This document shows, piece after piece, positions 1-64,000 of a stretch of DNA of 64,000 nt (positions are counted from its first letter, which is position 1; each line of letters begins with the position of its first letter). This DNA comes from Clostridia bacterium. Its GTDB lineage: Bacteria; Bacillota; Clostridia; Christensenellales; DTU072. The notes beneath the pieces were generated by a model. That model saw nothing but the letters and a program-made list of their open reading frames with translations. It had not been told where the DNA came from and ran no database searches. Position numbers and translations under genes: made by a program. The stretch spans positions 1 to 64,000 of the forward strand of contig JAFQOO010000001.1 of NCBI GenBank assembly GCA_017403145.1. Reading direction: 5' to 3'.

Positions 1-1
1 C

Positions 2-295
2 TGGCTTGACGAGCGCGGTATGATCCACCCAAGCGTGAGAGAAGCCGTGTTGCCCATCATTTGCGCGCCGTACGTTTTTCCAAGCGATATACTTGATGCT
101 ATAAAATCAGATATGGTTGCGTGGAAAAACTATGAGAAGCTGTCCGAGCCATACAAACGCATTCGTATTGCTTACATTGATGCGGCGAGAAAACGTCCCG
201 ACGAGTTCAAAAAACGCCTTGAAAGTTTTATTAAAAAGACTCGTGATGAAAAGTTGATTGTCGGCTTTGGCGGGATAGACAAGTATTATAGTTAA
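2..295 (+). CDS. YdeI/OmpD-associated family protein, C-terminal fragment
   Basis: The reading frame is open from the first complete codon (position 2) to a TAA at 293-295, so the gene begins before the window. An internal ATG at 20 is not its start. The visible ~97 residues begin WLDERGMIHPSVREAVLP and end in a lysine/arginine-rich helix (AYIDAARKRPDEFKKRLESF). They resemble the C-terminal half of the YdeI/DUF1801-like family, where a W..L...YR..YI..I..A.RPE-type helix is followed by a short tail. The molecular function of that family is not well defined. A hairpin terminator follows at 367-405. The family call rests on pattern memory of the helix and is moderate. Confidence 0.6.
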   Translation, partial: WLDERGMIHPSVREAVLPIICAPYVFPSDILDAIKSDMVAWKNYEKLSEPYKRIRIAYIDAARKRPDEFKKRLESFIKKTRDEKLIVGFGGIDKYYS

Positions 296-366
296 AATGT
301 CAAATTCCAATTTATCGAGTTGATATTTTTTGTGGGGAATTTTTTGTGGAAAATTTTCAAAAGTGT

Positions 367-405
367 AGCACACTATACTTCACTAAAAGTGAAATGTAGT
401 GTGCT
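367..405 (+). terminator. Hairpin terminator after the YdeI-like gene
   Basis: The arms AGCACACTATACTTCAC and GTGAAATGTAGTGTGCT pair with one small irregularity around a TAAAA loop. TTTTCTT follows on the plus strand. It lies 70 bases after the stop codon. Confidence 0.6.
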
Positions 406-439
406 TTTCTTATCCACAAAAGTTAATTTTATATAAGTT

Positions 440-638
440 ATATTTTTAGCCTTGTGGCTAAAAGTTATATGCAAGACAAGTCTTGCGTTATATTTTGGCT
501 TTCGCCAAAGTGATATTAAATAAATCCTTAACTTGCCGTTAGGCAAATATAACTGCGTAGCAATATCACTTGCGTTAGCAAATCTCACAAATCCGTTCAC
601 GGATTTATTTAGTTGCCGAATCCCTTATAGGGACTCGG
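440..638. repeat. Cluster of seven or so short palindromes with mirrored spacers
   Basis: This 280-base gap between genes holds consecutive perfect or near-perfect small inverted repeats: TTTTAGCC/GGCTAAAA (444-463), GCAAGA/TCTTGC (471-486), TTGGC/GCCAA (495-508), TTGCC/GGCAA (533-546), TTGC/GCAA (570-581), AAATCCGT/ACGGATTT (589-606) and CCGA(A)TCCC/GGGA(C)TCGG (616-638). On the left the spacers read GTTATAT or GTGATAT. On the right they read ATATAAC or ATATCAC, so the whole block is itself roughly mirror-symmetric around 515-530. It matches no insertion sequence I recognise. The minus-strand ORF across it is a shadow. Confidence 0.55.
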
Positions 639-680
639 CTATACCTGCTCTTTTTTTATAGTAATTGCACGTTGTAAAGG

Positions 681-3032
681 TTATTCTATGGGCTCGGGGG
701 TGATAGGGGTGGGAGTGATGGTCAAGGTAACGTAGATATAGCCTTCTATTGTTTTTTCTCCGTTTTGCATATTGTATGCAAGGCGATATGCACCGCTAGA
801 TATTTCGATTTCGTCGCCAACTAATGCTGTGTAAACTTCGTTTTCTTCGTCGGTAAGCATTTCGATATTGGTGCTAGAAGGGATACCGTGTTCACAAGCA
901 ATGCCAGCTATGATTGTATATAGACCTTCGTAGTCAAGCGTTCCTTCGTAGTCAAGCGTTGTGTTGACGTCAGGCATAGTGGTATAGGTAAGGATAAGTG
1001 CGCCATTATCTGACTTTTGTGCAACCATCTTGGTTTTTTCGACAACGCTTTCAAATGTAGTGTTAACTGTGTCAAATTCAAAGGTAGTATAGGCTGACGA
1101 GCGTATTCCGTCATCCGTTGCTATATATGCAACCAACTTGTATTCCCCGTCGACGAGAGTAGGGATATCAATTGTAACGTCTTCAATGGTAACGGAAAAA
1201 TCTTCGCCTTTATTAAAGAATGCGGTACCGATTCCCGTTTTCTTTTCTAGATGAATTAAACCTGCTTCCGAGGTTAAGGCAAAGTTTATGGTATAGCCTT
1301 GATTTTCGATAAATAGTAGAGTGTCGCCAATCGATAGGGTAAGGGCACCAACGGAAATACCACTCTCGGAATGTATGGTTTCGCTATGGGCGGTAACGGA
1401 AACTTCTGCAAAGTGGGCGTTCAATTCTACAACAGCCTTATTGCTAAAGTCTATAACGGTTGCATCCTTGACTGCGTCGAATAGCTCCATAAAATCTCTA
1501 GTCCTTTCGTTTTCGATATCAATAGCTTCTCGTACGTTTTCCTCGTTGGATTGATTTAGTCCATTCCATACGTGATATTTTGTTATTTCGCGAAGTTCAT
1601 CAAAGGCTCTCACGACACCGGATATCACGTTATCAATATTATGGCGACTGGTAAGGCCGACTTCGTCTATAAATTCTTTGAATATTGCTAACTTTTCATT
1701 GACGGTGGGAGCTTCTATTCTTAAAGAAAGAGAGCCAATAAAATCGGGGTGCGTTATTGAGGTGCGAATGGTTGTTATGGTGACCTTACCATCAAGGAAG
1801 GTGTCGCCCTCGTGGATTTCTAGCCCGTTAGTTAGAACAAGTGTCATAGTAGCATTGCTTTTAGGTACAGGGGTTTCTCCCATATCTCCACCCATATCGA
1901 AGTACTCAATCTCGTTTACCAAAACGCCCTTAATATTGTTAAAACCGGAAAAGTGAATATCGAAGTCAACCATTTGTGAATCTTCGTAGCCTTGATACCA
2001 AAAGATATCCGACGTTCTATCTGCGCTGATAATCTTTAAAAAGTTGGTCTTTTCAATGTCTGGGTCATAGAATGAGTCATAGCATATATCGTCCTTCATA
2101 ACCATATAAGAAACGTTAACGTGAGTAGGGTGTGGGCCTACCCAATAGGTTTCCCAATATCCCTTCGCGTTATCGCAAATAAGGTGGTCGGTTCTATCGA
2201 AAATACCATCAACATAGGTGCCTCTTGCAGTTTCAAAATGAAGACCGGGAATATAAGTAAGCCTATCGGTAAATCCGTTTTCGTATTCGTGGGACAAGAA
2301 CTCATAGACGTTATTACCATCTTCGTTTATGTAGCGTCTGCATATTTTATAGTTATAAGGTGTTCTTTCATAAAGAATTTCTTCGTTTTCGCCAACGTGC
2401 AAATAGTATTCCATACCATAGGCAATGAGTACCCATTTGTCAACTATGCGAACATTTTTCTTTATGCCATCAATCAGCTTAGCCGCGTCGTCTGCCATCA
2501 TTGCAATATATTTTGCCGTTGATGAAAACGAGTCGTAGGAATTGGAAACTTCTATAAAATCGCTAAACAGGTAGTTTTCTCCGTCGAAGGTTACCTTGCC
2601 ACCGCCATAGGCGTTATCGAATATAACTTGCTCATCGGAAGCATTGTGAATGCTCGCGGAGGATAGTCTATTTGAAGTGTTAAGCGTTGTTACTGTTGAG
2701 GTCGTTGTTGTATAATTATCTATATTATCGATACTTTCCATAGCCTTTGTGGCAAGGGTGTTCATCACCTCTACGCCCTTATCAAACACGTTGCCTTGGT
2801 TCTTTAGTAGAGCAGTGTTAAGGCGTTCCTCTGCAAGAAGAAGCTTTACAATAGATTGCGTATCAAGCTCAAAGACCTCGTTTGTTCCCGAGTTAGGTCT
2901 ATCGTTTATACCATCATCGGGAAAATTATTATTGTCGAGGTTAGTGTTCGGAGTATCAGTATTTGTTGTGCATCCAATCAATATGGGAGCTATCAACATT
3001 AAAACAATAAATAACGTAGCGAGTTTTTTCAT
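681..3032 (-). CDS. Large secreted lipoprotein of unknown function
   Basis: This is a 783-residue protein. The N-terminus (MKKLATLFIVLMLIAPILIGC) is a lipoprotein signal peptide with lipobox L-I-G-C, followed by an Asn/Asp/Thr-rich linker (residues ~22-50), as expected for an outer-face membrane-anchored protein. The rest is beta-rich with a possible Ig-like or Big-type region near residues 540-680. No catalytic motif is evident. The start is supported by AAGGAG(AA) at 3040-3047. It is the second gene of a two-gene operon, 23 bases after the TetR regulator, so that regulator probably controls its own expression together with this surface protein. I do not recognise the family. Confidence 0.8.
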   Translation of the reverse strand: MKKLATLFIVLMLIAPILIGCTTNTDTPNTNLDNNNFPDDGINDRPNSGTNEVFELDTQSIVKLLLAEERLNTALLKNQGNVFDKGVEVMNTLATKAMESIDNIDNYTTTTSTVTTLNTSNRLSSASIHNASDEQVIFDNAYGGGKVTFDGENYLFSDFIEVSNSYDSFSSTAKYIAMMADDAAKLIDGIKKNVRIVDKWVLIAYGMEYYLHVGENEEILYERTPYNYKICRRYINEDGNNVYEFLSHEYENGFTDRLTYIPGLHFETARGTYVDGIFDRTDHLICDNAKGYWETYWVGPHPTHVNVSYMVMKDDICYDSFYDPDIEKTNFLKIISADRTSDIFWYQGYEDSQMVDFDIHFSGFNNIKGVLVNEIEYFDMGGDMGETPVPKSNATMTLVLTNGLEIHEGDTFLDGKVTITTIRTSITHPDFIGSLSLRIEAPTVNEKLAIFKEFIDEVGLTSRHNIDNVISGVVRAFDELREITKYHVWNGLNQSNEENVREAIDIENERTRDFMELFDAVKDATVIDFSNKAVVELNAHFAEVSVTAHSETIHSESGISVGALTLSIGDTLLFIENQGYTINFALTSEAGLIHLEKKTGIGTAFFNKGEDFSVTIEDVTIDIPTLVDGEYKLVAYIATDDGIRSSAYTTFEFDTVNTTFESVVEKTKMVAQKSDNGALILTYTTMPDVNTTLDYEGTLDYEGLYTIIAGIACEHGIPSSTNIEMLTDEENEVYTALVGDEIEISSGAYRLAYNMQNGEKTIEGYIYVTLTITPTPITPEPIE

Positions 3033-3055
3033 ATTGAATTTCTCCTTATTTTTCT

Positions 3056-3739
3056 TTATATTTCGGCTATTTCGTTCGTTTTATCAATGTATTCACGGAA
3101 TTCCAAAAGAATACGTCTACCTAGTTCTACGTAATCTATGGAAAGGGCGCGGTTTATATATGGAATGCGTATATTTTCGGGCACGTTATAGGTGGATAAT
3201 ATGGCGTTTAGTGCCTTTTCTATAACAAAACATAAATCTACGTTTTGTTTGGAAAACGTTATTGCTCCATATTCAATACCGGGAACTATAGTTTCCGTAG
3301 CGGTCCAATCGCTTTCGGAAAAATCGGAACAAAAAGCACCAAACACAGCTTTTGATTTAATCCTGTCGTTTTTCCTAATAAGTTCTAGAGTGAAAGGCGA
3401 GGTGTATGCCGAGGTATAGAAATCTTTGATAACTTCATTTTCGCTACAAAGTGCCACCATAGCTACGAATTCCAGACAATATACGTAGATAGAATTTTTT
3501 TCGTCGCTAGTAGCCTTTTCAATCATCATATTTTGAAAATCGCATAGCTCTTTTACAAGGACTGCAAGTAAATGGTCTTTAGTAGGGAAATAGAAGGTAA
3601 TGTTTCCCGGACTGAGGTCTAGCTCTTGAGAAATTTTTTTCATCGTGGTTTTTGTATATCCGTCCTCGATAAAATGTTTTGCTCCGGCTTTGATGATTTG
3701 CATACGTGTATCACCACGTTTTCTATTAATATGAGTCAT
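3056..3739 (-). CDS. TetR/AcrR-family transcriptional regulator
   Basis: This is a 227-residue regulator. The N-terminal helix-turn-helix is clear: RMQIIKAGAKHFIEDGYTKTTMKKISQELDLSPGNITFYFPTKDHLL, with the typical G-T..T-M..I....-S.G....F..K..L signature. The C-terminal two-thirds is the variable ligand-binding and dimerisation part. A GTG three codons upstream extends the frame, but the ATG at 3739 is preferred because AGGTGG lies five bases ahead of it. The gene is followed at 23 bases by the large lipoprotein and preceded at 3758-3790 by a long palindrome. It is therefore probably autoregulated. The ligand cannot be read from sequence. Confidence 0.9.
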   Translation of the reverse strand: MTHINRKRGDTRMQIIKAGAKHFIEDGYTKTTMKKISQELDLSPGNITFYFPTKDHLLAVLVKELCDFQNMMIEKATSDEKNSIYVYCLEFVAMVALCSENEVIKDFYTSAYTSPFTLELIRKNDRIKSKAVFGAFCSDFSESDWTATETIVPGIEYGAITFSKQNVDLCFVIEKALNAILSTYNVPENIRIPYINRALSIDYVELGRRILLEFREYIDKTNEIAEI

Positions 3740-3757
3740 TTTGACCACCTCTCATAA

Positions 3758-3790
3758 ATTAGTACGCGTACTATTAGTATACGTACTAAT
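3758..3790. promoter_or_regulatory. 33-bp palindromic operator upstream of tetR-lipoprotein operon
   Basis: The arms ATTAGTACGCGTACTA and TAGTATACGTACTAAT are reverse complements at 14 of 16 positions around a single central base. Each arm also contains its own smaller palindrome (AGTACGCGTACT, AGTATACGTACT). This nested symmetry is typical of a TetR operator that binds two dimers. It sits about 20 bases upstream of the chosen ATG. Confidence 0.75.
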
Positions 3791-3855
3791 TATAAAATCA
3801 AAGGTATAAACCTGTCAATAGAAAAACAAAAAAACGTAACGAAAATATCTAGGTA

Positions 3856-3874
3856 GCGCGAAAGGCTGTCTCGC
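3856..3874. repeat. Isolated core of the tRNA-tailed repeat
   Basis: GCGCGAAAGGCTGTCTCGC here matches the conserved core (GCGAAAGA.TGTCTCGC) found at 10116, 10359, 52803 and 52984 in the repeats beside the tRNA genes. No tRNA-like end is recognisable around this copy, so it is probably a decayed or solo fragment. It lies in the 190-base gap between the tetR operator and the YwaF-like gene. Confidence 0.5.
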
Positions 3875-3932
3875 TCAAAGTAAGCGAGTAACGATTAGAC
3901 GTGATAGGGGTAGAAAAATTATCTATCAATTT

Positions 3933-4694
3933 TTAGTTTTTCGCTTTCTTTTTTCCTATCTTTTGAAAGACTTCTTTTGTTACTTTAACATCTGATACCA
4001 ATAGAATCAATACAATAACAATGACGCCAAAGACCGTCAAAGTTATATATTGGGATACACCGGGAATCACAAAAGGCAAACCACTTCTATAAAACATATA
4101 ATCTCCGGTTAATCCAAGAACATAAATATCAATTACTTCACAATTTATAAAATGCAAAAGTGTGCCGAGGAAGGTCCAGCCAAAGTCCTTAATGTTCGGA
4201 ATATACTTTTTACTTGCGTATTCAAACACAGGAATAAAAAGTAAGCCCGTATGTTGAAGAACACTCTTGAGAATAGGAAATACAAAAATAGTGTTGCAGA
4301 AAATCCCATCTGGCATAGCAAAGGTCAACAGCCCGCCGATAAAGCCAAATAAATAGAACATTTTTTTCATAATCTTATTATCAAGTAAGGCCGCAATTGG
4401 TACTAAAATGCCATTAAGATTGCAGGGATACATTGGATATAAATCTATCCAAGGGGACTTGTTGACAGTTATATATATAATACGCCAAAAAACTTCAAAC
4501 AGTAATTGAAATCCTGCAATGCCGATTACTATTTTTCTCTTGGTTTTATCAGATATTTTTTTATTTGCTCCAAGTATGGCACAAATGATAACTCCGACTA
4601 AAACAACTGCAATAACTACTAAATGCATTGTTTGGTATTCATATGCTCCGGGTGTTCCCATGTTGCCGTTAAACCAATTTTTAATAATTTCCAT
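3933..4694 (-). CDS. YwaF-like integral membrane protein (TIGR02206 family)
   Basis: This 253-residue protein has about seven hydrophobic segments. After an N-terminal WFNG...Y....H stretch the segments alternate with short loops. The loop around residues 80-100 (WIDLYPMYPCNLNGILVPIAALL) carries the P..PCxLxG pattern that I associate with the YwaF/TIGR02206 membrane family, distantly related to TMEM164. The function of the family is not established. The start ATG has AAGGAG a few bases upstream. It is a single gene with no partner in the same direction; the small-RNA array begins about 240 bases upstream on the same strand. Confidence 0.75.
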   Translation of the reverse strand: MEIIKNWFNGNMGTPGAYEYQTMHLVVIAVVLVGVIICAILGANKKISDKTKRKIVIGIAGFQLLFEVFWRIIYITVNKSPWIDLYPMYPCNLNGILVPIAALLDNKIMKKMFYLFGFIGGLLTFAMPDGIFCNTIFVFPILKSVLQHTGLLFIPVFEYASKKYIPNIKDFGWTFLGTLLHFINCEVIDIYVLGLTGDYMFYRSGLPFVIPGVSQYITLTVFGVIVIVLILLVSDVKVTKEVFQKIGKKKAKN

Positions 4695-4934
4695 AATGCT
4701 CCTTGTAACCGATATTGCTTTATTAGAATAATACCATATCTTTACCGCAAGTTAAACATTTTTGCATTGTTATTATATCACGAATATACTCGGTTTTCAA
4801 TACTACAAAAGATAAACTTTTACGCCACATTTTGCATGAGAAGGAACTATCAAAAATTTTTATCAGTATAATAAGAAACTTAATTATGCCAGAGTATTTA
4901 AGAGAAAGATACGCTAAAAATAACAAAAAGCAAT

Positions 4935-4996
4935 AAAAAAAGATTTGCAATCCCGGCCTTTCGCCTATGCCTTTAAAAAAGGTCAATGCAAATCTT
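4935..4996 (-). ncRNA. Small RNA A (array member 1)
   Basis: On the minus strand a consensus promoter (TTGACA at 5026-5031, 17-base spacer, TATAAT at 5003-5008) predicts a start at 4996. The ~62-nt RNA begins AAGATTTGCA and ends TGCAAATCTT followed by seven T. The two ends therefore pair into an outer stem that also acts as the terminator. Two small hairpins lie inside (CCTTT/AAAGG and GGC/GCC with a GAAAG loop). There is no ribosome site or ORF. It is the left-most member of the array and the only copy of its type. Confidence 0.75.
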
Positions 4997-5052
4997 GTAT
5001 CTATTATAACTAACGTATGATGTGCTGTCAAGCAAAAAAGATTTTAGGAAAT

Positions 5053-5119
5053 AAAAAAAGAACTCAACCCGTGCTGTGTTACCACATTATATTGCCTTTT
5101 GGGCTTGGTTGAATTCTTA
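5053..5119 (-). ncRNA. Small RNA B1 (array member 2)
   Basis: The minus-strand promoter is TTGATT (5150-5155), a 17-base spacer and TATAAT (5127-5132). The RNA of ~67 nt starts with AAGAATTCAACC and ends GGTTGAGTTCTT plus T7, giving an outer stem of about 12 pairs. Two internal hairpins are GCC-CAAAA-GGC and TGTG-GTAA-CACA, the second with a GNRA loop. Compare B2 at 5348-5415. Confidence 0.78.
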
Positions 5120-5201
5120 TATAACTATTATAGTTTAAAAAAATAAATAAATCAACTAAAAATTAAACTTTAAGGAATTGATTAAGCAATTTAAAAGCAA
5201 T

Positions 5202-5271
5202 AAAAAAAAGAAATGGCGCGAAACCTCGCAGTGTCAAACACATCCACTATGTGGCAGGACTTCCATTCCTT
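5202..5271 (-). ncRNA. Small RNA C1 (array member 3)
   Basis: The minus-strand promoter is TTGATT (5302-5307), an 18-base spacer and TATACT (5278-5283). The ~70-nt RNA begins AAGGAATGG and ends CCATTTCTT followed by T-rich sequence, pairing over nine positions with one G-U. Internal hairpins: CCAC-ATA-GTGG, GTGT-TTG-ACAC, GCGA-GGTT-TCGC. Confidence 0.75.
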
Positions 5272-5347
5272 ATAAATAGTATAAACGTTGGTGTAGTAAA
5301 AAATCAAGTAAAATAAGAAAAAAAGAAGTATAATAAAAAGTTTAAAT

Positions 5348-5415
5348 AAAAAAAGAACTCAACCCGAGATGCGTCACCGCAATGAATTGCCTTTTGGGCT
5401 TGGTTGAATTCTTAT
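5348..5415 (-). ncRNA. Small RNA B2 (array member 4)
   Basis: This is a second copy of type B. The promoter is TTGATT (5444-5449), a 16-base spacer and TATAAT (5422-5427). The outer stem and first hairpin are unchanged relative to B1. The second hairpin is TGCG-GTGA-CGCA instead of TGTG-GTAA-CACA: a compensatory base-pair change plus a GNRA-to-GNRA loop change. This supports a selected RNA structure. Confidence 0.78.
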
Positions 5416-5496
5416 ATAACTATTATAGTTTAAAAAATAAATAAATCAACTAAAAATTAAACTTTAAGGAAGTGATTAAGCAATTTAAAAAGCAAT

Positions 5497-5564
5497 AAAA
5501 AAAAGAAATGGCGCGAAACCTCGCATTGTCTATCTTCCACAAATTGTGGGGACTTCCATTTCTT
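5497..5564 (-). ncRNA. Small RNA C2 (array member 5)
   Basis: This is a second copy of type C. The promoter is TTGATT (5595-5600), an 18-base spacer and TATATT (5571-5576). The outer stem AAGAAATGG/CCATTTCTT is perfectly paired here (one G-U in C1). The first internal hairpin is lengthened to CCACAA/TTGTGG. The hairpin ending GCGAGGTTTCGC is unchanged. Confidence 0.75.
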
Positions 5565-5639
5565 ATAAATAATATAAACGTTGGTGTAGTAAAAAATCAA
5601 GTAAAATAGGTATTTTTCTAAAAATAGTAAAACGGTAGG

Positions 5640-5838
5640 AATGCTGATAAAGTTCTTGTAGAAATCAATGCAACACGATATGGTCTAAAGAAGAGAACTG
5701 GTGTAGATTTTCAAAGATTTAAAGAGAATAGGTTTAGTGGTAAAAAGCTTAACTTGAGTGATAAAAAGGTTTTTCCTGAATCGCATGCTCGATTTAAGTT
5801 GGGTAGTCATGATACAAGTAGGGTGTTAAGGCATACTA
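5640..5838 (+). pseudogene. Orphan coding remnant inside the small-RNA array
   Basis: About 66 codons are open on the plus strand with no start codon. In-frame TAG TAA stops lie just upstream (5625-5630), and the frame runs on into the terminator of small RNA E1. The translation (NADKVLVEINATRYGLKKRTG then DFQRFKENRFSGKKLN then FPESHARFKLGSHDTSRVL) looks like real basic protein sequence rather than random AT-rich DNA. I do not recognise the family. It is probably the tail of a gene cut by the rearrangements that built the array. Confidence 0.35.
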
Positions 5839-5843
5839 AAAAT

Positions 5844-5914
5844 AAAAAATGTCCCAAGGGTGTTAATCTTGGGACTCCTAACATCACCTTTCGGTGAAGA
5901 AATGTCTTTCGACA
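5844..5914 (-). ncRNA. Small RNA E1 (array member 6)
   Basis: The minus-strand promoter is TTGATT (5943-5948), a 17-base spacer and TATAAT (5920-5925). The ~71-nt RNA has three separate hairpins: TGTC-GAAA-GACA, TCACC-GAAA-GGTGA (both with GNRA loops), then GTCCCAAG/CTTGGGAC followed by ATTTTTTATTTTT as terminator. Unlike types A-D it has no outer stem enclosing the whole RNA. Confidence 0.78.
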
Positions 5915-5991
5915 CTATTATTATATGCAATGCTAAAGGATAAATCAAGCAAAATGAAGATTTTTCTAAGAAGTCTTATAATCGTGGGCAT

Positions 5992-6062
5992 AAAAAAAGA
6001 AGATAGGTATCGGTAGCAATTAAGCGTCCGCATCGCTATTTTTCAAGCGTAACCTATCTTCT
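5992..6062 (-). ncRNA. Small RNA D1 (array member 7)
   Basis: The minus-strand promoter is TTGATT (6093-6098), an 18-base spacer and TATACT (6069-6074). The ~71-nt RNA begins AGAAGATAGGT and ends ACCTATCTTCT plus T-run, an 11-pair outer stem. An internal hairpin is CGCT-TGAAAAAT-AGCG, which covaries with copy D2. Confidence 0.77.
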
Positions 6063-6134
6063 ATAAATAGTATAAATGCTAGTGTAGTAAAAAATCAAGT
6101 AAATTGGTGCTTTTGTATAAAGCATACTAAAAAT

Positions 6135-6219
6135 AAAAAATAGGGAGTAATTATACTCCCTAGCTTGCGAGGTCGGAACAAAGCCGACAACTAATCAATA
6201 AGATTAGGTTCGCCACCTT
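6135..6219 (-). ncRNA. Small RNA F (array member 8)
   Basis: The minus-strand promoter is TTGATT (6249-6254), a 17-base spacer and TATATT (6226-6231). The ~85-nt RNA starts AAGGTGGCGAACC. It has hairpins CTAATC/GATTAG and GTCGG/CCGAC, then a terminator hairpin TAGGGAGTA/TACTCCCTA followed by TTTTTTATTTTT. The 3' flank (ATTTTTTATTTTTAGTATGC) is shared with type E, so E and F form one subgroup. Confidence 0.72.
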
Positions 6220-6259
6220 ATTTTTAATATATTTTATTTAGGATTAAAAATCAAGCAAA

Positions 6260-6356
6260 ATGGGTATTTTTCTAATAATAGTTAAATGGTTATTCGTACT
6301 TTTAGGGATTTTTTTCTCTAGGGTACGTTGTGTATACAGCAGTAGGAGTAGCGTGA
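6260..6356 (+). pseudogene. Tiny hydrophobic peptide ORF 1, frameshifted copy
   Basis: The sequence is nearly identical to the intact ORF at 6734-6829 but has seven T instead of six in a T-run near 6310. That shifts the frame and fuses this ORF with the downstream one (6356-6460). Removing one T restores a ~31-residue hydrophobic peptide MGIFLIIVKWLFVLLGIF... ending GVA. There is no ribosome site. The ATG lies inside the conserved segment upstream of the -35 box of the divergent small RNA. Confidence 0.4.
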
Positions 6357-6460
6357 TGAACGTAGCAAGCATCAAGGCAAAAATTAAAGGTATAGATTAC
6401 CGTCATTACGTAGCGTTAGGCATAACGATACTTTTTGCTTTGTTTGGTGCTTTTGTATAA
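6356..6460 (+). CDS. Tiny membrane peptide ORF 2 (34 residues)
   Basis: The ATG overlaps the TGA of tiny ORF 1 (TGATG arrangement in both copies), which suggests translational coupling in the ancestor. The peptide is MNVASIKAKIKG then IDYRHYVALGITILFALFGAFV: a basic head followed by one transmembrane segment. The second copy of the unit (6829-6879) keeps only the first 11 residues before joining a tRNA terminator sequence. The family is not recognised; a phage, toxin or other small membrane peptide is possible. Confidence 0.4.
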   Translation: MNVASIKAKIKGIDYRHYVALGITILFALFGAFV

Positions 6461-6474
6461 AGCATACTAAAAAT

Positions 6475-6545
6475 AAAAAATGTCCCAAGGGTGTTAATCT
6501 TGGGATTCCTAACATCACCTTTCGGTGAAGAAATGTCTTTCGACA
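6475..6545 (-). ncRNA. Small RNA E2 (array member 9)
   Basis: This is a near-identical copy of E1. The promoter is TTGATT (6574-6579), a 17-base spacer and TATAAT (6551-6556). Both GAAA-loop hairpins are conserved; one base differs at the foot of the terminator stem (GGGATT versus GGGACT on the plus strand). The flanks (AGCATACTAAAAATAAAAAA and the downstream ATGAAGATTTTTCTAAGAAG) are also duplicated, showing that the copied unit is larger than the RNA. Confidence 0.77.
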
Positions 6546-6622
6546 CTATTATTATATGCAATGCTAAAGGATAAATCAAGCAAAATGAAGATTTTTCTAA
6601 GAAGTCTTATAATCGTGGGCAT

Positions 6623-6692
6623 AAAAAAAGAAGATAGGTATGGTAGCTGTTAAGCGTCCAGTTCGTTATTTTTCAAACGTAACCTATCTTCT
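6623..6692 (-). ncRNA. Small RNA D2 (array member 10)
   Basis: This is a second copy of type D. The promoter is TTGATT (6723-6728), an 18-base spacer and TATACT (6699-6704). The outer stem AGAAGATAGGT/ACCTATCTTCT is unchanged. The internal hairpin is CGTT-TGAAAAAT-AACG versus CGCT/AGCG in D1, a compensatory C-G to U-A change. It is the right-most member. Confidence 0.77.
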
Positions 6693-6733
6693 ATAAATAG
6701 TATAAACGTTAGTGTAGTAAAAAATCAAGTAAA

Positions 6734-6829
6734 ATGGGTATTTTTCTAAAAATAGTTCAATGGTTATTCGTACTTTTAGGGATTTTTTCTCTAGGGTACG
6801 TTGTTTTTACAGCTGTAGGAGTAGCGTGA
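6734..6829 (+). CDS. Tiny hydrophobic peptide ORF 1, intact copy (31 residues)
   Basis: ATG to TGA encodes MGIFLKIVQWLFVLLGIFSL then GYVVFTAVGVA: almost entirely one transmembrane helix with a single Lys near the start. The next ORF starts on the stop codon (TGATG), but here it is cut after MNVASIKAKIK. There is no ribosome site upstream, and the ATG is eight bases from the -35 box of the divergent small RNA D2. It could be a type I toxin-like peptide, a phage peptide remnant or untranslated. Function is unknown. Confidence 0.4.
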   Translation: MGIFLKIVQWLFVLLGIFSLGYVVFTAVGVA

Positions 6830-6864
6830 TGAACGTAGCAAGCATCAAGGCAAAAATTAAAAGA

Positions 6865-6891
6865 AAAAGACGAACTTAATGTTCGTCTTTT
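6865..6891 (-). terminator. Copy of the tRNA-Ala terminator fused to the array edge
   Basis: The hairpin AAAGACGAAC/GTTCGTCTTT and its flanks are identical to the terminator after tRNA-Ala at 10613-10657. The adjoining GTGTGGTGGAG up to 6905 looks like the start of a tRNA 3' end read on the minus strand. No intact tRNA follows. Confidence 0.6.
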
Positions 6892-6972
6892 CGTGTGTGG
6901 TGGAGCGGTGATAAGCATAATCGAACACTTAAAATACGCACTAATATACCAAATATATAAATTGGAATTTGA

Positions 6973-7251
6973 TTATTTCTTGTTCAAAACACTTACCGGG
7001 CGAACAAAGTTAAGTTCTTCAATCATAACTTGACCGATCAGCACGTCACCGTACTGAAAGGTGTGACGAGTCGGCATTTTACCGCCTTCACATTCCTCGA
7101 CCTGAAAGATATTCTTATACACGCCTACGATCTTCGCAGGCGATGCGTCTACGATAATCTTCGGGTGTGTTTTGCTTACGCTGATGTGTATATTGGGATT
7201 GTTTCTATATAGTCCTTCAATGCCGCTTTTTATCTGTTCTATGTAGTCCAT
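6973..7251 (-). CDS. Veg-like small protein
   Basis: This 92-residue protein has a C-terminal half IVGVYKNIFQVEE then TFQYGDVLIGQVMIEEL that matches the Veg pattern (G.....YPN.F.V.......F.Y.DVL...V). It is not the same as the veg gene at 57546, being longer at the N-terminus and only loosely similar. Veg proteins are small beta-barrel proteins of unclear role, linked to biofilm and spore outgrowth in Bacillus. The start has a GAGGG-type ribosome site. It lies in a G+C-richer block with the next two genes and may have been acquired with them. Confidence 0.55.
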   Translation of the reverse strand: MDYIEQIKSGIEGLYRNNPNIHISVSKTHPKIIVDASPAKIVGVYKNIFQVEECEGGKMPTRHTFQYGDVLIGQVMIEELNFVRPVSVLNKK

Positions 7252-7279
7252 TTTTCTTCACCCTCAATCATAAAATTAA

Positions 7280-7312
7280 GCCGCCCGATTAAGACTCGGA
7301 CGGCTTTGTTTG
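7280..7312 (-). terminator. Hairpin terminator after the 82-residue protein
   Basis: AGCCG(C)CCGA and TCGG(A)CGGCT pair around TTAAGAC between the two minus-strand genes. T-rich sequence follows on both strands, so it may act in both directions. Confidence 0.6.
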
Positions 7313-7561
7313 TCAAGCGAAATATTCGCTTACGTCTGTCTTGTCGTTCAGGTGCTTTCTGACGCGAACGATGATGGACGCATCTTCCTGCTCCTCGACA
7401 GACACGATCTGATAACGAGTCTTATTCTTCTCAAGGTCTTTCTTGTACTTCTCGACCTCCTCACGATTGTATCTGAGTTGGGATTCCTTGCTGAAACCGC
7501 AATCTTCCTTCTGCAAAAATACAAGCGTTTGAAGAATACACCCTGCTTTTACACGCTTCAT
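7313..7561 (-). CDS. Conserved small Clostridia protein of unknown function
   Basis: This 82-residue soluble protein begins MKRVKAGCILQTLVF. It has a central helical stretch EEVEKYKKDLEKNKTRYQIV and a short C-terminal strand-rich segment. From memory, proteins starting MKRVKAGCI.QTL occur in many anaerobic Clostridia, often near MATE transporters, but no function is known to me. The start has GAGGAGG eight bases upstream. It is preceded by a ~150-base leader with a promoter-like TATAAT at about 7720, and is separated from the MATE gene by that leader. Confidence 0.65.
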   Translation of the reverse strand: MKRVKAGCILQTLVFLQKEDCGFSKESQLRYNREEVEKYKKDLEKNKTRYQIVSVEEQEDASIIVRVRKHLNDKTDVSEYFA

Positions 7562-7779
7562 TGTATGATCCTCCTCTCTCGATGTCGCGGTTCGGGCAGA
7601 ACCGACGGAATCGTAATGCAGAGAGGAGTGAGCGAAACATATAGTTTGAACGTACCTAACTGCCGCAGATATGAACAGGCTACATCGCTCTCTTGGTAGA
7701 ATTTCTACAACCTAATTATATCACAATTTCGCAATTTTTTCAAGCGAAGGGAGTCGAAATTTTATTGTAAATTTTTTGT
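7562..7779 (-). promoter_or_regulatory. Long structured leader of the 82-residue protein gene
   Basis: On the minus strand a TATAAT (about 7716-7721) is followed by ~150 bases before the ATG at 7561. The leader contains a strong hairpin (CGGTTC/GAACCG, 7592-7608) and complementary AGAGAG/CTCTCT tracts. I could not match it to a T-box, ykkC or other named riboswitch. Confidence 0.35.
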
Positions 7780-9774
7780 TCAAGACCTGCTTTGAAGATG
7801 CGTGCAGATGGTATCGACGGAAGCATCTACGCCGATAGAGCTGTCGATCATAAGATCATAATTTCGTCTGTCGCCCCAAGTATTCTCGGAGATGTTCTTG
7901 TAGTAGGATGCTCTCGCATCATCGGAACGGCGAACGTTCTTCTTTGCATCCTCGTAACTGTCGCCATAGATTTCCATTACACGCTTGATCTTATATTCCT
8001 CGGGCGCGTAAATAAAGATGCGAACCACGTCCTCATAATCACGGAGAACGTAATCTGCGGCACGTCCTACGATGACACAGCTACCATTATCGGCAATCTT
8101 GCGGATGACCTTATCCTGCGCCTGTACTGCTTGCTGAACAACGTCTGTGCTGAGATAGAGGCTGTGAAGATGCGAGGGAGAATTTACATTAATGTCGGAA
8201 ATAAACTCCTGATCAAGTCCGCTTTCCTGTGCGGCAAGGGCGGTCATTTCCTTATAGTAGAACGGGATACCGAGTCTTTCTGCCACGAGCCTACCGATCT
8301 GCTTGCCGGACGAGCCGTGTTCTCTCGCAATCGTGACAATAACACCTTTTTTCGAGGGTTTCAAAGCGACCTCACTCTTTTCGTCTGTGGCGGTGTCCTT
8401 GAGCGATTTGAAGAACGGGATCGTCAATGCCATTGCCACGATCATTGCAAGAAGGTCAGCTGTGGGCGCGGCAAAGAGGATCGCCTCCACGCCACCGAAC
8501 ACGGCAGGATAGATGATGATCAGCGGAATGAAGCATACGATATCACGGATCATCGAGGCCACTCCCGCGCGGATAGGCTTGCCGACCGCTTGGAAGAAGA
8601 TCGACGTCATCTTGATGATACATGTAAAGGTGACGAGGCAAAGGAAGATGCGGAATGTCTTTTCACCAAACACCCAATAGTCCTCGGGATTGGGAAGATT
8701 GGTAGGTGCGCCGAACATACCGACTACGGCACGGGGAGCAAGCTCAAAGAGCGCGGTGGATGCAAGACCGATCACAGCGGTACAGAGAAGGATCTTTTTA
8801 TAAAGCTCTTTGACTCTGCCGTAGTTCTTTGCGCCCATATTGTAACTGATGATAGGCTGACATCCGAGAACGATACCGACCACAAGGTTGATCACGACGG
8901 TAAATACTTTGCTCTCGATACCGATAATGGCAATCGGAATATCCACGCCGTACTGCGACATTGCACCGTACTTTGCAAGAAGGATATTACAAGCGAGAGA
9001 GATAATAACGATGGTCATCTGTGTGATAAACGAGGACGCGCCAAGCTGTAATGCTCCCTTGAATGCCTTGAAGTTGGGGATAAAACTCTTGAGATTTAAC
9101 TTAAAGGTCTTGGTACGGAAGAAGTACACGAGGGTGATGATGAAGGAAACGGTCTGACCGATGACGGTGGCAAGAGCCGCACCGAACATTCCCCATTTCA
9201 CGCCGAAGATGAACACGGGGTCGAGGATGATGTTTGTCAGCGCACCTGCGACCATAGAAGCCATCGACCACGCAGGGCTACCGTCCGCGCGGATGACGGC
9301 GTTCATCATATTAGAAAGCATATAGATCGGGAAGAATGCAAGTATCAGATTGAAGTATTCGATAGCGTAACCGATACTGTTGTCCGATGCTCCGAACAAA
9401 CGGAGTAGCTGCTCCTTAAGAGGATAGAAGATCGCCATCAGCGCAAGCGCGGAAATCAGAGTAACGACGATACCAGTTCCGATTGCATTCGTGGCGTTTT
9501 TGGTGTCTTTTTTGCCTTGACAGATGTTCAGATAGGCGGCGCATCCGTCACCGAAGCACCAAGCGAATGCCTGTGCGATGATGAAGATCGGGAATACAAC
9601 GCCGGTTGCTGCATTACCAAGTGCGGAAAGCTCACTGTTGCCAATGAAAATTTGGTCAACGATGTTGTAGAGCGCGCTGACAAGAAGTGAAAGCACGCAA
9701 GGAATAGAGAATTTCAGCATCAGCTTTGAAATTCTCTCCGTTCCCAAGAATTGTTGTGACTGTTCTTGATTCAT
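7780..9774 (-). CDS. MATE-family transporter fused to a cytidylate-kinase-like domain
   Basis: This is a 664-residue protein. Residues 1-~455 are a multidrug and toxin extrusion transporter with about twelve membrane segments (FLGTERISKLMLKFSIPCVLS... PIISYNMGA). Residues ~470-664 are a P-loop kinase-like domain of the cytidylate-kinase-like family: VIVTIAREHGSSGKQIGRLVAERLGI, then IVGRAADYVL and RIFIYAP. This fusion occurs in other Clostridia. The upstream TTG is part of the ribosome site region, so the ATG at 9774, placed just after GGAGGA, is taken as start. The codons are richer in G and C than in neighbouring genes, suggesting transfer. A terminator sits in the leader (9858-9895). The transported compound cannot be inferred. 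Confidence 0.88.
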   Translation of the reverse strand: MNQEQSQQFLGTERISKLMLKFSIPCVLSLLVSALYNIVDQIFIGNSELSALGNAATGVVFPIFIIAQAFAWCFGDGCAAYLNICQGKKDTKNATNAIGTGIVVTLISALALMAIFYPLKEQLLRLFGASDNSIGYAIEYFNLILAFFPIYMLSNMMNAVIRADGSPAWSMASMVAGALTNIILDPVFIFGVKWGMFGAALATVIGQTVSFIITLVYFFRTKTFKLNLKSFIPNFKAFKGALQLGASSFITQMTIVIISLACNILLAKYGAMSQYGVDIPIAIIGIESKVFTVVINLVVGIVLGCQPIISYNMGAKNYGRVKELYKKILLCTAVIGLASTALFELAPRAVVGMFGAPTNLPNPEDYWVFGEKTFRIFLCLVTFTCIIKMTSIFFQAVGKPIRAGVASMIRDIVCFIPLIIIYPAVFGGVEAILFAAPTADLLAMIVAMALTIPFFKSLKDTATDEKSEVALKPSKKGVIVTIAREHGSSGKQIGRLVAERLGIPFYYKEMTALAAQESGLDQEFISDINVNSPSHLHSLYLSTDVVQQAVQAQDKVIRKIADNGSCVIVGRAADYVLRDYEDVVRIFIYAPEEYKIKRVMEIYGDSYEDAKKNVRRSDDARASYYKNISENTWGDRRNYDLMIDSSIGVDASVDTICTHLQSRS

Positions 9775-9852
9775 AAAGTCCTCCAAATATTATATTTTTG
9801 GAGTCTTTATCAGAGGAAAGCTCCCGAAAACTACGCCGATTCCGCAAAAAAC

Positions 9853-9943
9853 AGCGCGTAGAATCTCGTCGTGATTCTACGCGCTGTGGCTGTTCGACTT
9901 AAATATTATATCATAAAAAGCCGCTTTTGTCAAAGGCAATTTT
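9853..9943 (-). promoter_or_regulatory. Promoter with an early terminator in the MATE-kinase leader
   Basis: The minus strand has TTGACA, 17 bases and TATAAT (about 9903-9931). Only about a dozen bases after the predicted start comes a perfect 14-bp hairpin (CAGCGCGTAGAATC with its complement, around 9858-9893) followed by TTTTTTG. The gene starts ~80 bases further on. An intrinsic terminator this close to the start suggests attenuation, or a short decoy RNA. No leader peptide or known riboswitch was recognised. Confidence 0.6.
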
Positions 9944-10099
9944 TCACAAATCTCATTTTTGTTCGACAAATTCTAATTTATCAATCAAATCCTTTTTAAA
10001 TATACCATATAAGAACAAAAAACTCAATAACCTTATGATTTTATAAGAAATATCATTTTTTATTTTGGCACTATAACGTGTGCTTGTCTTGGTAAAGTC

Positions 10100-10292
10100 G
10101 GTGGACGATAACGGACCGCGAAAGAATGTCTCATTCGTAGAATTAGATAGAATATGATTAATAACTTGTAATAAATTGTAGTTAGTTAACAAACAAAAAA
10201 TGCAAAGCATTTTTCTTTCGCCAGGTTTGCTAACGCAAACTTGCGCACCGCAATTGCTTTGCAATAGCGTGCACTGTCCGTTATCGTCCACC
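10100..10292. repeat. tRNA-tailed palindromic repeat E1 (Val-type ends)
   Basis: The left end GGTGGACGATAACGGAC and right end GTCCGTTATCGTCCACC are a perfect 17-bp inverted repeat. The right end equals the 3' end of tRNA-Val (located 43 kb away at 53194). Between them lie the conserved core CGCGAAAGAATGTCTC, an AT-rich middle, the block TTTCGCCAGGTTTGCTAACG and small hairpins (TTGCTTTGCAA). No ORF here is credible. Confidence 0.7.
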
Positions 10293-10299
10293 ACTGCTA

Positions 10300-10345
10300 T
10301 AAACAAAAAAGTCGAACACACAATGTGTTCGACTATGTTTTGCAG
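10300..10345 (-). terminator. Terminator-like hairpin between repeats E1 and E2
   Basis: AGTCGAACACA/TGTGTTCGACT around CAA, followed on the minus strand by TTTTTTG. Its position after a tRNA 3'-end copy mirrors the true tRNA-Ala terminator. Confidence 0.55.
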
Positions 10346-10346
10346 T

Positions 10347-10612
10347 GGTGGAGACAAGGGGAGCGCGAAAGACTATCTCAAACTAAGTAATGATAAAGTA
10401 AGATTAAAGCGCTTGTAATGCTGTTTAGTTGGTAAATATACTTGAACGCAATGCGTTCACTTTCGCCAGGTTTTTGCTTAGCAAAATGCCAAACTTGTTT
10501 TGGCTATAATGTGAGCAACGCGAACTATAATTTGAACGAAGTGAGTTACTCGCAAAAACTTGCGCACCCCGTTTGCTTTGCAAAAGGGGTAAGCGCTCGT
10601 CTTGTCTCCACC
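10347..10612. repeat. tRNA-tailed palindromic repeat E2 (Ala-type ends)
   Basis: This has the same architecture as E1, but the inverted ends copy the adjacent tRNA-Ala: GGTGGAGACAAGGGGAG on the left and CTTGTCTCCACC on the right. The core CGCGAAAGACTATCTC follows the left end directly. The block ACTTTCGCCAGGTTTTTGCT and several small hairpins are present. Both ends therefore changed together between E1 and E2. Confidence 0.7.
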
Positions 10613-10657
10613 GCACACAAAAGAAAAAGACGAACTTAATGTTCGTCTTTTCGTGTG
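10613..10657 (-). terminator. tRNA-Ala terminator
   Basis: On the minus strand directly after the CCA end: AAAAGACGAAC/GTTCGTCTTTT around ATTAA, then TTTCTTTT. The same element is copied at 6865-6891. Confidence 0.75.
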
Positions 10658-10733
<76 letters not shown>

Positions 10734-10831
10734 AAGGCGAATTTTATTTTAATATATTGGCTAAGCTTTGTCAATTGATTGTAATAAAATCGTGCAAAAG
10801 TTGTATATTTTACTTTTTCACATAACTTTCA

Positions 10832-10866
10832 TTGTACTTGGGTGGCTTTTGTGGTATTATTTAACT
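10832..10866 (+). promoter_or_regulatory. Promoter giving a leaderless mRNA
   Basis: TTGTAC (10832-10837), 17 bases and TATTAT (10855-10860), then only six bases before the ATG at 10867. Transcription should start at or next to the A of the ATG. There is no Shine-Dalgarno sequence. Confidence 0.6.
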
Positions 10867-11970
10867 ATGAAGAAAGTTTTAACGTTAATTTTAATATCTA
10901 TCCTTTGCCTAGCTTTTATGGGTAGCCTTGTTGCTTGTAATAAGGAATGTAAAGAGCACGTCGACGATGATGCAAACAACGTTTGCGACGTTTGTGGTGA
11001 AACTCTTTCGAATAACGATAATACCAATACTGAAGAAGGGGACAACGAGAGCAACGAAAACGTCGAAGACGACACGCAAATCGAGGTGGTGGTAGTACCC
11101 AAAGCTGAATATGAAAGAGAGATAGTAGGCGACGTTAATTATATTTATTATGGTTCTCTACCCCAAAGTGCTGTGGATATAGAGCTTAATAACGTGCTTA
11201 AAAATTTGGTACAAACTGACCAAATAGAACCTAATGAAGAGGGATATTATACCTATGCCAACGGAGAATATGCTTGTATAGTGGGTGGTGAAAACGTGGT
11301 AGGCAAGCGCCTTTCGAATGGTCTAACTATTGCTAAAGACGAGCTATATTTCTTTAACGTAGAAAAGTTAAAATGGAGAGTGCTCGAAGAAAAAGACGGA
11401 CGCACACTGCTTATATGTGAAAATATAATAGGAGAACACCATTTTAATCCTACGGGTTCCTTTAGTAGCAGTTTGGGAACCTTGATAGGCACTCCTAACA
11501 ATGCAAATGATTATGCGGTGAGTGCATTGCGTACCTACGTAAACGAAACTTTATTTAATGAAATATTCTCTTTGCGCGAAAGGCAATCGATATACGACAC
11601 CCAAGTTTTACTTAGACCCGGTGAAAGCGCATTTGTAAAAACGCAAGGTATGTATGCAACGACGGTTAATAAAATGTTTGTCCCGTCATACTGGGAGATT
11701 AACGATAAATACGACCTTAAAGCACCGGAACTAGCAGAACAAAAATTATATGCTATCGAGGTGAAAGACTACCAAGTAGCAAGTGGTTTTTCCGCAAAAG
11801 CGGTAGCAGGGCACTATTACCAATCTTGGTGGCTACGTACCAGCGGTTCACATATGAATATGGGTAATATAGTGCAATTCGACGGACTGCTTGGCACTGA
11901 TTCCAAATGCTCGGTAAATCTAGATGCGACTATGGGAATACGCCCTTGCATAACCCTAAGAACAGCATAA
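10867..11970 (+). CDS. Lipoprotein with a C-terminal DUF6273-like domain
   Basis: This 367-residue protein starts MKKVLTLILISILCLAFMG and has lipobox L-V-A-C at residues ~21-24. A short Cys/His motif follows (CNKECKEHVDDDANNVCDVCG), then an acidic linker. The C-terminal ~270 residues contain IYYGSLPQ..., LKWRVLEEKDGRTLLICE, ALRTYVNETLF and a final WWLRTSGSHMNMG...GIRPCITL. This is the pattern of DUF6273, related in style to formylglycine-enzyme-like surface domains. Upstream in-frame codons encode a non-signal hydrophobic stretch, so the ATG at 10867 is chosen. Surface localisation is likely; the activity is unknown. Confidence 0.75.
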   Translation: MKKVLTLILISILCLAFMGSLVACNKECKEHVDDDANNVCDVCGETLSNNDNTNTEEGDNESNENVEDDTQIEVVVVPKAEYEREIVGDVNYIYYGSLPQSAVDIELNNVLKNLVQTDQIEPNEEGYYTYANGEYACIVGGENVVGKRLSNGLTIAKDELYFFNVEKLKWRVLEEKDGRTLLICENIIGEHHFNPTGSFSSSLGTLIGTPNNANDYAVSALRTYVNETLFNEIFSLRERQSIYDTQVLLRPGESAFVKTQGMYATTVNKMFVPSYWEINDKYDLKAPELAEQKLYAIEVKDYQVASGFSAKAVAGHYYQSWWLRTSGSHMNMGNIVQFDGLLGTDSKCSVNLDATMGIRPCITLRTA

Positions 11971-11972
11971 AA

Positions 11973-11998
11973 TAAGCACCCAAATCGGGTGCTTTTAA
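11973..11998 (+). terminator. Terminator after the DUF6273-like lipoprotein
   Basis: AAGCACCC/GGGTGCTT around AAATC, followed by TTAATT. The convergent TetR gene ends 23 bases beyond, so it may serve both. Confidence 0.75.
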
Positions 11999-12020
11999 TT
12001 GATTTATCATAGTTTGTATC

Positions 12021-12623
12021 TTAGTCGGTGAAAAGGCTAAGTAATACTTTTATAATGCTCGTGCGCATTTTATCATAATCTATATAATCGTGCAAATCGT
12101 AGACACATTCGTGGGCGTAGGATTGTATCATTTCCATTGCGAGGTGTACGCGTTCGTATAAATCATCGGGAGCATAGCCTACCGCTTTTAGCGTATCGAC
12201 TATATTTATAGTCATATCCTTTTCCAGCTCTAAAAATTTGTTGCCTACCGCCTCGTCGGATGAGGTCAACGAATGCAATGCCTCGTGTATACTTGCATTG
12301 TTGCGGTGTATTTCAATGGTGCTATCGATTATAGTGGATAGCAAACTTTCGAAATCTAGGGGAGTCTTTAGGTTATCAAAGATTTCCATTATAGGCGTGA
12401 ACGCCTTGTCAACGTATATGGATAGTACTTCTAGAAGAATATCCCTTTTATCACGAAAATATCCGTATACTATTCCGGTCGATACACCCGCGTGTTTAGC
12501 TATTTGAGCAGTATTGGTATTGAAATATCCGTCGCGTGCAAAAAGTTCGTATCCTGCTTCTATGATACGATTTTTTTTGTCGATACTTCGTTTTTGTTGG
12601 GGGGTCCTTATGCTTTCACCCAT
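12021..12623 (-). CDS. TetR/AcrR-family regulator divergent from feoAB
   Basis: This 200-residue protein has a standard N-terminal helix-turn-helix: RIIEAGYELFARDGYFNTNTAQIAKHAGVSTGIVYGYFRDKRDIL. The C-terminal domain is helical (QSYAHECVYDLHDYIDYDKM). The ATG at 12623 is preferred over one ten codons upstream because AAGGAG falls between them. It reads away from feoA, with a ~190-base shared promoter region holding two similar small palindromes. It may control itself and the iron operon, although TetR proteins are not the usual feo regulators. Confidence 0.88.
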   Translation of the reverse strand: MGESIRTPQQKRSIDKKNRIIEAGYELFARDGYFNTNTAQIAKHAGVSTGIVYGYFRDKRDILLEVLSIYVDKAFTPIMEIFDNLKTPLDFESLLSTIIDSTIEIHRNNASIHEALHSLTSSDEAVGNKFLELEKDMTINIVDTLKAVGYAPDDLYERVHLAMEMIQSYAHECVYDLHDYIDYDKMRTSIIKVLLSLFTD

Positions 12624-12689
12624 CGAAGAACACACTCCTTTATTTGATATCATTATTATATCTGCTTAATACGAATTTTGCAACCCAAA

Positions 12690-12795
12690 TTCTAAAACTG
12701 AAATTTTTTTCATATTTTTTATTGTAACGCTTGACAACGAAAAAACATATTATTATAATAATATCGAAAAAACTGAAATAAATTTCACATTTTGT
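12690..12795. promoter_or_regulatory. Divergent promoter region of tetR and feoAB with two palindromes
   Basis: The plus strand carries TTGACA (about 12731), 17 bases and TATAAT before feoA. Two related inverted repeats flank it: CTGAAATTTTTTTCA (about 12700) and CTGAAATAAATTTCA (about 12774). Their shared TGAAA...TTTCA form suggests one regulator binding on both sides of the promoter. No DtxR or Fur box was recognised. Confidence 0.55.
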
Positions 12796-12809
12796 GTAGG
12801 AGATATATT

Positions 12810-13046
12810 ATGAAAGAAAAAAGGCTTAGCGAGTACAAGATTGGCGAGTATGGTAAAGTCAAAATCGTAGAGGGCGAGGGGAAAATCCGTCGTCGTCTTT
12901 TCGATATGGGCGTAACGCCTAGCGCAGATATAATTATGCGTAAGCGCGCTCCTCTTGGGGACCCCATTGAAATAACAATACGTGGCTACGAGCTTACCCT
13001 TCGTAAAAGCGAAGCGGAGTGCGTTGTAATGGAGGGAAGAAAATGA
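12810..13046 (+). CDS. feoA: FeoA, ferrous iron transport accessory protein
   Basis: This 78-residue SH3-like protein contains IRRRLFDMGVTPSADIIMRKRAPLGDPIEITIRGYELTLRKSEA, the hallmark FeoA sequence (RL..MG..PG..I......PLGDP......G...LR..EA). FeoA assists FeoB at the cytoplasmic membrane in Fe2+ uptake. The start at 12810 is set by AGGAG seven bases upstream; an ATG six codons earlier has no ribosome site. Its stop overlaps the feoB start (ATGA). Confidence 0.95.
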   Translation: MKEKRLSEYKIGEYGKVKIVEGEGKIRRRLFDMGVTPSADIIMRKRAPLGDPIEITIRGYELTLRKSEAECVVMEGRK

Positions 13047-15397
13047 TTAGATTTGCTCTAGCAGGTAACCCCAATAGTGGAAAAACTACTTTGTTCAATG
13101 CTCTTACCGGGTCTACCGCTCACGTTGGTAACTGGCCCGGAGTTACTGTAGATAAGAAAGAGGGCACCTATAAAAAATGTGCCGAGCCTATTTCTATAGT
13201 AGACCTTCCCGGTATATATTCACTATCTCCTTATACTCCCGAAGAGGTTATTTCTCGTAACTTTATTCTTGACGAGAAACCCGACTGTGTTATAAATATT
13301 GTTGATGCAACCAACCTTGAGCGTAACCTATATTTAACTACGCAAATAATGGAAATAGACGTGCCCGTTATCATAGCATTGAATATGATGGACGAGCTTA
13401 CAAAACGCGGTGATAAAATAGACTCAAAAGCTCTTGAAGAAAAGATGGGACTCCCCGTAGTAGAAATTTCGGCACTACGCGGAAAGGGCATAAACGAATT
13501 GATGGAACGCGCATACGAAACCAGCAAGGTTGCACGTAAGGGCAAGACCGTTCTAGAAAAAACCGCACTTATCCATTTGATAAACGACTGTCGTATCGCA
13601 CTATCCGGTCAGGGCGTAGATAACGCACTGTTCCACGCGGTAAAGCTAGTTGAAATGGATGAGCTAGAAGTAGCCTCTCACCCAAGTTCTGCTAAGATGG
13701 TAGAGGAATTCAAAGCGGGCTTCTGCGATGAATTATTCGGCGACGACTTTGAAGCACTTATCGCTGACAGTCGCTATAAGTATATAGTAGGGCATTATTC
13801 ACCCACCCTTACCAAAAAGCCCAGAAAGGTTAGCGAGCTAACCAAATCGGAAAAAATAGATAGAGTGTTTACTCACAAGTTCCTCGGTATACCGCTATTC
13901 TTTATAATTCTATTTGCGGTATTCCACCTAACCTTTAGTGAAAACCTACTTTGGCTTGGTGCAGGACCTCTAGCCGATTGGGTATCTTGTGAAGGTACTG
14001 CTTTCGAGGGTGTATTCGGTGATGGCGGTCTTGCTTCACCCGGCGTAATACTATTTAACCTTCTCGACCTTGCAACCGCTTCTCTTGGCGACGTTATACT
14101 AGGCGCTATGGAAGGCACGGGCGTTGCAGAATGGTTTACGGGCTTTATATGCGACGGTATATTCGGTGGCATTTTCGCAGTTTTAAGCTTCTTACCCCAA
14201 ATATTGCTACTGTTCCTCTTCTTCTCACTCTTGGAAGATAGCGGATATATGGCTCGTGTTGCATTTATGCTAGATAAAATCTTCCGTAAGTTTGGTTTAT
14301 CCGGTAGAGCGTTTATGCCTATGATTATGGGCTTTGGTTGCTCGGTTCCCGCTATGATAAACACCCGTACCCTTGCTAACGAAAACGAAAGAGTGGCAAC
14401 CATTCGCGTTATTCCCTTCTTCAGCTGTGGCGCTAAACTTCCCATTCTTACCGCAGTTGCAGGTGGCATTATGCAAGTATTCGGCGTAGGTAACGCAGAC
14501 CTTATCACCTATGGAATGTACGTTATCGGTATAATAGTAGCAATAGCTTGCGTAATACTAATGCGTTCAACCACTATGAAAGGCGAGGTTCCTCCCTTTA
14601 TTATGGAGCTTCCCGATTATCATAGTCCCCAATTTAGAAACCTTATGCTACACTTGTGGGACAAGGCAAAGCACTTTATACAAAAGGCCTTTACCATTAT
14701 ATTGATATCCACCGTTATCATTTGGTTCATAAGCCACTTTAATTGGCAATGGGAGTTCCTTACCGACGAGAGAATAGACGAAAGTATCCTTGCAGGTATA
14801 GGCGGACTAATTCAACCTATATTTACTCCTCTTGGATTTGGTAGTCAGCTCGGTGCTATGGGTTGGGTTTTCGCAGTAGGCGCTATCACCGGTCTTATCG
14901 CAAAAGAAAACGTTATAGCAACTTTTGGTACTCTTGCGGCTTGCATAGTTGCCGGCTTTGAGGGAACCGAAGAGGGTATTGCCGAAGTAGCGGTTATGAT
15001 TCAAGCTACCGGTGCAACCATCCCCGCAATGATTAGCTTTATCGTATTCAATATGACAACCATTCCTTGCTTTGCGGCAGTGGCGGCGGCTAAAGGCGAG
15101 CTTTCAACCAAGAAAAAGTTTACCGCTACCTTGCTATTCTGGGTAGCAACCAGCTATATCGTATCAAGTATGATTTACCTAGTTGGCTCTTGGTGGTGGA
15201 CTATCTTTATATTCCTTGCAGTTTGGGCAGTTGTTATAGCGGTTATCGTTCTCTATAACAAAGGTAAACTCGACCTAGCAAAAGTCAAGGCACTATTCAA
15301 AAAGATACCCCTCAAGAAAAAGAACAAGAGTCTAGGTTGTGGCTATGGTTGTGCAAGTTGCAGTATGAGAGATAATTGTTCTTCAAATAAAAAATAG
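13043..15397 (+). CDS. feoB: FeoB, ferrous iron transporter
   Basis: This 784-residue membrane GTPase takes up Fe2+. The N-terminal G-domain has G1 GNPNSGKT (residues ~8-15), G2 NWPGVTV, G3 DLPG and G4 NMMD, followed by a helical GDI-like region. The membrane domain has two Gate/Nucleoside_tra repeats with the cysteine motif FGCSVPA...FFSCGAKLPI. The C-terminus ends in a cysteine-rich tail (SLGCGYGCASCSMRDNCSS), a fused equivalent of the FeoB-associated Cys-rich proteins. The ATG at 13043 overlaps the feoA stop and has GGAGGG upstream; the GTG further upstream is rejected. It forms an operon with feoA and is terminated at 15431-15460. Confidence 0.97.
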   Translation: MIRFALAGNPNSGKTTLFNALTGSTAHVGNWPGVTVDKKEGTYKKCAEPISIVDLPGIYSLSPYTPEEVISRNFILDEKPDCVINIVDATNLERNLYLTTQIMEIDVPVIIALNMMDELTKRGDKIDSKALEEKMGLPVVEISALRGKGINELMERAYETSKVARKGKTVLEKTALIHLINDCRIALSGQGVDNALFHAVKLVEMDELEVASHPSSAKMVEEFKAGFCDELFGDDFEALIADSRYKYIVGHYSPTLTKKPRKVSELTKSEKIDRVFTHKFLGIPLFFIILFAVFHLTFSENLLWLGAGPLADWVSCEGTAFEGVFGDGGLASPGVILFNLLDLATASLGDVILGAMEGTGVAEWFTGFICDGIFGGIFAVLSFLPQILLLFLFFSLLEDSGYMARVAFMLDKIFRKFGLSGRAFMPMIMGFGCSVPAMINTRTLANENERVATIRVIPFFSCGAKLPILTAVAGGIMQVFGVGNADLITYGMYVIGIIVAIACVILMRSTTMKGEVPPFIMELPDYHSPQFRNLMLHLWDKAKHFIQKAFTIILISTVIIWFISHFNWQWEFLTDERIDESILAGIGGLIQPIFTPLGFGSQLGAMGWVFAVGAITGLIAKENVIATFGTLAACIVAGFEGTEEGIAEVAVMIQATGATIPAMISFIVFNMTTIPCFAAVAAAKGELSTKKKFTATLLFWVATSYIVSSMIYLVGSWWWTIFIFLAVWAVVIAVIVLYNKGKLDLAKVKALFKKIPLKKKNKSLGCGYGCASCSMRDNCSSNKK

Positions 15398-15430
15398 GCT
15401 TTTGCCATAGAAATGTATTTAGCAAGAGAA

Positions 15431-15460
15431 AGAAACCCCCTAAGTGGGTTTCTTTTTCTT
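15431..15460 (+). terminator. feoAB terminator
   Basis: AGAAACCC/GGGTTTCT hairpin followed by TTTTCTT. Confidence 0.8.
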
Positions 15461-15498
15461 AATTATCCTTATTTTAGTAAGGAGTATTTGTTTTTTGT

Positions 15499-15528
15499 TT
15501 GACTTTAATTGTGCGTATATGATATATT
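15499..15528 (+). promoter_or_regulatory. Promoter of the purine operon
   Basis: TTGACT (15499-15504), an 18-base spacer and TATATT (15523-15528). The predicted start at about 15535 is exactly the 5' edge of the ZTP riboswitch. Confidence 0.75.
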
Positions 15529-15532
15529 ATTA

Positions 15533-15638
15533 ACGTGACCTGCGACTGACGGAACTTTATGGATTACCATAGTGGAGCAGATCATATGTAAGCCGACCGT
15601 CTGGGCGCACTTATCTAATAGATTTGTGCGCCCTTTTT
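15533..15638 (+). promoter_or_regulatory. ZTP (pfl) riboswitch with terminator
   Basis: The 5' domain contains ACGTGACCTGCGACTGACGG and GGATTACCATAGTGGAGCAG. The 3' domain holds the conserved GCCGACCGTCTGGGC. These are the signature segments of the ZTP/ZMP-sensing pfl RNA. The last part of the aptamer runs into a terminator GGGCGCAC/GTGCGCCC followed by TTTTTT (about 15603-15638), so ligand binding would compete with termination. ZTP riboswitches turn on folate and purine genes when formyl-tetrahydrofolate is short, which fits the purine and fhs genes downstream. Confidence 0.93.
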
Positions 15639-15681
15639 TACTTTTAGTGCTATTATAGCCACCGATTAAAAGGAGAATAGT

Positions 15682-16179
15682 ATGAGCAAAAAAATTGGCA
15701 TAGTAATGGGTAGCGATAGCGATTTGCCCATCGTAAAAAAAGCAATGGATACTTTGGATGCTTTTAACGTAAAGTATGAAGTCCACGTATATTCTGCACA
15801 CAGAACGCCCGATGAAGCAGGCGTTTTTGCATCTAATGCAAGACAAAATGGTTTTGGTGCAATAATTGCAGCAGCAGGTATGGCAGCCCATCTAGCAGGT
15901 GCAATAGCCGCTCGTACCACTCTTCCCGTAATAGGTATTCCTTGTAAATCAAGTTGCTTTGACGGTATGGATGCACTACTTTCTACCGTACAAATGCCAA
16001 GTGGAATTCCCGTTGCAACCGTAGCTGTCAACGGTGCTACGAATGCAGCTCTCTTGGCTATACAAATGCTTGCAATCGAAGATAAAGAGCTACAAGAAAA
16101 GCTCGATGCAAAAAGAGTAAGCGACGCCCAAAAGGTTCTAGAAAAGAACGACGCTATTTGCGCCGAATATAATAAATAA
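15682..16179 (+). CDS. purE: PurE, N5-carboxyaminoimidazole ribonucleotide mutase
   Basis: This 165-residue protein has class I PurE motifs: [15 protein letters not shown] (N-terminal phosphate-binding loop), [35 protein letters not shown] and [19 protein letters not shown]. It rearranges N5-CAIR to CAIR in purine synthesis. The class I sequence implies a PurK partner, but no purK is in this otherwise extensive cluster. It is the first gene after the riboswitch, with AGGAG ahead of the ATG. Confidence 0.96.
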
Positions 16180-16205
16180 ATCTTATTTCTAAGGAGAAAA
16201 AATAT

Positions 16206-16892
16206 ATGATAACCAATCTTGTTTACACCGGCAAAACCAAGAACGTTTACGCACTCGACAACGGCAATTATCTTTTAAAGTTTAAAGACGATTGTACCGG
16301 TAAAGACGGCGTATTTGACCCGGGCGAAAACACCGTAGGACTAACTATCGAAGGTGTTGGCGACGTAAATCTACGTATGTCCATTTACTTCTTTGAAAAA
16401 ATCAATCAAGCAGGTATCAAAACTCACTACGTATCCGCTAACTTGGAAGATACCACTATGGAAGTTCTTCCCGCAAAAGCTTTCGGTAAAGGATTGGAAG
16501 TAATTTGTCGTTACAAGGCAGTAGGTAGTTTCTATAGAAGATATTCCGATTATTGCACACTAGGTCAAGACCTTCCCGCATACGTAGAAACCACCTTTAA
16601 AAACGATGAAAAGGGCGACCCCCTAGTTACCAAAGACGGTCTTGTTGACCTCGGCGTTATGAGTAGCGAACAATACGACTCCATTAAAGATATGACTCAA
16701 AAAATTACCGCTATCGTTGCAAACGACCTCAAAGAAAAGGGCTTGGACCTTTATGATATCAAGTTCGAGTTCGGCTACGATAAAGATGGTAGCGTTATGC
16801 TTATTGATGAAATAGCAAGCGGTAATATGCGCGTTTATAAGAACGGCGAATACATTGACCCTATGACTCTTTCTAAACTTTTCTTTGCATAA
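16206..16892 (+). CDS. purC: PurC, SAICAR synthetase
   Basis: This 228-residue ATP-dependent ligase joins CAIR and aspartate. N-terminal [42 protein letters not shown] and the C-terminal [28 protein letters not shown] match the PurC fold, including the DE(I/L) metal and substrate site. The sequence diverges from Bacillus PurC and resembles the variant of anaerobic Clostridia and Bacteroidia. It follows purE after 26 bases, with AAGGAG upstream. Confidence 0.92.
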
Positions 16893-16914
16893 TACTAATC
16901 AATAAGGAGCAATT

Positions 16915-18342
16915 ATGGGAGCTATTTTTGGCATAGTATCGTCAAAGGACTGCTTGAGCGACGTTTTCTTTGGTACAGACTATCATTCACACTTGGGTAC
17001 TCGTCGCGGTGGTCTTGCAGCCTACGATACAGAGCTTGGTTTACAGCGCAAAATTCATAACATTCAAAATGCGCCTTTTAGAACCAAATTCGAAAATATT
17101 TTTGATGAAATGAAGGGGACCAGCGTAATCGGTTGTATTTCCGATTACGACCCCCAACCCCTTATGATACGTTCAAAGCTTGGTATATTTGCTATGTGCG
17201 TAGTAGGGTACATAAATAATTATGAAGAACTAATTACTAACTTTTTGGATACCACTAGTGGACATTTTAGCGTAGCAACCGGCAATAGGATAAATACAGT
17301 TGAGCTGGTTGCTTCTTTAATTAGCCAAAAGGACAATTTTGTTGATGGTATAAGATATGCTCACGAGGTGATAGACGGAACTGCATCGATAGTTATCCTA
17401 AAAGAGGGTGGACACGTTATCGCTGCTCGCGACCGCTATGGTAGATTGCCTGTGCAAATCGGTAAGGATAAAAACGGTCATTGTCTATCGTTTGAATCAT
17501 ACGCTTTCGATAAACTCGACTTCGAAAAAGTACGCGAACTTGGCCCCGGAGAAATAGTAGAGATTACTCCTACCGAAATAATACAACTTTCTCCCCCTCA
17601 TAAGGAAATGAAGATGTGTGCTTTCTTGTGGTCATATTATGGTTATCCCACCACTTCGTACGAGGGTATTAACGTAGAAGTTATGCGTTATCGTAACGGA
17701 GAAATTATGGCGGAAAGTGATGAAAAGAACTTCCCCGATTTGAAAATAGATTACGTTAGCGGTGTGCCCGATAGCGGTACTCCCCACGCGATTGGATATG
17801 CAAACAGGTCCAAAACTCCCTTTGCGCGTCCATACATAAAGTACACACCCACTTGGGCACGTAGCTTTATGCCAAATAGTCAAGTGGACCGCAATAGAAT
17901 TGCTAAAATGAAGCAAATTCCCGTACACGATTTAATCAATGGCAAAGACTTGTTATTCGTAGACGACTCGATAGTTAGAGGTACTCAACTACGTGAAACC
18001 GTCGATTTTTTGTACGAGCACGGAGCAAAGAGCGTTCACATTCGTTCTGCTTGTCCACCCATTATGTACGGATGTAAATATTTAAATTTCTCTCGCTCTA
18101 CTTCCGATATGGAGCTTATTACCAGAAGAACTATCGTTGAGCTAGAAGGAGAGGAAGGACTAAATCACCTTGAAGAGTACGCCGATTCTAATACGGAAAG
18201 GGGTAAGAATATGAGAAAAGCTATTTGCGAAAAGATGCATTTTAGCACCCTTGAATTCCAATCGATGGAAGGACTCGTTAAGGCTATTGGTATAGACGAG
18301 TGCAAACTTTGCACTTACTGTTGGAACGGAAAAGAAAAATAA
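16915..18342 (+). CDS. purF: PurF-type amidophosphoribosyltransferase lacking the N-terminal cysteine
   Basis: This 475-residue protein has the PRPP loop [19 protein letters not shown] (residues ~343-360) and C-terminal cysteines ([10 protein letters not shown]) that could bind a cluster. The N-terminus reads [12 protein letters not shown]. In canonical PurF the aligned position is the nucleophilic cysteine (C-G-.-F/V-G-I), while here it is glycine. The HRGQE segment is also altered to TRRGG. Glutamine hydrolysis by the usual mechanism is therefore doubtful. The enzyme may use free ammonia, or belong to the known cysteine-lacking clade in gut anaerobes. No other ATG would restore a cysteine start. 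Confidence 0.88.
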
Positions 18343-18353
18343 GGAGATACATT

Positions 18354-19397
18354 ATGAACGAACAATCCAAATCTATTGCATACGCAGAAGCAGGTGTTGA
18401 TATTACCGCAGGTTACAAAGCTGTTGAGCTAATGAAGAAACATATTGCAAGAACTATCGTTACTTCCAAGTCCAGCGATATAGGCGGTTTCGGCGGTCTA
18501 TTCGAGCTTGACCTTACCGGTTACAAAAACCCCGTTTTGGTATCCGGCACCGATGGTGTAGGCACCAAACTTAAGCTTGCATTTCTACTAGATAAACACA
18601 ATACCGTTGGTATCGACTGCGTTGCAATGAGTGTAAACGACGTTATTTGCTGTGGCGCAAAACCCTTGTTCTTCCTCGATTATATCGCTTGCGGAAAGAA
18701 CGTTCCCGAAAAAATTGCCTCTATAGTAGAGGGTATCGCGGAAGGTTGCGTACAATCGGGAGCAGAGCTTATCGGTGGCGAAACTGCAGAAATGCCCGGA
18801 TTCTATCCCATTGACGAATACGACCTTGCAGGCTTTGCAGTAGGTATCGTCGATAAGGCTAACGTTATTAGAAAAGAAAATATGGCTGAAGGCGACGTTA
18901 TTATCGCTCTACCTTCATCGGGCGTTCACTCCAATGGCTTCTCCCTAGTTAGAAAGGTATTCGACGTTGAAAACAAAGACCTTAACGGATATAAAGAAGA
19001 GCTTGGCGGAAAGGGACTAGGCGAAACATTGTTAACTCCCACGAGAATTTACGTTAAAGCAGTACTCGCTCTTATGGAACAAGTAAAGGTAAAGGGTATT
19101 TCCCATATTACTGGCGGTGGCTTCTACGAAAATATTCCGCGCTCCATTCCCGATGGTCTTGGCGCTGTTATCGAAAAGAGCGCAGTTAGAGTTCTTCCCA
19201 TCTTTAAGCTTATTCAAAAGGTGGGCGGTATTGACGAAAGAGATATGTTCAACACCTTCAATATGGGCGTTGGTATGAGTATAGTCGTTGCTAAAGAAGA
19301 TGCCGATAAAGCTATCGAAATACTAAAGGCTAACGGAGAAGACGCATATCTTCTAGGCGAAATCGTTAAGAGCGACAATAAGATTACTATCAAATAG
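18354..19397 (+). CDS. purM: PurM, AIR synthetase
   Basis: This 347-residue enzyme cyclises FGAM to AIR using ATP. Motifs: [87 protein letters not shown] and [13 protein letters not shown]. The ATG at 18354 has AAGGAG eight bases upstream; the longer frame reading back into purF is rejected. Confidence 0.97.
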
Positions 19398-19405
19398 GAT
19401 AAAAT

Positions 19406-20044
19406 ATGGTTAGAAATATACTAAAGAATATCGTTTATGGTTTTTTAGCAGGTGCTATGATTAGCATTGGTTGCGCAGTATATCTTGCTTGCCAAAACAA
19501 GTACGTGGGCGCAGTTATGTTTAGCGTCGCTCTTCTTACCATTTGCTATAAGGGTTACAACCTATATACCGGAAGAATAGGCTTTATGGTAAACGCTCAC
19601 TCCAAAGAAGACTTTAGCGGTTTATTACTAGGCTTACTTGGCAACACCCTTGCTATGATGGCCTTTGGCGCTATGCTTGGTTACGCATTACCCAATTTGC
19701 AACAAACTGCGGTTACCATAGTTACCGCTAAACTTACGCAAAGCTTTGCTTCGGCACTCATTAGAGCAATCTTTTGCGGTATTTTGATGTATATTGCAGT
19801 TTCTCTTTATAGAGAAAAAAGTACGATAGTCGGTATAGTATTTTGTATTCCCGTATTTATTCTAGCAGGTTTCGAGCACAGTATTGCTGATATGGGTTAC
19901 TTTGCTGTAGCGGGTGAGTGGAGCCTAAAAGGATTCGGTTATATTTGGACCATAATACTTGGTAACTCCATAGGCGCAATGCTATTTCCCGCACTTAAGC
20001 TTATTCCTAAAATTAAGGTTAAGGAGAAAAATGGTGAAAACTAA
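19406..20044 (+). CDS. Formate/nitrite transporter (FNT) family membrane channel
   Basis: This 212-residue protein has six likely membrane helices. It contains GFEHSIADMGYF, the family signature (G.EH.IANM), and an N-terminal GAMISIGCAVYL. It is shorter than typical FocA proteins. FNT proteins conduct formate, nitrite or similar anions. Placed inside the purine operon, between purM and purN and upstream of fhs, a formate role is the natural inference: formate is activated by Fhs and used by the transformylases. Its stop overlaps purN (AATGGTGAAAACTAA). Confidence 0.85.
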   Translation: MVRNILKNIVYGFLAGAMISIGCAVYLACQNKYVGAVMFSVALLTICYKGYNLYTGRIGFMVNAHSKEDFSGLLLGLLGNTLAMMAFGAMLGYALPNLQQTAVTIVTAKLTQSFASALIRAIFCGILMYIAVSLYREKSTIVGIVFCIPVFILAGFEHSIADMGYFAVAGEWSLKGFGYIWTIILGNSIGAMLFPALKLIPKIKVKEKNGEN

Positions 20045-20642
20045 GATTGCTGTTTTAGTATCGGGCGGCGGAACAAATCTTCAGGCTCTTATCGATGCCG
20101 AAAAAAGCGGTATTATTGTTAGCGGAAGTATAGCTTTGGTTATTGCCAATAATAAAGACGCATACGCCCTTGAAAGAGCCAAACAAAATGGTATAAAGAG
20201 TGCTATCGTACTCAAAAAAGAATGTGCCTCTCAACTAGACTTTGAAAACAAAATCATTGCCCTAATTGAGGAAAACGATATCGATTTAATAGTGCTTGCT
20301 GGCTTTATGTCCATATTGAGCGAGCATTTTACTTCTAAATACGACCACCGCATTATTAACGTTCATCCTTCCTTGATTCCCAGCTTTTGCGGACAGGGAT
20401 TTTATGGATTACACGTTCACGAAGCGGCACTAAGCTATGGAGTTAAGGTTACGGGTGCAACCGTGCATTTTGTAAACGAAATTCCCGACGGTGGCGAAAT
20501 CATAATGCAAAAGGCGGTTGAAATCCAAGAGGGGGATACCCCCGAAACTCTACAAAAAAGGGTTATGGTAGAGGCAGAGTGGAAAATTTTACCCTTATCA
20601 GTTGAAAAAATAAGCAAAAAAATAATAGAGGAAAGGAGATAA
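20031..20642 (+). CDS. purN: PurN, GAR transformylase
   Basis: This 203-residue enzyme transfers a formyl group from 10-formyl-tetrahydrofolate to GAR. Motifs: IAVLVSGGGTNLQALIDA, LVLAGFMSIL, RIINVHPSLIPSF (catalytic N and H of the family), GATVHFVNEIPDGGEII and the C-terminal E...LP. It overlaps the FNT gene by 14 bases, with AAGGAGAAAA ahead of the ATG. Confidence 0.96.
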   Translation: MVKTKIAVLVSGGGTNLQALIDAEKSGIIVSGSIALVIANNKDAYALERAKQNGIKSAIVLKKECASQLDFENKIIALIEENDIDLIVLAGFMSILSEHFTSKYDHRIINVHPSLIPSFCGQGFYGLHVHEAALSYGVKVTGATVHFVNEIPDGGEIIMQKAVEIQEGDTPETLQKRVMVEAEWKILPLSVEKISKKIIEERR

Positions 20643-20645
20643 TTT

Positions 20646-21365
20646 ATGGATATCTATAAGATTAACGACATCGGCGAACTCATCAAGGACAACGCATACG
20701 TAGGCAGAGGTATAGTTCTTGGCAAATCTCAAGACGGTACCAAAGCTGTTAGCGCATACTTTATTATGGGAAGAAGTGCTAACTCCCGTAATCGTATCTT
20801 TACCGAAAAGAATGGCGAAGTATTTACCGAACCCTTCGACGCAAGCAAGGTAGAGGACCCCAGCCTTATAATTTATGCTGCAATTAGAAGATACGAAAAT
20901 AAGCTTATCGTTACCAATGGCGACCAAACCGACACTATTTACGAAGGACTACAAAACGGAAAGTGCTTCAAGTGCGCTTTGGAAAGTAGAGAATTTGAAC
21001 CCGATGCTCCCAACCTTACCCCTCGTATTAGCGGTATGATAACCTTCGGCGACAACGATTTTAGCTACGAAATGAGCATTTTGAAATCAGCTGACGCTGT
21101 TGGTAGTGCTTGCAACCGCTACACCTATTCTTATAGCCCTTTGAATGGCTTAGGACATTTTATCCACACCTACGTTTGTGATGGCAATCCCATCCCCACC
21201 TTCCAAGGTGAACCCGAAAGAGTATTTATCGATAACGATATCGATGCTTTCACTTCCAATCTATGGGCAAATCTAAACGAGGCTAACAAGATATCACTTT
21301 ACGTAAAATACGTGGATATCGCAACCGGTAAAGAAGAAAACAGACTTATCAACAAAAATAAATAA
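20646..21365 (+). CDS. PurO-like IMP cyclohydrolase
   Basis: This 239-residue protein belongs to the stand-alone IMP cyclohydrolase family. It begins with YVGRGIVLGKSQDGTKAVSAYFIMGRSANSRNRIF and contains FGDNDFSYEMSILK, PLNGLGHFIHTY and GEPERVFI. This family closes FAICAR to IMP in archaea and in some anaerobic bacteria, replacing the N-terminal domain of bifunctional PurH. The next gene encodes only the transformylase half, which supports the assignment. It is four bases from purN with AGGAG upstream. Confidence 0.9.
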   Translation: MDIYKINDIGELIKDNAYVGRGIVLGKSQDGTKAVSAYFIMGRSANSRNRIFTEKNGEVFTEPFDASKVEDPSLIIYAAIRRYENKLIVTNGDQTDTIYEGLQNGKCFKCALESREFEPDAPNLTPRISGMITFGDNDFSYEMSILKSADAVGSACNRYTYSYSPLNGLGHFIHTYVCDGNPIPTFQGEPERVFIDNDIDAFTSNLWANLNEANKISLYVKYVDIATGKEENRLINKNK

Positions 21366-21377
21366 TAGGAGATAAAA

Positions 21378-22565
21378 ATGAAAGAATTTGAATTAAAGTA
21401 TGGATGTAACCCCAACCAAAAGCCCGCTAAAATTTATATGAAAAGTGGTGCAGACCTACCCATCGAAATTTTGTCCGGACGTCCCGGCTACATCAACTTT
21501 TTAGATGCTTTTAACTCTTGGCAATTGGTTAAAGAAGTTAAAGAAGCAACCGGTATGGTATGTGCAACTTCTTTCAAGCACGTATCTCCCACCTCCGCAG
21601 CTGTTGGTAAGCCCCTTAGCGATAAATTGAAGAAGGCCTGCTTCGTAGACGATATCGAAGGTCTTGACGAAAGTCCTCTCGCTTGCGCATATGCAAGAGC
21701 TCGCGGTACCGACCGTATGAGTAGCTTTGGTGATTGGATTGCACTTTCCGACGAATGCGACCTTACTACCGCTAAAATAATCGAGCGCGAAGTTAGCGAC
21801 GGTGTTATTGCTCCCGGATATAGCGAAGAAGCTCTCGCTCTTCTAAAAACCAAGAGAAAGGGCAACTACAACATAGTAAAAATCGACCCCAACTACGTAC
21901 CCGAAGTACAAGAAACCAAAGACGTTTTTGGTATCACCTTCGAGCAAGGTAGAAATAACTTCAAGATTAACAAAGAGCTACTACAAAATATCGTAACCGA
22001 AAATAAAAATCTTCCCGAAGACAAAATGGTTGATATGATAATTGCTCTTATCACCCTCAAATATACCCAATCCAACAGCGTATGCTTCGCTATGGACGGT
22101 CAAGCAATCGGTGTAGGCGCAGGACAACAATCACGTATCCACTGCACTCGTCTTGCTGCACAAAAAGCAGACCTATGGATTTTGCGTCAAAGCGATAGAG
22201 TGCTAGGTCTTGAGTTCGCAGATGGTGTTGGTAGACCCGACAAGAACAACATTATCGACTTGTATTTGAGCGACGTTGACTACGTTGACGTTCTTGGCGA
22301 CGACGTATGGCAAAAGTACTTCAAAGTTCGTCCCGCTCGCTTTACCAGAGAAGAAAAAGACGCATATCTTGCAACCGTTAAGGGCGTAACCCTTGCTTCC
22401 GATGCCTTCTTCCCCTTTAGCGATAACATTGATAAGGCTGCTAAGAGTGGAGTATCCTACGTTGTTGAACCCGGTGGTTCCATCCGCGACGACCTCGTTA
22501 TCGAAGCTTGCAACCGCCACGGTATGGTAATGTGCTTTACCGGAATGAGATTATTCCACCACTAA
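21378..22565 (+). CDS. purH: Stand-alone AICAR transformylase (PurH C-terminal domain only)
   Basis: This 395-residue protein corresponds to the AICAR transformylase part of PurH: FELKYGCNPNQKPAKIY, ATSFKHVSPTSAAVG, AYARARGTDRMSSFGDWIALS, IAPGYSEEALALLK, KYTQSNSVCFA and GVGAGQQSRIHCTRLA. The usual N-terminal IMP cyclohydrolase domain (~200 residues) is absent, and the job is covered by the PurO-like protein encoded just upstream. It uses 10-formyl-tetrahydrofolate. Clear AGGAG at a normal distance. Confidence 0.93.
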   Translation: MKEFELKYGCNPNQKPAKIYMKSGADLPIEILSGRPGYINFLDAFNSWQLVKEVKEATGMVCATSFKHVSPTSAAVGKPLSDKLKKACFVDDIEGLDESPLACAYARARGTDRMSSFGDWIALSDECDLTTAKIIEREVSDGVIAPGYSEEALALLKTKRKGNYNIVKIDPNYVPEVQETKDVFGITFEQGRNNFKINKELLQNIVTENKNLPEDKMVDMIIALITLKYTQSNSVCFAMDGQAIGVGAGQQSRIHCTRLAAQKADLWILRQSDRVLGLEFADGVGRPDKNNIIDLYLSDVDYVDVLGDDVWQKYFKVRPARFTREEKDAYLATVKGVTLASDAFFPFSDNIDKAAKSGVSYVVEPGGSIRDDLVIEACNRHGMVMCFTGMRLFHH

Positions 22566-22603
22566 AATATAACCACCACTAGTTGGAGAAACGGAGAAAG
22601 ATT

Positions 22604-23872
22604 ATGAAAATATTAGTTGTAGGTGGCGGTGGTAGAGAACACGCAGTCATCAAGGCAATAAAAAAGAATAAAGAGGTTAAAGAAATATATGCTTGCCCCG
22701 GCAATGGTGGTATTGCAAGCGATGCTACTTGCGTTGATATCAAAGCCACCGATATAGAAGGCATAGTTAATTTCGCGGTAGAAAAAGGTATTGATTATGC
22801 TATCGTTACTCCCGACGACCCATTGTGCCTCGGCTGTGTCGATGCTTTGAACGGGAAGGGTATTCCTTGCTTCGGTCCAGAAAAGAAAGCCGCTATCATA
22901 GAGGGTAGCAAAGCTTTTAGTAAAGACTTGATGAAGAAATATGGTATTCCCACCGCGCAGTATGAAGTATTTACCGATAGAGAAAAGGCACTAGAGTACC
23001 TAAAAGGATGCTCTATGCCCATCGTTATCAAGGCCGATGGACTAGCTCTAGGTAAAGGCGTTATTATCGCAAATACTATGGTAGAGGCAATTGACGCGGT
23101 TAACTCTATGATGGAAAGCAAAATCTTTGGAGAGAGCGGTTCGAGAGTAGTTATAGAAGAATTCCTTACCGGTCCCGAAATTAGCGTTCTATCCTTTACC
23201 GATGGTAAAACCGTTATACCTATGGTATCCTCTATGGACCATAAGCGCGCACGCGATAACGACGAAGGCTTAAACACGGGCGGTATGGGTACGGTTGCTC
23301 CCAACCCTTATTATACCGAAGACGTTGCCGACGAGTGTATGAGGAAGATTTTTATTCCCACCATACAAGCTATGAACAAAGAGGGTAGAACCTTCAAAGG
23401 ATGCCTATACTTTGGCTTGATGCTAACTCCTAACGGACCCAAGGTTATAGAGTATAATTGTCGTTTTGGCGACCCTGAAACCCAAGTAGTTCTTCCCTTA
23501 CTCGAGAGCGACTTGCTTACCATTATGAAGGCAACCACCGAAGGTAATCTTCTAGAAACTGAAGTTAATTTTTCTTCCGGTTCTGCTTGTTGTGTAATAA
23601 TGGCATCAGACGGGTATCCAAGTAACTACAAAAAGGGATACGAAATTGACATTCCCCAAGAATTGACCGATAGCGTATACGTTGCCGGTGCAGTTATCAA
23701 AGAGGGTAAACTTTTAACTAGCGGTGGTAGAGTATTGGGCGTTACCGCAACCGCAGATACACTAAAAGAGGCTATCGATAAAGCATATTCCAAGGTGGAA
23801 AAAATCAGCTTTAAAAATGCTTATTATAGAAAAGATATAGGTAAACGCGCACTTTTAAAAACGGAGGCTTAA
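22604..23872 (+). CDS. purD: PurD, GAR synthetase
   Basis: This 422-residue ATP-grasp ligase joins phosphoribosylamine and glycine. Motifs: VVGGGGREHAVIKAI at the N-terminus, PDDPLCLGCVDAL, IEGSKAFSKDLMKKYGIPTA, PIVIKADGLALGKGVIIA, EEFLTGPEISVLSF, HKRARDNDEGLNTGGMG and EYNCRFGDPETQVVLP. The ATG at 22604 is preceded by GGAGAAAG; an ATG seven codons earlier lacks a site. Confidence 0.97.
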   Translation: MKILVVGGGGREHAVIKAIKKNKEVKEIYACPGNGGIASDATCVDIKATDIEGIVNFAVEKGIDYAIVTPDDPLCLGCVDALNGKGIPCFGPEKKAAIIEGSKAFSKDLMKKYGIPTAQYEVFTDREKALEYLKGCSMPIVIKADGLALGKGVIIANTMVEAIDAVNSMMESKIFGESGSRVVIEEFLTGPEISVLSFTDGKTVIPMVSSMDHKRARDNDEGLNTGGMGTVAPNPYYTEDVADECMRKIFIPTIQAMNKEGRTFKGCLYFGLMLTPNGPKVIEYNCRFGDPETQVVLPLLESDLLTIMKATTEGNLLETEVNFSSGSACCVIMASDGYPSNYKKGYEIDIPQELTDSVYVAGAVIKEGKLLTSGGRVLGVTATADTLKEAIDKAYSKVEKISFKNAYYRKDIGKRALLKTEA

Positions 23873-23873
23873 A

Positions 23874-26800
23874 ATGGTTTATAGAATATACGTAGAAAAG
23901 AAGGCAGGTTTTGACCACGAAGCACAAAGTTTAACTAGGGAAGTACAAGACCTTTTGGAAATAAAAGGTGTAAAATCCATTCGCGTTATAAATCGCTACG
24001 ACGTCGAGGATATCGAAAAAGAACTTTTTGACTATGCTGTTAAGACTGTTTTTTCCGAACCTCAAATGGATAACGCAACCGCTAACGTACAAAGCGAGGG
24101 TGCAAAGGTGTTCGCAGTAGAATATCTACCCGGACAATTCGACCAAAGAGCGGACTCCGCTTCGCAATGTATACAGCTCATCAGCCAAAAGGAGCGTCCT
24201 TTGGTTAGAACAGCAAAGGTATATTGTGTATATGGCGATATCAACGATAACGAGCTTAACCAAATAAAGAAGCACGTTATCAACCCCGTTGAGTCTCGTG
24301 AAGCTTCACTCGAAGAAGTTGCCACCTTGAAGCAAGAAAACGAAATTCCTACCGAGGTAGCGACTCTCGATGGCTTTATAGACCTTGACCGCAACGGACT
24401 AGCCGACTTCGTAAAGAGCTATGGCTTGGCTATGGATACCGACGATATTGCCTTCTGTCAACAATATTTTATCAGCGAAAATCGTAATCCCACCATTACC
24501 GAAATTCGTATGATAGATACATATTGGTCCGACCATTGCCGTCATACCACGTTTAACACCACTATAGATAACGTTAAATTCGAGGACGAGCTTTTGCAAA
24601 AGACCTATGCAGAATATATTGATACTCGTAAAGAGCTAAATAGAACCAAGCCCGTAAACTTGATGGATATAGGTACTATCGCTGCCAAGATTTTAAAGAA
24701 GCAAGGATATCTTAACAAGCTTGACGAAAGCGAAGAAATAAATGCTTGTACCGTAAAAATCAAGGTTAACGTAGAGGGTGTTGACGAAGATTGGCTACTT
24801 CTATTCAAGAACGAAACCCACAACCATCCTACCGAAATAGAGCCCTTTGGTGGTGCCGCAACTTGTATCGGCGGTGCTATCCGCGACCCGTTGTCAGGTA
24901 GGTCGTACGTTTATGCCGCAATGCGCGTAACCGGTGCTGCCAATCCTCTTAAGCCCGTAAAAGAAACCATAAAAGGTAAGCTTCCTCAAAGAAAGATTGT
25001 TACTACCGCAGCGGCAGGCTATTCGTCGTATGGTAACCAAATAGGACTTGCTACCGGTCAAGTAGACGAAATGTATCACGATGGATACGTTGCAAAGCGC
25101 CTTGAAATCGGTGCTGTTATAGCAGCTGCTCCCGCGAAGAACGTTAGACGTGAATGTCCCACTCCCGGCGATAAAATTATCCTTATCGGTGGTAGAACCG
25201 GTCGCGACGGATGTGGCGGAGCAACAGGCTCATCCAAATCACATACCACCGAATCTCTTACCAAGTCTGGCGCCGAAGTCCAAAAGGGTAACGCTCCCGA
25301 AGAAAGAAAGCTACAACGTCTATTCCGTAACGAAAGAGCTTCTTTACTTATCAAGCGCTGTAACGACTTTGGTGCAGGCGGTGTATCTGTTGCTATCGGC
25401 GAACTTGCAGACGGACTAGAAATAAATTTGAACGCAGTACCCAAGAAATACGATGGTCTTGACGGTACCGAGCTTGCTATAAGCGAATCTCAAGAGAGAA
25501 TGGCTGTAGTTGTAGAAGCGGATAAGGTAGAAGAATTTATTGCTCTTGCAAGCAAAGAAAATCTAGAAGCAACCATAGTCGCAACCGTAACCGATGCCAA
25601 CCGCTTGGTTATGAATTGGAATGGTAAAACCATATGCGATATATCACGCGACTTCCTAAATAGTAATGGTGCGGAAAAGCACGTTGACGTAGAAGCAGTA
25701 AGCTGTAATAATTACGCTAAAGAAGAAGTTAACGACTTTACTAGCGGTTACAAAGCACTTGCCGGCGACCTTAACGTTTGCTCCAAGAGAGGTCTTTCGG
25801 AAAGATTTGACTCTACCATAGGCGCAGGAACCGTACTTATGCCCTTTGGCGGAAAGCACCAACAAACACCCCCTCAATCAATGGTGCATTTGGTATCCGT
25901 TGAAGAAAAGCATACCGATACCGTGTCCTATATGAGCTGGGGCGGTAATCCCTATATCGCGGAAAAGAGCCCTTATCACGGAGCATATTTTGCGGTTGTA
26001 GAAAGCGTAAGCAAGCTTATTGCAAGCGGTGCAGACTATAAAGATATATACCTAACCTTCCAAGAATACTTCAAGAAACTTGGCAAGGATGCAAAACGTT
26101 GGGGCGAACCCTTTAGCGCTCTACTAGGTGCTTTCAAGGCTCAAAAAGAACTCAAATGCGCGGCTATCGGCGGTAAAGATAGTATGAGTGGTAGCTTCGA
26201 AAATATAGACGTTCCTCCCACTTTGGTATCGTTCGCGGTAACTACCGGCAAGGTTGATAGGGTAGTTTCACCCGAATTCAAGAAAGCAAATTCCAAAGTA
26301 GTTGTTATCAAGCCCGATTACGATAATAACGGACTACCGGTTACCGAAAGCTTGATTGCAGTATACCAAAACGTTGTAGAACTACTTAAGAGCGGTAAAG
26401 CTATTTCGGCATATACTCCCACCTATGGCGGTATTGCAGAGGGTGTATTGAAAGCGACTATAGGTAACGGAATAGGCTTTAAATTTGCTGAAAGCGTAAA
26501 CGTTAACGAGCTATTCAAATATAACTATGGTGCATTCGTACTAGAGTTGAACGATAGTGCTCTAGAGGTAGGCGAGCTACTAGGCTATACTACGGAAGAA
26601 AAGGTTATCGCACTTGGTAACGAGGCAATCGCTCTTGAAGAGCTACAAGCAATTTACGAAAACAAACTAGAACCCGTATATAGCTGTAATATTGCTACTC
26701 GCCCGCAAGACCTAAAGAATTATAGCTTTGTAAGCGACAAGATTATTGCTCCCGCTATCAAAGTAGCAAAGCCAAAGGTACTAATTCCCGTATTCCCCGG

Positions 26801-27566
26801 CACTAACTGCGAGTTCGATACCGCAAAAGCATTTAGAGATGCAGGTGCAGAACCCGAAATCTTCGTTATCCGCAACCTCACTAGCGACGACGTATCACGT
26901 TCGGTAGAAGCATTTGCAAACAAGTGCAAAGGCAGTCAAATAGTATTTATTCCCGGTGGTTTCTCTGGTGGCGACGAACCCGATGGCTCCGGTAAGTTTA
27001 TCACTGCATTCTTCCGCAATGGTGCTGTTAAAGAAAAGGTACACGAGCTACTAAACGACCGCGATGGTTTGATGGGCGGTATATGTAACGGTTTCCAAGC
27101 ACTTGTAAAGCTAGGACTCGTTCCCTATGGTAAGATTATCGATACCGATGAAAACTGCCCCACACTCACCTATAACGATATAGGTCGCCACCAATCAAGA
27201 ATAGTACGCGTACGAGTTTGCTCCAACAACTCTCCTTGGTTGAAAGGCGTAAACGTTGGCGATATAGTAAACGTTCCTATCTCTCACGGTGAAGGTAAAT
27301 TTATAGCACCTCAAAGTCTTGTAGACGAGCTTGCAAAGAATGGTCAAATTATGACTCAATACGTTGACCTAGAGGGTAACGCAACCACGGATATCCGCTT
27401 TAACCCCAATGGTAGCACTATGGCTATAGAGGGTATCCTATCTCCCGACGGAAGAGTATTCGGTAAGATGGGACACTCCGAAAGAAAGGGTTACGGCCTA
27501 TACAAGAACGTATGTGGTAAGTATGATATGGCACTCTTTGAGTCTGCAGTAAAATATTTCAAATAA
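23874..27566 (+). CDS. purL: PurL, single-chain FGAM synthase
   Basis: This 1230-residue enzyme combines PurS-like, PurL and PurQ parts in one chain. The N-terminus (RIYVEKKAGFDHEAQSLTREVQ) is PurS-like. The central ATP-binding halves include DTYWSDHCRHTTF, NETHNHPTEIEPFGGAATCIGGAIRDPLSGR and GGKDSMSGS. The C-terminal glutaminase begins KVLIPVFPGTNCEFDTAKAF and has its nucleophile in GGICNGFQALVKLG (about residue 1070), then a His/Glu pair in the last 60 residues. It matches the clostridial long PurL type. It starts one base after the purD stop. Confidence 0.97.
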   Translation: MVYRIYVEKKAGFDHEAQSLTREVQDLLEIKGVKSIRVINRYDVEDIEKELFDYAVKTVFSEPQMDNATANVQSEGAKVFAVEYLPGQFDQRADSASQCIQLISQKERPLVRTAKVYCVYGDINDNELNQIKKHVINPVESREASLEEVATLKQENEIPTEVATLDGFIDLDRNGLADFVKSYGLAMDTDDIAFCQQYFISENRNPTITEIRMIDTYWSDHCRHTTFNTTIDNVKFEDELLQKTYAEYIDTRKELNRTKPVNLMDIGTIAAKILKKQGYLNKLDESEEINACTVKIKVNVEGVDEDWLLLFKNETHNHPTEIEPFGGAATCIGGAIRDPLSGRSYVYAAMRVTGAANPLKPVKETIKGKLPQRKIVTTAAAGYSSYGNQIGLATGQVDEMYHDGYVAKRLEIGAVIAAAPAKNVRRECPTPGDKIILIGGRTGRDGCGGATGSSKSHTTESLTKSGAEVQKGNAPEERKLQRLFRNERASLLIKRCNDFGAGGVSVAIGELADGLEINLNAVPKKYDGLDGTELAISESQERMAVVVEADKVEEFIALASKENLEATIVATVTDANRLVMNWNGKTICDISRDFLNSNGAEKHVDVEAVSCNNYAKEEVNDFTSGYKALAGDLNVCSKRGLSERFDSTIGAGTVLMPFGGKHQQTPPQSMVHLVSVEEKHTDTVSYMSWGGNPYIAEKSPYHGAYFAVVESVSKLIASGADYKDIYLTFQEYFKKLGKDAKRWGEPFSALLGAFKAQKELKCAAIGGKDSMSGSFENIDVPPTLVSFAVTTGKVDRVVSPEFKKANSKVVVIKPDYDNNGLPVTESLIAVYQNVVELLKSGKAISAYTPTYGGIAEGVLKATIGNGIGFKFAESVNVNELFKYNYGAFVLELNDSALEVGELLGYTTEEKVIALGNEAIALEELQAIYENKLEPVYSCNIATRPQDLKNYSFVSDKIIAPAIKVAKPKVLIPVFPGTNCEFDTAKAFRDAGAEPEIFVIRNLTSDDVSRSVEAFANKCKGSQIVFIPGGFSGGDEPDGSGKFITAFFRNGAVKEKVHELLNDRDGLMGGICNGFQALVKLGLVPYGKIIDTDENCPTLTYNDIGRHQSRIVRVRVCSNNSPWLKGVNVGDIVNVPISHGEGKFIAPQSLVDELAKNGQIMTQYVDLEGNATTDIRFNPNGSTMAIEGILSPDGRVFGKMGHSERKGYGLYKNVCGKYDMALFESAVKYFK

Positions 27567-27605
27567 AATAAATCAACGATAAAAACTAAAAAAAAGGAGA
27601 ACACT

Positions 27606-29279
27606 ATGGCTTATTTAACCGATATCGAAATTGCCCAACAATGCAAAATGAAACCTATCACCGAGATAGCATCGTCTATCAATATCGATGAGAAATATAT
27701 TGAGCAATATGGCAAATACAAGGCAAAGATTGACTACTCTTTGCTAAAAGAGAGTACCAGAAAGGATGGTAAACTTATTCTCGTAACCGCTATTACCCCC
27801 ACCCCCGCAGGTGAAGGAAAAACCACCACGACCATAGGTCTTGCCGATGGACTAAAGAAAATTGGTAAAAACGTTGTAGTTGCTCTCCGCGAACCCTCTT
27901 TAGGACCGGTTTTCGGTGTTAAAGGCGGTGCAGCCGGCGGTGGCTATGCTCAAGTTGTTCCTATGGAAGACATCAACTTGCATTTTACCGGCGACTTCCA
28001 CGCAATTGGTGCTGCTAATAACCTTCTCGCTGCAATGATAGATAACCATATTCAACAAGGCAATGCTCTTGGCATCGACCCCAGACGTATCGTTTGGAAG
28101 CGTTGCGTTGATATGAACGACCGTCAACTTCGTTTCGTAGTAGATGGCTTAGGCGGAAAGGTAAACGGTACTCCTCGCGAAGACGGATTTGATATTACCG
28201 TTGCTAGCGAAATTATGGCAGTTTTCTGTCTTGCAAGCTCCATAACCGACCTTAAAGAAAGACTTTCTAGAATAGTAGTTGGCTATACCTATGATGATAA
28301 ACCCGTAACTTGTGGTCAAATCAAGGCAGTAGGTGCTATGGCTGCTCTACTAAAAGATGCCCTAAAGCCCAACCTAGTACAAACGCTAGAGGGAACTCCT
28401 TCCTTCGTACACGGTGGACCTTTTGCTAATATCGCTCACGGATGTAACTCCGTTATCGCAACTAGAATGGCTATGAAGCTAGGCGATTATGCTGTAACCG
28501 AAGCAGGCTTTGGCGCAGACCTCGGTGCCGAAAAGTTCCTAGATATAAAGTGCCGTATGACCGGTCTAACACCCAGTGCTGTAGTAGTAGTTGCAACCGT
28601 TCGTGCACTCAAGATGCACGGTGGCTCACTCAAAACTGAGCTTGGTAACGAAAACCTTGTTGCTCTCGAAAAGGGACTACCTAACCTACTCCGCCACGTA
28701 TCCAATATGGTTAACGTTTATAAACTCCCTTGCGTAGTAGCAGTTAACCGTTTCCCCACCGATACCGATGCCGAAATCGAACTCGTTATCAAGAAGTGTA
28801 AGGAGCTTGGCGTAAACGTTGTTCTTTCTACCGTATGGGCAGATGGTGGCAAGGGTGGTATGGCTCTAGCAGAAGAAGTAGTTCGTCTATGTGAACAAGA
28901 AAACAATTTCTCATTTAGCTACTCACTCGAAGGTACTATCGAAGATAAAATCGAAGGTATCGTTAAGAACGTATACGGTGGCGTTGGCGTTAACTTTACC
29001 GCCGAAGCTAAAAAGCAAATTGCAACCTTAACCGCACTTGGCTTCGATAAGATTCCCGTATGTATGGCTAAAACCCAATATTCTTTTAGTGATAACCCCG
29101 CACTACTTGGCGCACCCGAAGGTTTCGTAGTAACCGTTCGTAACGTAAAGGTTAGCGCAGGTGCAGGCTTTATCGTAGCTCTCACCGGCGATATTATGAC
29201 TATGCCCGGTCTTCCTAAGGTTCCCGCTGCTGAGAAGATTGATGTTAATGAGGAGGGTGTAATCACCGGCTTATTTTAG
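27606..29279 (+). CDS. fhs: Fhs, formate-tetrahydrofolate ligase
   Basis: This 557-residue enzyme makes 10-formyl-tetrahydrofolate from formate, THF and ATP. P-loop [16 protein letters not shown], then [36 protein letters not shown] and [13 protein letters not shown]. It supplies the cofactor for PurN and the AICAR transformylase encoded in the same run of genes. It closes the purine operon, 39 bases after purL with AAGGAG upstream, and is followed by tandem hairpin repeats. Confidence 0.97.
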
Positions 29280-29292
29280 ACCTCGCTTTTGA

Positions 29293-29605
29293 GCGACCTA
29301 CTGCACAAACAAACAATCCCCACTCGGTCATTTACGCTAAGTAAACTCCCGTCGTGGGGATTATTTATTTGCTTGTATCTCATCTCAAAATCGAGGTCTA
29401 AAAGAAGTCTAACAAAGACAAAGAGAGAATATAAGCTTAACAATAAGGTTTTTGGCGACCTACTGCATAAACAGACAATCCCCACTCGGTCATTTCTCCC
29501 GTTGTGGGGATTATTTATTTGCTTGTATCTCATCTCAAAATCGAGGTCTAAAAGAGGTCTAATAAAGACAAAGAGAGAATATAAGCTTAGTAATAAGGTT
29601 TTTTG
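29293..29605. repeat. Two tandem ~150-160 bp repeats after fhs
   Basis: Copy 1 (29293-29455) and copy 2 (29456-29605) share GCGACCTACTGCA, a hairpin AATCCCCAC/GTGGGGATT followed by ATTTATTTG, then CTCATCTCAAAATCGAGGTC and AAAGACAAAGAGAGAATA. The end of fhs (AGACCTCGCTTTTGAG, 29278-29293) is an inverted version of the CTCAAAATCGAGGTCT segment. Copy 1 carries a 13-base insertion in the loop. The hairpins may act as terminators. ORFs across them on both strands are shadows. Confidence 0.7.
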
Positions 29606-29649
29606 GCGACCTAAAAGTCTAAAGATAATAGGTCTTTAGTTGGTTTTTT

Positions 29650-29676
29650 AGTCGGGCAACCGCTCGACTTTTTTAT
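29650..29676 (+). terminator. Strong terminator after the fhs-end repeats
   Basis: AGTCGGGC/GC(T)CGACT around AACC, followed by TTTTTTATT. Confidence 0.75.
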
Positions 29677-29705
29677 TGCTTTATGAAAGTCTTCACGAAA
29701 AACTT

Positions 29706-29775
29706 TTTAGTTGTATCTCATCTCAAAATCAAGGTCTAAATAGGACTAATATAAGCTAAACCATAAGGTATACTT
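29706..29775. repeat. Third, partial copy of the fhs-end repeat
   Basis: TTGTATCTCATCTCAAAATC, AAGGTCTAAATAGGACTAAT and ATAAGCTAAACCATAAGGT match the second half of the two upstream repeats with several changes. It lies just before the MFS promoter. Confidence 0.6.
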
Positions 29776-29839
29776 TTGATAATTTGGGTATTTACTAAAT
29801 ACTCTTTTAAGAGTATAATATATTCGTTAAGGAGTTAGT

Positions 29840-31279
29840 ATGGATAAGAGTTTAACTAAAGAGCAAAAGATAGTTTTAAGACGCGAAAGAGAAATTAAAC
29901 ATTGGGAAAAAGAAAAGAATCGCCCAAAAGGTAGGTATTATATTGCCTACGTTATTTTTATAATTACCCTTATCTATGCGGTAGACGAAATTGCTTCGCA
30001 AATTACTACCCTTATGAAAACGGAAATTGCTAACGACCTTTTTGCAACCGAAAACTCGATAGGACTTTTGAATATATTGACCATTTTGGTAGTCCCATTC
30101 CAAGCATTAGGACTCCTATATCGCCCACTTGCCGATAGATTTGGTAGAAAGGTTTTCTTGATTGTTAACACCTTTGGAATGAGTCTTGCACTCCTTGTTA
30201 TATTCCTTTCTCGTAACGTAATCGTATATTTTATAGGCGCGTGTATGATACAATTCTTTATACCGCACGATATGCACGTGGTATATATTATGGAGTCATC
30301 GAGCCCCAAACAACGCGCAAGAACCTATTCGGTTATAAAGTTTATAGCCAATATGGGAGTTATGCTTATACCCCTTATGCGTAAGCTTATGATGGAAAAT
30401 GCTAGCGAATGGCGTAACGTATTCCTTGTCCCTGCAATAGTTGGGCTAGTAGCCTCGTTTATAGCTCTTATCCTCGCTAGAGAAACCGATAGCTTTATCG
30501 ATTCTCGTTTACGCTACCTTAGATTAACCGACGAAGAAAGAAGGGCGGAGAAGGAGCAAAAGGCTCTTGACAATGCCCAAGGTGGACTAATTCCCGCGCT
30601 TAAGTTCGCGCTAAGGCACAAGCAACTGCGTTGGTTGTATATAACCTCGGCTCTAATGAATATAGGGTTTATTGCAACTATTGATTATCAAGCGATAATG
30701 ACCTATGGATATGCGACAAACTTTCTAAATAGTGGTTTATTCGTTACCCTAAACGATGCGGTTAACTCGGTTAGCACCGGCGTGATTACCGATGCGCTAT
30801 TCTTGTTCCCGATTGGTAGTGCGGTAGCACAAGTTATTATGGGTTTCGTTAGCGATATAAAGGGAAGAAAGCTCGCTGCAATCGTAACCGCACTAAATTG
30901 CCTAGTAAGCTTTATACTATTTGCAGTAGGCGCAACCCTTGCTTGGAACCCATATTTCGTAGGACTTATGTGCGGTGCTTGTATAGGCAGTTACTACAGC
31001 TCGAACGACGTAATTATAATGATGATAGGGGAATCATCGCCCACCAACTTGCGCTCTTCCACTATGTCTGCGCAGTTTATAGTTACGGGCATAGGGGTTG
31101 TTATTTCCTATGGTATAAGCCTTCCACTTACCGCCATACTTGGAAACACCGTTGTAGGAATAGTTGCTTTCTGCTTACTGGTTCCCGGATTTCTTAGCGG
31201 ATTTATATCACTCGTTAAAAAGTGCAACGAAACCAAAGGTATCGATATGGAAACCGTTCGTGGCGACGAATGGGACTAA
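29840..31279 (+). CDS. MFS transporter
   Basis: This 479-residue membrane protein has about twelve helices. A long charged N-terminus (DKSLTKEQKIVLRREREIKHWEKEKNR) precedes TM1. The loop between TM2 and TM3 has RPLADRFGRKVFLIVNT, the MFS D-R-x-G-R-K motif, and its counterpart FVSDIKGRKLAA appears in the second half. The substrate is unknown. Promoter TTGATA and TATAAT with an ACTCTTTTAAGAGT palindrome between them; AAGGAG precedes the ATG. Single gene with a terminator at 31312-31341. Confidence 0.88.
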   Translation: MDKSLTKEQKIVLRREREIKHWEKEKNRPKGRYYIAYVIFIITLIYAVDEIASQITTLMKTEIANDLFATENSIGLLNILTILVVPFQALGLLYRPLADRFGRKVFLIVNTFGMSLALLVIFLSRNVIVYFIGACMIQFFIPHDMHVVYIMESSSPKQRARTYSVIKFIANMGVMLIPLMRKLMMENASEWRNVFLVPAIVGLVASFIALILARETDSFIDSRLRYLRLTDEERRAEKEQKALDNAQGGLIPALKFALRHKQLRWLYITSALMNIGFIATIDYQAIMTYGYATNFLNSGLFVTLNDAVNSVSTGVITDALFLFPIGSAVAQVIMGFVSDIKGRKLAAIVTALNCLVSFILFAVGATLAWNPYFVGLMCGACIGSYYSSNDVIIMMIGESSPTNLRSSTMSAQFIVTGIGVVISYGISLPLTAILGNTVVGIVAFCLLVPGFLSGFISLVKKCNETKGIDMETVRGDEWD

Positions 31280-31311
31280 AATTCAAAGTTCAATAATACC
31301 TTTTTATGAGA

Positions 31312-31341
31312 GCACCACTATAAAATAGTGGTGTTTTTTAT
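31312..31341 (+). terminator. MFS transporter terminator
   Basis: CACCACTA/TAGTGGTG hairpin around TAAAA with TTTTTTATT after it. Confidence 0.8.
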
Positions 31342-31386
31342 TGTCAAAAAAATTTACAAAATTTTACACTTTTTTACGAAAACCAC

Positions 31387-31415
31387 TTGACAGAACTTTA
31401 CAGAAAGTGTAAAAT
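31387..31415 (+). promoter_or_regulatory. Promoter overlapped by a TTTACA-N5-TGTAAA operator
   Basis: TTGACA (31387-31392), 17 bases and TAAAAT (31410-31415). The perfect inverted repeat TTTACAGAAAGTGTAAA (31397-31413) fills the spacer and overlaps the -10. A degenerate half-site run (TTTACAAAATTTTACAC) lies ~45 bases upstream. The next gene encodes an HTH protein, so autorepression is likely. Confidence 0.75.
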
Positions 31416-31440
31416 AGTGTCAAGTTAAGGAGGTCGAACA

Positions 31441-31782
31441 ATGAAGATAACCGATATGATTTCTATAACCGAGTTATCCCGACTGCTCAAAAAAACAAGG
31501 CCAACGGTATACAAGTATCTAGCTGATTTTGAAAAGGGAAACTACTCGGCACTACCGCACTCGGTAAAAAAGTTGTTTAGTAGCATACAAAGTGGCAAAA
31601 CACCGAAAAAGGAAATTTATGAATATTGCGACCACTGGTATCAAGATGATTTTACCGCAACAGAGTTTAAAACTAAAGAAGAAACTACTTCGTTAAAAGA
31701 GGTAATAAATCTTCTAAAAACACACGAAAGAAAACTAAATCTCGCAAAAATCAAAGCATTTATTTTGGAGGAGTTAAAGTAA
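31441..31782 (+). CDS. Small HTH DNA-binding protein
   Basis: This 113-residue protein has an N-terminal helix-turn-helix: MISITELSRLLKKTRPTVYKYLADFEKG resembles an HTH where the second helix is TRPTVYKYL. The C-terminal ~60 residues are charged and helical (KEEIYEYCDHWYQDD..., then LKEVINLLKTHERKLNLAKIKAFI). It is not a named family to me. AAGGAGG is eight bases before the ATG. Its stop overlaps the next start (TAATG), so the two proteins are probably made together and may act together. Confidence 0.7.
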   Translation: MKITDMISITELSRLLKKTRPTVYKYLADFEKGNYSALPHSVKKLFSSIQSGKTPKKEIYEYCDHWYQDDFTATEFKTKEETTSLKEVINLLKTHERKLNLAKIKAFILEELK

Positions 31783-32702
31783 TGAGAAAGGCAAAGAGAA
31801 TGGCAAAGGCCAAAGCACTCGTAGTAAAAAATCTAACCTATATCCGTTTAAAGAACGATTTAGCGGTTATAGAAAACGAAATGAACAATAACCAACCCGT
31901 AGAAAAGGAAAATGGCGGTAACGTTATAACCAAGTTTTTTAACGGTATCGTAACCGAGCTTTCTAACACCGCCAGAAGAAAGAGTGTTGTAGACCTTTCC
32001 GTAGAAAAGAAGATGGCACTAGATAATCTAACTGCTTTTGAAAGAGAAAACAACGTTAAAGAACTTGAACTTGCTTCCGACGTTGAAAAGCTTAAAAAAT
32101 ATATGAATAAAGAGCTATTCAAAAAGGACGCATATGGTATTCAAAAAATCCAATTTGCTCTTTCCTTAATGCTCGATAACTCGCGCGAATACGTTAGAAA
32201 TGAAGAGTCTTTGCAAGCTATATCCGCTATCCTATTTAACGACGAAGGATATATGAATATTCTCTTTAAACTATTCGAACAAAACTACTATGGTATTCAA
32301 AAGAAAGCTGTTGACGAGCTTCAAACGGGAATGTTACTCGGCGTTGGCGTTTGGTCGCTTGTAGTAGGTAGCTGGCTACCCGTTGGAATAGGCGGTATTG
32401 CTACGATTATCAATCACCTAATCCACAGAAGCGAAATGAAGAAGAAGTTCCAAAGTCTATCAAAAGACGAGCTACAAGCATTCCTTGCTATGAAGCTAAC
32501 CGTTATAGAGACAACTAGAAAGAATATGCCGGAAAGTGCAAGAAAGGATTTGATAGACGACCTTCTCAAGTACGTATCCAACCTACGTGGTGATGCAGAA
32601 TACGAATGGCTAATTGAAAAACTAGATGCTCCTGCAAACAAAGAAAAGATTGAACTTTGCAACCTAACCGTAGATAGACTCTCTAGAGTAATAGGAATCT
32701 AG
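31782..32702 (+). CDS. Unknown protein with a central membrane hairpin
   Basis: This 306-residue protein starts with a very basic stretch (MRKAKRMAKAKALVVKNL). A helical, charged N-terminal half follows (YGIQKIQFALSLMLDNSREYV). Near residues 185-215 is a hydrophobic, glycine-rich pair of segments (GMLLGVGVWSLVVGSWLPVGIGGIATII). The C-terminal half is again helical. No enzyme motif is seen. It is translationally coupled to the HTH protein and shares its operator-controlled promoter. A stress-responsive or defence-like module is possible, but nothing in the sequence proves it. Confidence 0.65.
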   Translation: MRKAKRMAKAKALVVKNLTYIRLKNDLAVIENEMNNNQPVEKENGGNVITKFFNGIVTELSNTARRKSVVDLSVEKKMALDNLTAFERENNVKELELASDVEKLKKYMNKELFKKDAYGIQKIQFALSLMLDNSREYVRNEESLQAISAILFNDEGYMNILFKLFEQNYYGIQKKAVDELQTGMLLGVGVWSLVVGSWLPVGIGGIATIINHLIHRSEMKKKFQSLSKDELQAFLAMKLTVIETTRKNMPESARKDLIDDLLKYVSNLRGDAEYEWLIEKLDAPANKEKIELCNLTVDRLSRVIGI

Positions 32703-32728
32703 AATAGATAGTATTTTTAAGTCGCGAA

Positions 32729-32763
32729 AAAAAGAAGTTCCCGTTTTGGGAGCTTCTTTTTTA
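32729..32763. terminator. Bidirectional terminator between convergent genes
   Basis: AAGAAG(T)TCCC/GGGA(G)CTTCTT hairpin with AAAAAAA before it and TTTTTT after it. Confidence 0.75.
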
Positions 32764-32785
32764 ACGTTAGGTATACTAATTATAG

Positions 32786-35140
32786 TTAAGCTATGATGTC
32801 TTCTACTTCTTCGCTTTCTAGAGAGGAGGTTTCGTCTTTCTCCATTTGAACCTTGTTTTTCTTTTTGAAGAGCTTGTTAAAATCGCATTTATCAACTAGC
32901 TTTTCGCTAACAAGCAGTAGAGATGGAAGTATGAAGATTACTATGATTAGCGAGGTCAAGGCACCTACTCCAAGCAAGCTACCCATAGCGGAAACGGTAC
33001 CGCTAGCCAATAAGCTTAACGCAAAGCCCGTGCCCGTTAGAATTATGCCCGAAGTTATAATGGTGGGGAATACCGCGTTTTCGGCATCTGCCATTGCTTC
33101 GTATCTATCAAGGTAGTTTCCTCTTGTTTCACGATATCTATTGGTTAGAACTATTGCATAGTCTATGGTTGCACCCATTTGTACTGCGGTGATTATTAGA
33201 TATCCTATAAACGCAATGGGCGTACCGGTTAGATAGGGGAATACGAAGTTTATCCATATACCGCCTTGAATTGCAAGAATAAGTACTATGGGAAGAAGTA
33301 AATTTTTGAAAGTAAGTAATAATATTACGAGTACGAAGCCAATTGAACATAGGCATACGATAAGGTTATCGCTATCGAAGTAGCTTGCCATATCGTAACA
33401 AGCAACGCTTTCACCCGTCATATAAAATTCACTAAAGTAGTTGGGAATATTTGCACTCAATTCGTCTAGGAAAGCAAAGGTTCTTTCGCTTTCTATTTCC
33501 GAGCAAATATTAAAGGTTAGACGTGAATAGTTTTCACTTTCAAGATTTGCTTTTGCAAAGGTTAAAGAATCTAGCATACCTGCGTATTCGGCGGGAATAA
33601 CCGATGCGATAAAATCGTTTTCCGTAACGACGTATTCGAGTAAATCGATTATACGTACTTTAGCGTTCGTATCGGTGATACCTTGCGAGAGGAGATAGTC
33701 GTCGAATATCGAACCGATTATCGGCTCGAATGCGCTAAAATCTTCGCCACCTGCAAGAGCTCCCATTAGAGAGGTCATATCCCCTTTGCCAATTTCATCG
33801 GTAAGATAGATTTTGCCTTGTTCCGTAGGGTCAATGTCGATATAGGATAGAGCATTTACCGAATCAACGTTATCTTCAAACAACATAACGAATTCGATAA
33901 GCTCCCTTTCCTTTTCCGGATTACCCTTGGGGACGACTACTACAAGCGAATTCAAAGTGCCAAAGTCTTCGGTGATATGCTCTTTTGCATCAACTATCAT
34001 AGAGCCACCGTTGTAGTTGAAGGAATAGGTATTAAAGAATTGTCCTACGCAAGAAAGTGCTACTATAACTACGAATATTGGAACGATAACTTTTCTGCCT
34101 TTTACAAGAGCTCTAGCCGGTTTCTTTATGCTTGGAACAAAGGGTTTATGTTTGCTCTTCATTAAAGGTTTATCAAGTAAAACCAATAGGGCGGGCATTA
34201 GGAATACTACACTAAGTAAGCTTGCAATAATGCTCTTGCCCAAAGCGAGTCCAATTTCTACGCCGATGGGCATACTCATAAGCAGTAGTGAGCCTAGTCC
34301 TGCAATCGTCGTTAGAGAACTAGAGAATATTTCGATTAGTCCTTTTGTTAGAGCGGTAGAGGCTGCCGAACTAGCTTCTTTGGTTCCCCTTTCTTCCATA
34401 TAGCGGTGTAGTAAAATTACCATATAATCTAGGGACAATGCTAGTTGCAATACGAGTGCTACAAGGTTGGAAAGATAGCTTATACCATTAAATAGGATGT
34501 TTGTGCCCATATTTACCGCTACCGCGCAAGCAAAGGTAATAAGCATAATCACTATCTCGAAATAGGTTTTTGAGGTGAAGAATAAAATTGCAAGAATAAG
34601 AACTACTATTACTACACCTATTTTTAGAATGCTGTCCTCGGTTTCCGCTTTGGTAAAATAGGAATAGGCGGACATTCCGGTTAGATAACCCTCTCTACCC
34701 GTTTCGTCAAGATAGTCGATGATATCTTCTACTGCTTGGAAGGCTCCTTTGGTGCTATCGTAATCGGTAAGATTTACCGTATATAGAGCCTTATTATTGC
34801 GGTAGTTCATATCTTCAACGTAGGTTACGTTGGCAACGCCTTTTATGCTTTTTAGCTCGCCTAGTAAAGAATTGGCTTCATTCTTGGTGATGTTTACCAC
34901 GCAAACATAGGTCATACCTTTATCGTCGAATTCTTTTTTGAGAATATCGAGAGCGTCGTCGGTATAACTTTTATCGGGCATTTGTCCCGTTAGGTCGTAT
35001 TCGATTTCTATAAAAGGTATCATACACGCGCAACCTATCGTAAGTACGATAAAGGCTACCAAACATATCCATTTACCCTTTACGATAGCGCAAGAAAACT
35101 TGTCTAGAATACCGCTTGCGTTTTTAAAGAACCTATTCAT
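32786..35140 (-). CDS. MMPL/RND-family transporter
   Basis: This 784-residue protein has two homologous halves, each one outer helix, a large external domain and five further helices. The segment ...LVALVLQLALSLDYMVILLHRYMEER... in the first half and ITAVQMGATIDYAIVLTNRYRETR in the second carry the conserved G/S..DY..... membrane aspartate and tyrosine of MMPL transporters, which take up protons to export lipids or drugs. The ATG at 35140 follows GGAAGGTG; the GTG five codons earlier is rejected. It is divergent from the 35309 lipoprotein, with a 22-bp palindrome between them. Confidence 0.9.
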   Translation of the reverse strand: MNRFFKNASGILDKFSCAIVKGKWICLVAFIVLTIGCACMIPFIEIEYDLTGQMPDKSYTDDALDILKKEFDDKGMTYVCVVNITKNEANSLLGELKSIKGVANVTYVEDMNYRNNKALYTVNLTDYDSTKGAFQAVEDIIDYLDETGREGYLTGMSAYSYFTKAETEDSILKIGVVIVVLILAILFFTSKTYFEIVIMLITFACAVAVNMGTNILFNGISYLSNLVALVLQLALSLDYMVILLHRYMEERGTKEASSAASTALTKGLIEIFSSSLTTIAGLGSLLLMSMPIGVEIGLALGKSIIASLLSVVFLMPALLVLLDKPLMKSKHKPFVPSIKKPARALVKGRKVIVPIFVVIVALSCVGQFFNTYSFNYNGGSMIVDAKEHITEDFGTLNSLVVVVPKGNPEKERELIEFVMLFEDNVDSVNALSYIDIDPTEQGKIYLTDEIGKGDMTSLMGALAGGEDFSAFEPIIGSIFDDYLLSQGITDTNAKVRIIDLLEYVVTENDFIASVIPAEYAGMLDSLTFAKANLESENYSRLTFNICSEIESERTFAFLDELSANIPNYFSEFYMTGESVACYDMASYFDSDNLIVCLCSIGFVLVILLLTFKNLLLPIVLILAIQGGIWINFVFPYLTGTPIAFIGYLIITAVQMGATIDYAIVLTNRYRETRGNYLDRYEAMADAENAVFPTIITSGIILTGTGFALSLLASGTVSAMGSLLGVGALTSLIIVIFILPSLLLVSEKLVDKCDFNKLFKKKNKVQMEKDETSSLESEEVEDIIA

Positions 35141-35223
35141 TTTGCACCTTCCCACAAATAACTAAGCTTATAATATAACCAATACGTTAATAATATGTTA
35201 AAACAATCTTAAATTGCAAGAGT

Positions 35224-35245
35224 TTTTTATAACTTGTTATAAAAA
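35224..35245. promoter_or_regulatory. 22-bp palindrome between MMPL gene and lipoprotein gene
   Basis: TTTTTATAAC-TT-GTTATAAAAA is a perfect inverted repeat in the divergent promoter region, just upstream of TTGACA-18-TATAAT for the lipoprotein gene. It is a probable operator for an unlinked regulator, since neither neighbour encodes one. Confidence 0.6.
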
Positions 35246-35308
35246 TCCGCTATTGACAGCTATATGCGTTTCCTTATATAATAAAAAAAGGAAAGGTGCG
35301 TGTAAGCT

Positions 35309-37060
35309 ATGAAAAGAAACGTGAAAATCATAAGTAAAATATGTGTTTTTGTATTGGTGTTTACTCTTTTGATTGGCACTTTATCAGGCTGTAATTTGTT
35401 TAAAAAGAAGCTCAAATACGACGAAGAAGCGGGAGCTAAAGCAGTAACCGTTGTAAATAACGCACAATATAAGCCCGATTTGGATAAATTTAAAGTTGCG
35501 AATTCAAGTGATACTATGCCTCTTTCCTATAGCAACCTTGCCACGATAGAAGAAAACGACGAATTAACTATACAAGAATTCAATGCACTCGTAGATAAAT
35601 ATGCTACTATCGAAAGTTATTCCGGCGCGGGTAAATATTTAGGATACGATATACACGAAATCAAGGAAGAAATTGGTTACGTAGTCGACCAAGTGCCGGC
35701 ATTTGAGCAATGGTTCAAGCTTCCTTCTATGCGTAACGAGCAGGGATTTATAAGTATTCCATATAACGAAGGATGGAAATATTACGTCGAGTGGCAGGGC
35801 GAAATGCTTTCTATCACCCGTGTATGTAATGCAACTAGAAGTAGCTATTTGGATTTTAATAGGCACGTTTCGATTGAAAAATACTATGACGAAGAAGGCT
35901 TGGAAGTAAGCGCGTTCGTGCAATACGAGGTAATGAAAACAAACTACTACGTTGATAAAAACGGAGACGAGGTGGTTGAATGTTACATCTATACGGTTGG
36001 CGTTGACAAAGCGGTTGTAGTCGATGGCGGAAGGTTTAACGAAAACGAGACGGATTATCATCCTTTTGAATATCAATATTTAAAAAACGTCAAAGATAAA
36101 CAGTTTATGAAATATCATATTACCGCATCTAACAGATATAGCGAGGATAGTTCCTTTGGCTTTGCCGGTATGGATATTAGAGGCTTAACGCCTTATGGCA
36201 TTAGAAGAGAGCTTATGATAGTAGATTATAACGGATATAAAAACGTAGAGGTTTTGGATATCGACCAACGTTTTGCTACTCTTGATAATTCCGACTTGAA
36301 TGGCGCGGTTGACTTTGATACTAGCTCTAATAGCGCAAAAGCGCTTGCTTCTTTTATTGGGCTAGATGCCACCGAATATGAAAACATTGACGATGCTAAG
36401 CAACTAATGGACCTTTTTGCGCATAAAGAGATAGATGACTTCGAATTGAAAAACGAGTGGAAAGATATCTATTCTCAAAGCAACGAAGCGATAGAGGCGG
36501 AAGCCGTCGAAGGACCTTTTTACGGAAAAGAAATGCCAATCAAGGACCTAAACCTTTACGTTAGCTGTAGAAGTCATAAATATGATGAAATCGAATTCAA
36601 CGCTTACGCAAACGTAACTGACAAATCGAAGATAAATGCGAACGAAAATTATTCGTTAAGTATGGCACTAAGGAACAAAAAAACGGGTAAACTACACATT
36701 ATTGCGGATAAATATCAAAACGTTGAAAAGGTGGAATATAACTACGGACCGTGGTACGAGGGTGAAAAAGAAACCTATTGGCGCTTTAGTCGCGGGGACA
36801 TAAAACTTTCTGCAAGCAAGCTTCAAATCGCGGAAGAGGGGGAATACGATATTACTTGCGTGCTGATGCATAACGGAGAGATTATGTTCGATACTTTGAG
36901 CGTAGCTTATTTGCGCTCCTACGTTGGCTTGGAAATAGCTGATTACGAGCTAGGTGGGGTAACCTATAGCTATTACGTAAGTAGCGCCGGAGGAAAGATA
37001 ACCATAACGGTTACGAGTAAACCGCCAAAAGGCATATCACAACAAACGTTAAGTATATAA
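35309..37060 (+). CDS. Lipoprotein of unknown function
   Basis: This 583-residue protein has signal peptide MKRNVKIISKICVFVLVFTL and lipobox T-L-S-G-C near residue 30. The mature part is rich in Tyr, Asp and Glu, and apart from the signal peptide no membrane segments are seen (for example YLGYDIHEIKEEIGYVVDQV, WFKLPSMRNEQGF). I see no catalytic motif. Promoter TTGACA (about 35263), an 18-base spacer and TATAAT. Being divergent from the MMPL transporter with a shared palindrome, it may be co-regulated with it and could help that transporter at the cell surface. That link is inference. Confidence 0.75.
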   Translation: MKRNVKIISKICVFVLVFTLLIGTLSGCNLFKKKLKYDEEAGAKAVTVVNNAQYKPDLDKFKVANSSDTMPLSYSNLATIEENDELTIQEFNALVDKYATIESYSGAGKYLGYDIHEIKEEIGYVVDQVPAFEQWFKLPSMRNEQGFISIPYNEGWKYYVEWQGEMLSITRVCNATRSSYLDFNRHVSIEKYYDEEGLEVSAFVQYEVMKTNYYVDKNGDEVVECYIYTVGVDKAVVVDGGRFNENETDYHPFEYQYLKNVKDKQFMKYHITASNRYSEDSSFGFAGMDIRGLTPYGIRRELMIVDYNGYKNVEVLDIDQRFATLDNSDLNGAVDFDTSSNSAKALASFIGLDATEYENIDDAKQLMDLFAHKEIDDFELKNEWKDIYSQSNEAIEAEAVEGPFYGKEMPIKDLNLYVSCRSHKYDEIEFNAYANVTDKSKINANENYSLSMALRNKKTGKLHIIADKYQNVEKVEYNYGPWYEGEKETYWRFSRGDIKLSASKLQIAEEGEYDITCVLMHNGEIMFDTLSVAYLRSYVGLEIADYELGGVTYSYYVSSAGGKITITVTSKPPKGISQQTLSI

Positions 37061-37061
37061 T

Positions 37062-37098
37062 ACTTAAGCCCGATAAAATCGGGCTTGTTTTTTAGGTG
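37062..37098 (+). terminator. Terminator after the 35309 lipoprotein
   Basis: AAGCCCGAT/ATCGGGCTT hairpin around AAA with GTTTTTT after. Confidence 0.8.
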
Positions 37099-37166
37099 TA
37101 AACTATATTGACTATAGTCAAAAACGGGTATATAATAAAAGATAGGAAATTAAAAAGGAGAAGCTT

Positions 37167-38681
37167 ATGAGCAACTATGACGTAATTGTAGTAGGTGCAG
37201 GTAACGGTGGACTTATGGCTGCCGCAAATACCTCCAAAGCAGGTCTAAAAACCTTACTACTAGAAAAACACAATTTGCCCGGCGGTTGCGCTACGAGTTT
37301 TAGAAGAGGAAGATTTGAATTTGAACCTTCTCTACACGAACTATGTGGCGTTGGTACCAAAGAGCAACCCGGCGAGATTTTCGGTTTATTCGACGAACTT
37401 GGTGCCAAAGTGGATTGGAGATACGAAGACACAATGTATCGCACCATTGTTAAAGGGGAAAACGGTTACGACGTAACGGTAAAAGCAAAGCGTGAACCCT
37501 TTTATGATAGTATGGAAGAGGCTGTTCCCGGATGTAGAGAAAAGGTAAAAGCATTTATCGAATTGAACGATAAAGTTGACGAAGCTCTTGCTTACGTTGA
37601 TAGAAAGAAAGGGAATCCTAATCCTTTGGTTATGGTACTCAAACACTCGGATTTTATGCGTGTTTGCGCTCACTCCACCGAAGAAATTTTGGACGCGTTG
37701 GAAATGCCCGACAAGGCAAAGAAAATTCTTACTACCTATTGGGGATATCTTGGCGTTCCCACCGACGAGCTTAACTGTATGCACTTCTTGAGTATGCTTA
37801 CAAGCTATATGGATAATTGCGCTGCAATGCCCTATAAACGCTCGCACGAACTATCCCTTGCACTATGCGACGTCATCTATAAAAACGGTGGCGAAATTAG
37901 ATACAATAGCGAGGTAACCGAGTTCTTGTACAACGAAGATGGTTCTATCGCAGGCGTAGTTGCAAATGGTGAAAAGCTATATGCAAAAGAGGTAGTATCC
38001 AACGTTATAGCAAATAACGTATTCACCCGTTCAAAGGGTGTTAAGCTTCCCGAACGCGACGTTAAACTTGCTAAATCCAGAGAATTTGGTATATCGGTTG
38101 CAACCGTCTATTTGGGACTTGATAAGTCGGCAGAAGAGCTTGGTATTAAAGATTACACCGTATTTATCGCAAACAATGGCGACCCTCGTACCCAAGACGA
38201 CAATAGAGTTAACGATGGCTTCTATATAGTTAACTGCCTAAATAACGTTATTCCCGATAGCTCGCCCGAAGGAACTTGCACGTTGTTCTTTACCACTTTG
38301 ATTTATGGTTCCGATTTACCCAAGGACCTCAAACCTCAAGATTACAAGAAATATAAGAACGATTTGGCCGAAAGACTTATCCTTGATTACGAAAAGACTA
38401 TGGGCGTAAACGTTATGGACCATATCGAAGAAATATCGGTTGCAACTCCCGTAACCTTTGCTAGATATCTTGGTACTCCCGATGGTACCATCTATGGTTA
38501 TAAGAATGCCGGTTGGGATAACGTTATTATGCGTACAACTGCTCAAGGCAAAGACAATAACGTTAAAGGTTTATCTTTCGTTGGCGGACACGGCGTTCGT
38601 GGCGACGGATATAGCAGTGCATACTCAACGGGCGCAACCCAAGGTAAAGTCGTTGTAAAAAAACTAAAGGGGGATAAATAA
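37167..38681 (+). CDS. FAD-dependent oxidoreductase of the CrtI/phytoene-desaturase type
   Basis: This 504-residue protein has a Rossmann FAD motif at the N-terminus (DVIVVGAGNGGLMAAANTSKAG), followed by LLLEKHNLPGGCATSFRRGRFEFEPSLHEL. The last is the pattern of the CrtI-like amine-oxidase group (E....GG...T...G..FD.G...). A C-terminal GGHGVRGDGYSSAYSTG is the second FAD-contact motif. The substrate is unknown; carotenoid genes are not present here. It is directly coupled to an iron-sulfur flavin reductase (one base gap), which probably feeds or accepts its electrons. AAGGAG precedes the ATG. Confidence 0.85.
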   Translation: MSNYDVIVVGAGNGGLMAAANTSKAGLKTLLLEKHNLPGGCATSFRRGRFEFEPSLHELCGVGTKEQPGEIFGLFDELGAKVDWRYEDTMYRTIVKGENGYDVTVKAKREPFYDSMEEAVPGCREKVKAFIELNDKVDEALAYVDRKKGNPNPLVMVLKHSDFMRVCAHSTEEILDALEMPDKAKKILTTYWGYLGVPTDELNCMHFLSMLTSYMDNCAAMPYKRSHELSLALCDVIYKNGGEIRYNSEVTEFLYNEDGSIAGVVANGEKLYAKEVVSNVIANNVFTRSKGVKLPERDVKLAKSREFGISVATVYLGLDKSAEELGIKDYTVFIANNGDPRTQDDNRVNDGFYIVNCLNNVIPDSSPEGTCTLFFTTLIYGSDLPKDLKPQDYKKYKNDLAERLILDYEKTMGVNVMDHIEEISVATPVTFARYLGTPDGTIYGYKNAGWDNVIMRTTAQGKDNNVKGLSFVGGHGVRGDGYSSAYSTGATQGKVVVKKLKGDK

Positions 38682-38682
38682 T

Positions 38683-39888
38683 ATGGCAAGTGCAATTAAG
38701 AAAATAAATCCTGCTGATTTTTTGAAGTTAGAGCCTACTCGTGAAAAGAAGATTGCCCAAGCCGAGTACGGTGATATTACACCAGAAACTGCATATCTTC
38801 CCAATAAACTCGCAAAGGCACTCCATCCCGAAGTACAATACCTAGTCGTTAAAGAGGTTATCGCTTTTAGTAACGACGTTAAAACCTATACTTTAGTTGC
38901 CGACAAAGAAGCCGGTACCGAAAACGTTGCTTACTTTAGCGCAGGACAATATCTTTCCGTTAGACTAAAGGTGGGCGATATAGAGATAACCCGTCCTTAC
39001 TCCATTTCCTCTTGCCCCAAAGATGCTCTTGATGGTTTCTATCAATTGACAATCAAGAGAGTGGATGGCGGTCTTGCTTCCGAGTATATTTTGGATAATT
39101 GGGCAGAAGGAACAAAAGTTTCCGTTTCCGCGCCCCAAGGAACTTTTACTTACGAACGTTTGCGCGATGTCAAAACGGTAATCGGTGTTGCAGGTGGTAG
39201 CGGTATCACTCCTTTTAGAGCTCTTGCAAAGTCCATAGCAAACGGAGATGAAGATTTCAACTTGGTTCTTCTATATGGTTCTCGTACCCAAGCGGACATA
39301 CTATTCCTAGACGAGTTCAAGGCAATCGAAAAGGAATGTGATAAATTCAAGCTCGTTAACGTATTGAGTAACGAAAAGGTTGAGGGCGAGGAAAGTGGTT
39401 TTATTACCGCCGAGCTAATCAAGAAATATGCTCCCGAAGGCAATTATTCAATTTTCCTATGCGGTCCCCAAGCAATGTATACTTTCGTAGACAAAGAAAT
39501 CGAAACGCTGGGACTACGTCAAAAGTTTATACGCCACGAACTATTCGGTGAATATCGTAATCCCGAAAAGCTAGAAGATTATCCCGAGGATATCGTAGGC
39601 AAAACCTTTAAGCTTACCGTTAGCGTATGCGGTGTTACTAAAGTCGTTGAATGCAATGCAAACGAAACTATGCTAAACGCGATGGAACGCGGTGGCATAC
39701 TAGCCCCTGCAAATTGTCGTAGCGGTGAGTGCGGATGGTGCCACTCAAGACTTGTTAGTGGTAACGTTTACGTTCCAAAGCGCGGAGATGGTAGAAGACT
39801 TGCCGACCTCGATTTTGGTTACGTTCATCCTTGTATGACCTTCGCGCTAAGCGATTGCGAAATAGACGTTCCTCCTTTCAAAGCATAA
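38683..39888 (+). CDS. Ferredoxin-reductase-type oxidoreductase with C-terminal 2Fe-2S domain
   Basis: This 401-residue protein has an FAD-binding barrel with RPYSISS (FAD contact), an NAD(P)-binding domain with GVAGGSGITPFRAL and IFLCGPQAMY, and a C-terminal plant-type 2Fe-2S ferredoxin with CRSGECGWC (residues ~345-353) plus a fourth Cys in HPCMTF. It passes electrons between NAD(P)H and a partner through FAD and the cluster. The ~50-residue N-terminal extension is not assigned. It sits one base after the CrtI-like gene, suggesting a two-component redox enzyme. Confidence 0.9.
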   Translation: MASAIKKINPADFLKLEPTREKKIAQAEYGDITPETAYLPNKLAKALHPEVQYLVVKEVIAFSNDVKTYTLVADKEAGTENVAYFSAGQYLSVRLKVGDIEITRPYSISSCPKDALDGFYQLTIKRVDGGLASEYILDNWAEGTKVSVSAPQGTFTYERLRDVKTVIGVAGGSGITPFRALAKSIANGDEDFNLVLLYGSRTQADILFLDEFKAIEKECDKFKLVNVLSNEKVEGEESGFITAELIKKYAPEGNYSIFLCGPQAMYTFVDKEIETLGLRQKFIRHELFGEYRNPEKLEDYPEDIVGKTFKLTVSVCGVTKVVECNANETMLNAMERGGILAPANCRSGECGWCHSRLVSGNVYVPKRGDGRRLADLDFGYVHPCMTFALSDCEIDVPPFKA

Positions 39889-39896
39889 CTAAAATC

Positions 39897-39935
39897 CAAA
39901 ACGAAACAGCCCGCTAGTCGGGCTGTTTATTTTAC
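39897..39935 (+). terminator. Terminator after the oxidoreductase pair
   Basis: AAACAGCCCG/CGGGCTGTTT hairpin with ATTTT following; the convergent radical SAM gene ends 38 bases further on. Confidence 0.75.
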
Positions 39936-39972
39936 CAAATAAATATATGATTATGTATCTATAGATACCAAA

Positions 39973-41007
39973 TTACTTGAAAGTGTGGGAAAAGAAAATT
40001 TTGTATGCTTCGCAAAAACTATCGCTTGTAGCATATCTTTTGCACCCGCCTTTGCATATGTTTAGATAGGGACATTCTTTGCACTTTTCTTTTAGTCCAC
40101 TTGTCGACCTGAATTTTATTGCCGGCTCGGAAAGTAATAGCTCTTCTATGCTTTGGTGCTTTACGTTGCCAAGAACGTATTCGTCGGTGCAATAAAAGTC
40201 GCAAGGGAATGCAGTACCATCGCCTTCGAAAACAAGGGTGGGTTCGCACCTTCCATTCATTCCGCATTGCTCGGCATAGCCTCTTTTTATTAGCATAAGA
40301 TAGTTGTCGAACTGCCTTATTCTAGTGGGACTAGTGTTAAAATCACGGGCATATAACGAGTAGGTATCTATCAAAAATTCGGCATAGTCTTTTGCGTCTA
40401 GTACGTAGTCCGGGTTGTCGCCGAGATAGGGGATGAATTGTAGATTGCTAAATCCACGCTTTTTGAAATCTTCGTAAATTTGCTTGCCTCTTTTAACGTT
40501 GCCTTTGTGAATGACGGAAAGAATATTGAAGTCCACTTTTTCTTCTCTTAGTATCCTTATACTTTCTAGTATCCTAGGGAAAAGCTCTTCTCCTTTAACC
40601 ACTCTTTCGCTAGTGGCTTTTCTATCACCATCAAGACTAACCCCAACCAAAACGTTGTGCTCTTTAAACAACCTTGCCCATTTTTTATCAATGAGTAATC
40701 CGTTGGTTTGTAACGATAGCATTACTTTTGCGTTAGCGACGTTCTTTATTTTTAGATAGGAAAAAAAGTGTTCAAAAAAAGCATACCCCGCAAGAGTGGG
40801 TTCACCGCCTTGAAATACTATAGAAAGATATCCGCTACCCACGTAGTCGAGCACTTTATCTATAAGGGTACAAGCAAGCTCGTTACTAAAAGTTCCGTAA
40901 TCTTTTACGGAACGTGCTTGCACTTCGTCGCGATAAAAACAATATTTGCATCCGGCGTTACATTTTGCCGAAGCGGGCTTTATCATTATGCTCAAGTTGT
41001 TTGCCAT
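39973..41007 (-). CDS. Radical SAM / SPASM protein (anaerobic sulfatase-maturase-like)
   Basis: This 344-residue protein has the radical SAM motif KCNAGCKYCFY (C16-x3-C20-x2-C23), then IVFQGGEPTLAG and LSLQTNGLLID. The SPASM region has CGMNGRCEPTLVFEGDGTAFPCDFYC and CKECPYLNICKGGCKR, ligands for two auxiliary Fe-S clusters. The family oxidises Cys or Ser to formylglycine in sulfatases, or modifies peptides. No sulfatase or peptide substrate gene is nearby. The ATG at 41007 (MANNLSIMIK) is chosen because TATAAT ends six bases before it, giving a leaderless message; the longer frame is hydrophobic junk. Confidence 0.9.
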   Translation of the reverse strand: MANNLSIMIKPASAKCNAGCKYCFYRDEVQARSVKDYGTFSNELACTLIDKVLDYVGSGYLSIVFQGGEPTLAGYAFFEHFFSYLKIKNVANAKVMLSLQTNGLLIDKKWARLFKEHNVLVGVSLDGDRKATSERVVKGEELFPRILESIRILREEKVDFNILSVIHKGNVKRGKQIYEDFKKRGFSNLQFIPYLGDNPDYVLDAKDYAEFLIDTYSLYARDFNTSPTRIRQFDNYLMLIKRGYAEQCGMNGRCEPTLVFEGDGTAFPCDFYCTDEYVLGNVKHQSIEELLLSEPAIKFRSTSGLKEKCKECPYLNICKGGCKRYATSDSFCEAYKIFFSHTFK

Positions 41008-41042
41008 ACCTAAATTATAGCAAAGGGGGAGACTTTTGTCTA
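41008..41042 (-). promoter_or_regulatory. Leaderless promoter of the radical SAM gene
   Basis: Minus strand: TAGACA (41037-41042), 17 bases, TATAAT (41014-41019), then six bases to the ATG. No ribosome site. Confidence 0.65.
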
Positions 41043-41201
41043 TATGATAAAAGATAAGTCTATCGAAAAATAACAATAAAAAGTATAACAATTTAGCTGT
41101 GTTTAAATAAAAATACAAAAGCATTTTGATAAAATACGACGAATAATCAAGTTCCGTTTAGTTGTTGAGGGATATCTTTTTAAGATAAAGTGTTAAAATC
41201 G

Positions 41202-41266
41202 TTGAACATTCCCAAGTATAGTGATATAATCTTATAAAATAAATCGTATAACAAATTGTTATACGA
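41202..41266 (+). promoter_or_regulatory. galE promoter and 23-bp palindrome
   Basis: TTGAAC, 17 bases, TATAAT (41225-41230). The perfect palindrome CGTATAACAAATTGTTATACG (41245-41265; TCGTAT.../...ATACGA at its edges) begins just after the expected transcript start. It would be an operator or a 5' mRNA hairpin. AAGGAG follows before the ATG at 41302. Confidence 0.6.
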
Positions 41267-41301
41267 AAATCAAACGTAAATCATTTTAAGGAGAATTATA
41301 T

Positions 41302-42294
41302 ATGAAGATTTTAGTTACAGGTGGAGCAGGATATATTGCTAGCCACACCAACGTTGCACTTTTGAACGCAGGCTACGAAGTAGTTGCAGTAGACAATTTT
41401 TCCAACAGTTCTATCGATGCAGTTAGAAACGTAGAAAAAATAACCGGCAAGCAAATAACCTTCTACGAAGGCGACGTTTGTGATAAGGCAATTCTCGAAA
41501 AGATTTTTAGCGAAAACGATATCTACGCAGTTATCCATTTCGCAGGTCTCAAGGCTGTTGGCGAAAGCTGTGCAAAGCCTTTACTATATTATCGCAATAA
41601 TATCGATAGCACCCTTTCTCTTCTAGAGGTTATGAGTGCTTATAACGTTAAGAAATTCGTATTTAGCTCTTCTGCAACCGTTTACGGTACTCCCGAAAGA
41701 TTGCCTATTGACGAAGATTGCCATTTATCTACCACCAATCCTTATGGCGCAACCAAGCTTATGATAGAAAATATCCTACGCGACGTTTATGCTGCAGACA
41801 AAGAATGGAATATCCTTTTACTACGTTACTTCAACCCCGTTGGCGCACACGAAAGCGGACTTATCGGCGAAGACCCCAAGGGGATTCCCAATAACCTTAT
41901 GCCCTACGTTGCAAAGGTAGCACACGGTATCCTTCCTTACCTCAACGTATTCGGCAACGACTATGATACTCCCGATGGTACTGGTGTTCGTGATTATATC
42001 CACGTTATGGACCTTGCTGAAGGACACCTTGCTGCACTTGAAAATATCAATAATTATGGCGTTGATGCAGTTAACCTCGGCACCGGTGTTGGATATAGCG
42101 TTCTCGATATGGTAAAGGCTTTCGAAAAGGCTTGCGGACACGAGGTTGCTTATAAAATTGCTCCCCGTCGTGCAGGCGATATAGCTACTTGCTATGCTTG
42201 TCCCGATAAGGCAAAGAAAGAACTCAATTGGAGTGCAAAACGTAATCTAGAAGATATGTGTCGCGACCTTTGGAATTTCCAAAAGAATAGATAG
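41302..42294 (+). CDS. galE: GalE, UDP-glucose 4-epimerase
   Basis: This 330-residue NAD-dependent epimerase interconverts UDP-glucose and UDP-galactose. Motifs: VTGGAGYIASHTNVALL (NAD-binding loop), VVAVDNFSNSS, VIHFAGLKAVGESC, FSSSATVYG with the catalytic Ser/Thr, and NPYGATKLMIE with Y and K. The C-terminal GDIATCYACPDKAKKELNW is typical. It is followed 15 bases later by the aminotransferase, probably one transcript. Confidence 0.96.
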   Translation: MKILVTGGAGYIASHTNVALLNAGYEVVAVDNFSNSSIDAVRNVEKITGKQITFYEGDVCDKAILEKIFSENDIYAVIHFAGLKAVGESCAKPLLYYRNNIDSTLSLLEVMSAYNVKKFVFSSSATVYGTPERLPIDEDCHLSTTNPYGATKLMIENILRDVYAADKEWNILLLRYFNPVGAHESGLIGEDPKGIPNNLMPYVAKVAHGILPYLNVFGNDYDTPDGTGVRDYIHVMDLAEGHLAALENINNYGVDAVNLGTGVGYSVLDMVKAFEKACGHEVAYKIAPRRAGDIATCYACPDKAKKELNWSAKRNLEDMCRDLWNFQKNR

Positions 42295-42309
42295 ACATCA
42301 GGAGAAAAA

Positions 42310-43494
42310 ATGTACAACAAGAAAATGCATCACTTGGGTAGCGTGCGCTCGGTTATCAGAGAACTTTTTGAGTTCGGTAAAAAGAGGGCGGAAGAAGTTG
42401 GCGCCGATAAGGTTTACGATTTTTCGCTTGGTAATCCTTCCGTTCCCGCGCCCAAATGCGTAAACGAAGCAATTAAAGAATTGGTGGAAAATTATCCCTC
42501 CACAGCTTTACACGGATACACCTCCGCTCAGGGTGATTTCTCGGTAAGAAAGGCGATTGCCGAATATATAAACGAACGTTTTGGTAGAAATCTAAACGCC
42601 GATAGCATCTATATGACGGTAGGTGCTGCAGCCTCCCTTTGTATCACGTTGCGTGCGTTGAACGAGGGCGACGACGAGTTTGTAACTATTGCTCCTTTCT
42701 TCCCTGAGTATACCATTTTTACCGAAGCAACGGGTGCTTCTTTGAAGGTTGTTCCTATGAAGAAGGACGACTTCCAAATTGACCTTGTAGCATTCGAAAA
42801 GGCCATTACTCCTAAAACCAAAGGTATAATTCTAAACTCTCCCAACAACCCTTCGGGCGTGGTTTATACCAAGGAAACAATAATGGGCGTAACTGCAATT
42901 TTGGGTAACAAACAAAAGGAATACGGACACCCTATATACCTAATTAGCGACGAACCCTATAGAGAGTTGGTATATGGCAACGTAGAGGTTCCATACCTTA
43001 TGAACTACTATGATAATACGATAGTTTGTTATTCTTACAGTAAATCACTTTCCCTTCCCGGGGAACGTATTGGCTATATAGCACTAAGCGACAAGCTGGA
43101 GGCAGAGCGCGACGTATACGCTTCAGTTTGCGGAGCTGGTAGAGCCCTTGGTTACGTATGCGCTCCCAGCCTTATGCAAAGAGTGGTTGAAAAGTGCTTG
43201 CGCGCAACTCCCGATATCGCAGAGTATAAGAAGAATAGGGATTTGATTTACGGAGCACTCACCGATATGGGCTATACTTGTATTAGACCCGACGGTGCCT
43301 TCTATTTGTTCGTAAAGGCGTTAGAAGACGATGCTAATAAATTCTGCGATAGAGCAAAAGAACTAGGACTACTAATAGTTCCCGGTGATAGCTTCGGAGC
43401 ACCCGGTTTTTGTCGTATATCATATTGTGTATCATACGATATGATTAAACGCTCACTCCCAGCGTTTGAAGAATTGATAGCAAGTTACAAATAA
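42310..43494 (+). CDS. PLP-dependent aminotransferase, class I/II
   Basis: This 394-residue enzyme has the fold-type I layout: FSLGNPSVPAPKCV, GYTSAQGDFSVRKAIAEYI, AAASLCITLRAL, ILNSPNNPSGVVY and YLISDEPYRELVY. The PLP lysine lies in SYSKSLSLPGERIGYIAL. The substrate is probably an aspartate-, aromatic- or alanine-type amino acid; the exact choice cannot be read. AGGAG precedes the start. It overlaps the TSUP gene by one base (TAATG). Confidence 0.9.
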   Translation: MYNKKMHHLGSVRSVIRELFEFGKKRAEEVGADKVYDFSLGNPSVPAPKCVNEAIKELVENYPSTALHGYTSAQGDFSVRKAIAEYINERFGRNLNADSIYMTVGAAASLCITLRALNEGDDEFVTIAPFFPEYTIFTEATGASLKVVPMKKDDFQIDLVAFEKAITPKTKGIILNSPNNPSGVVYTKETIMGVTAILGNKQKEYGHPIYLISDEPYRELVYGNVEVPYLMNYYDNTIVCYSYSKSLSLPGERIGYIALSDKLEAERDVYASVCGAGRALGYVCAPSLMQRVVEKCLRATPDIAEYKKNRDLIYGALTDMGYTCIRPDGAFYLFVKALEDDANKFCDRAKELGLLIVPGDSFGAPGFCRISYCVSYDMIKRSLPAFEELIASYK

Positions 43495-44300
43495 TGCTTA
43501 ACATAATAATCTATATCCTAATAACCCTTTTCGCCACCACACTCGGAGCCATATCCGGTATGGGTGGCGGTGTTATTATGAAGCCCTCTTTCGACTTGAT
43601 AGGCGAATATAACGCATCGCAAATTGCAGTGGTAACCTCTTGCTCGGTGTTTACTATGTCGCTCGTGTCGGTTGCGCTAAAGTTCCTCGCAAAAAGAAAA
43701 GAGGGGGAAGAAAAACCCGATTACGTCATAATTCTATTTATGGCATTGGGCTCTATTGCGGGTGGATATTTAGGTAATTTGGTATTCGGTCTAATTACCG
43801 CTTCCGCAAGTGATGCTATAGTGAAAATATGCCAAAACTCCGTGCTCATCACCGTTATGATTTTTATCATAATATATATGAATTCGGCGTCTAAGCCCAA
43901 GTCCCTAAATTCAAAAAGTAAGATAGTAGCGGTCGTTGCAGGATTGTTCCTAGGTATAATTTCCAGCTTCCTTGGAATAGGAGGCGGACCTATGAACGTG
44001 GCAATTATAATTTTCCTATTCGGCTATGGTATGAAGACCGCTTCTATATGTTCGCTCGCAATCATAATTTTTTCCCAAGCAACCAAAATCATAACAATGA
44101 CGATAGAGGGTGGCTTTGGAATATTCAACGTAGAAATACTAATTTTCGTAGTGGTAGCAAGCGTGGTCGGAGCCTTTATCGGTAGATTTATTACAAAAAA
44201 AATCTCGGAAAAAGGCGCAAAAGTTTGCTTCCTTTGCGCCCAAATAATAATCGTAGGATTGTGTATTTATAATATCGTCAAGTATGCTCTTGCTATTTGA
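43494..44300 (+). CDS. TSUP family (TauE/SafE) permease
   Basis: This 268-residue membrane protein has about eight helices. Both repeat motifs are present: GAISGMGGGVIMKPSFD near the N-terminus and GIISSFLGIGGGPMNVAIIIF in the second half. TSUP proteins move sulfite, sulfonates or other organic anions; the substrate is unknown here. It is coupled to the aminotransferase by a TAATG overlap, so it may carry that enzyme's substrate or product. Confidence 0.88.
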   Translation: MLNIIIYILITLFATTLGAISGMGGGVIMKPSFDLIGEYNASQIAVVTSCSVFTMSLVSVALKFLAKRKEGEEKPDYVIILFMALGSIAGGYLGNLVFGLITASASDAIVKICQNSVLITVMIFIIIYMNSASKPKSLNSKSKIVAVVAGLFLGIISSFLGIGGGPMNVAIIIFLFGYGMKTASICSLAIIIFSQATKIITMTIEGGFGIFNVEILIFVVVASVVGAFIGRFITKKISEKGAKVCFLCAQIIIVGLCIYNIVKYALAI

Positions 44301-44308
44301 CCTACCTT

Positions 44309-44731
44309 TTAGCCAAGTGCACCCTCAACGACAACAGCAATAATAAAGCATATCCAAAGTGCAACTATGAACGCGCCTTCCGCAGGGAGGGCGAGTTTTG
44401 TATATGCGCACTTCCAACCCTTATCAACGAAGGTGAATGCAAGGCGAGTAAAGAATACGGTGTTAGAGAAAATCAAGCCACCGATTAACGAATAGAAGGG
44501 CTTGCCGAATAGGAAAGCTAGTAGTGCTAAGAATAGACCCAAGGCGAAAGAAATACCGCCATAATATACGCGGATTTCGGTAACGCCGGCTTCATCTTTT
44601 GGCTTCATTGAGTATTTTTCGGCACTTTTTACGGGATTCAAAATAAATACTATCGCAGTACCGAAAAAGTAAATACATAGTCCTATTGTGGCAACGGTTG
44701 CGGCTACGTTATGGGAAATGATTTCTAGCAT
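44309..44731 (-). CDS. DUF4345-like small membrane protein
   Basis: This 140-residue protein has four hydrophobic helices. The central EIRVYYGGISFALGLFLALLAFL, with the R-x-Y-Y-G-G motif after helix 1, is typical of DUF4345. The function is unknown. It is convergent with the TSUP gene (eight bases apart). GGAAGAAAAA precedes the ATG. Confidence 0.7.
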   Translation of the reverse strand: MLEIISHNVAATVATIGLCIYFFGTAIVFILNPVKSAEKYSMKPKDEAGVTEIRVYYGGISFALGLFLALLAFLFGKPFYSLIGGLIFSNTVFFTRLAFTFVDKGWKCAYTKLALPAEGAFIVALWICFIIAVVVEGALG

Positions 44732-44877
44732 ATTGATTTTTCTTCCTTTTTATGATATAATGATTACGTTGATAATAAGATTTTACTACTAAATACAAAT
44801 TATATCAAGGGGAAAGATATAAAGTAAAATCACAATTCAACAAAATTATTAGCGTTATGAGCGCAAAGGAGAAAATT

Positions 44878-46458
44878 ATGAGCAAAAAATTGTTTAGCAC
44901 CTTTTTAGTGGCTTTTATCGTTTTGGTATTATCATTTTCCTTAATAGCTTGTACCCCGACTAACGACGAGAACAGTAACGATGATAATACTAACCAAAAT
45001 CAACAACAAACAAATACTAACCCGCCCACGACGCCCCAAGTAGAAGAGGCTTGTTCTTTTGTAAGTTTGGATATTAACCCCGAAATATCTCTTACGATAG
45101 ACGAGAACGAATTGGTAGTTAGCGTATATGGCGAAAACGAGGACGGACAAGTTCTTCTTTACGAGGAGAGCGCCAATATCGTAGGTAAGGATATTGAAAG
45201 TGCAATCGATAAAATAGTATCCCTCGCTATCGAATATGGTTACCTTGATGAGGAGAATAAGGTTGTAGGTACCACCGTTTCTTCGGCAGACGACGACAAG
45301 GTTTCCGCCCTTTTGAACAAGGTAAACGGTAAGATTACCGCTAGCGCACAAAAGTCGGGATTGAGTGTTGAAATCGACCCCGAAGGAGCACTATCCTTAC
45401 TTCGCGACCTTGAAGAACTAAAGGCAAAATATCCCACAAACCAAGCAGTTCAATCGCTCACCGTATCCAAGTACCAACTTGCTCTATCCGCATCTGAAGC
45501 AGGTGGCATTTCTGTTATCGGCGCGGTAGAAATGGATGACGAAGACCTTATCGAAATGGTATCCGAGTCTCACGCCAAGATGGAAGCTTATGCAACCGAA
45601 GCATATCTAAAAGCAAAGCAAGAAGCTTTATCAATATATGATAAGGCTGTAGGAATGGCAACCGACGTTATATATAATACCTATTATATGGAACACATAA
45701 CCAACCACGTTACCACTTGCTACTATGGTCCCGTTTATTATATGTATTCAGCTACCGCTCGTGGACTCGATGCTGTTGCAGATGCTATCGATTATGCGGA
45801 AAAATATTCCAATTACGAGCTTGAAGATGCTCAAGTAACCACCGTTATGAACGCACTTGGTATCGAGGACCGCACTTTAATAGAAGACGAAGATGGCAAA
45901 GTTACTATCGATAGTATAGAAGCTTATACCGATAAGGTACTAAAGAATATGGATAAGGGTGCAGAATATGATGCGTACAAAGCACAAGTTAAGAGTGCGC
46001 TATCTAGTGCTGAAGCAGATATCAAAGAAACCGTTCAAACTGAAGTAAACAAATATGCTCCTCAAATAAGAGAGTTTATGTCAGCAGTAAAACCTTACGT
46101 TGATGCACTCGAAGCACTAAAAGCCAATCCTTTGATTAGCGGTAAGGTTGAAGAGTACGTAACCGATTACGAAACTCTAGTAGGTGAAGTTAATGCTTTA
46201 TTAGACGGTAACGTTTTGAATGCCGAAGCATTGCGTTTAAAGGTTGAAGAACTTCGTGAAAAAGCAGACGACGTTATGGATTTAATCAAAGAAGACCTTA
46301 GCGACGAGGAACTCAAAGAGATAGAAGATGCTAAAGCAAGCATACTAGCCGGTTTGCAAAGCCAAAAGGATGCCTTCGAAAGCGCTCTAAATAGTGCTGC
46401 ACAACCTGCGAAATCTCGTATCGAAGCTATTAGAAACGAAAGAAAGCAAGCTGAATAA
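44878..46458 (+). CDS. Lipoprotein with an RsgI-like domain and a long helical region
   Basis: This 526-residue protein has signal MSKKLFSTFLVAFIVLVLSF and lipobox S-L-I-A-C at residues ~18-22. A Gln/Asn/Thr linker follows. Residues ~55-110 (FVSLDINPEISLTIDENELV ... GKDIESAIDKIVSLAIEYGYL) match the extracellular middle domain of anti-sigma-I factors RsgI, but there is no N-terminal sigma-binding domain. The C-terminal ~280 residues are Lys/Glu/Ala-rich and helical, probably coiled coil. The start follows AAGGAG. It may be a decoy or sensor derived from RsgI, or simply a surface protein reusing the domain. Confidence 0.75.
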   Translation: MSKKLFSTFLVAFIVLVLSFSLIACTPTNDENSNDDNTNQNQQQTNTNPPTTPQVEEACSFVSLDINPEISLTIDENELVVSVYGENEDGQVLLYEESANIVGKDIESAIDKIVSLAIEYGYLDEENKVVGTTVSSADDDKVSALLNKVNGKITASAQKSGLSVEIDPEGALSLLRDLEELKAKYPTNQAVQSLTVSKYQLALSASEAGGISVIGAVEMDDEDLIEMVSESHAKMEAYATEAYLKAKQEALSIYDKAVGMATDVIYNTYYMEHITNHVTTCYYGPVYYMYSATARGLDAVADAIDYAEKYSNYELEDAQVTTVMNALGIEDRTLIEDEDGKVTIDSIEAYTDKVLKNMDKGAEYDAYKAQVKSALSSAEADIKETVQTEVNKYAPQIREFMSAVKPYVDALEALKANPLISGKVEEYVTDYETLVGEVNALLDGNVLNAEALRLKVEELREKADDVMDLIKEDLSDEELKEIEDAKASILAGLQSQKDAFESALNSAAQPAKSRIEAIRNERKQAE

Positions 46459-46494
46459 TAGTTCTAAATAGCACTAATCAGTCATAATAAGCAT

Positions 46495-46523
46495 AGAGAG
46501 GAACGAAAGTTTCTCTCTTTTTT
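46495..46523 (+). terminator. Terminator of the RsgI-like lipoprotein
   Basis: AGAGAGGAAC-GAAA-GTTTCTCTCT followed by TTTTTATT. Confidence 0.85.
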
Positions 46524-46633
46524 ATTGAAAAGCTATTGACAATTATTAGAGCGAGGTTTATACTTTGGAATATGAAAATAAAGAATTTTAGCGCATTTGA
46601 ATTTTTCTTTTTCGGCTTTAGAAATAGAGTATA

Positions 46634-46697
46634 ATTTGCGTGCGGTAAAATACTTATATTATGATATGATAAACCGCACGAAAGTGTGGTTTTTTTA
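46634..46697 (+). promoter_or_regulatory. pheA leader with terminator and possible antiterminator
   Basis: The hairpin ACCGCAC-GAAA-GTGTGGT followed by TTTTTTT (46673-46697) lies 20 bases before the pheA ribosome site. GTGCGGT at 46640-46646 is complementary to ACCGCAC and could form an alternative pairing. A promoter may lie upstream (TATAAT at 46630) or between the two (TTGCGT-18-TATGAT); in the second case the mRNA starts almost on the terminator. No T-box was found. Confidence 0.5.
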
Positions 46698-46717
46698 TAC
46701 AAGGAGAATATATCTAT

Positions 46718-47866
46718 ATGGAAAAAATGGAAATCAAAGACCTAAGACAAAGCATCGATGCATTGGACGATGAAATAGCTTCGTTATACGTAAAACGTAT
46801 GGCAATTGCTAGAGAAATTGGCGAATACAAGGTGCAAAACAATCTTTCTGTTGGCGACGCTAATCGTGAAAGGGAGATTATCAATAGGGTTACGAAGACT
46901 ATGCCCAACGATATCAAGCTCTACGGAAAGCAACTTTTTGAAAGCTTGTTTAACACTTCCAAAGCTTACCAAACAAGGTTTGTAGAAATCGATTCTAAGG
47001 TTATTAGCGAAGTTAAAAAGGCTATTTCAGAAGGCGTTCAAGAGTTTCCTACTTCGGCTTGCGTAGCTTGTCAAGGTGTGGCTGGCGCATACTCGCAAAT
47101 AGCAACCGACAGAATGTTTCCTATAGCTGATATCTTGTATTTTAAAGATTGGGATGCAGTGTTCAAAGCAGTCGAAAAAGGTCTATGCGAATTTGGAGTT
47201 CTACCTATAGAGAATTCCAACGCAGGTTCCGTTAACGCGGTTTACGACTTGATGCGTAAGCATAATTTCTATATTGCAAAAAGCATAAAATTGCGCATAC
47301 AGCACTACCTACTCGCTAAATCGGGTACCGAAATTAAAGATATAAAAGAAATTTATACTCACGAGCAAGCTGTTGCACAATGCAGTGAATTTATAAAAAC
47401 TCTTGGTAACGTTAAAGTTACCGTATGCGATAATACCGCTAAAGCGGCAGAGCTTGTAGCCGATAGCGATAGAACGGATATTGCTTGCATTTGTTCCCAC
47501 GACTGCGCAGGTCTCTATGGACTAAGCATAGTAGAACCCAACGTTCAAAACAACGAGAACAACTATACCAGATTTATTGCAATTGCAAAGGAACTCAAGG
47601 TATACGAAAACGCTTCCAAGATTTCAATTATGGCAAATCTTCCCCACGAGGCAGGTAGTCTTAATAAGGTACTAAATCGTTTTGCATCACTAGGACTAAA
47701 CCTAACCAAGCTAGAATCTCGTCCAATGAGTAACACCTCGTTTGAGTTCGCATTCTACTTTGATATTGCAGCAAAAATCGAGCAACCCGAAGTTCAAAAT
47801 TTACTCGCCGAGCTAGATAATACCTGCGATAAGTTCGTATTCCTCGGCGCATACGAAGAAATTTAA
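46718..47866 (+). CDS. pheA: PheA, chorismate mutase-prephenate dehydratase
   Basis: This 382-residue bifunctional enzyme acts in phenylalanine synthesis. Residues 1-~85 are an AroQ-type chorismate mutase (IKDLRQSIDALDDEIASLYVKRMAIAREIGEYK). Residues ~105-285 are prephenate dehydratase (VACQGVAGAYSQIATDRMF, CEFGVLPIENSNAGSVNAVYDL, NNENNYTRFIAI). A C-terminal ACT domain (NLTKLESRPMSNTSFEFAFYFDI, with the ESRP signature) probably binds phenylalanine for feedback control. AAGGAG precedes the start. Confidence 0.96.
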   Translation: MEKMEIKDLRQSIDALDDEIASLYVKRMAIAREIGEYKVQNNLSVGDANREREIINRVTKTMPNDIKLYGKQLFESLFNTSKAYQTRFVEIDSKVISEVKKAISEGVQEFPTSACVACQGVAGAYSQIATDRMFPIADILYFKDWDAVFKAVEKGLCEFGVLPIENSNAGSVNAVYDLMRKHNFYIAKSIKLRIQHYLLAKSGTEIKDIKEIYTHEQAVAQCSEFIKTLGNVKVTVCDNTAKAAELVADSDRTDIACICSHDCAGLYGLSIVEPNVQNNENNYTRFIAIAKELKVYENASKISIMANLPHEAGSLNKVLNRFASLGLNLTKLESRPMSNTSFEFAFYFDIAAKIEQPEVQNLLAELDNTCDKFVFLGAYEEI

Positions 47867-47892
47867 AAAATAAATAAAGAGAAGATTATTTG

Positions 47893-47917
47893 TAGCACAC
47901 TTTTTATAAGTGTGCTA
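47893..47917. terminator. Palindrome after pheA
   Basis: TAGCACACTT-TTTAT-AAGTGTGCTA, a perfect 10-bp hairpin. It has no T-run on the plus strand beyond TATT, so it may be a terminator for pheA, an operator for the next gene, or both; the next gene's -10 box overlaps its right arm. Confidence 0.5.
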
Positions 47918-47927
47918 TATTATTTAT

Positions 47928-48641
47928 ATGAAAGCAGAATTTTTAAAAGATAAAAAGTTGGTTATCTTCGATATGGATGGCACTCTAATAGATTCTCTAG
48001 GCGTTTGGAACGCTGTTGACGAGAGGGTGGTTTCTATAATTCGTAACGATGGCTTGAACAACAAAGATAATATGCAACAGCTACGCGACGAGGCGCTTCG
48101 CGTATTTTCGACAAGTCCAAATCCATATATAGAATACTGCATTTTCCTCAAGGAAAAATATAAATCCAGTCTTACGAAAGAGGAAATTTACGATATCCGC
48201 TACAAGATTGCAAACGAGTATTTAGAAAGGGATATCGACTATAAGCCCAATGCGGAAAGGTTTATAAAAGAGCTTAAAAAAGAGGGGTATTTGCTTGCTA
48301 TAGCTAGTACCACTCAAAGTAATAATATGGCGATATATCGTTTTAAAAATGAGAATATAATGTCAAAGGCCAAAATAGACGACTATTTCGACGTTGTATT
48401 CGCAAGGGGAGATTGCTACGAAATAAAGCCACACCCCGAAATATTCCTCAAAGTTCTTTCGACCTTGAACGTTAAGGCGGAAGACGCCATTGTTTTCGAA
48501 GACTCGCTTGTCGGCGTGGAAGCAGCCAAAAGGGCGGGTATGGAATGTTGCATAGTGTATGATAAATATTCCGACCACGACCGTGAAAAGATAAATGCAC
48601 TAGCCGATTATACTATAAATTCCTATGACGAACTTCTTTAA
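47928..48641 (+). CDS. HAD-family phosphatase (beta-phosphoglucomutase-like)
   Basis: This 237-residue protein has motif I FDMDGTLIDS (D15 and D17), motif II IASTTQS, motif III lysine in YEIKPHPEIFLK and motif IV VFEDSLVGVEAAKRAGM. The insertion cap of ~65 residues after motif I places it in the subfamily I group of sugar-phosphate phosphatases and phosphoglucomutases. The exact substrate is unknown. The ATG at 47928 is chosen because TATATT ends six bases before it and no ribosome site is present, so the mRNA is probably leaderless. Confidence 0.88.
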   Translation: MKAEFLKDKKLVIFDMDGTLIDSLGVWNAVDERVVSIIRNDGLNNKDNMQQLRDEALRVFSTSPNPYIEYCIFLKEKYKSSLTKEEIYDIRYKIANEYLERDIDYKPNAERFIKELKKEGYLLAIASTTQSNNMAIYRFKNENIMSKAKIDDYFDVVFARGDCYEIKPHPEIFLKVLSTLNVKAEDAIVFEDSLVGVEAAKRAGMECCIVYDKYSDHDREKINALADYTINSYDELL

Positions 48642-48650
48642 TATCGACCT

Positions 48651-48677
48651 AAAAAGCACCTCAAATGGTGCTTTTAT
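48651..48677. terminator. Bidirectional terminator between HAD and MFS genes
   Basis: AAAAGCACC/GGTGCTTTT around TCAAAT, A-rich before and TATTAT after. Confidence 0.75.
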
Positions 48678-48683
48678 TATGGG

Positions 48684-49925
48684 TTATTGCAGTAAATTGT
48701 CTTTCTTATAGTTTCTAATAATCGTCAGGTAAACGAAAATCGCTATTAGCGGGAAAATCATTCCTAAAAGCATACCCGCTTTCATTCCTAATTGCTCGGG
48801 ACTAATACCCAAAGAGGAAGCAAGATTGATGCCGAAATTTGATAGGGTAATTGCATCGGTTATGCTTCCAACAAGCTGGGGTGCTATTGCAGAGCCGAGG
48901 TCTCCGCCCGATGCCATCATTGCAAACATAAATACACCGCCTTCGGGTATTCGTTCTTGACCTACTATCAAGCTCCCCGGCCAAAGCATCGAGGTGAAAA
49001 AGCCCGTTAACGCACAAGCAATAAGTCCAAGCACGGGAATGGGAGTGAGCGATGCAACCAAATAGCAAACGGTGGCGCCCACCGCACCCCATAACAAAAC
49101 CTTGGATATATTTTTACCTATCTTTGAATATAGAGTACGTCCTATACCGAGGAACAATGCAAATAGGGCAAGCCCAAAAATATCGCCTAGAATTTTGGGA
49201 ATACCAAGTGATGCTTCCAAATATCCACTACACCATTGGCTCATTACGTTTTCTGCGGCACCACCGAGGAAGATTGCGAAAAAACATAGCCAAAGCTCTT
49301 TGTTTTTCATAAGCTTTAGTACGCCGGAAACCTTTTCGGGTGTTTCCATTTTAGGAATGGTAGAACTAATAAATAGGCAAGCGGAAACAAGGGGGATTAC
49401 GCCCAGTACGAGTGCTAAATAGTGCCAGTTATGATAGCCCACAAGATATAGGAAAAGGGAGCTGAATGCGATAACCCCAACCACACCCCAAGCATACATA
49501 GAATGTAGTTTGCTCATTTCACGTTCGGGATTTTTGGAAGGGATAGCTGCGATAACAGGACTCATAAGTACCTCGCCAAGCCCACCGCTCACAGCAAAAA
49601 TAACGGTGCCTATAAAAATTCCAACCACAGCGTGCGTGGGGAAAAATAGGGGGACTAGCGCATATATCAATAAACCAATACAGGTAAGTATGGGTGTCAG
49701 TTTAACCGCAAGTGGGATATTAAACTTGTGCGAAAAGAAACTAAAGAGTAAATCTATTGCTAGTTGTGTTAGGAAGTTTACAGCAACCAATAAGCCTAAC
49801 AAAGTAAAGCTGATATTATAGGTCTCTTTAAACGTCAAAAATAAGAGTGGCGACAAACAAATTACCACACTCATAGACATACCGGACGTATAACAAGCAT
49901 ATTTAACTCTTTTGTTGTTATCCAT
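48684..49925 (-). CDS. MFS transporter
   Basis: This 413-residue protein has about twelve helices. Helix 1-2 (GMSMSVVICLSPLLFLTFKETYNISFTLLGLLVAVNFLTQL) and the long hydrophobic halves are typical of the FucP/sugar or drug MFS groups. The C-terminal half has LWPGSLIVGQERIPEGGVFMFAMMASGGDLGSAIAPQLVG, common in this clade. The substrate is unknown. Start ATG 49925 with GAGG upstream; TTGTTA-17-TATAAT drives it on the minus strand, and the -35 is part of a GTAACAA/TTGTTAC inverted repeat. Confidence 0.87.
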   Translation of the reverse strand: MDNNKRVKYACYTSGMSMSVVICLSPLLFLTFKETYNISFTLLGLLVAVNFLTQLAIDLLFSFFSHKFNIPLAVKLTPILTCIGLLIYALVPLFFPTHAVVGIFIGTVIFAVSGGLGEVLMSPVIAAIPSKNPEREMSKLHSMYAWGVVGVIAFSSLFLYLVGYHNWHYLALVLGVIPLVSACLFISSTIPKMETPEKVSGVLKLMKNKELWLCFFAIFLGGAAENVMSQWCSGYLEASLGIPKILGDIFGLALFALFLGIGRTLYSKIGKNISKVLLWGAVGATVCYLVASLTPIPVLGLIACALTGFFTSMLWPGSLIVGQERIPEGGVFMFAMMASGGDLGSAIAPQLVGSITDAITLSNFGINLASSLGISPEQLGMKAGMLLGMIFPLIAIFVYLTIIRNYKKDNLLQ

Positions 49926-49954
49926 AAAAACCTCGCTATCCAATTATAGCATAA

Positions 49955-50040
49955 TTTTCTTTTTGTAACAACGCTTTTTACTAACACTTGTTACCATAAA
50001 ATATCGACGTTTATATGGGTAAAATATCGACGAAAAACCG
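49955..50040. promoter_or_regulatory. Divergent region with GTAACAA inverted repeat and AAAATATCGACG direct repeats
   Basis: GTAACAA (about 49964) and TTGTTAC (about 49989) are inverted around 18-20 bases. Then AAAATATCGACG occurs twice, 29 bases apart (about 49998 and 50027). These are likely protein-binding sites between the MFS gene and the SPFH-like gene. Confidence 0.45.
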
Positions 50041-50148
50041 CCAAATTCTACAAAAAGTTGACTTTTATTAAAAATACGTATTGAAGTATATTTGAATATG
50101 TGCTAATATTATAATATTAACGCAACTCGACTAAACAAAGGAGAAGAG

Positions 50149-51486
50149 ATGATTACTAAATTTAGAAGAACTAGTAAGTTATCCAAAAACTTAGTTAACG
50201 AGAAGTTGAATGCCAATAAGCTTGATATCAATAATTACAAGCAAAGAAAGGCATTTTTGCAAGCTATTGAGCAAAGACCTCGTCTTTTGAATTCGTTAGA
50301 TGCCGAAAATAGAGAAGAGTTTTTGATGCTTGCTATCAAGGAAGACTATCGTTACTTTACCTATTTGGATAAACAATACTATACCGAAGAGCTAGCTAGC
50401 GAATATCTTTATTCACGTCTTTTGGAAGGCAGTAAAGATATGTTCAAAGACAAACAAAAGCACAATTATTTGAAAGGCTTTGCTAGTATCCTAGATGGCA
50501 ACGGAGAGGGACTATACGACTCTTTCGTAGGTCAAGTAGGTGATAATTTCCGTTACGTTATCCAAAAGAGCTACGAAAATAAGGTGCTGTTATCCTTTAA
50601 CTATGCTACCGTTGACGGAGACGAGGTTTTTTACGTTGATAGAGAACTAGAAGTTCCCACTTCGCTAAAATCTCACTTTAAAGTATCGTTCCAAATGGTA
50701 GATACTCTAAAGTTCCTAGAAAAAATGAACGTCAACGTTGCTCAGCTTGGCGTAGAGAAGATTTATAATACCTTTACCGACCTTATTTGTGGCAATTATA
50801 AAACTTTCTTGCACCAATATATCGACGAGCATAACGCAGGCTTTTATACGTTGACCTCGACCACTCCCCAAATCCAAGAGTGGATTAAGTCAAGATTTGA
50901 AGAAAAATTTACCGAGTACGGCGTTGAGCTTACCGATTTTATCATCAAGAGCATAAACGTACCTAGAGAGGTTGTATATAAGATAGAGGACCAAGCTTTA
51001 GACACCCTTCTTGCTCGCCACAAGATGGAAGCGGATACCGTTTTGCAAAGACAATCCCTTGCAAACTATATCGAGAAATTGGAAGCCCTCAAGGCATATC
51101 CCGATGCTTATCCCGAACAAACCGAGTACGAAAAAGACCTTGCTCTCGATAGAGAACTCAAGAGAAGCGGTAAGTATCAAGATAAGCTCGTTGATAGAAA
51201 CATCGGTCTTGCCAAGATGGAAGAAAGAGTGGACAGCGACGTTGCACAAGTCAAAGACGTTCTACCCAAGAGAAGATGGCTCACCCTTGCAAAGGTACTA
51301 TACCATACCGCATTCTGGATTTGCGTAATAGTAGCACTATCTATGTTCGCAGTAGACGCAACCGGTGGTATCACTATGGTAGCTCTTGGTGGCGTATTCC
51401 TACTCTTCGGACTAGTAGCATTCTTTGCATACGATAAGTTCAAGGCCCCCGACCTTATACAAAAACAAAAAGGAGATATAGAATAA
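50149..51486 (+). CDS. SPFH-like membrane protein
   Basis: This 445-residue protein has an N-terminal ~110-residue helical region (FLQAIEQRPRLLNSLDAENREEFLMLAIKED...). The central part, residues ~175-285 (FKVSFQMVDTLKFLEKMNVNVAQL, LHQYIDEHNAGFYTLTSTTPQIQEWIKSRFEEKFTEYGVELTDFIIKSINVP), resembles the SPFH fold: F...D...F......, a loop, then the L...GV.L..F.I..I..P strand. A charged helix follows, then two C-terminal membrane helices (WICVIVALSMFAVDA, VALGGVFLLFGLVAFFA). No zinc-ribbon or enzyme part is seen. It is probably membrane-associated scaffold-like. AAGGAGAAG precedes the start. Confidence 0.65.
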   Translation: MITKFRRTSKLSKNLVNEKLNANKLDINNYKQRKAFLQAIEQRPRLLNSLDAENREEFLMLAIKEDYRYFTYLDKQYYTEELASEYLYSRLLEGSKDMFKDKQKHNYLKGFASILDGNGEGLYDSFVGQVGDNFRYVIQKSYENKVLLSFNYATVDGDEVFYVDRELEVPTSLKSHFKVSFQMVDTLKFLEKMNVNVAQLGVEKIYNTFTDLICGNYKTFLHQYIDEHNAGFYTLTSTTPQIQEWIKSRFEEKFTEYGVELTDFIIKSINVPREVVYKIEDQALDTLLARHKMEADTVLQRQSLANYIEKLEALKAYPDAYPEQTEYEKDLALDRELKRSGKYQDKLVDRNIGLAKMEERVDSDVAQVKDVLPKRRWLTLAKVLYHTAFWICVIVALSMFAVDATGGITMVALGGVFLLFGLVAFFAYDKFKAPDLIQKQKGDIE

Positions 51487-51593
51487 TGAAACGCAAAATA
51501 ATAATTAGAAAAGCTATAATACTCATTTCCACCATTATTTGCTCCTTAGCACTTATCGTACCCGGAATACTAAGATTATTAGGAAAGATATAA
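51486..51593 (+). CDS. 35-residue membrane peptide coupled to the SPFH-like gene
   Basis: The ATG shares the last base of the upstream stop (TAATG), and AAGGAG lies nine bases ahead. The peptide is MKRKIIIRKAIILISTIICS followed by LALIVPGILRLLGKI: a basic head and one transmembrane helix. A small membrane partner of the SPFH-like protein is a reasonable guess. No family recognised. Confidence 0.55.
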   Translation: MKRKIIIRKAIILISTIICSLALIVPGILRLLGKI

Positions 51594-51674
51594 TATATTA
51601 GTAAAACGTTTTGCTTATTTAGTATATTTAGATTTCTAATAATATCTACGAACTAGAAAAATTAGTTCATAACA

Positions 51675-51707
51675 TTAAAAAGGCTCACGATTGTGAGCTT
51701 TTTTTGT
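51675..51707 (+). terminator. Terminator of the SPFH-like operon
   Basis: AAGGCTCAC-GATT-GTGAGCTTTTTTT, a strong hairpin with T-run. Confidence 0.85.
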
Positions 51708-51755
51708 GGAGTAAAGTATTGTTAAAGTGGAATTTGTATATGTATTTCACTAAAA

Positions 51756-52163
51756 TCAATTGTACTCAAACTCAAAATCACCATTCACACACTTGCCCGC
51801 TGATTCGAGAATAACGTAGACTATTTTTTCGTTATCATATTTATCATCAAGTATAATGGTTTCATCGTAGGATTCTCCGCCCTTGATTGTACGGAGCAAT
51901 TCTTTTTCACCGCCAACACCAATATAAACTTTCATTTCGCCTTCATCAAGGCTTGCTTCAATATCAAGCAAATGCTCGGGAGCACCATCTCTTCTTAGTT
52001 TGAAATTATACGTTCCACTAAAGGAATCAAATTCCATACTTGCTTCATCGCCCTGACAGGAAGTAATCAAAATGGTTGCAGAATAATTCTTGACATATCC
52101 GCTACAACCGCAGAGGGTGGCAAGTGTAAGTATTATAAGCAATGCAAAACAAACTTTTTTCAT
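51756..52163 (-). CDS. Small lipoprotein of unknown function
   Basis: This 135-residue protein has signal MKKVCFALLIILTLATLCGC and lipobox L-C-G-C, with a mature part of ~115 residues rich in beta strands and acidic residues (DEASMEFDSFSGTYNFKLRR, YDETIILDDKYDNEKIVYVI). It looks like a small beta-sandwich. AAAGGAAAA lies upstream of the ATG. No functional neighbour. Confidence 0.75.
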   Translation of the reverse strand: MKKVCFALLIILTLATLCGCSGYVKNYSATILITSCQGDEASMEFDSFSGTYNFKLRRDGAPEHLLDIEASLDEGEMKVYIGVGGEKELLRTIKGGESYDETIILDDKYDNEKIVYVILESAGKCVNGDFEFEYN

Positions 52164-52249
52164 ACCAATTTTCCTTTTTCAAATTCTTATTTATATACCG
52201 ACTTCTAATCTAAATATATCACATAAGAACGAGAAATTCAATAGATATA

Positions 52250-52300
52250 AGGCAGGCTTGTTTTGGTGGAGTGCCGACAAGTGTAATCGAATACTTATAA
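52250..52300. repeat. tRNA-end-like remnant
   Basis: The segment GGTGGAGTGCC...GTGTAATCGAATACTTA resembles that at 6897-6935 (GGTGGAGCGG...CATAATCGAACACTTA). Read on the minus strand, both end like a tRNA 3' end (CTCCACCA) after TTCGATTA. Neither folds as a full tRNA. Confidence 0.4.
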
Positions 52301-52331
52301 ACTATAATTTCGATAAATAAAATTTAAAAGA

Positions 52332-52694
52332 TTAAATCGGCGTTCCTACTTCAATTAAGTTACCATCTAAATCGTAGAAACGGATTACTCGTTGTCCCCA
52401 ACTATGTGTCATAAGATGATTTACATATTCAATTTTTGGGTATAGTCTTTCTAGTTTTTCAATAAAAGATTCGATATCTTGTTCCTCAAAATACAATTCG
52501 CAAGAGTTGCTCTTTGGAACAATATCTCTATCTAAAAAAGATTTCCAGATTTTTTCATCTTGAAGAACTAAACCTTCTGTTAAAATCATATTGCCATCGT
52601 TGTCAAGAACTAAGTCTATACCAAATAATTTGTGATAGAATTCTCTCGCTTTATCTATATCTTTAACTACAATCAAAATGTTCTTCAGTTTCAT
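52332..52694 (-). CDS. VOC/glyoxalase-like protein
   Basis: This 120-residue protein has a single beta-alpha-beta-beta-beta unit: ILIVVKDIDKAREFYHKLFGIDLVLDNDGNMILTEG, then CELYFEEQDIESFIEKLER and a final IRFYDLDGNLIEVG with the metal-ligand E. This is the vicinal oxygen chelate fold; members include glyoxalases and antibiotic-resistance proteins. The substrate is unknown. The ATG at 52694 is taken because TGGAGA lies six bases ahead; the TTG upstream is rejected. Confidence 0.85.
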   Translation of the reverse strand: MKLKNILIVVKDIDKAREFYHKLFGIDLVLDNDGNMILTEGLVLQDEKIWKSFLDRDIVPKSNSCELYFEEQDIESFIEKLERLYPKIEYVNHLMTHSWGQRVIRFYDLDGNLIEVGTPI

Positions 52695-52787
52695 ATTGTA
52701 TCTCCACAAATTCTTATTTATCTATCAATTATTAATTAATAATATACCACACAAGAACACAAAATTCAATAACTATAATATAGGGTC

Positions 52788-52968
52788 GGTGGACGATAAC
52801 GGACCGCGAAAGAATGTCTCGCATAATGACAATATTAGTTAAGTATCTTTCACGTAATAGGGATAGTTTTAGATATGCTTGAACGCATCGCGTTCACTTT
52901 CGCCAGGTTTGCTAACGCAAACTTGCGCACCGCGCTCACTTTGTGAGAGCAAAAAAGTAGCGCATATA
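52788..52968. repeat. tRNA-tailed repeat E3
   Basis: This begins with the tRNA-Val-like end GGTGGACGATAACGGACC and the core GCGAAAGAATGTCTCGC, then ATAATGACAATATTAGTTAA and TTGAACGCATCGCGTTCACT, TTTCGCCAGG, and ends in hairpins. It lacks the right inverted end because E4 follows at once. Confidence 0.7.
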
Positions 52969-53152
52969 GTGGACGATAACGGACCGCGAAAGACTGTCTC
53001 GCATAATGACAATATTAGTTAAATATCTTTCACGTAATAGGGATAGTTTTAGATATGCTTGAACGCATCGCGTTCACTTTCGCCAGGTTGCTAACGCAAC
53101 TTGCGCACCGCGATTGCTTTGCAATAGCGGTGAAGGTCCGTTCGTCCGTCAA
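52969..53152. repeat. tRNA-tailed repeat E4 (tandem copy of E3)
   Basis: This is near-identical to E3 over its first ~150 bases, starting GTGGACGATAACGGACC and with core GCGAAAGACTGTCTCGC. It ends in a degraded inverted tRNA-Val end (GGTCCGTTCGTCCGTC). It lies 42 bases from the CCA end of the real tRNA-Val. Confidence 0.7.
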
Positions 53153-53193
53153 CAAAACAAAAAAGCAACCTAAATTGGTTGCTTTCGTTTTGT
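53153..53193 (-). terminator. tRNA-Val terminator
   Basis: On the minus strand after the CCA end: AAAGCAACC-AATTT-AGGTTGCTTTTTTG; the stem AAGCAACC/GGTTGCTT is followed by T6. Confidence 0.75.
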
Positions 53194-53269
53194 TGGTGGA
53201 CGATAACGGACTCGAACCGCTGACTTTCTCCACGTCAAGAAGACACTCTACCAACTGAGTTAATCGTCC
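53194..53269 (-). tRNA. tRNA-Val (anticodon GAC)
   Basis: The 76-nt cloverleaf on the minus strand includes CCA. Acceptor GGACGAT/ATCGTCC, D-arm ACTCAGTTGGTAGAGT, anticodon stem TCTTC/GGAGA with loop TTGACGT, so the anticodon is GAC. T-arm AGCGGTTCGAGTCCGTT. Repeats E3 and E4 lie just beyond its terminator. Confidence 0.93.
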
Positions 53270-53473
53270 TTGTGCCTATATATAATAACAAATAGATTAG
53301 CTTTTGTAAAGTGTTTTTATTTTTTAGTTGGTAAAATTTTGATTATGGGTTGTCAAGCATAATCTCGCTTGGTTTACTACAAATGCTTTTATTAGCGGTT
53401 GAAATATAAAATATCGTGAATAGGGCTCTATAATTCAGAGTTGGGTTGCCTTAAATCGCAAAATATATTTATA

Positions 53474-53508
53474 TTGACAAAACTTTATAGGTTTGGTAAA
53501 ATTATTAT
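53474..53508 (+). promoter_or_regulatory. Leaderless promoter of the 53509 lipoprotein
   Basis: TTGACA (53474-53479), 17 bases, TAAAAT (53497-53502), six bases, ATG. No ribosome site. The rest of the 240-base gap from the tRNA holds nothing else I recognise. Confidence 0.7.
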
Positions 53509-54246
53509 ATGGTTACTAGAGAAAGAATAAAAATAAATAGATTATTGGCACTCGTTTTGCTAACTATCATTTTAGGGACGCTTGTTTTGTGCGTTGCTTG
53601 CACCAACGAAGATAGTGGTGAAAAGGTAGCTTGCAAAGACCACTCGTTCGTAAGAGTGGAAGACGAGCTTAACAAAGAGCCTACCTACGAAAAAGAGGGT
53701 AGGGAACTGCGCAAATGTTCGGTTTGTGGAGTGAGTGCATCGTTTGTTATCCCTAAACTTGTTAGGGAGGCGGTAAGCGAAGACCCTAACTATATGCCTC
53801 TTCTTGAAAGCTACGTGGTCCATTATGGCGATACTTTGGAAAAGGTTGCTACAATGTATTTTACGAGTGGCTGGAGCTTCACGTTAGATAAAGAAACCAA
53901 GGTTGGTAACGTTAGTGAGAGTGGCTATGACTTTGCAGTAAAATATACGCCAAGTGCCGATAAATACGAGAGCTTATCTACTACCATAAGACTTGTTGTT
54001 AAGAAGGCTGTTTTGAAGGAAACAGACGTTCATTTAAAGGTTGAAATAGATATACCTACTAGTGTAACTTCTCTTGAACAAATAGAAATAGGTTTGCTAG
54101 CTAGTCAAGAAATTGCGGGTAGCGTTCGCTGGGTGGAAAATCAAGAAATATTGCGTAATCAAGTGGCGGAGTATGATTATATTTTTACCCCCGAAGATAC
54201 CGATTGCTACGAAATATACTTTGGTAAAGTGCGCCTTAGAGCATAG
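53509..54246 (+). CDS. Lipoprotein with a Cys/His motif
   Basis: This 245-residue protein starts MVTRERIKINRLLALVLLTI, with lipobox C-V-A-C at residues ~28-31. A C-x-H...C-x2-C-G pattern (CKDHSFVRVEDELNKEP... LRKCSVCGVSASFVIPKL) parallels the one in the lipoprotein at 10867 and may bind metal. The C-terminal part looks like an MBG- or Ig-like beta domain (YDFAVKYTPSADKYESLSTT, VVKKAVLKETDVHLKVEIDIP). Both lipoproteins also share the leaderless promoter layout. No function assigned. Confidence 0.75.
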   Translation: MVTRERIKINRLLALVLLTIILGTLVLCVACTNEDSGEKVACKDHSFVRVEDELNKEPTYEKEGRELRKCSVCGVSASFVIPKLVREAVSEDPNYMPLLESYVVHYGDTLEKVATMYFTSGWSFTLDKETKVGNVSESGYDFAVKYTPSADKYESLSTTIRLVVKKAVLKETDVHLKVEIDIPTSVTSLEQIEIGLLASQEIAGSVRWVENQEILRNQVAEYDYIFTPEDTDCYEIYFGKVRLRA

Positions 54247-54346
54247 CTTTTACCTATATAATAAATAAATTAACTAAAACGTTTGATATTGTGCGCGCGT
54301 ATGTGGTATAATCTAGCGCGTACAAATCTTTTATACGGAGTATAAT

Positions 54347-57300
54347 ATGAGAAAAGAAAATCCTACCCCCGATTTTGTGGCAATGGAAAAAGCCACGTTG
54401 AAGTTCTGGCAAGATGAAAAATGCTTTGAAAAGCTAGTTGAAAAGAATAAGAACGGCGAACGTTTCCGTTTCCTTGATGGTCCTATCACCGCAAATAACC
54501 CTATGGGTATTCACCACTCTTGGGGAAGAACTATGAAGGATATGTATATCAAGTATAATGCTATGCTTGGTAAATCGTGCCAATATCAAAACGGATTTGA
54601 CTCCCAAGGTCTTTGGGTAGAAGTTGAAACCGAAAAGGACCTCGGTATCGAAGTTAAGAGCGATATCACCAAGTATGGTGTAGACAAATTTACCACCAAA
54701 TGTATGGGCAGAGTAGAAAAGTTTGCAGGTGTTATTACCGAGCAATCCAAGAGACTCGGTCAATGGATGGATTGGGAAAACAGTTACTTTACTAACACCG
54801 ACCTTAATATCACCTCTATTTGGCATTTCCTAAAGGTATGTAACGAAAAGGGTTGGCTTGTTAAGTCCCATCGTCCTATGCCCTGGTGCCCCCGTTGCGG
54901 AACCTCGCTAAGCGACCACGAAATGAGCGGTTCTTATGCAGATATGGAACACCTTTCCATTTATGCAAAGCTTCCCATCGTTGGAACCGATGATAAAATT
55001 ATCCTTTGGACCACCACTCCTTGGACCTTGACCTCTAACTGCGCACTAGCAGTTAACCCCGAAATCGAGTACGTTCGCGTAAAGGTTAAGAGCGACAGAG
55101 CTAACCTTATCGTTGGCAAGAACGCACTTGGCAAGTTAAAAGGCGATATAGTAGAAGTAAGCGACCCCTTCAAGGGCGCAGAGCTTATCGGCAAAGAATA
55201 CAAGACCTGCTTTGAAGACTTCGAATGTCAACAATTCACCCACGTTATCGTTCCTTGGGAAGACGTTGATGCTACCGAAGGTACCGGCGTAGTTCACATT
55301 GCTCCCGGATGCGGTGCTGAAGACTTTGAGCTTGGTAAGAAGCTTGGTATCCCCACCATTTGCCCCATCGATGACGAAGGCGTTATTATTGAAGGCTTTG
55401 GTAAGTTTAGCGGTATGAAGACTACCGACCTTGTAGATGACGTTGTTAAGGCACTAGAAGAACAAGGTAAGCTTTATAAAACCGAGCTTTACACCCACAG
55501 CTATCCCAAGTGCTGGAGATGTAAGACTCCCGTTGTTTTCAAGTTGGTTGACGAGTGGAGTATCCGTACCGACGAAATCAAGCCTTTGATGATTGAGGCT
55601 GCCAAAACCGTTAAATGGGAACCCGAATTTGCAGGAAAACGTATGTTAGACTGGTTGAACAATATGGGAGATTGGAACATTAGTCGTAAGAGATTCTATG
55701 GTCTACCCTTGCCTTTCTACGTCTGTAAAAAATGCGGACACGTTACCGTTATAGGTTCTAAAGAAGAGCTAATCGAAAGAAGCGAACACGGTAATATCGA
55801 TAACGTTCCTCACCTTCATAAGCCCTATATCGACGAAGTTAAAATTCACTGCGAAAATTGTGGCGAACTAGTTGAAAGAGTGCCCGAAGTTGGCGACTGC
55901 TGGCTTGACGCTGGTATCACTCCCTTCTCCACAAAGAAATACTTTACCGATAGAGAATACTTTGATAACAACTTCCCAAGCGATTTGGTTATCGAAATGA
56001 AGGAGCAAATAAGACTTTGGTTCTACTCACTCCTATTTATGTCCGTAACTCTTACCGGCAAAGCTCCTTATAAACAAGTAGTAGCTCACTCTTCCGTTAT
56101 AAAAGAAGATGGTGGCAAGTTTAGTAAGACCGGTTATATGATTCGCTTTGACGAAGCGGCAGAAAAGATGGGTGCAGATACCATCCGTTATATGTTTATG
56201 GGCAACCCCATTGCTTCCGACGTTCGTTTTGGCTATAATCTTGCCGACGAAGCTAGAAGAAAAATGTTGGGCTTCTGGAATATCTACGTATTCTTCAACC
56301 TATACGCAGCTATCGACAATCCCGATATTGCAAACCATAAGATTGATTACGCAACCCTAACTCACAGCGATAAGTGGTTGCTAAACCGCACCAACGCATT
56401 TATCAAGTTCGCTAAGAATTGTATGGATACCTTCCGTCATCCTGCACTTGTAAAGGAATTCGAAGCATACGTTGACGACGTTTCTAACTGGTATATCCGT
56501 ATCAATCGTAAACGTTTCTGGAAGTCTACCGACGAGGTTGACCAAATGAACGCATATTGGTGTTTGTATCAAGCTATAAAGGCAACCGTTGGCATTATGG
56601 CTCCCATCACTCCCTTTATTACCGATTACATTTACCAAAACACCGTTCGCGAGATAGAAAAAGATGCTCCTATAAGTGTTCATCTTACCTCTTATCCCAC
56701 TCCTCTAGATATACCCGAAGAGGCAAATATCCTAAGCGAAACTACCATTTCTCGCGAAATTATCGCTACCGCACAAAGGATGCGTAACGAAGCACAAATC
56801 AAAGTTAAGCAACCCTTATCACGTCTTTTTGTTACCGCAAGTGCCGATGACGTGAATGCTGCAACCGCACTTCAAAACACTATCAAGGAAGAGTTAAACG
56901 TTAAGGAATTGGTATTTAGCGCCGATACTTCCGTTTACAACGACGTATACTACACCGTAAACTTCCGCGTAGCCGGTCAAGCACTCAAGGGCGAAGCACA
57001 AAAGTTGAAGAAGCTTGTTGACTCCCTTGACCAAGATGGCTACAACGCACTCGATAAGATGGTAAAAGAGAACTCTGTAAACATCGGTGATTTCGTAGGT
57101 CTAGCAGGCAACTTGTTCGATGCTCACAATCGTCCCAAACAAAACTTCCTAGTTACCACCGAAAATGGCAGAACTCTTGCTCTAGATACTGCTCTAAACG
57201 AAGAGCTAATCCAAGAGGGTATCGTAAGAGAACTTGTAAGACAAATTCAAGTTATGAGAAAGGATGCAGGCTTTGCTGTTGAACAACGTATTGTTGCCGA

Positions 57301-57463
57301 AATTACTACCGAAAGCGAAATAGCAAAAGTAGCCATTGCTAAGTATAGCGATAAGATAGCAACCGATATTCTTGCAACCGCTATTACCACCATCGACGAC
57401 GCAGAAACGGAAAAGGTAATCACCGTTCAAGAAAACGAAATCAAGGTAAAGCTAAAGAGATAA
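54347..57463 (+). CDS. ileS: IleS, isoleucyl-tRNA synthetase
   Basis: This 1038-residue class I synthetase has the HIGH-type motif NPMGIHHSWG (residues ~51-60) and the KMSKS-type motif GGKFSKTG (~residue 588). Editing domain with LWTTTPWTLTSN. Zinc-like cysteine sets occur in WCPRCGTSLSDHE, CWRCKTPV, CKKCGHVTV and CENCGELVERVPEVGDCW. The motif variants differ from the usual bacterial forms and belong to a distinct IleRS clade. Promoter TTGATA-18-TATAAT is close by with no T-box. GGAG precedes the start; terminator at 57482. Confidence 0.92.
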   Translation: MRKENPTPDFVAMEKATLKFWQDEKCFEKLVEKNKNGERFRFLDGPITANNPMGIHHSWGRTMKDMYIKYNAMLGKSCQYQNGFDSQGLWVEVETEKDLGIEVKSDITKYGVDKFTTKCMGRVEKFAGVITEQSKRLGQWMDWENSYFTNTDLNITSIWHFLKVCNEKGWLVKSHRPMPWCPRCGTSLSDHEMSGSYADMEHLSIYAKLPIVGTDDKIILWTTTPWTLTSNCALAVNPEIEYVRVKVKSDRANLIVGKNALGKLKGDIVEVSDPFKGAELIGKEYKTCFEDFECQQFTHVIVPWEDVDATEGTGVVHIAPGCGAEDFELGKKLGIPTICPIDDEGVIIEGFGKFSGMKTTDLVDDVVKALEEQGKLYKTELYTHSYPKCWRCKTPVVFKLVDEWSIRTDEIKPLMIEAAKTVKWEPEFAGKRMLDWLNNMGDWNISRKRFYGLPLPFYVCKKCGHVTVIGSKEELIERSEHGNIDNVPHLHKPYIDEVKIHCENCGELVERVPEVGDCWLDAGITPFSTKKYFTDREYFDNNFPSDLVIEMKEQIRLWFYSLLFMSVTLTGKAPYKQVVAHSSVIKEDGGKFSKTGYMIRFDEAAEKMGADTIRYMFMGNPIASDVRFGYNLADEARRKMLGFWNIYVFFNLYAAIDNPDIANHKIDYATLTHSDKWLLNRTNAFIKFAKNCMDTFRHPALVKEFEAYVDDVSNWYIRINRKRFWKSTDEVDQMNAYWCLYQAIKATVGIMAPITPFITDYIYQNTVREIEKDAPISVHLTSYPTPLDIPEEANILSETTISREIIATAQRMRNEAQIKVKQPLSRLFVTASADDVNAATALQNTIKEELNVKELVFSADTSVYNDVYYTVNFRVAGQALKGEAQKLKKLVDSLDQDGYNALDKMVKENSVNIGDFVGLAGNLFDAHNRPKQNFLVTTENGRTLALDTALNEELIQEGIVRELVRQIQVMRKDAGFAVEQRIVAEITTESEIAKVAIAKYSDKIATDILATAITTIDDAETEKVITVQENEIKVKLKR

Positions 57464-57481
57464 CAAACTATAATTGAGATA

Positions 57482-57508
57482 GGGAGAGTCGCAAGGCTCT
57501 CCTTTTTT
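57482..57508 (+). terminator. ileS terminator
   Basis: GGGAGAG/CTCTCC hairpin around TCGCAAGG followed by TTTTTT. Confidence 0.8.
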
Positions 57509-57545
57509 ATGGTTTAGATTATGGATTAGTGGTAATAATATCACT

Positions 57546-57785
57546 ATGAGAAATCCTATAAATAACGATAAAGAAAGTACTATAAAAAAATTGAATAATA
57601 TGAAAGGTACTCCTTTGACTTTAAAAATCAATAGGGGACGTAATAAGATTGAAAGCTACGATGGCGTTATAGAAAACACCTATCCCAACGTTTTCACCTT
57701 GCGCCTAGTAGACGGAGGAATAGGGACTTTTACCTACGCCGATATCCACGCCAACAACATTGCATTTTTTAAAAGAAAAATTTAA
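57546..57785 (+). CDS. veg: Veg protein
   Basis: This 79-residue protein matches Veg: KLNNMKGTPLTLKINRGRNKIESYDGVIENTYPNVFTLRLV then GIGTFTYADIHANNIAF. Veg is a small conserved Firmicutes protein linked in Bacillus to biofilm control and spore outgrowth. It lies upstream of the SPOCS-LysM gene and ispE. There is no ribosome site upstream; AATAAT ends six bases before the ATG, so the message may be leaderless. Confidence 0.85.
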   Translation: MRNPINNDKESTIKKLNNMKGTPLTLKINRGRNKIESYDGVIENTYPNVFTLRLVDGGIGTFTYADIHANNIAFFKRKI

Positions 57786-57845
57786 TTTGTAATAATGGTA
57801 AAACTCCCTGCATACATTTACGTAGAAACACAAGGGGGTTACCGA

Positions 57846-59303
57846 ATGCAAATTAAATGTGATAAGAAAGTAAACTTTACACCAAATCAGTTTTATGAAA
57901 GCAAAGAGCTTTATCTTGACGGAGCCGAAAAAATACTTTCCGTGCAAGCCTTTGCACGCACTACTTCTATTGAAAGTCTAAACGGAGAGGTTAGGGTAGG
58001 ATATCTTCTTACCATCAGAGCGCTGTACCTCAACCAAGATGGTATGGTAGAAAAAAGAGAGGAAAGCTATGACCTTACTTCCAGTCTTAGAGCAAACGTC
58101 AATGCTAATAGTTTTGCCCTAGTCAACACTACGGTTATAGGAGTAGAGTACCACGGCAGTCAAAATCTAAAGGTGAGAGTGATGGTAGAGCAAAAGGGAT
58201 GCTATATACAAAATTGCAATTTTGAGCCTATCGAGAACCCTTCGCTTTGCTATAAGAAAAAGAGTACGAACATAAAATCTATATGCCCGCTTAGAAACAC
58301 CGAGTTCGTTGTAGATAAGAACGAAAAATGCAATTTTAACGTTGGTCAAATGCTTTGTGCCGATACTATTTTATCCGTTAAAAGCGTATCTATAGCTACC
58401 GATATTTGCGAAATTGAAGGTATTGCTACCATTTATTTTTCACATATTAACGAGGGTGAGCTAAAAGGTCAAAGCCTTTCGTTCCCTTTTAGCTACGAGC
58501 TACTTAGCGAGGGTATAAAGGCAGGCGACGTTGCTTCTATCACCCTTTTACCCATTAGTACGACTTTGAACGTAACCGAGCTTGATAGCGGGGTAGAACT
58601 TGACGTTCAAATACTTGTAGAAGCAAAGGGCTACTTTGAACAAAAAAGCGAGGTAGAGTACGCAATCGATGCTTATAGCAAGGAATATGAGCTTGCTCTA
58701 ACAAATGGCGAAGTGGTGATGGAGGACGATGGTTGTAACTTTGCAAGCAAGGAAAGATTTTCCGCAACCTTACCTCTAGACGAAATTACCGATGCGGTAG
58801 AGATAATAAGTATTGGTGTGCCCTGGGTGGGTGCAAGTAACGTGAGTGCTAAGCCTACGATTACTATTGACGGTGTGATTTGTAGCGAAATTATTTTAAA
58901 GCGCGAAAGTGGTGAATATGCAAGAGTGCTTGCGGAAATCCCATATTCTTTCGACCTAAAAGAAGATAGTACTTGCTCAAGCGATATTGATGCTCGTTTA
59001 GATATTATCGAACTTAGTGCAAGGATTAGGTTTGGCGCTACTTTGGAAATTGCAGGCGAGGTATCGGTTACCGTTAGCGGTAGCAGTGAAAAGGTTGTTT
59101 ACTATCTGGAAAAAGCCGAAAGTATTGGCGAAAGAATAAAGAACGACGCAGTAATTAGCGTATATCTTGTGGGAGAGGGAGAAACTTTATTCGATTGTGC
59201 AAAGGCTCTTCAAAGTGATGAAGAGGAGCTTCTTGCCCTCAATCCCGAACTCGATTTACCTCTAAAAGAGGGTGATAAGGTTTTATTGTATCGTCCTCTA
59301 TAA
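57846..59303 (+). CDS. SPOCS (DUF3794) and LysM protein, SipL-like
   Basis: This 485-residue protein has repeated beta-rich SPOCS domains (QFYESKELYLDGAEKILSVQAFARTTSI; VGQMLCADTILSVKSVSIATDICEIEGIATIYF; an additional copy around DAVEIISIGVPWVG). It ends in a LysM domain (ISVYLVGEGETLFDCAKALQ...LPLKEGDKVLLYRPL, residues ~437-485). This layout matches SipL/SpoVID-type spore coat morphogenesis proteins. The ATG at 57846 after AAGGGGG is preferred to the upstream ATG at 57795. Its presence hints at spore formation, or at an ancestor that made spores. Confidence 0.85.
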   Translation: MQIKCDKKVNFTPNQFYESKELYLDGAEKILSVQAFARTTSIESLNGEVRVGYLLTIRALYLNQDGMVEKREESYDLTSSLRANVNANSFALVNTTVIGVEYHGSQNLKVRVMVEQKGCYIQNCNFEPIENPSLCYKKKSTNIKSICPLRNTEFVVDKNEKCNFNVGQMLCADTILSVKSVSIATDICEIEGIATIYFSHINEGELKGQSLSFPFSYELLSEGIKAGDVASITLLPISTTLNVTELDSGVELDVQILVEAKGYFEQKSEVEYAIDAYSKEYELALTNGEVVMEDDGCNFASKERFSATLPLDEITDAVEIISIGVPWVGASNVSAKPTITIDGVICSEIILKRESGEYARVLAEIPYSFDLKEDSTCSSDIDARLDIIELSARIRFGATLEIAGEVSVTVSGSSEKVVYYLEKAESIGERIKNDAVISVYLVGEGETLFDCAKALQSDEEELLALNPELDLPLKEGDKVLLYRPL

Positions 59304-59344
59304 CAAAAAACTTCAAAAACCTACGTTATTCGGTTTCCTTTATG

Positions 59345-59375
59345 ATTTCGGCGGCGCTATACCGCCGAAATTTTT
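59345..59375 (+). terminator. Terminator after the SPOCS-LysM gene
   Basis: ATTTCGGCGG/CCGCCGAAAT hairpin followed by TTTT. Confidence 0.8.
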
Positions 59376-59397
59376 ACTTTTTTTTGACTTTTGGGTA

Positions 59398-59433
59398 TTG
59401 ATTTACTTTATATATTATTATATAATAAATACA
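59398..59433 (+). promoter_or_regulatory. Leaderless promoter of ispE
   Basis: TTGATT (59398-59403), 17 bases, TATAAT (59421-59426), seven bases, then ATG. No ribosome site. Confidence 0.7.
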
Positions 59434-60258
59434 ATGTTGGAAAGTATTGATTTATTTGGATATGCAAAGGTTAACCTTGCGCTTGGAATAGAGGGTTGTC
59501 AAAAGGGCTTCCATAATCTAGATAGCGTTATGGTTAGCATAGATATGGGCGACCGCATTGTTATGAAAAGGCGCGACGATAACCAAATAAACGTTAGCTA
59601 TACTGGTGGAGAGGTTTTCCCTTTCGACAATGCTTACAGGGTAGCTAGTGCTGTTGCAAAAAAGTATAATATTGGCGGAGTTGATATTATTATATCAAAA
59701 GGCGTGCCCGTGGGCGTTGGCCTTGGCGGAAGCGCAGTGGACGGAGCCGGCATTATACGTGGATACGAAAGGCTTTATGATATCAAAATCGACGATAACG
59801 ATTTTATGGTAGAGCTTGGCGGAGATATCCCCTTTTTGAAGACAGGCGGTAGCGCGATAGTAAAAGGACGTGGAGAAATTATAATTCCCATAGAGCTACC
59901 TAGCATATATCTTCTACTCGTATACGGAGCACCTTCGATTAGCACCCAAAAGGTATTCGAACTATACGACGAAATAGGGGGAGATAATGGGAAATCTAGT
60001 GATTTTCTAGTAGACCTTGAACCTTTCAATGCGCTAGAAAAGAGTGCTATTCAAATAGAACCTTCCATCGAAAATAGTAGAAAGTTGCTAGAAAAAGCGG
60101 GCTTTAGATACGTCGTTATGACGGGTAGCGGAAGCGGATATCTAGGGTACGAGTTAGACGAAAATAAATTTATTACCAAAGTAGAAAGGGCAAAAGAGCT
60201 TGCCCCAACGTACGGACTAAAAGTTAGGATACTAAAAACAATCAAGGACCTGCAATGA
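59434..60258 (+). CDS. ispE: IspE, 4-diphosphocytidyl-2-C-methylerythritol kinase
   Basis: This 274-residue GHMP kinase belongs to the MEP isoprenoid pathway. N-terminal FGYAKVNLALGIEGCQKGFHNLDSVM, the ATP loop VPVGVGLGGSAVDGAG, ELGGDIPFLKTGGSAIVKG and the C-terminal MTGSGSGYLGY are the expected motifs. The start ATG at 59434 is supported by the promoter placed seven bases ahead; the longer frame reads through the terminator. Its stop overlaps glgB (AATGA). Confidence 0.93.
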   Translation: MLESIDLFGYAKVNLALGIEGCQKGFHNLDSVMVSIDMGDRIVMKRRDDNQINVSYTGGEVFPFDNAYRVASAVAKKYNIGGVDIIISKGVPVGVGLGGSAVDGAGIIRGYERLYDIKIDDNDFMVELGGDIPFLKTGGSAIVKGRGEIIIPIELPSIYLLLVYGAPSISTQKVFELYDEIGGDNGKSSDFLVDLEPFNALEKSAIQIEPSIENSRKLLEKAGFRYVVMTGSGSGYLGYELDENKFITKVERAKELAPTYGLKVRILKTIKDLQ

Positions 60259-62126
60259 AAAAACCTACCGATTATCCCATATATCTTTTTAACGAAGGCA
60301 CCAACTCGGAGTGTTACAAGTTTATGCGCCCCTCTTACGTTGTTAAGAACAAGAAGAAGGTGTGGCGCTTCCGCGTATGGGCACCCAATGCAAAAAGCGT
60401 ATCGGTAGTAGGCAACTTTAATAAATGGGATAGGAACGTTAACCCTATGGTTCCTATCGGTGGAGGCATTTGGGAAACCTACGTTCGTAGCCTTAAAAAG
60501 TACGATATTTATAAATTTAGCGTGGAGTGGCAAAACGGAAAAATCGTTTTGAAAGCAGACCCGTATGCTATGCATACGGAAACCCCTCCGTCGAACGCAA
60601 GCAAGATATACGATATAAGCGGATATCAATGGGGCGACAAGGAGTGGCGCGAAAACCTTAAAGGTACCGACCACGCAAAAGCACCCATCAATATATACGA
60701 GCTACATTTGGGCTCTTGGAAAAGACACGATAACGGTAATTATCTATCATACCGTGATATGGCGGACCATCTTATCCCTTACATTAAGGAAATGGGCTAC
60801 ACCCACGTGGAATTTTTGCCTGTAACCGAGCATCCTTTGGAAATGAGCTGGGGATATCAAGTAAGTGGCTTTTTTGCACCCACTTCTAGATTTGGCACAC
60901 CTCACGATTTTATGTACTTGATAGACAAACTTCACCAAGCGGGAATAGGAGTTATACTCGACCTAGTTCTTTCCCATTTCCCCAAAGATGAGTTTGGTCT
61001 ATACAACTTTGACGGTGTGCAAGAATACGAGTATTCCGACCCCTATAAAGCCGAACATAAGGGTTGGGGAACGGTTGTTTTCGATTATGGCAAGGGTGCG
61101 GTTAGGTCTTTCTTAACCTCGGTTGCTTGCTTCTGGCTCGAAAACTATCACGTGGACGGACTGCGTCTTGATGCAGTTGCAAGTATGCTATACCTCGATT
61201 ATTGCAGAGAGGAAGGGGAATGGCGTCCTAACGTGTTTGGCGGAAACTATAATTTGGAAGCGGTAGATTTTATTAAGCATCTTAACAAAACCGTGCTTAC
61301 CAAGTTCCCAAATGCTATGATGATAGCAGAGGAATCAACCTCATTCCCAATGGTAACGATGCCCCCGGCATTGGGCGGTCTAGGCTTCAATTTCAAGTGG
61401 AATATGGGTTGGATGAACGATATGCTTGCTTACGAAAAGGTGGACCCGTTCTTCCGTAAAGGCTCGCATAATAAGCTCACCTTCGGTATATCGTACGCAT
61501 TCAAGGAAAACTACGTATTGCCCTTTAGCCACGACGAAGTGGTACACGGTAAATGCTCTATGGTTTCCAAAATGCACGGTAACTACGAGGATAAGTTTAG
61601 AGCTCTCAAAGCATTATATGCTTTCCAATATGCCCATCCCGGCAAAAAATTGAACTTTATGGGTAACGAAATCGCTCAGTTTATTGAGTGGAATTTCCTT
61701 CGTCCCATCGATTGGTTTTTGCTTGACTACGACACCCATAGAGATATGCAAGGATACGTCAAAAAGCTAAACCATCTATATAAGGAGTACCCTGCTTTCT
61801 ACGAGTTGGATAACACCTACGATGGCTTCAAGTGGTTGGTTGTAGACGACGCTGTTCAAAACGTGGTCGCGTTCTATAGAGAAGACGAAAAGGGCGAAAG
61901 AATTATAGCCATAATAAACTTTAGCGACGTATGGCGTAAGGATTATACCTTCGGTGTGCCCGACGAGGGTAAATACAAAGTAATTATGAACTCCAACGCA
62001 AAGGACTTCACGGGCGGAGATATAATAGAAACCCAAGAAGTACCTATGCACGGACACGAACAATCATTAAAAATTATGCTAGAGGGTAACTCGGCTTTAT
62101 ATTTAAAACTAATTAAGGAGGAATAA
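60255..62126 (+). CDS. glgB: GlgB, 1,4-alpha-glucan branching enzyme
   Basis: This 623-residue family GH13 enzyme has an N-terminal CBM48 ([32 protein letters not shown]). The catalytic barrel has [12 protein letters not shown] (nucleophile Asp about residue 305), [11 protein letters not shown] (Glu about 357) and [13 protein letters not shown]-terminal all-beta domain ends the protein. It makes alpha-1,6 branches in glycogen. It overlaps ispE by four bases and is two bases from glgC. Confidence 0.96.
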
Positions 62127-62128
62127 AG

Positions 62129-63328
62129 ATGCAAGTCAAAAAAGAATGCGTTGCTATGTTGCTTGCAGGCGGTCAAGGCACACGTCTTGGCGCTCTAACA
62201 CGTAAGGTTGCCAAACCTGCCGTACCTTTTGGAGGAAAGTATAGGATAATCGATTTTACCTTATCCAATACTATCAACTCCGATATCGATACTATAGGTG
62301 TTCTTACGCAATATCAACCCTTCGACCTCAACCAATACATTGGTAACGGTCAACCCTGGGACCTCGACAGATTGGAAGGTGGCGCTTTCGTCTTACCCCC
62401 TTACCAAAAGGCAAAGAGCGGTGAGTGGTATAAAGGTACCGCTAACGCAATATATCAAAACATCGATTTTGTAGACCGCTATAGCGCCGATTACGTACTT
62501 ATTCTTTCGGGCGACCATATTTACAAGATGGACTATAACAAGATGCTCCAATACCATATCGCAAAGGGCGCCGATTGTACTATAGCTGTTCAAAACGTTC
62601 CTATCGAAGAAGCATCTAGATTTGGTATTATGAATACCGATAGCGACGATAAGATTTTCGAGTTCGAAGAAAAACCCAAGCACCCCAAATCCACCAAGGC
62701 AAGTATGGGTATTTATATCTTCACTTGGGCAAAGCTAAAGAAGTACCTTATCGAAGATGAATTAAACAAAGCGTCACACAACGACTTTGGTAAAAACATT
62801 ATCCCCAATATGCTAAACGCAGGCGAGCAAATGTACACCTACGATTTCAAGGGATATTGGAAAGACGTTGGTACTATTTCTTCACTTTGGGAAGCCAATA
62901 TGGATATTTTGGATAACGATAGCGGTATCAATTTGAGCGATAGCGATTGGAAAATTTATGCAAGAAATACTGCTGAACCTCCGCACTTTGTTGGCTCGGG
63001 CGCAAAAATTTCTAACGCTGTTGTATCCGAAGGTTGCGTGGTTCAAGGCGAGGTAGTAAACTCTATTATCTCTCGCGGTGCTACCATAGAAAAGGGAGCA
63101 ATCATAAACGATAGTATAGTAATGCCCAATGCAGTTGTTAAAGCGGGAGCAACCGTAAACCATTCTATTATCGGTTGGAACGCTATTATCGAGAGCGACG
63201 CAAAGGTAGGTTCCTATCAAGAAAAGGCAATCGCCGGCGAATGGCAAATTGCTGTGGTTGGTCCTAACGTAACCGTTGCTAGCGGTGAAGTTGTTAAAGC
63301 AGGCGCTATGTTAGAGGAGGATAACTAA
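62129..63328 (+). CDS. glgC: GlgC, glucose-1-phosphate adenylyltransferase
   Basis: This 399-residue enzyme makes ADP-glucose. [39 protein letters not shown] is the nucleotide-binding signature, with [19 protein letters not shown] (catalytic Asp) and [21 protein letters not shown]. The C-terminal left-handed beta-helix ([20 protein letters not shown]...) follows. AAGGAGG overlaps the end of glgB. In Firmicutes GlgC works together with GlgD, encoded next. Confidence 0.96.
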
Positions 63329-63329
63329 T

Positions 63330-64000
63330 ATGAACAAAAAGATGATGGCAATACTTTTTGCAAGCGGTAACGAATCCAAACTCAATGAGTTAACTTTACA
63401 CCGTACAACCGCATCACTACCCTTTGCTGGTAGGTATAGATTGATAGACTTTGCACTATCTAACTTTGTTAACTCGGGCGTTACCCGTATAGGTATTATT
63501 ACCCGTAACAATTATTCTTCCCTAATGGACCACATCCGTATGGGACGTGATTGGGACCTTAACCGTAAGAATAGCGGTATAGCAGTATTCCCTCCCTTTG
63601 GTTTGAACACTTCCAGAGACGTTTATAAGGGAAAGATAGAAGCTCTTTATACCGTGCTCGATTTCTTAGAAAAAGCTCCCGAAGATTACGTATGCGTATC
63701 TAACTCCAATATAGCAAGCAACATTGAACTCGACGCTATTTTGGAAGAGCATATTGCAAGAGGTGCAGACCTTACTATGCTTTGCCACAAAGCAAACGTA
63801 ACCAGCTCTAAGCGCGTTATCATTACCAAGAACGAACAAGACGTTGTAACCGACATTTGCCAAGTTGAAATTCCTTCTACCGAAGAAAAACTTGTATCCC
63901 TCAATATCTATATCGTTAGAAAAGATTTGTTGGTAAGCTGGGTAGAACAAGCCTATGCTCGCGGATACGTTGATTTTGAAAAGGATATACTCTTCCGTGA
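63330..64000 (+). CDS. glgD: GlgD, regulatory subunit of glucose-1-phosphate adenylyltransferase, 5' part
   Basis: The ATG at 63330, after AGAGGAGG, opens a frame that runs off the window: MNKKMMAILFASGNESKLNELTLHRTTASLPFAGRYRLIDFALSNFVNSG. The family G.GTR loop is replaced (ASGNESKL), and the active-site Asp region reads VCVSNSNIAS instead of SGDHIY. Both changes are typical of the catalytically poor GlgD partner of GlgC. It starts one base after the glgC stop. Confidence 0.92.
   Translation, partial: MNKKMMAILFASGNESKLNELTLHRTTASLPFAGRYRLIDFALSNFVNSGVTRIGIITRNNYSSLMDHIRMGRDWDLNRKNSGIAVFPPFGLNTSRDVYKGKIEALYTVLDFLEKAPEDYVCVSNSNIASNIELDAILEEHIARGADLTMLCHKANVTSSKRVIITKNEQDVVTDICQVEIPSTEEKLVSLNIYIVRKDLLVSWVEQAYARGYVDFEKDILFR

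Follow-up and report, generated by a model that had tools for sequence, protein, structure and literature searches.

The repeats behind the Escherichia coli tyrT gene have been known for decades as the oddity of a single locus, and to our knowledge RtT repeats have been reported only in this form. In E. coli K-12 tyrT/tyrV, the 178-bp repeat unit (RtT RNA, RttR, RF00391) starts at tRNA residue 59 and runs from the tRNA 3' end through a spacer, residues 59-68 in inverted orientation and a structured core to a second, displaced copy of the 3' end (TTCGA/ATCCTTCCCCCACCACCA ... GGGGAAGGAT/GAGAAGC ... GAGTA/ATCCTTCC). The annotated RttR RNA has its 3' end at the right-arm CCA. When we examined 13 gammaproteobacteria, 11 contained 3-18 copies of RF00391, in tandem and behind several tRNAs per genome. 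The loci that we read are located downstream of the tRNAs for Tyr, Lys, Pro and Ser and have the same boundary (residue 59 matched in 25/25). In those of Lys, Pro and Ser, the spacer includes a terminator hairpin. The second system to be considered are genomic islands, for which a restored tRNA gene together with a displaced fragment is the mark of integration (PMC4383910, PMC9897764); tyrosine integrases use the T-loop of tRNA genes according to Williams 2002, as cited in these two articles.

The window analyzed here, a stretch of 64,000 nucleotides, contains two arrays of short units, one behind tRNA-Ala(GGC) and one, with two copies at 52797-53137, behind tRNA-Val(GAC) (Table 1). In the orientation of the tRNA gene, the tRNA is followed by a terminator hairpin, the left arm, the core and the right arm. 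A preliminary description of this DNA had recognized that the ends of the unit E1 form a perfect 17-bp inverted repeat that is identical to the last bases of a tRNA-Val, which is tRNA-Val(GAC), and that the ends of E2 match the neighboring tRNA-Ala. The inverted arms of E2 are 90% complementary over 20 nt (10347-10366 and 10593-10612), and the stem of the Ala-unit terminator extends outward on both sides, into the 3' end of tRNA-Ala and into the left arm of E2.

Table 1. Components of the two arrays and further features of the 64-kb window.
Feature	Position	Strand	Remarks
ORF of 668 aa	7780..9786	-	resembles a MATE-type efflux protein fused to a cytidylate-kinase-like domain (judged by eye)
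E1 right arm	10100..10116	-	copy of tRNA-Val 59-75 (GTCCGTTATCGTCCACC)
E1 core	10117..10275	-	P2-P6; P4 strands 10118-10124 and 10215-10221
E1 left arm	10276..10292	-	reverse complement of tRNA-Val(GAC) 59-75; inverted repeat I5, 100%
Second terminator hairpin	10301..10341	-	nearly the same as the hairpin behind tRNA-Val in the relative G007 (L098); opens the moved Val unit
E2 right arm	10347..10363	-	direct tRNA-Ala copy starting at residue 59 (CTCCCCTTGTCTCCACC); direct repeat D4, inverted repeat I3
E2 core	10364..10595	-	P2, P3 (with long P3 insert), P4, P5, P6; 3' end ...TTTCGCG
E2 left arm	10596..10612	-	reverse complement of tRNA-Ala 59-76, partly decayed
Ala-unit terminator hairpin	10620..10652	-	inverted repeat I1, 27 nt, 85%
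tRNA-Ala(GGC)	10658..10733	-	host of the Ala array; residues 59-76 are the source of the E2 arms; ARAGORN and Rfam RF00005
ZTP riboswitch	15532..15613	+	upstream of a purE-like ORF
Val unit 2	52788..52967	-	core and right arm intact, left arm lost
Val unit 1	52968..53190	-	terminator, decayed left arm, core, right arm
tRNA-Val(GAC)	53194..53269	-	host of the second array; ARAGORN and Rfam RF00005

The arms of the units follow the sequence of the host tRNA. Among 38 first units, the mean fit of the arms to their own tRNA was 19.8 for the left and 20.9 for the right arm, compared to 11.9 and 13.2 with shuffled tRNAs, and none of 5000 shuffles of tRNA identity reached the observed score for either arm. 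The comparison of the ends of copies with their tRNAs, which the preliminary description had proposed as a check, supports target capture across 20 isoacceptors plus tmRNA. The rule that the ends follow the tRNA beside the unit holds for E2 and for the 33 of 38 first units that fit their own tRNA best, but not for E1, whose tRNA-Val(GAC) is located 43 kb away. Where the tRNA ends differ between species, as in Val(CAC) with AGTGCGC or ATTGCGC and Leu(UAA) with AACGG or AGTGG, the arms differ accordingly. The junction between arm and core had been placed correctly at the T-loop and can now be defined to the base: of 27 right arms, 26 match at residue 59 and not one matches at residue 56, 57 or 58, and the matched right arms carry four different letters at position 59. 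The unit therefore sits exactly between residues 58 and 59 of the tRNA or tmRNA gene. Behind tRNA-Gly(CCC) of a relative, residue 59 is the exact starting point of the arm of a perfect 35-nt palindrome (L313); the inner boundary of the left arm has decayed in many copies, with a strict match of residue 59 in 5/10, and some right arms have drifted away from the sequence of their host tRNA. Each unit opens with a new copy of residues 59-76 and a terminator belonging to it, so that the tRNA remains intact, and continues with an inverted copy of 59-76, a non-coding core and a second direct copy of 59-76. In at least one case the original terminator of the tRNA is visible behind the displaced end, with empty-site support coming mainly from one tRNA (Ser): in G007, the last right arm of the tRNA-Ser(GCU) array is followed by a terminator resembling those of Ser loci free of units.

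The preliminary description had regarded the repeats as being of an unrecognized kind, which has to be revised because the RtT repeats of E. coli have the same layout. In both cases, a direct repeat from residue 59 to the 3' end bounds the unit, an inverted copy lies inside, and units occur in tandem behind the tRNA. However, the RtT core is unrelated in sequence to that of the window family and differs from it in fold. RF00391 had no match in the window at the gathering score, nor at E≤5 over positions 10000-10740, and the covariance model of the window family (R1) had no match to RtT loci, so that the window family is RtT-like in its working but outside the RtT RNA family. In the window, the core matched no family in Rfam. 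Moreover, all RtT loci that we read have A at residue 59, whereas the window family has longer arms and occupies 20 isoacceptors plus tmRNA. The identical layout in combination with an unrelated core therefore makes the window family a new, much broader family of the RtT-like kind. With an unrelated core found in this layout, exact to the base, at about twenty tRNAs of a distant lineage, a one-locus oddity becomes a recurrent kind of element with a defined boundary.

The core is a structured RNA with a basal helix P1, formed by the left and right arms, and the helices P2-P6. P1 encloses P2, P3 and P4 in the predicted folds of many copies, but second tandem units, although they retain the right arm, often lack the left arm and P1 is thus dispensable in places. 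The helices P4, P5 and P6 covary, with 96.9% of cells paired and a covariation of 0.277 compared to 0.127 after shuffling and at most 0.075 in slid controls; both sides had changed in 63 cells, compared to 20 expected and at most 7 in slid controls. P4 occurs as GCGAAAG/CTTTCGC and also as GCAAAAG/CTTTTGC, and the pairing of P3 is kept through about 50 sequence variants. A second subtype in other species has retained P2-P3 and the arms together with a different 3' half. A hammerhead reading of its CTGANGAG motif was dropped because the remaining parts of a hammerhead are out of place.

The genus contains at least 66 distinct copies, of which 53 are located on the same strand behind a tRNA or tmRNA. 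We counted 19 copies in the window's genome, 23 in G007, 11 in G011 and 7 in G002, and weaker or variant copies are present in further species of the genus. Units are about 180-300 bp long, first units begin 76-96 nt behind the host tRNA, and tandem units were found for Arg and Glu (three each) and for Val, Leu and Pro (two each). The hosts are about 20 tRNA isoacceptors, namely Val(GAC, CAC), Ala(GGC, CGC), Arg(CCU, ACG), Asn, Glu(CUC), Pro(CGG), Thr(GGU, CGU), Ser(UGA, GCU), Leu(UAA, CAA), Gly(CCC, GCC), Met and Lys(CUU), as well as tmRNA; Leu(GAG) is probably a further host. Among 118 relatives, copies were confined to members of the genus, save for one marginal match in another family (E 0.003), near which a tRNA was not found. 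An exact pattern of the core matched 8 of 396 genomes of the order, all belonging to the window's genus, and had no match in viral contigs; these searches are keyed on the core and hence blind to unrelated cores in the same layout. Matches from a contig scan with a loose pattern look like chance, and among the matches listed, those checked had no tRNA near.

We favor, with a probability of roughly 0.55, the reading that the units are tRNA-nested repeats of the RtT kind with a new core, gained at the T-loop and completed by fold-back copying of the left arm. A unit would be gained at the conserved T-loop when the DNA breaks or exchanges strands between residues 58 and 59, and because the break would fall inside the tRNA, the right end of the gained unit would automatically be the end of the new tRNA. 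T-loop exchange between different tRNAs would first yield a hybrid tRNA; the model needs a copy of residues 59-76 that comes from the target itself. The left arm may originate from self-primed fold-back copying off the terminator hairpin on a template that ends at the 58/59 break, and copying that runs off at residue 59 would produce an exact palindrome. The inverted left arm extends the terminator stem outward as far as residue 59. The match between the arms may be maintained by template switching at a later stage or by selection acting on P1. Among the mechanisms considered in the preliminary description, insertion at the T-loop is consistent with the exact boundary and hairpin-based copying with the terminator-centered palindrome, while the covarying core is compatible with selection for a long RNA stem, which may act additionally. 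Copying by a reverse transcriptase, and with it a retron or another RT-driven element, is contradicted by the presence of RVT_1 in only 2 of 13 species and its absence from G007, the genome richest in copies.

A dedicated mobility enzyme was not found among the reverse transcriptases, Y1 transposases and tyrosine recombinases examined. Y1 transposases were not found in G000, G007 and G011, and G007 has a single tyrosine recombinase despite its 23 copies. The existence of copy-rich genomes without reverse transcriptase or Y1 transposase, and with only one tyrosine recombinase in G007, points to host recombination or replication enzymes as the likely agents, and a dedicated enzyme in the same genome may not be needed. 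The one reverse transcriptase in the window's own genome (G000), a lone 404-aa ORF between rho-like and aldolase-like ORFs (C13:113123-113752, L240), is unlinked to any unit. Our findings raise the questions of what cuts or joins at tRNA residues 58 and 59 and whether the RNAs of the units affect tRNA supply. More tentatively, and in our view doubtfully, RtT repeats and the window family might be two cases of a widespread, unrecognized class of enzyme-less structured-RNA units that enter tRNAs between residues 58 and 59 and have their arms copied via the terminator hairpin. As the arms of such units would be copied back through the terminator hairpin of the host, any tRNA could host them.

By analogy to the annotation of E. 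coli RttR, tRNA maturation may free transcribed units in the form of small RNAs with a tRNA-like CCA at their end. One could go further and regard the units as selected small-RNA genes of the host that are released with the tRNA precursor, that need the match of the arms for processing or regulation, and that have not been mobile beyond old duplications. The arms would then provide a tRNA-like 3' end, or the left arm would pair with the 3' half of the tRNA upon read-through of the terminator. The maintenance of a covarying core across species of the genus, the finding of copies behind one and the same tRNA in more than one species and the annotated 3' end of RttR at the right-arm CCA agree with such a function. 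In addition, the value predicted for the acceptor stem decreased from 0.75-0.99 to 0.24 or less at 15/15 loci when the left arm was included in the folded transcript, although folding was calculated at equilibrium only and without co-transcriptional order. In the same equilibrium folds of read-through transcripts, the 3' half of the tRNA entered a long hairpin at 15/15 loci, from which it was freed by the right arm in one locus. Since the left arm abolishes the predicted acceptor stem, it could serve as a read-through switch, and judged from these models a regulatory role of the units is possible. However, copy number and the set of host tRNAs vary by species (19, 23, 11 and 7 copies in four species), processing would not require the exact 58/59 boundary, and displaced copies exist, all of which makes a purely functional explanation unlikely.

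Replication template switching alone would require only an immobile core behind the tRNAs, with the correction of quasi-palindromes repeatedly re-matching the arms to the tRNA. The long perfect palindromes through terminators that differ in sequence from locus to locus are in line with this possibility, as are changes that left and right arms have in common and that are absent from the tRNA (Arg CAAGG, Glu GTGTGCA). Yet it leaves unexplained how the core spread to so many tRNAs and why residue 59 is the precise start of the right arm, with residues 56-58 never matching, and we consider it rather improbable as the sole process.

That the units are remnants of integrative elements of T-loop tyrosine integrases, with the cores as decayed attachment regions, is very unlikely: the restored gene with a displaced fragment is the known mark of islands (PMC4383910, PMC9897764) and the junction of the units lies in the T-loop, but a single covarying RNA core at 20 tRNAs plus tmRNA, the inverted second arm, the tandem arrays, the lack of core matches in viral contigs, the small size of the units, which leaves no room for an integrase gene, and the single tyrosine recombinase beside 23 copies in G007 all argue against it.

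Genomic islands themselves share with the window units the restored tRNA, the original 3' end at the far end and the T-loop junction, but the units have a common core at many tRNAs as well as an inverted arm, and with about 0.2-0.3 kb (180-300 bp) they contain no integrase gene of their own. MITEs and REP/IS200-type repeats are likewise short, multicopy and bounded by terminal inverted repeats, which in the window units consist of host tRNA sequence instead of family sequence. A MITE was rejected as the terminal inverted repeats are not constant within the family and change with the host tRNA, and an IS200/IS605 or REP element was rejected on the absence of the Y1 transposase from G000, G007 and G011. 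The window has no Rfam group II match that would support a group IIC intron, and bridge RNAs or TnpB-type guide RNAs, which we had also considered, were given up with no partner gene in view.

The tree of the cores groups copies partly by tRNA, with none of 200 shuffles equally clustered, but exchanges are present and many of its forks are weak. Different species can have copies at the same tRNA. Units are inherited together with the host tRNA, form tandem duplicates and at times relocate while keeping their old ends, as in E1. The terminator and left arm of E1 are almost identical to those of tRNA-Val in G007, and its core is 85% that of the tRNA-Val core in G011. With terminator, left arm, flank and ends all Val-like, E1 is, as judged from its sequence, a tRNA-Val unit relocated into the tRNA-Ala array. 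Several other copies lack a neighboring tRNA but have arms that allow attribution to one, among them copies on the same strand 9.6 kb behind tRNA-Leu(CAA) (C7) and 2 kb behind tRNA-Ser(GCU) (C9). The ends of one tRNA kept at another location had been named beforehand as evidence against target capture, and such ends are indeed found in E1, in the copy on C17 and in the copies 9.6 kb and 2 kb away from their tRNA. The tRNA from which these ends derive can be identified, so that the copies resemble units that were moved or separated rather than counter-examples.

A tail similar to ACAAGCACACG..TAGTGCCAAAAT recurs behind several units, including E1 (window positions 10016-10099), the copy on C17 of G000 (L089), L108 and L274, indicating that the copying of E1 and of the C17 copy took more than the unit. 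In G006, a unit with the left arm of tRNA-Asn and without any tRNA nearby (L247, C7:8270) adjoins a broken Y1 (IS200-type) transposase gene (C7:7728-8068). At the end of contig C139 of G004, a unit with tRNA-Lys ends and without a tRNA (L288) is flanked by a large inverted repeat, possibly due to a fold-back in the assembly. A further repeat family, distinct from the one described here, has inverted ends and a separate terminator and begins at the CCA of several tRNAs (CCAAACCGAGGATAAGGGCGCA...TCCTCGGTTTGG; L359, L360, L361 and L365 in G001, L379 and L382 in G003). At L382, this repeat has tRNA-Asn on one side and the remnant of an RtT-like unit on the other.
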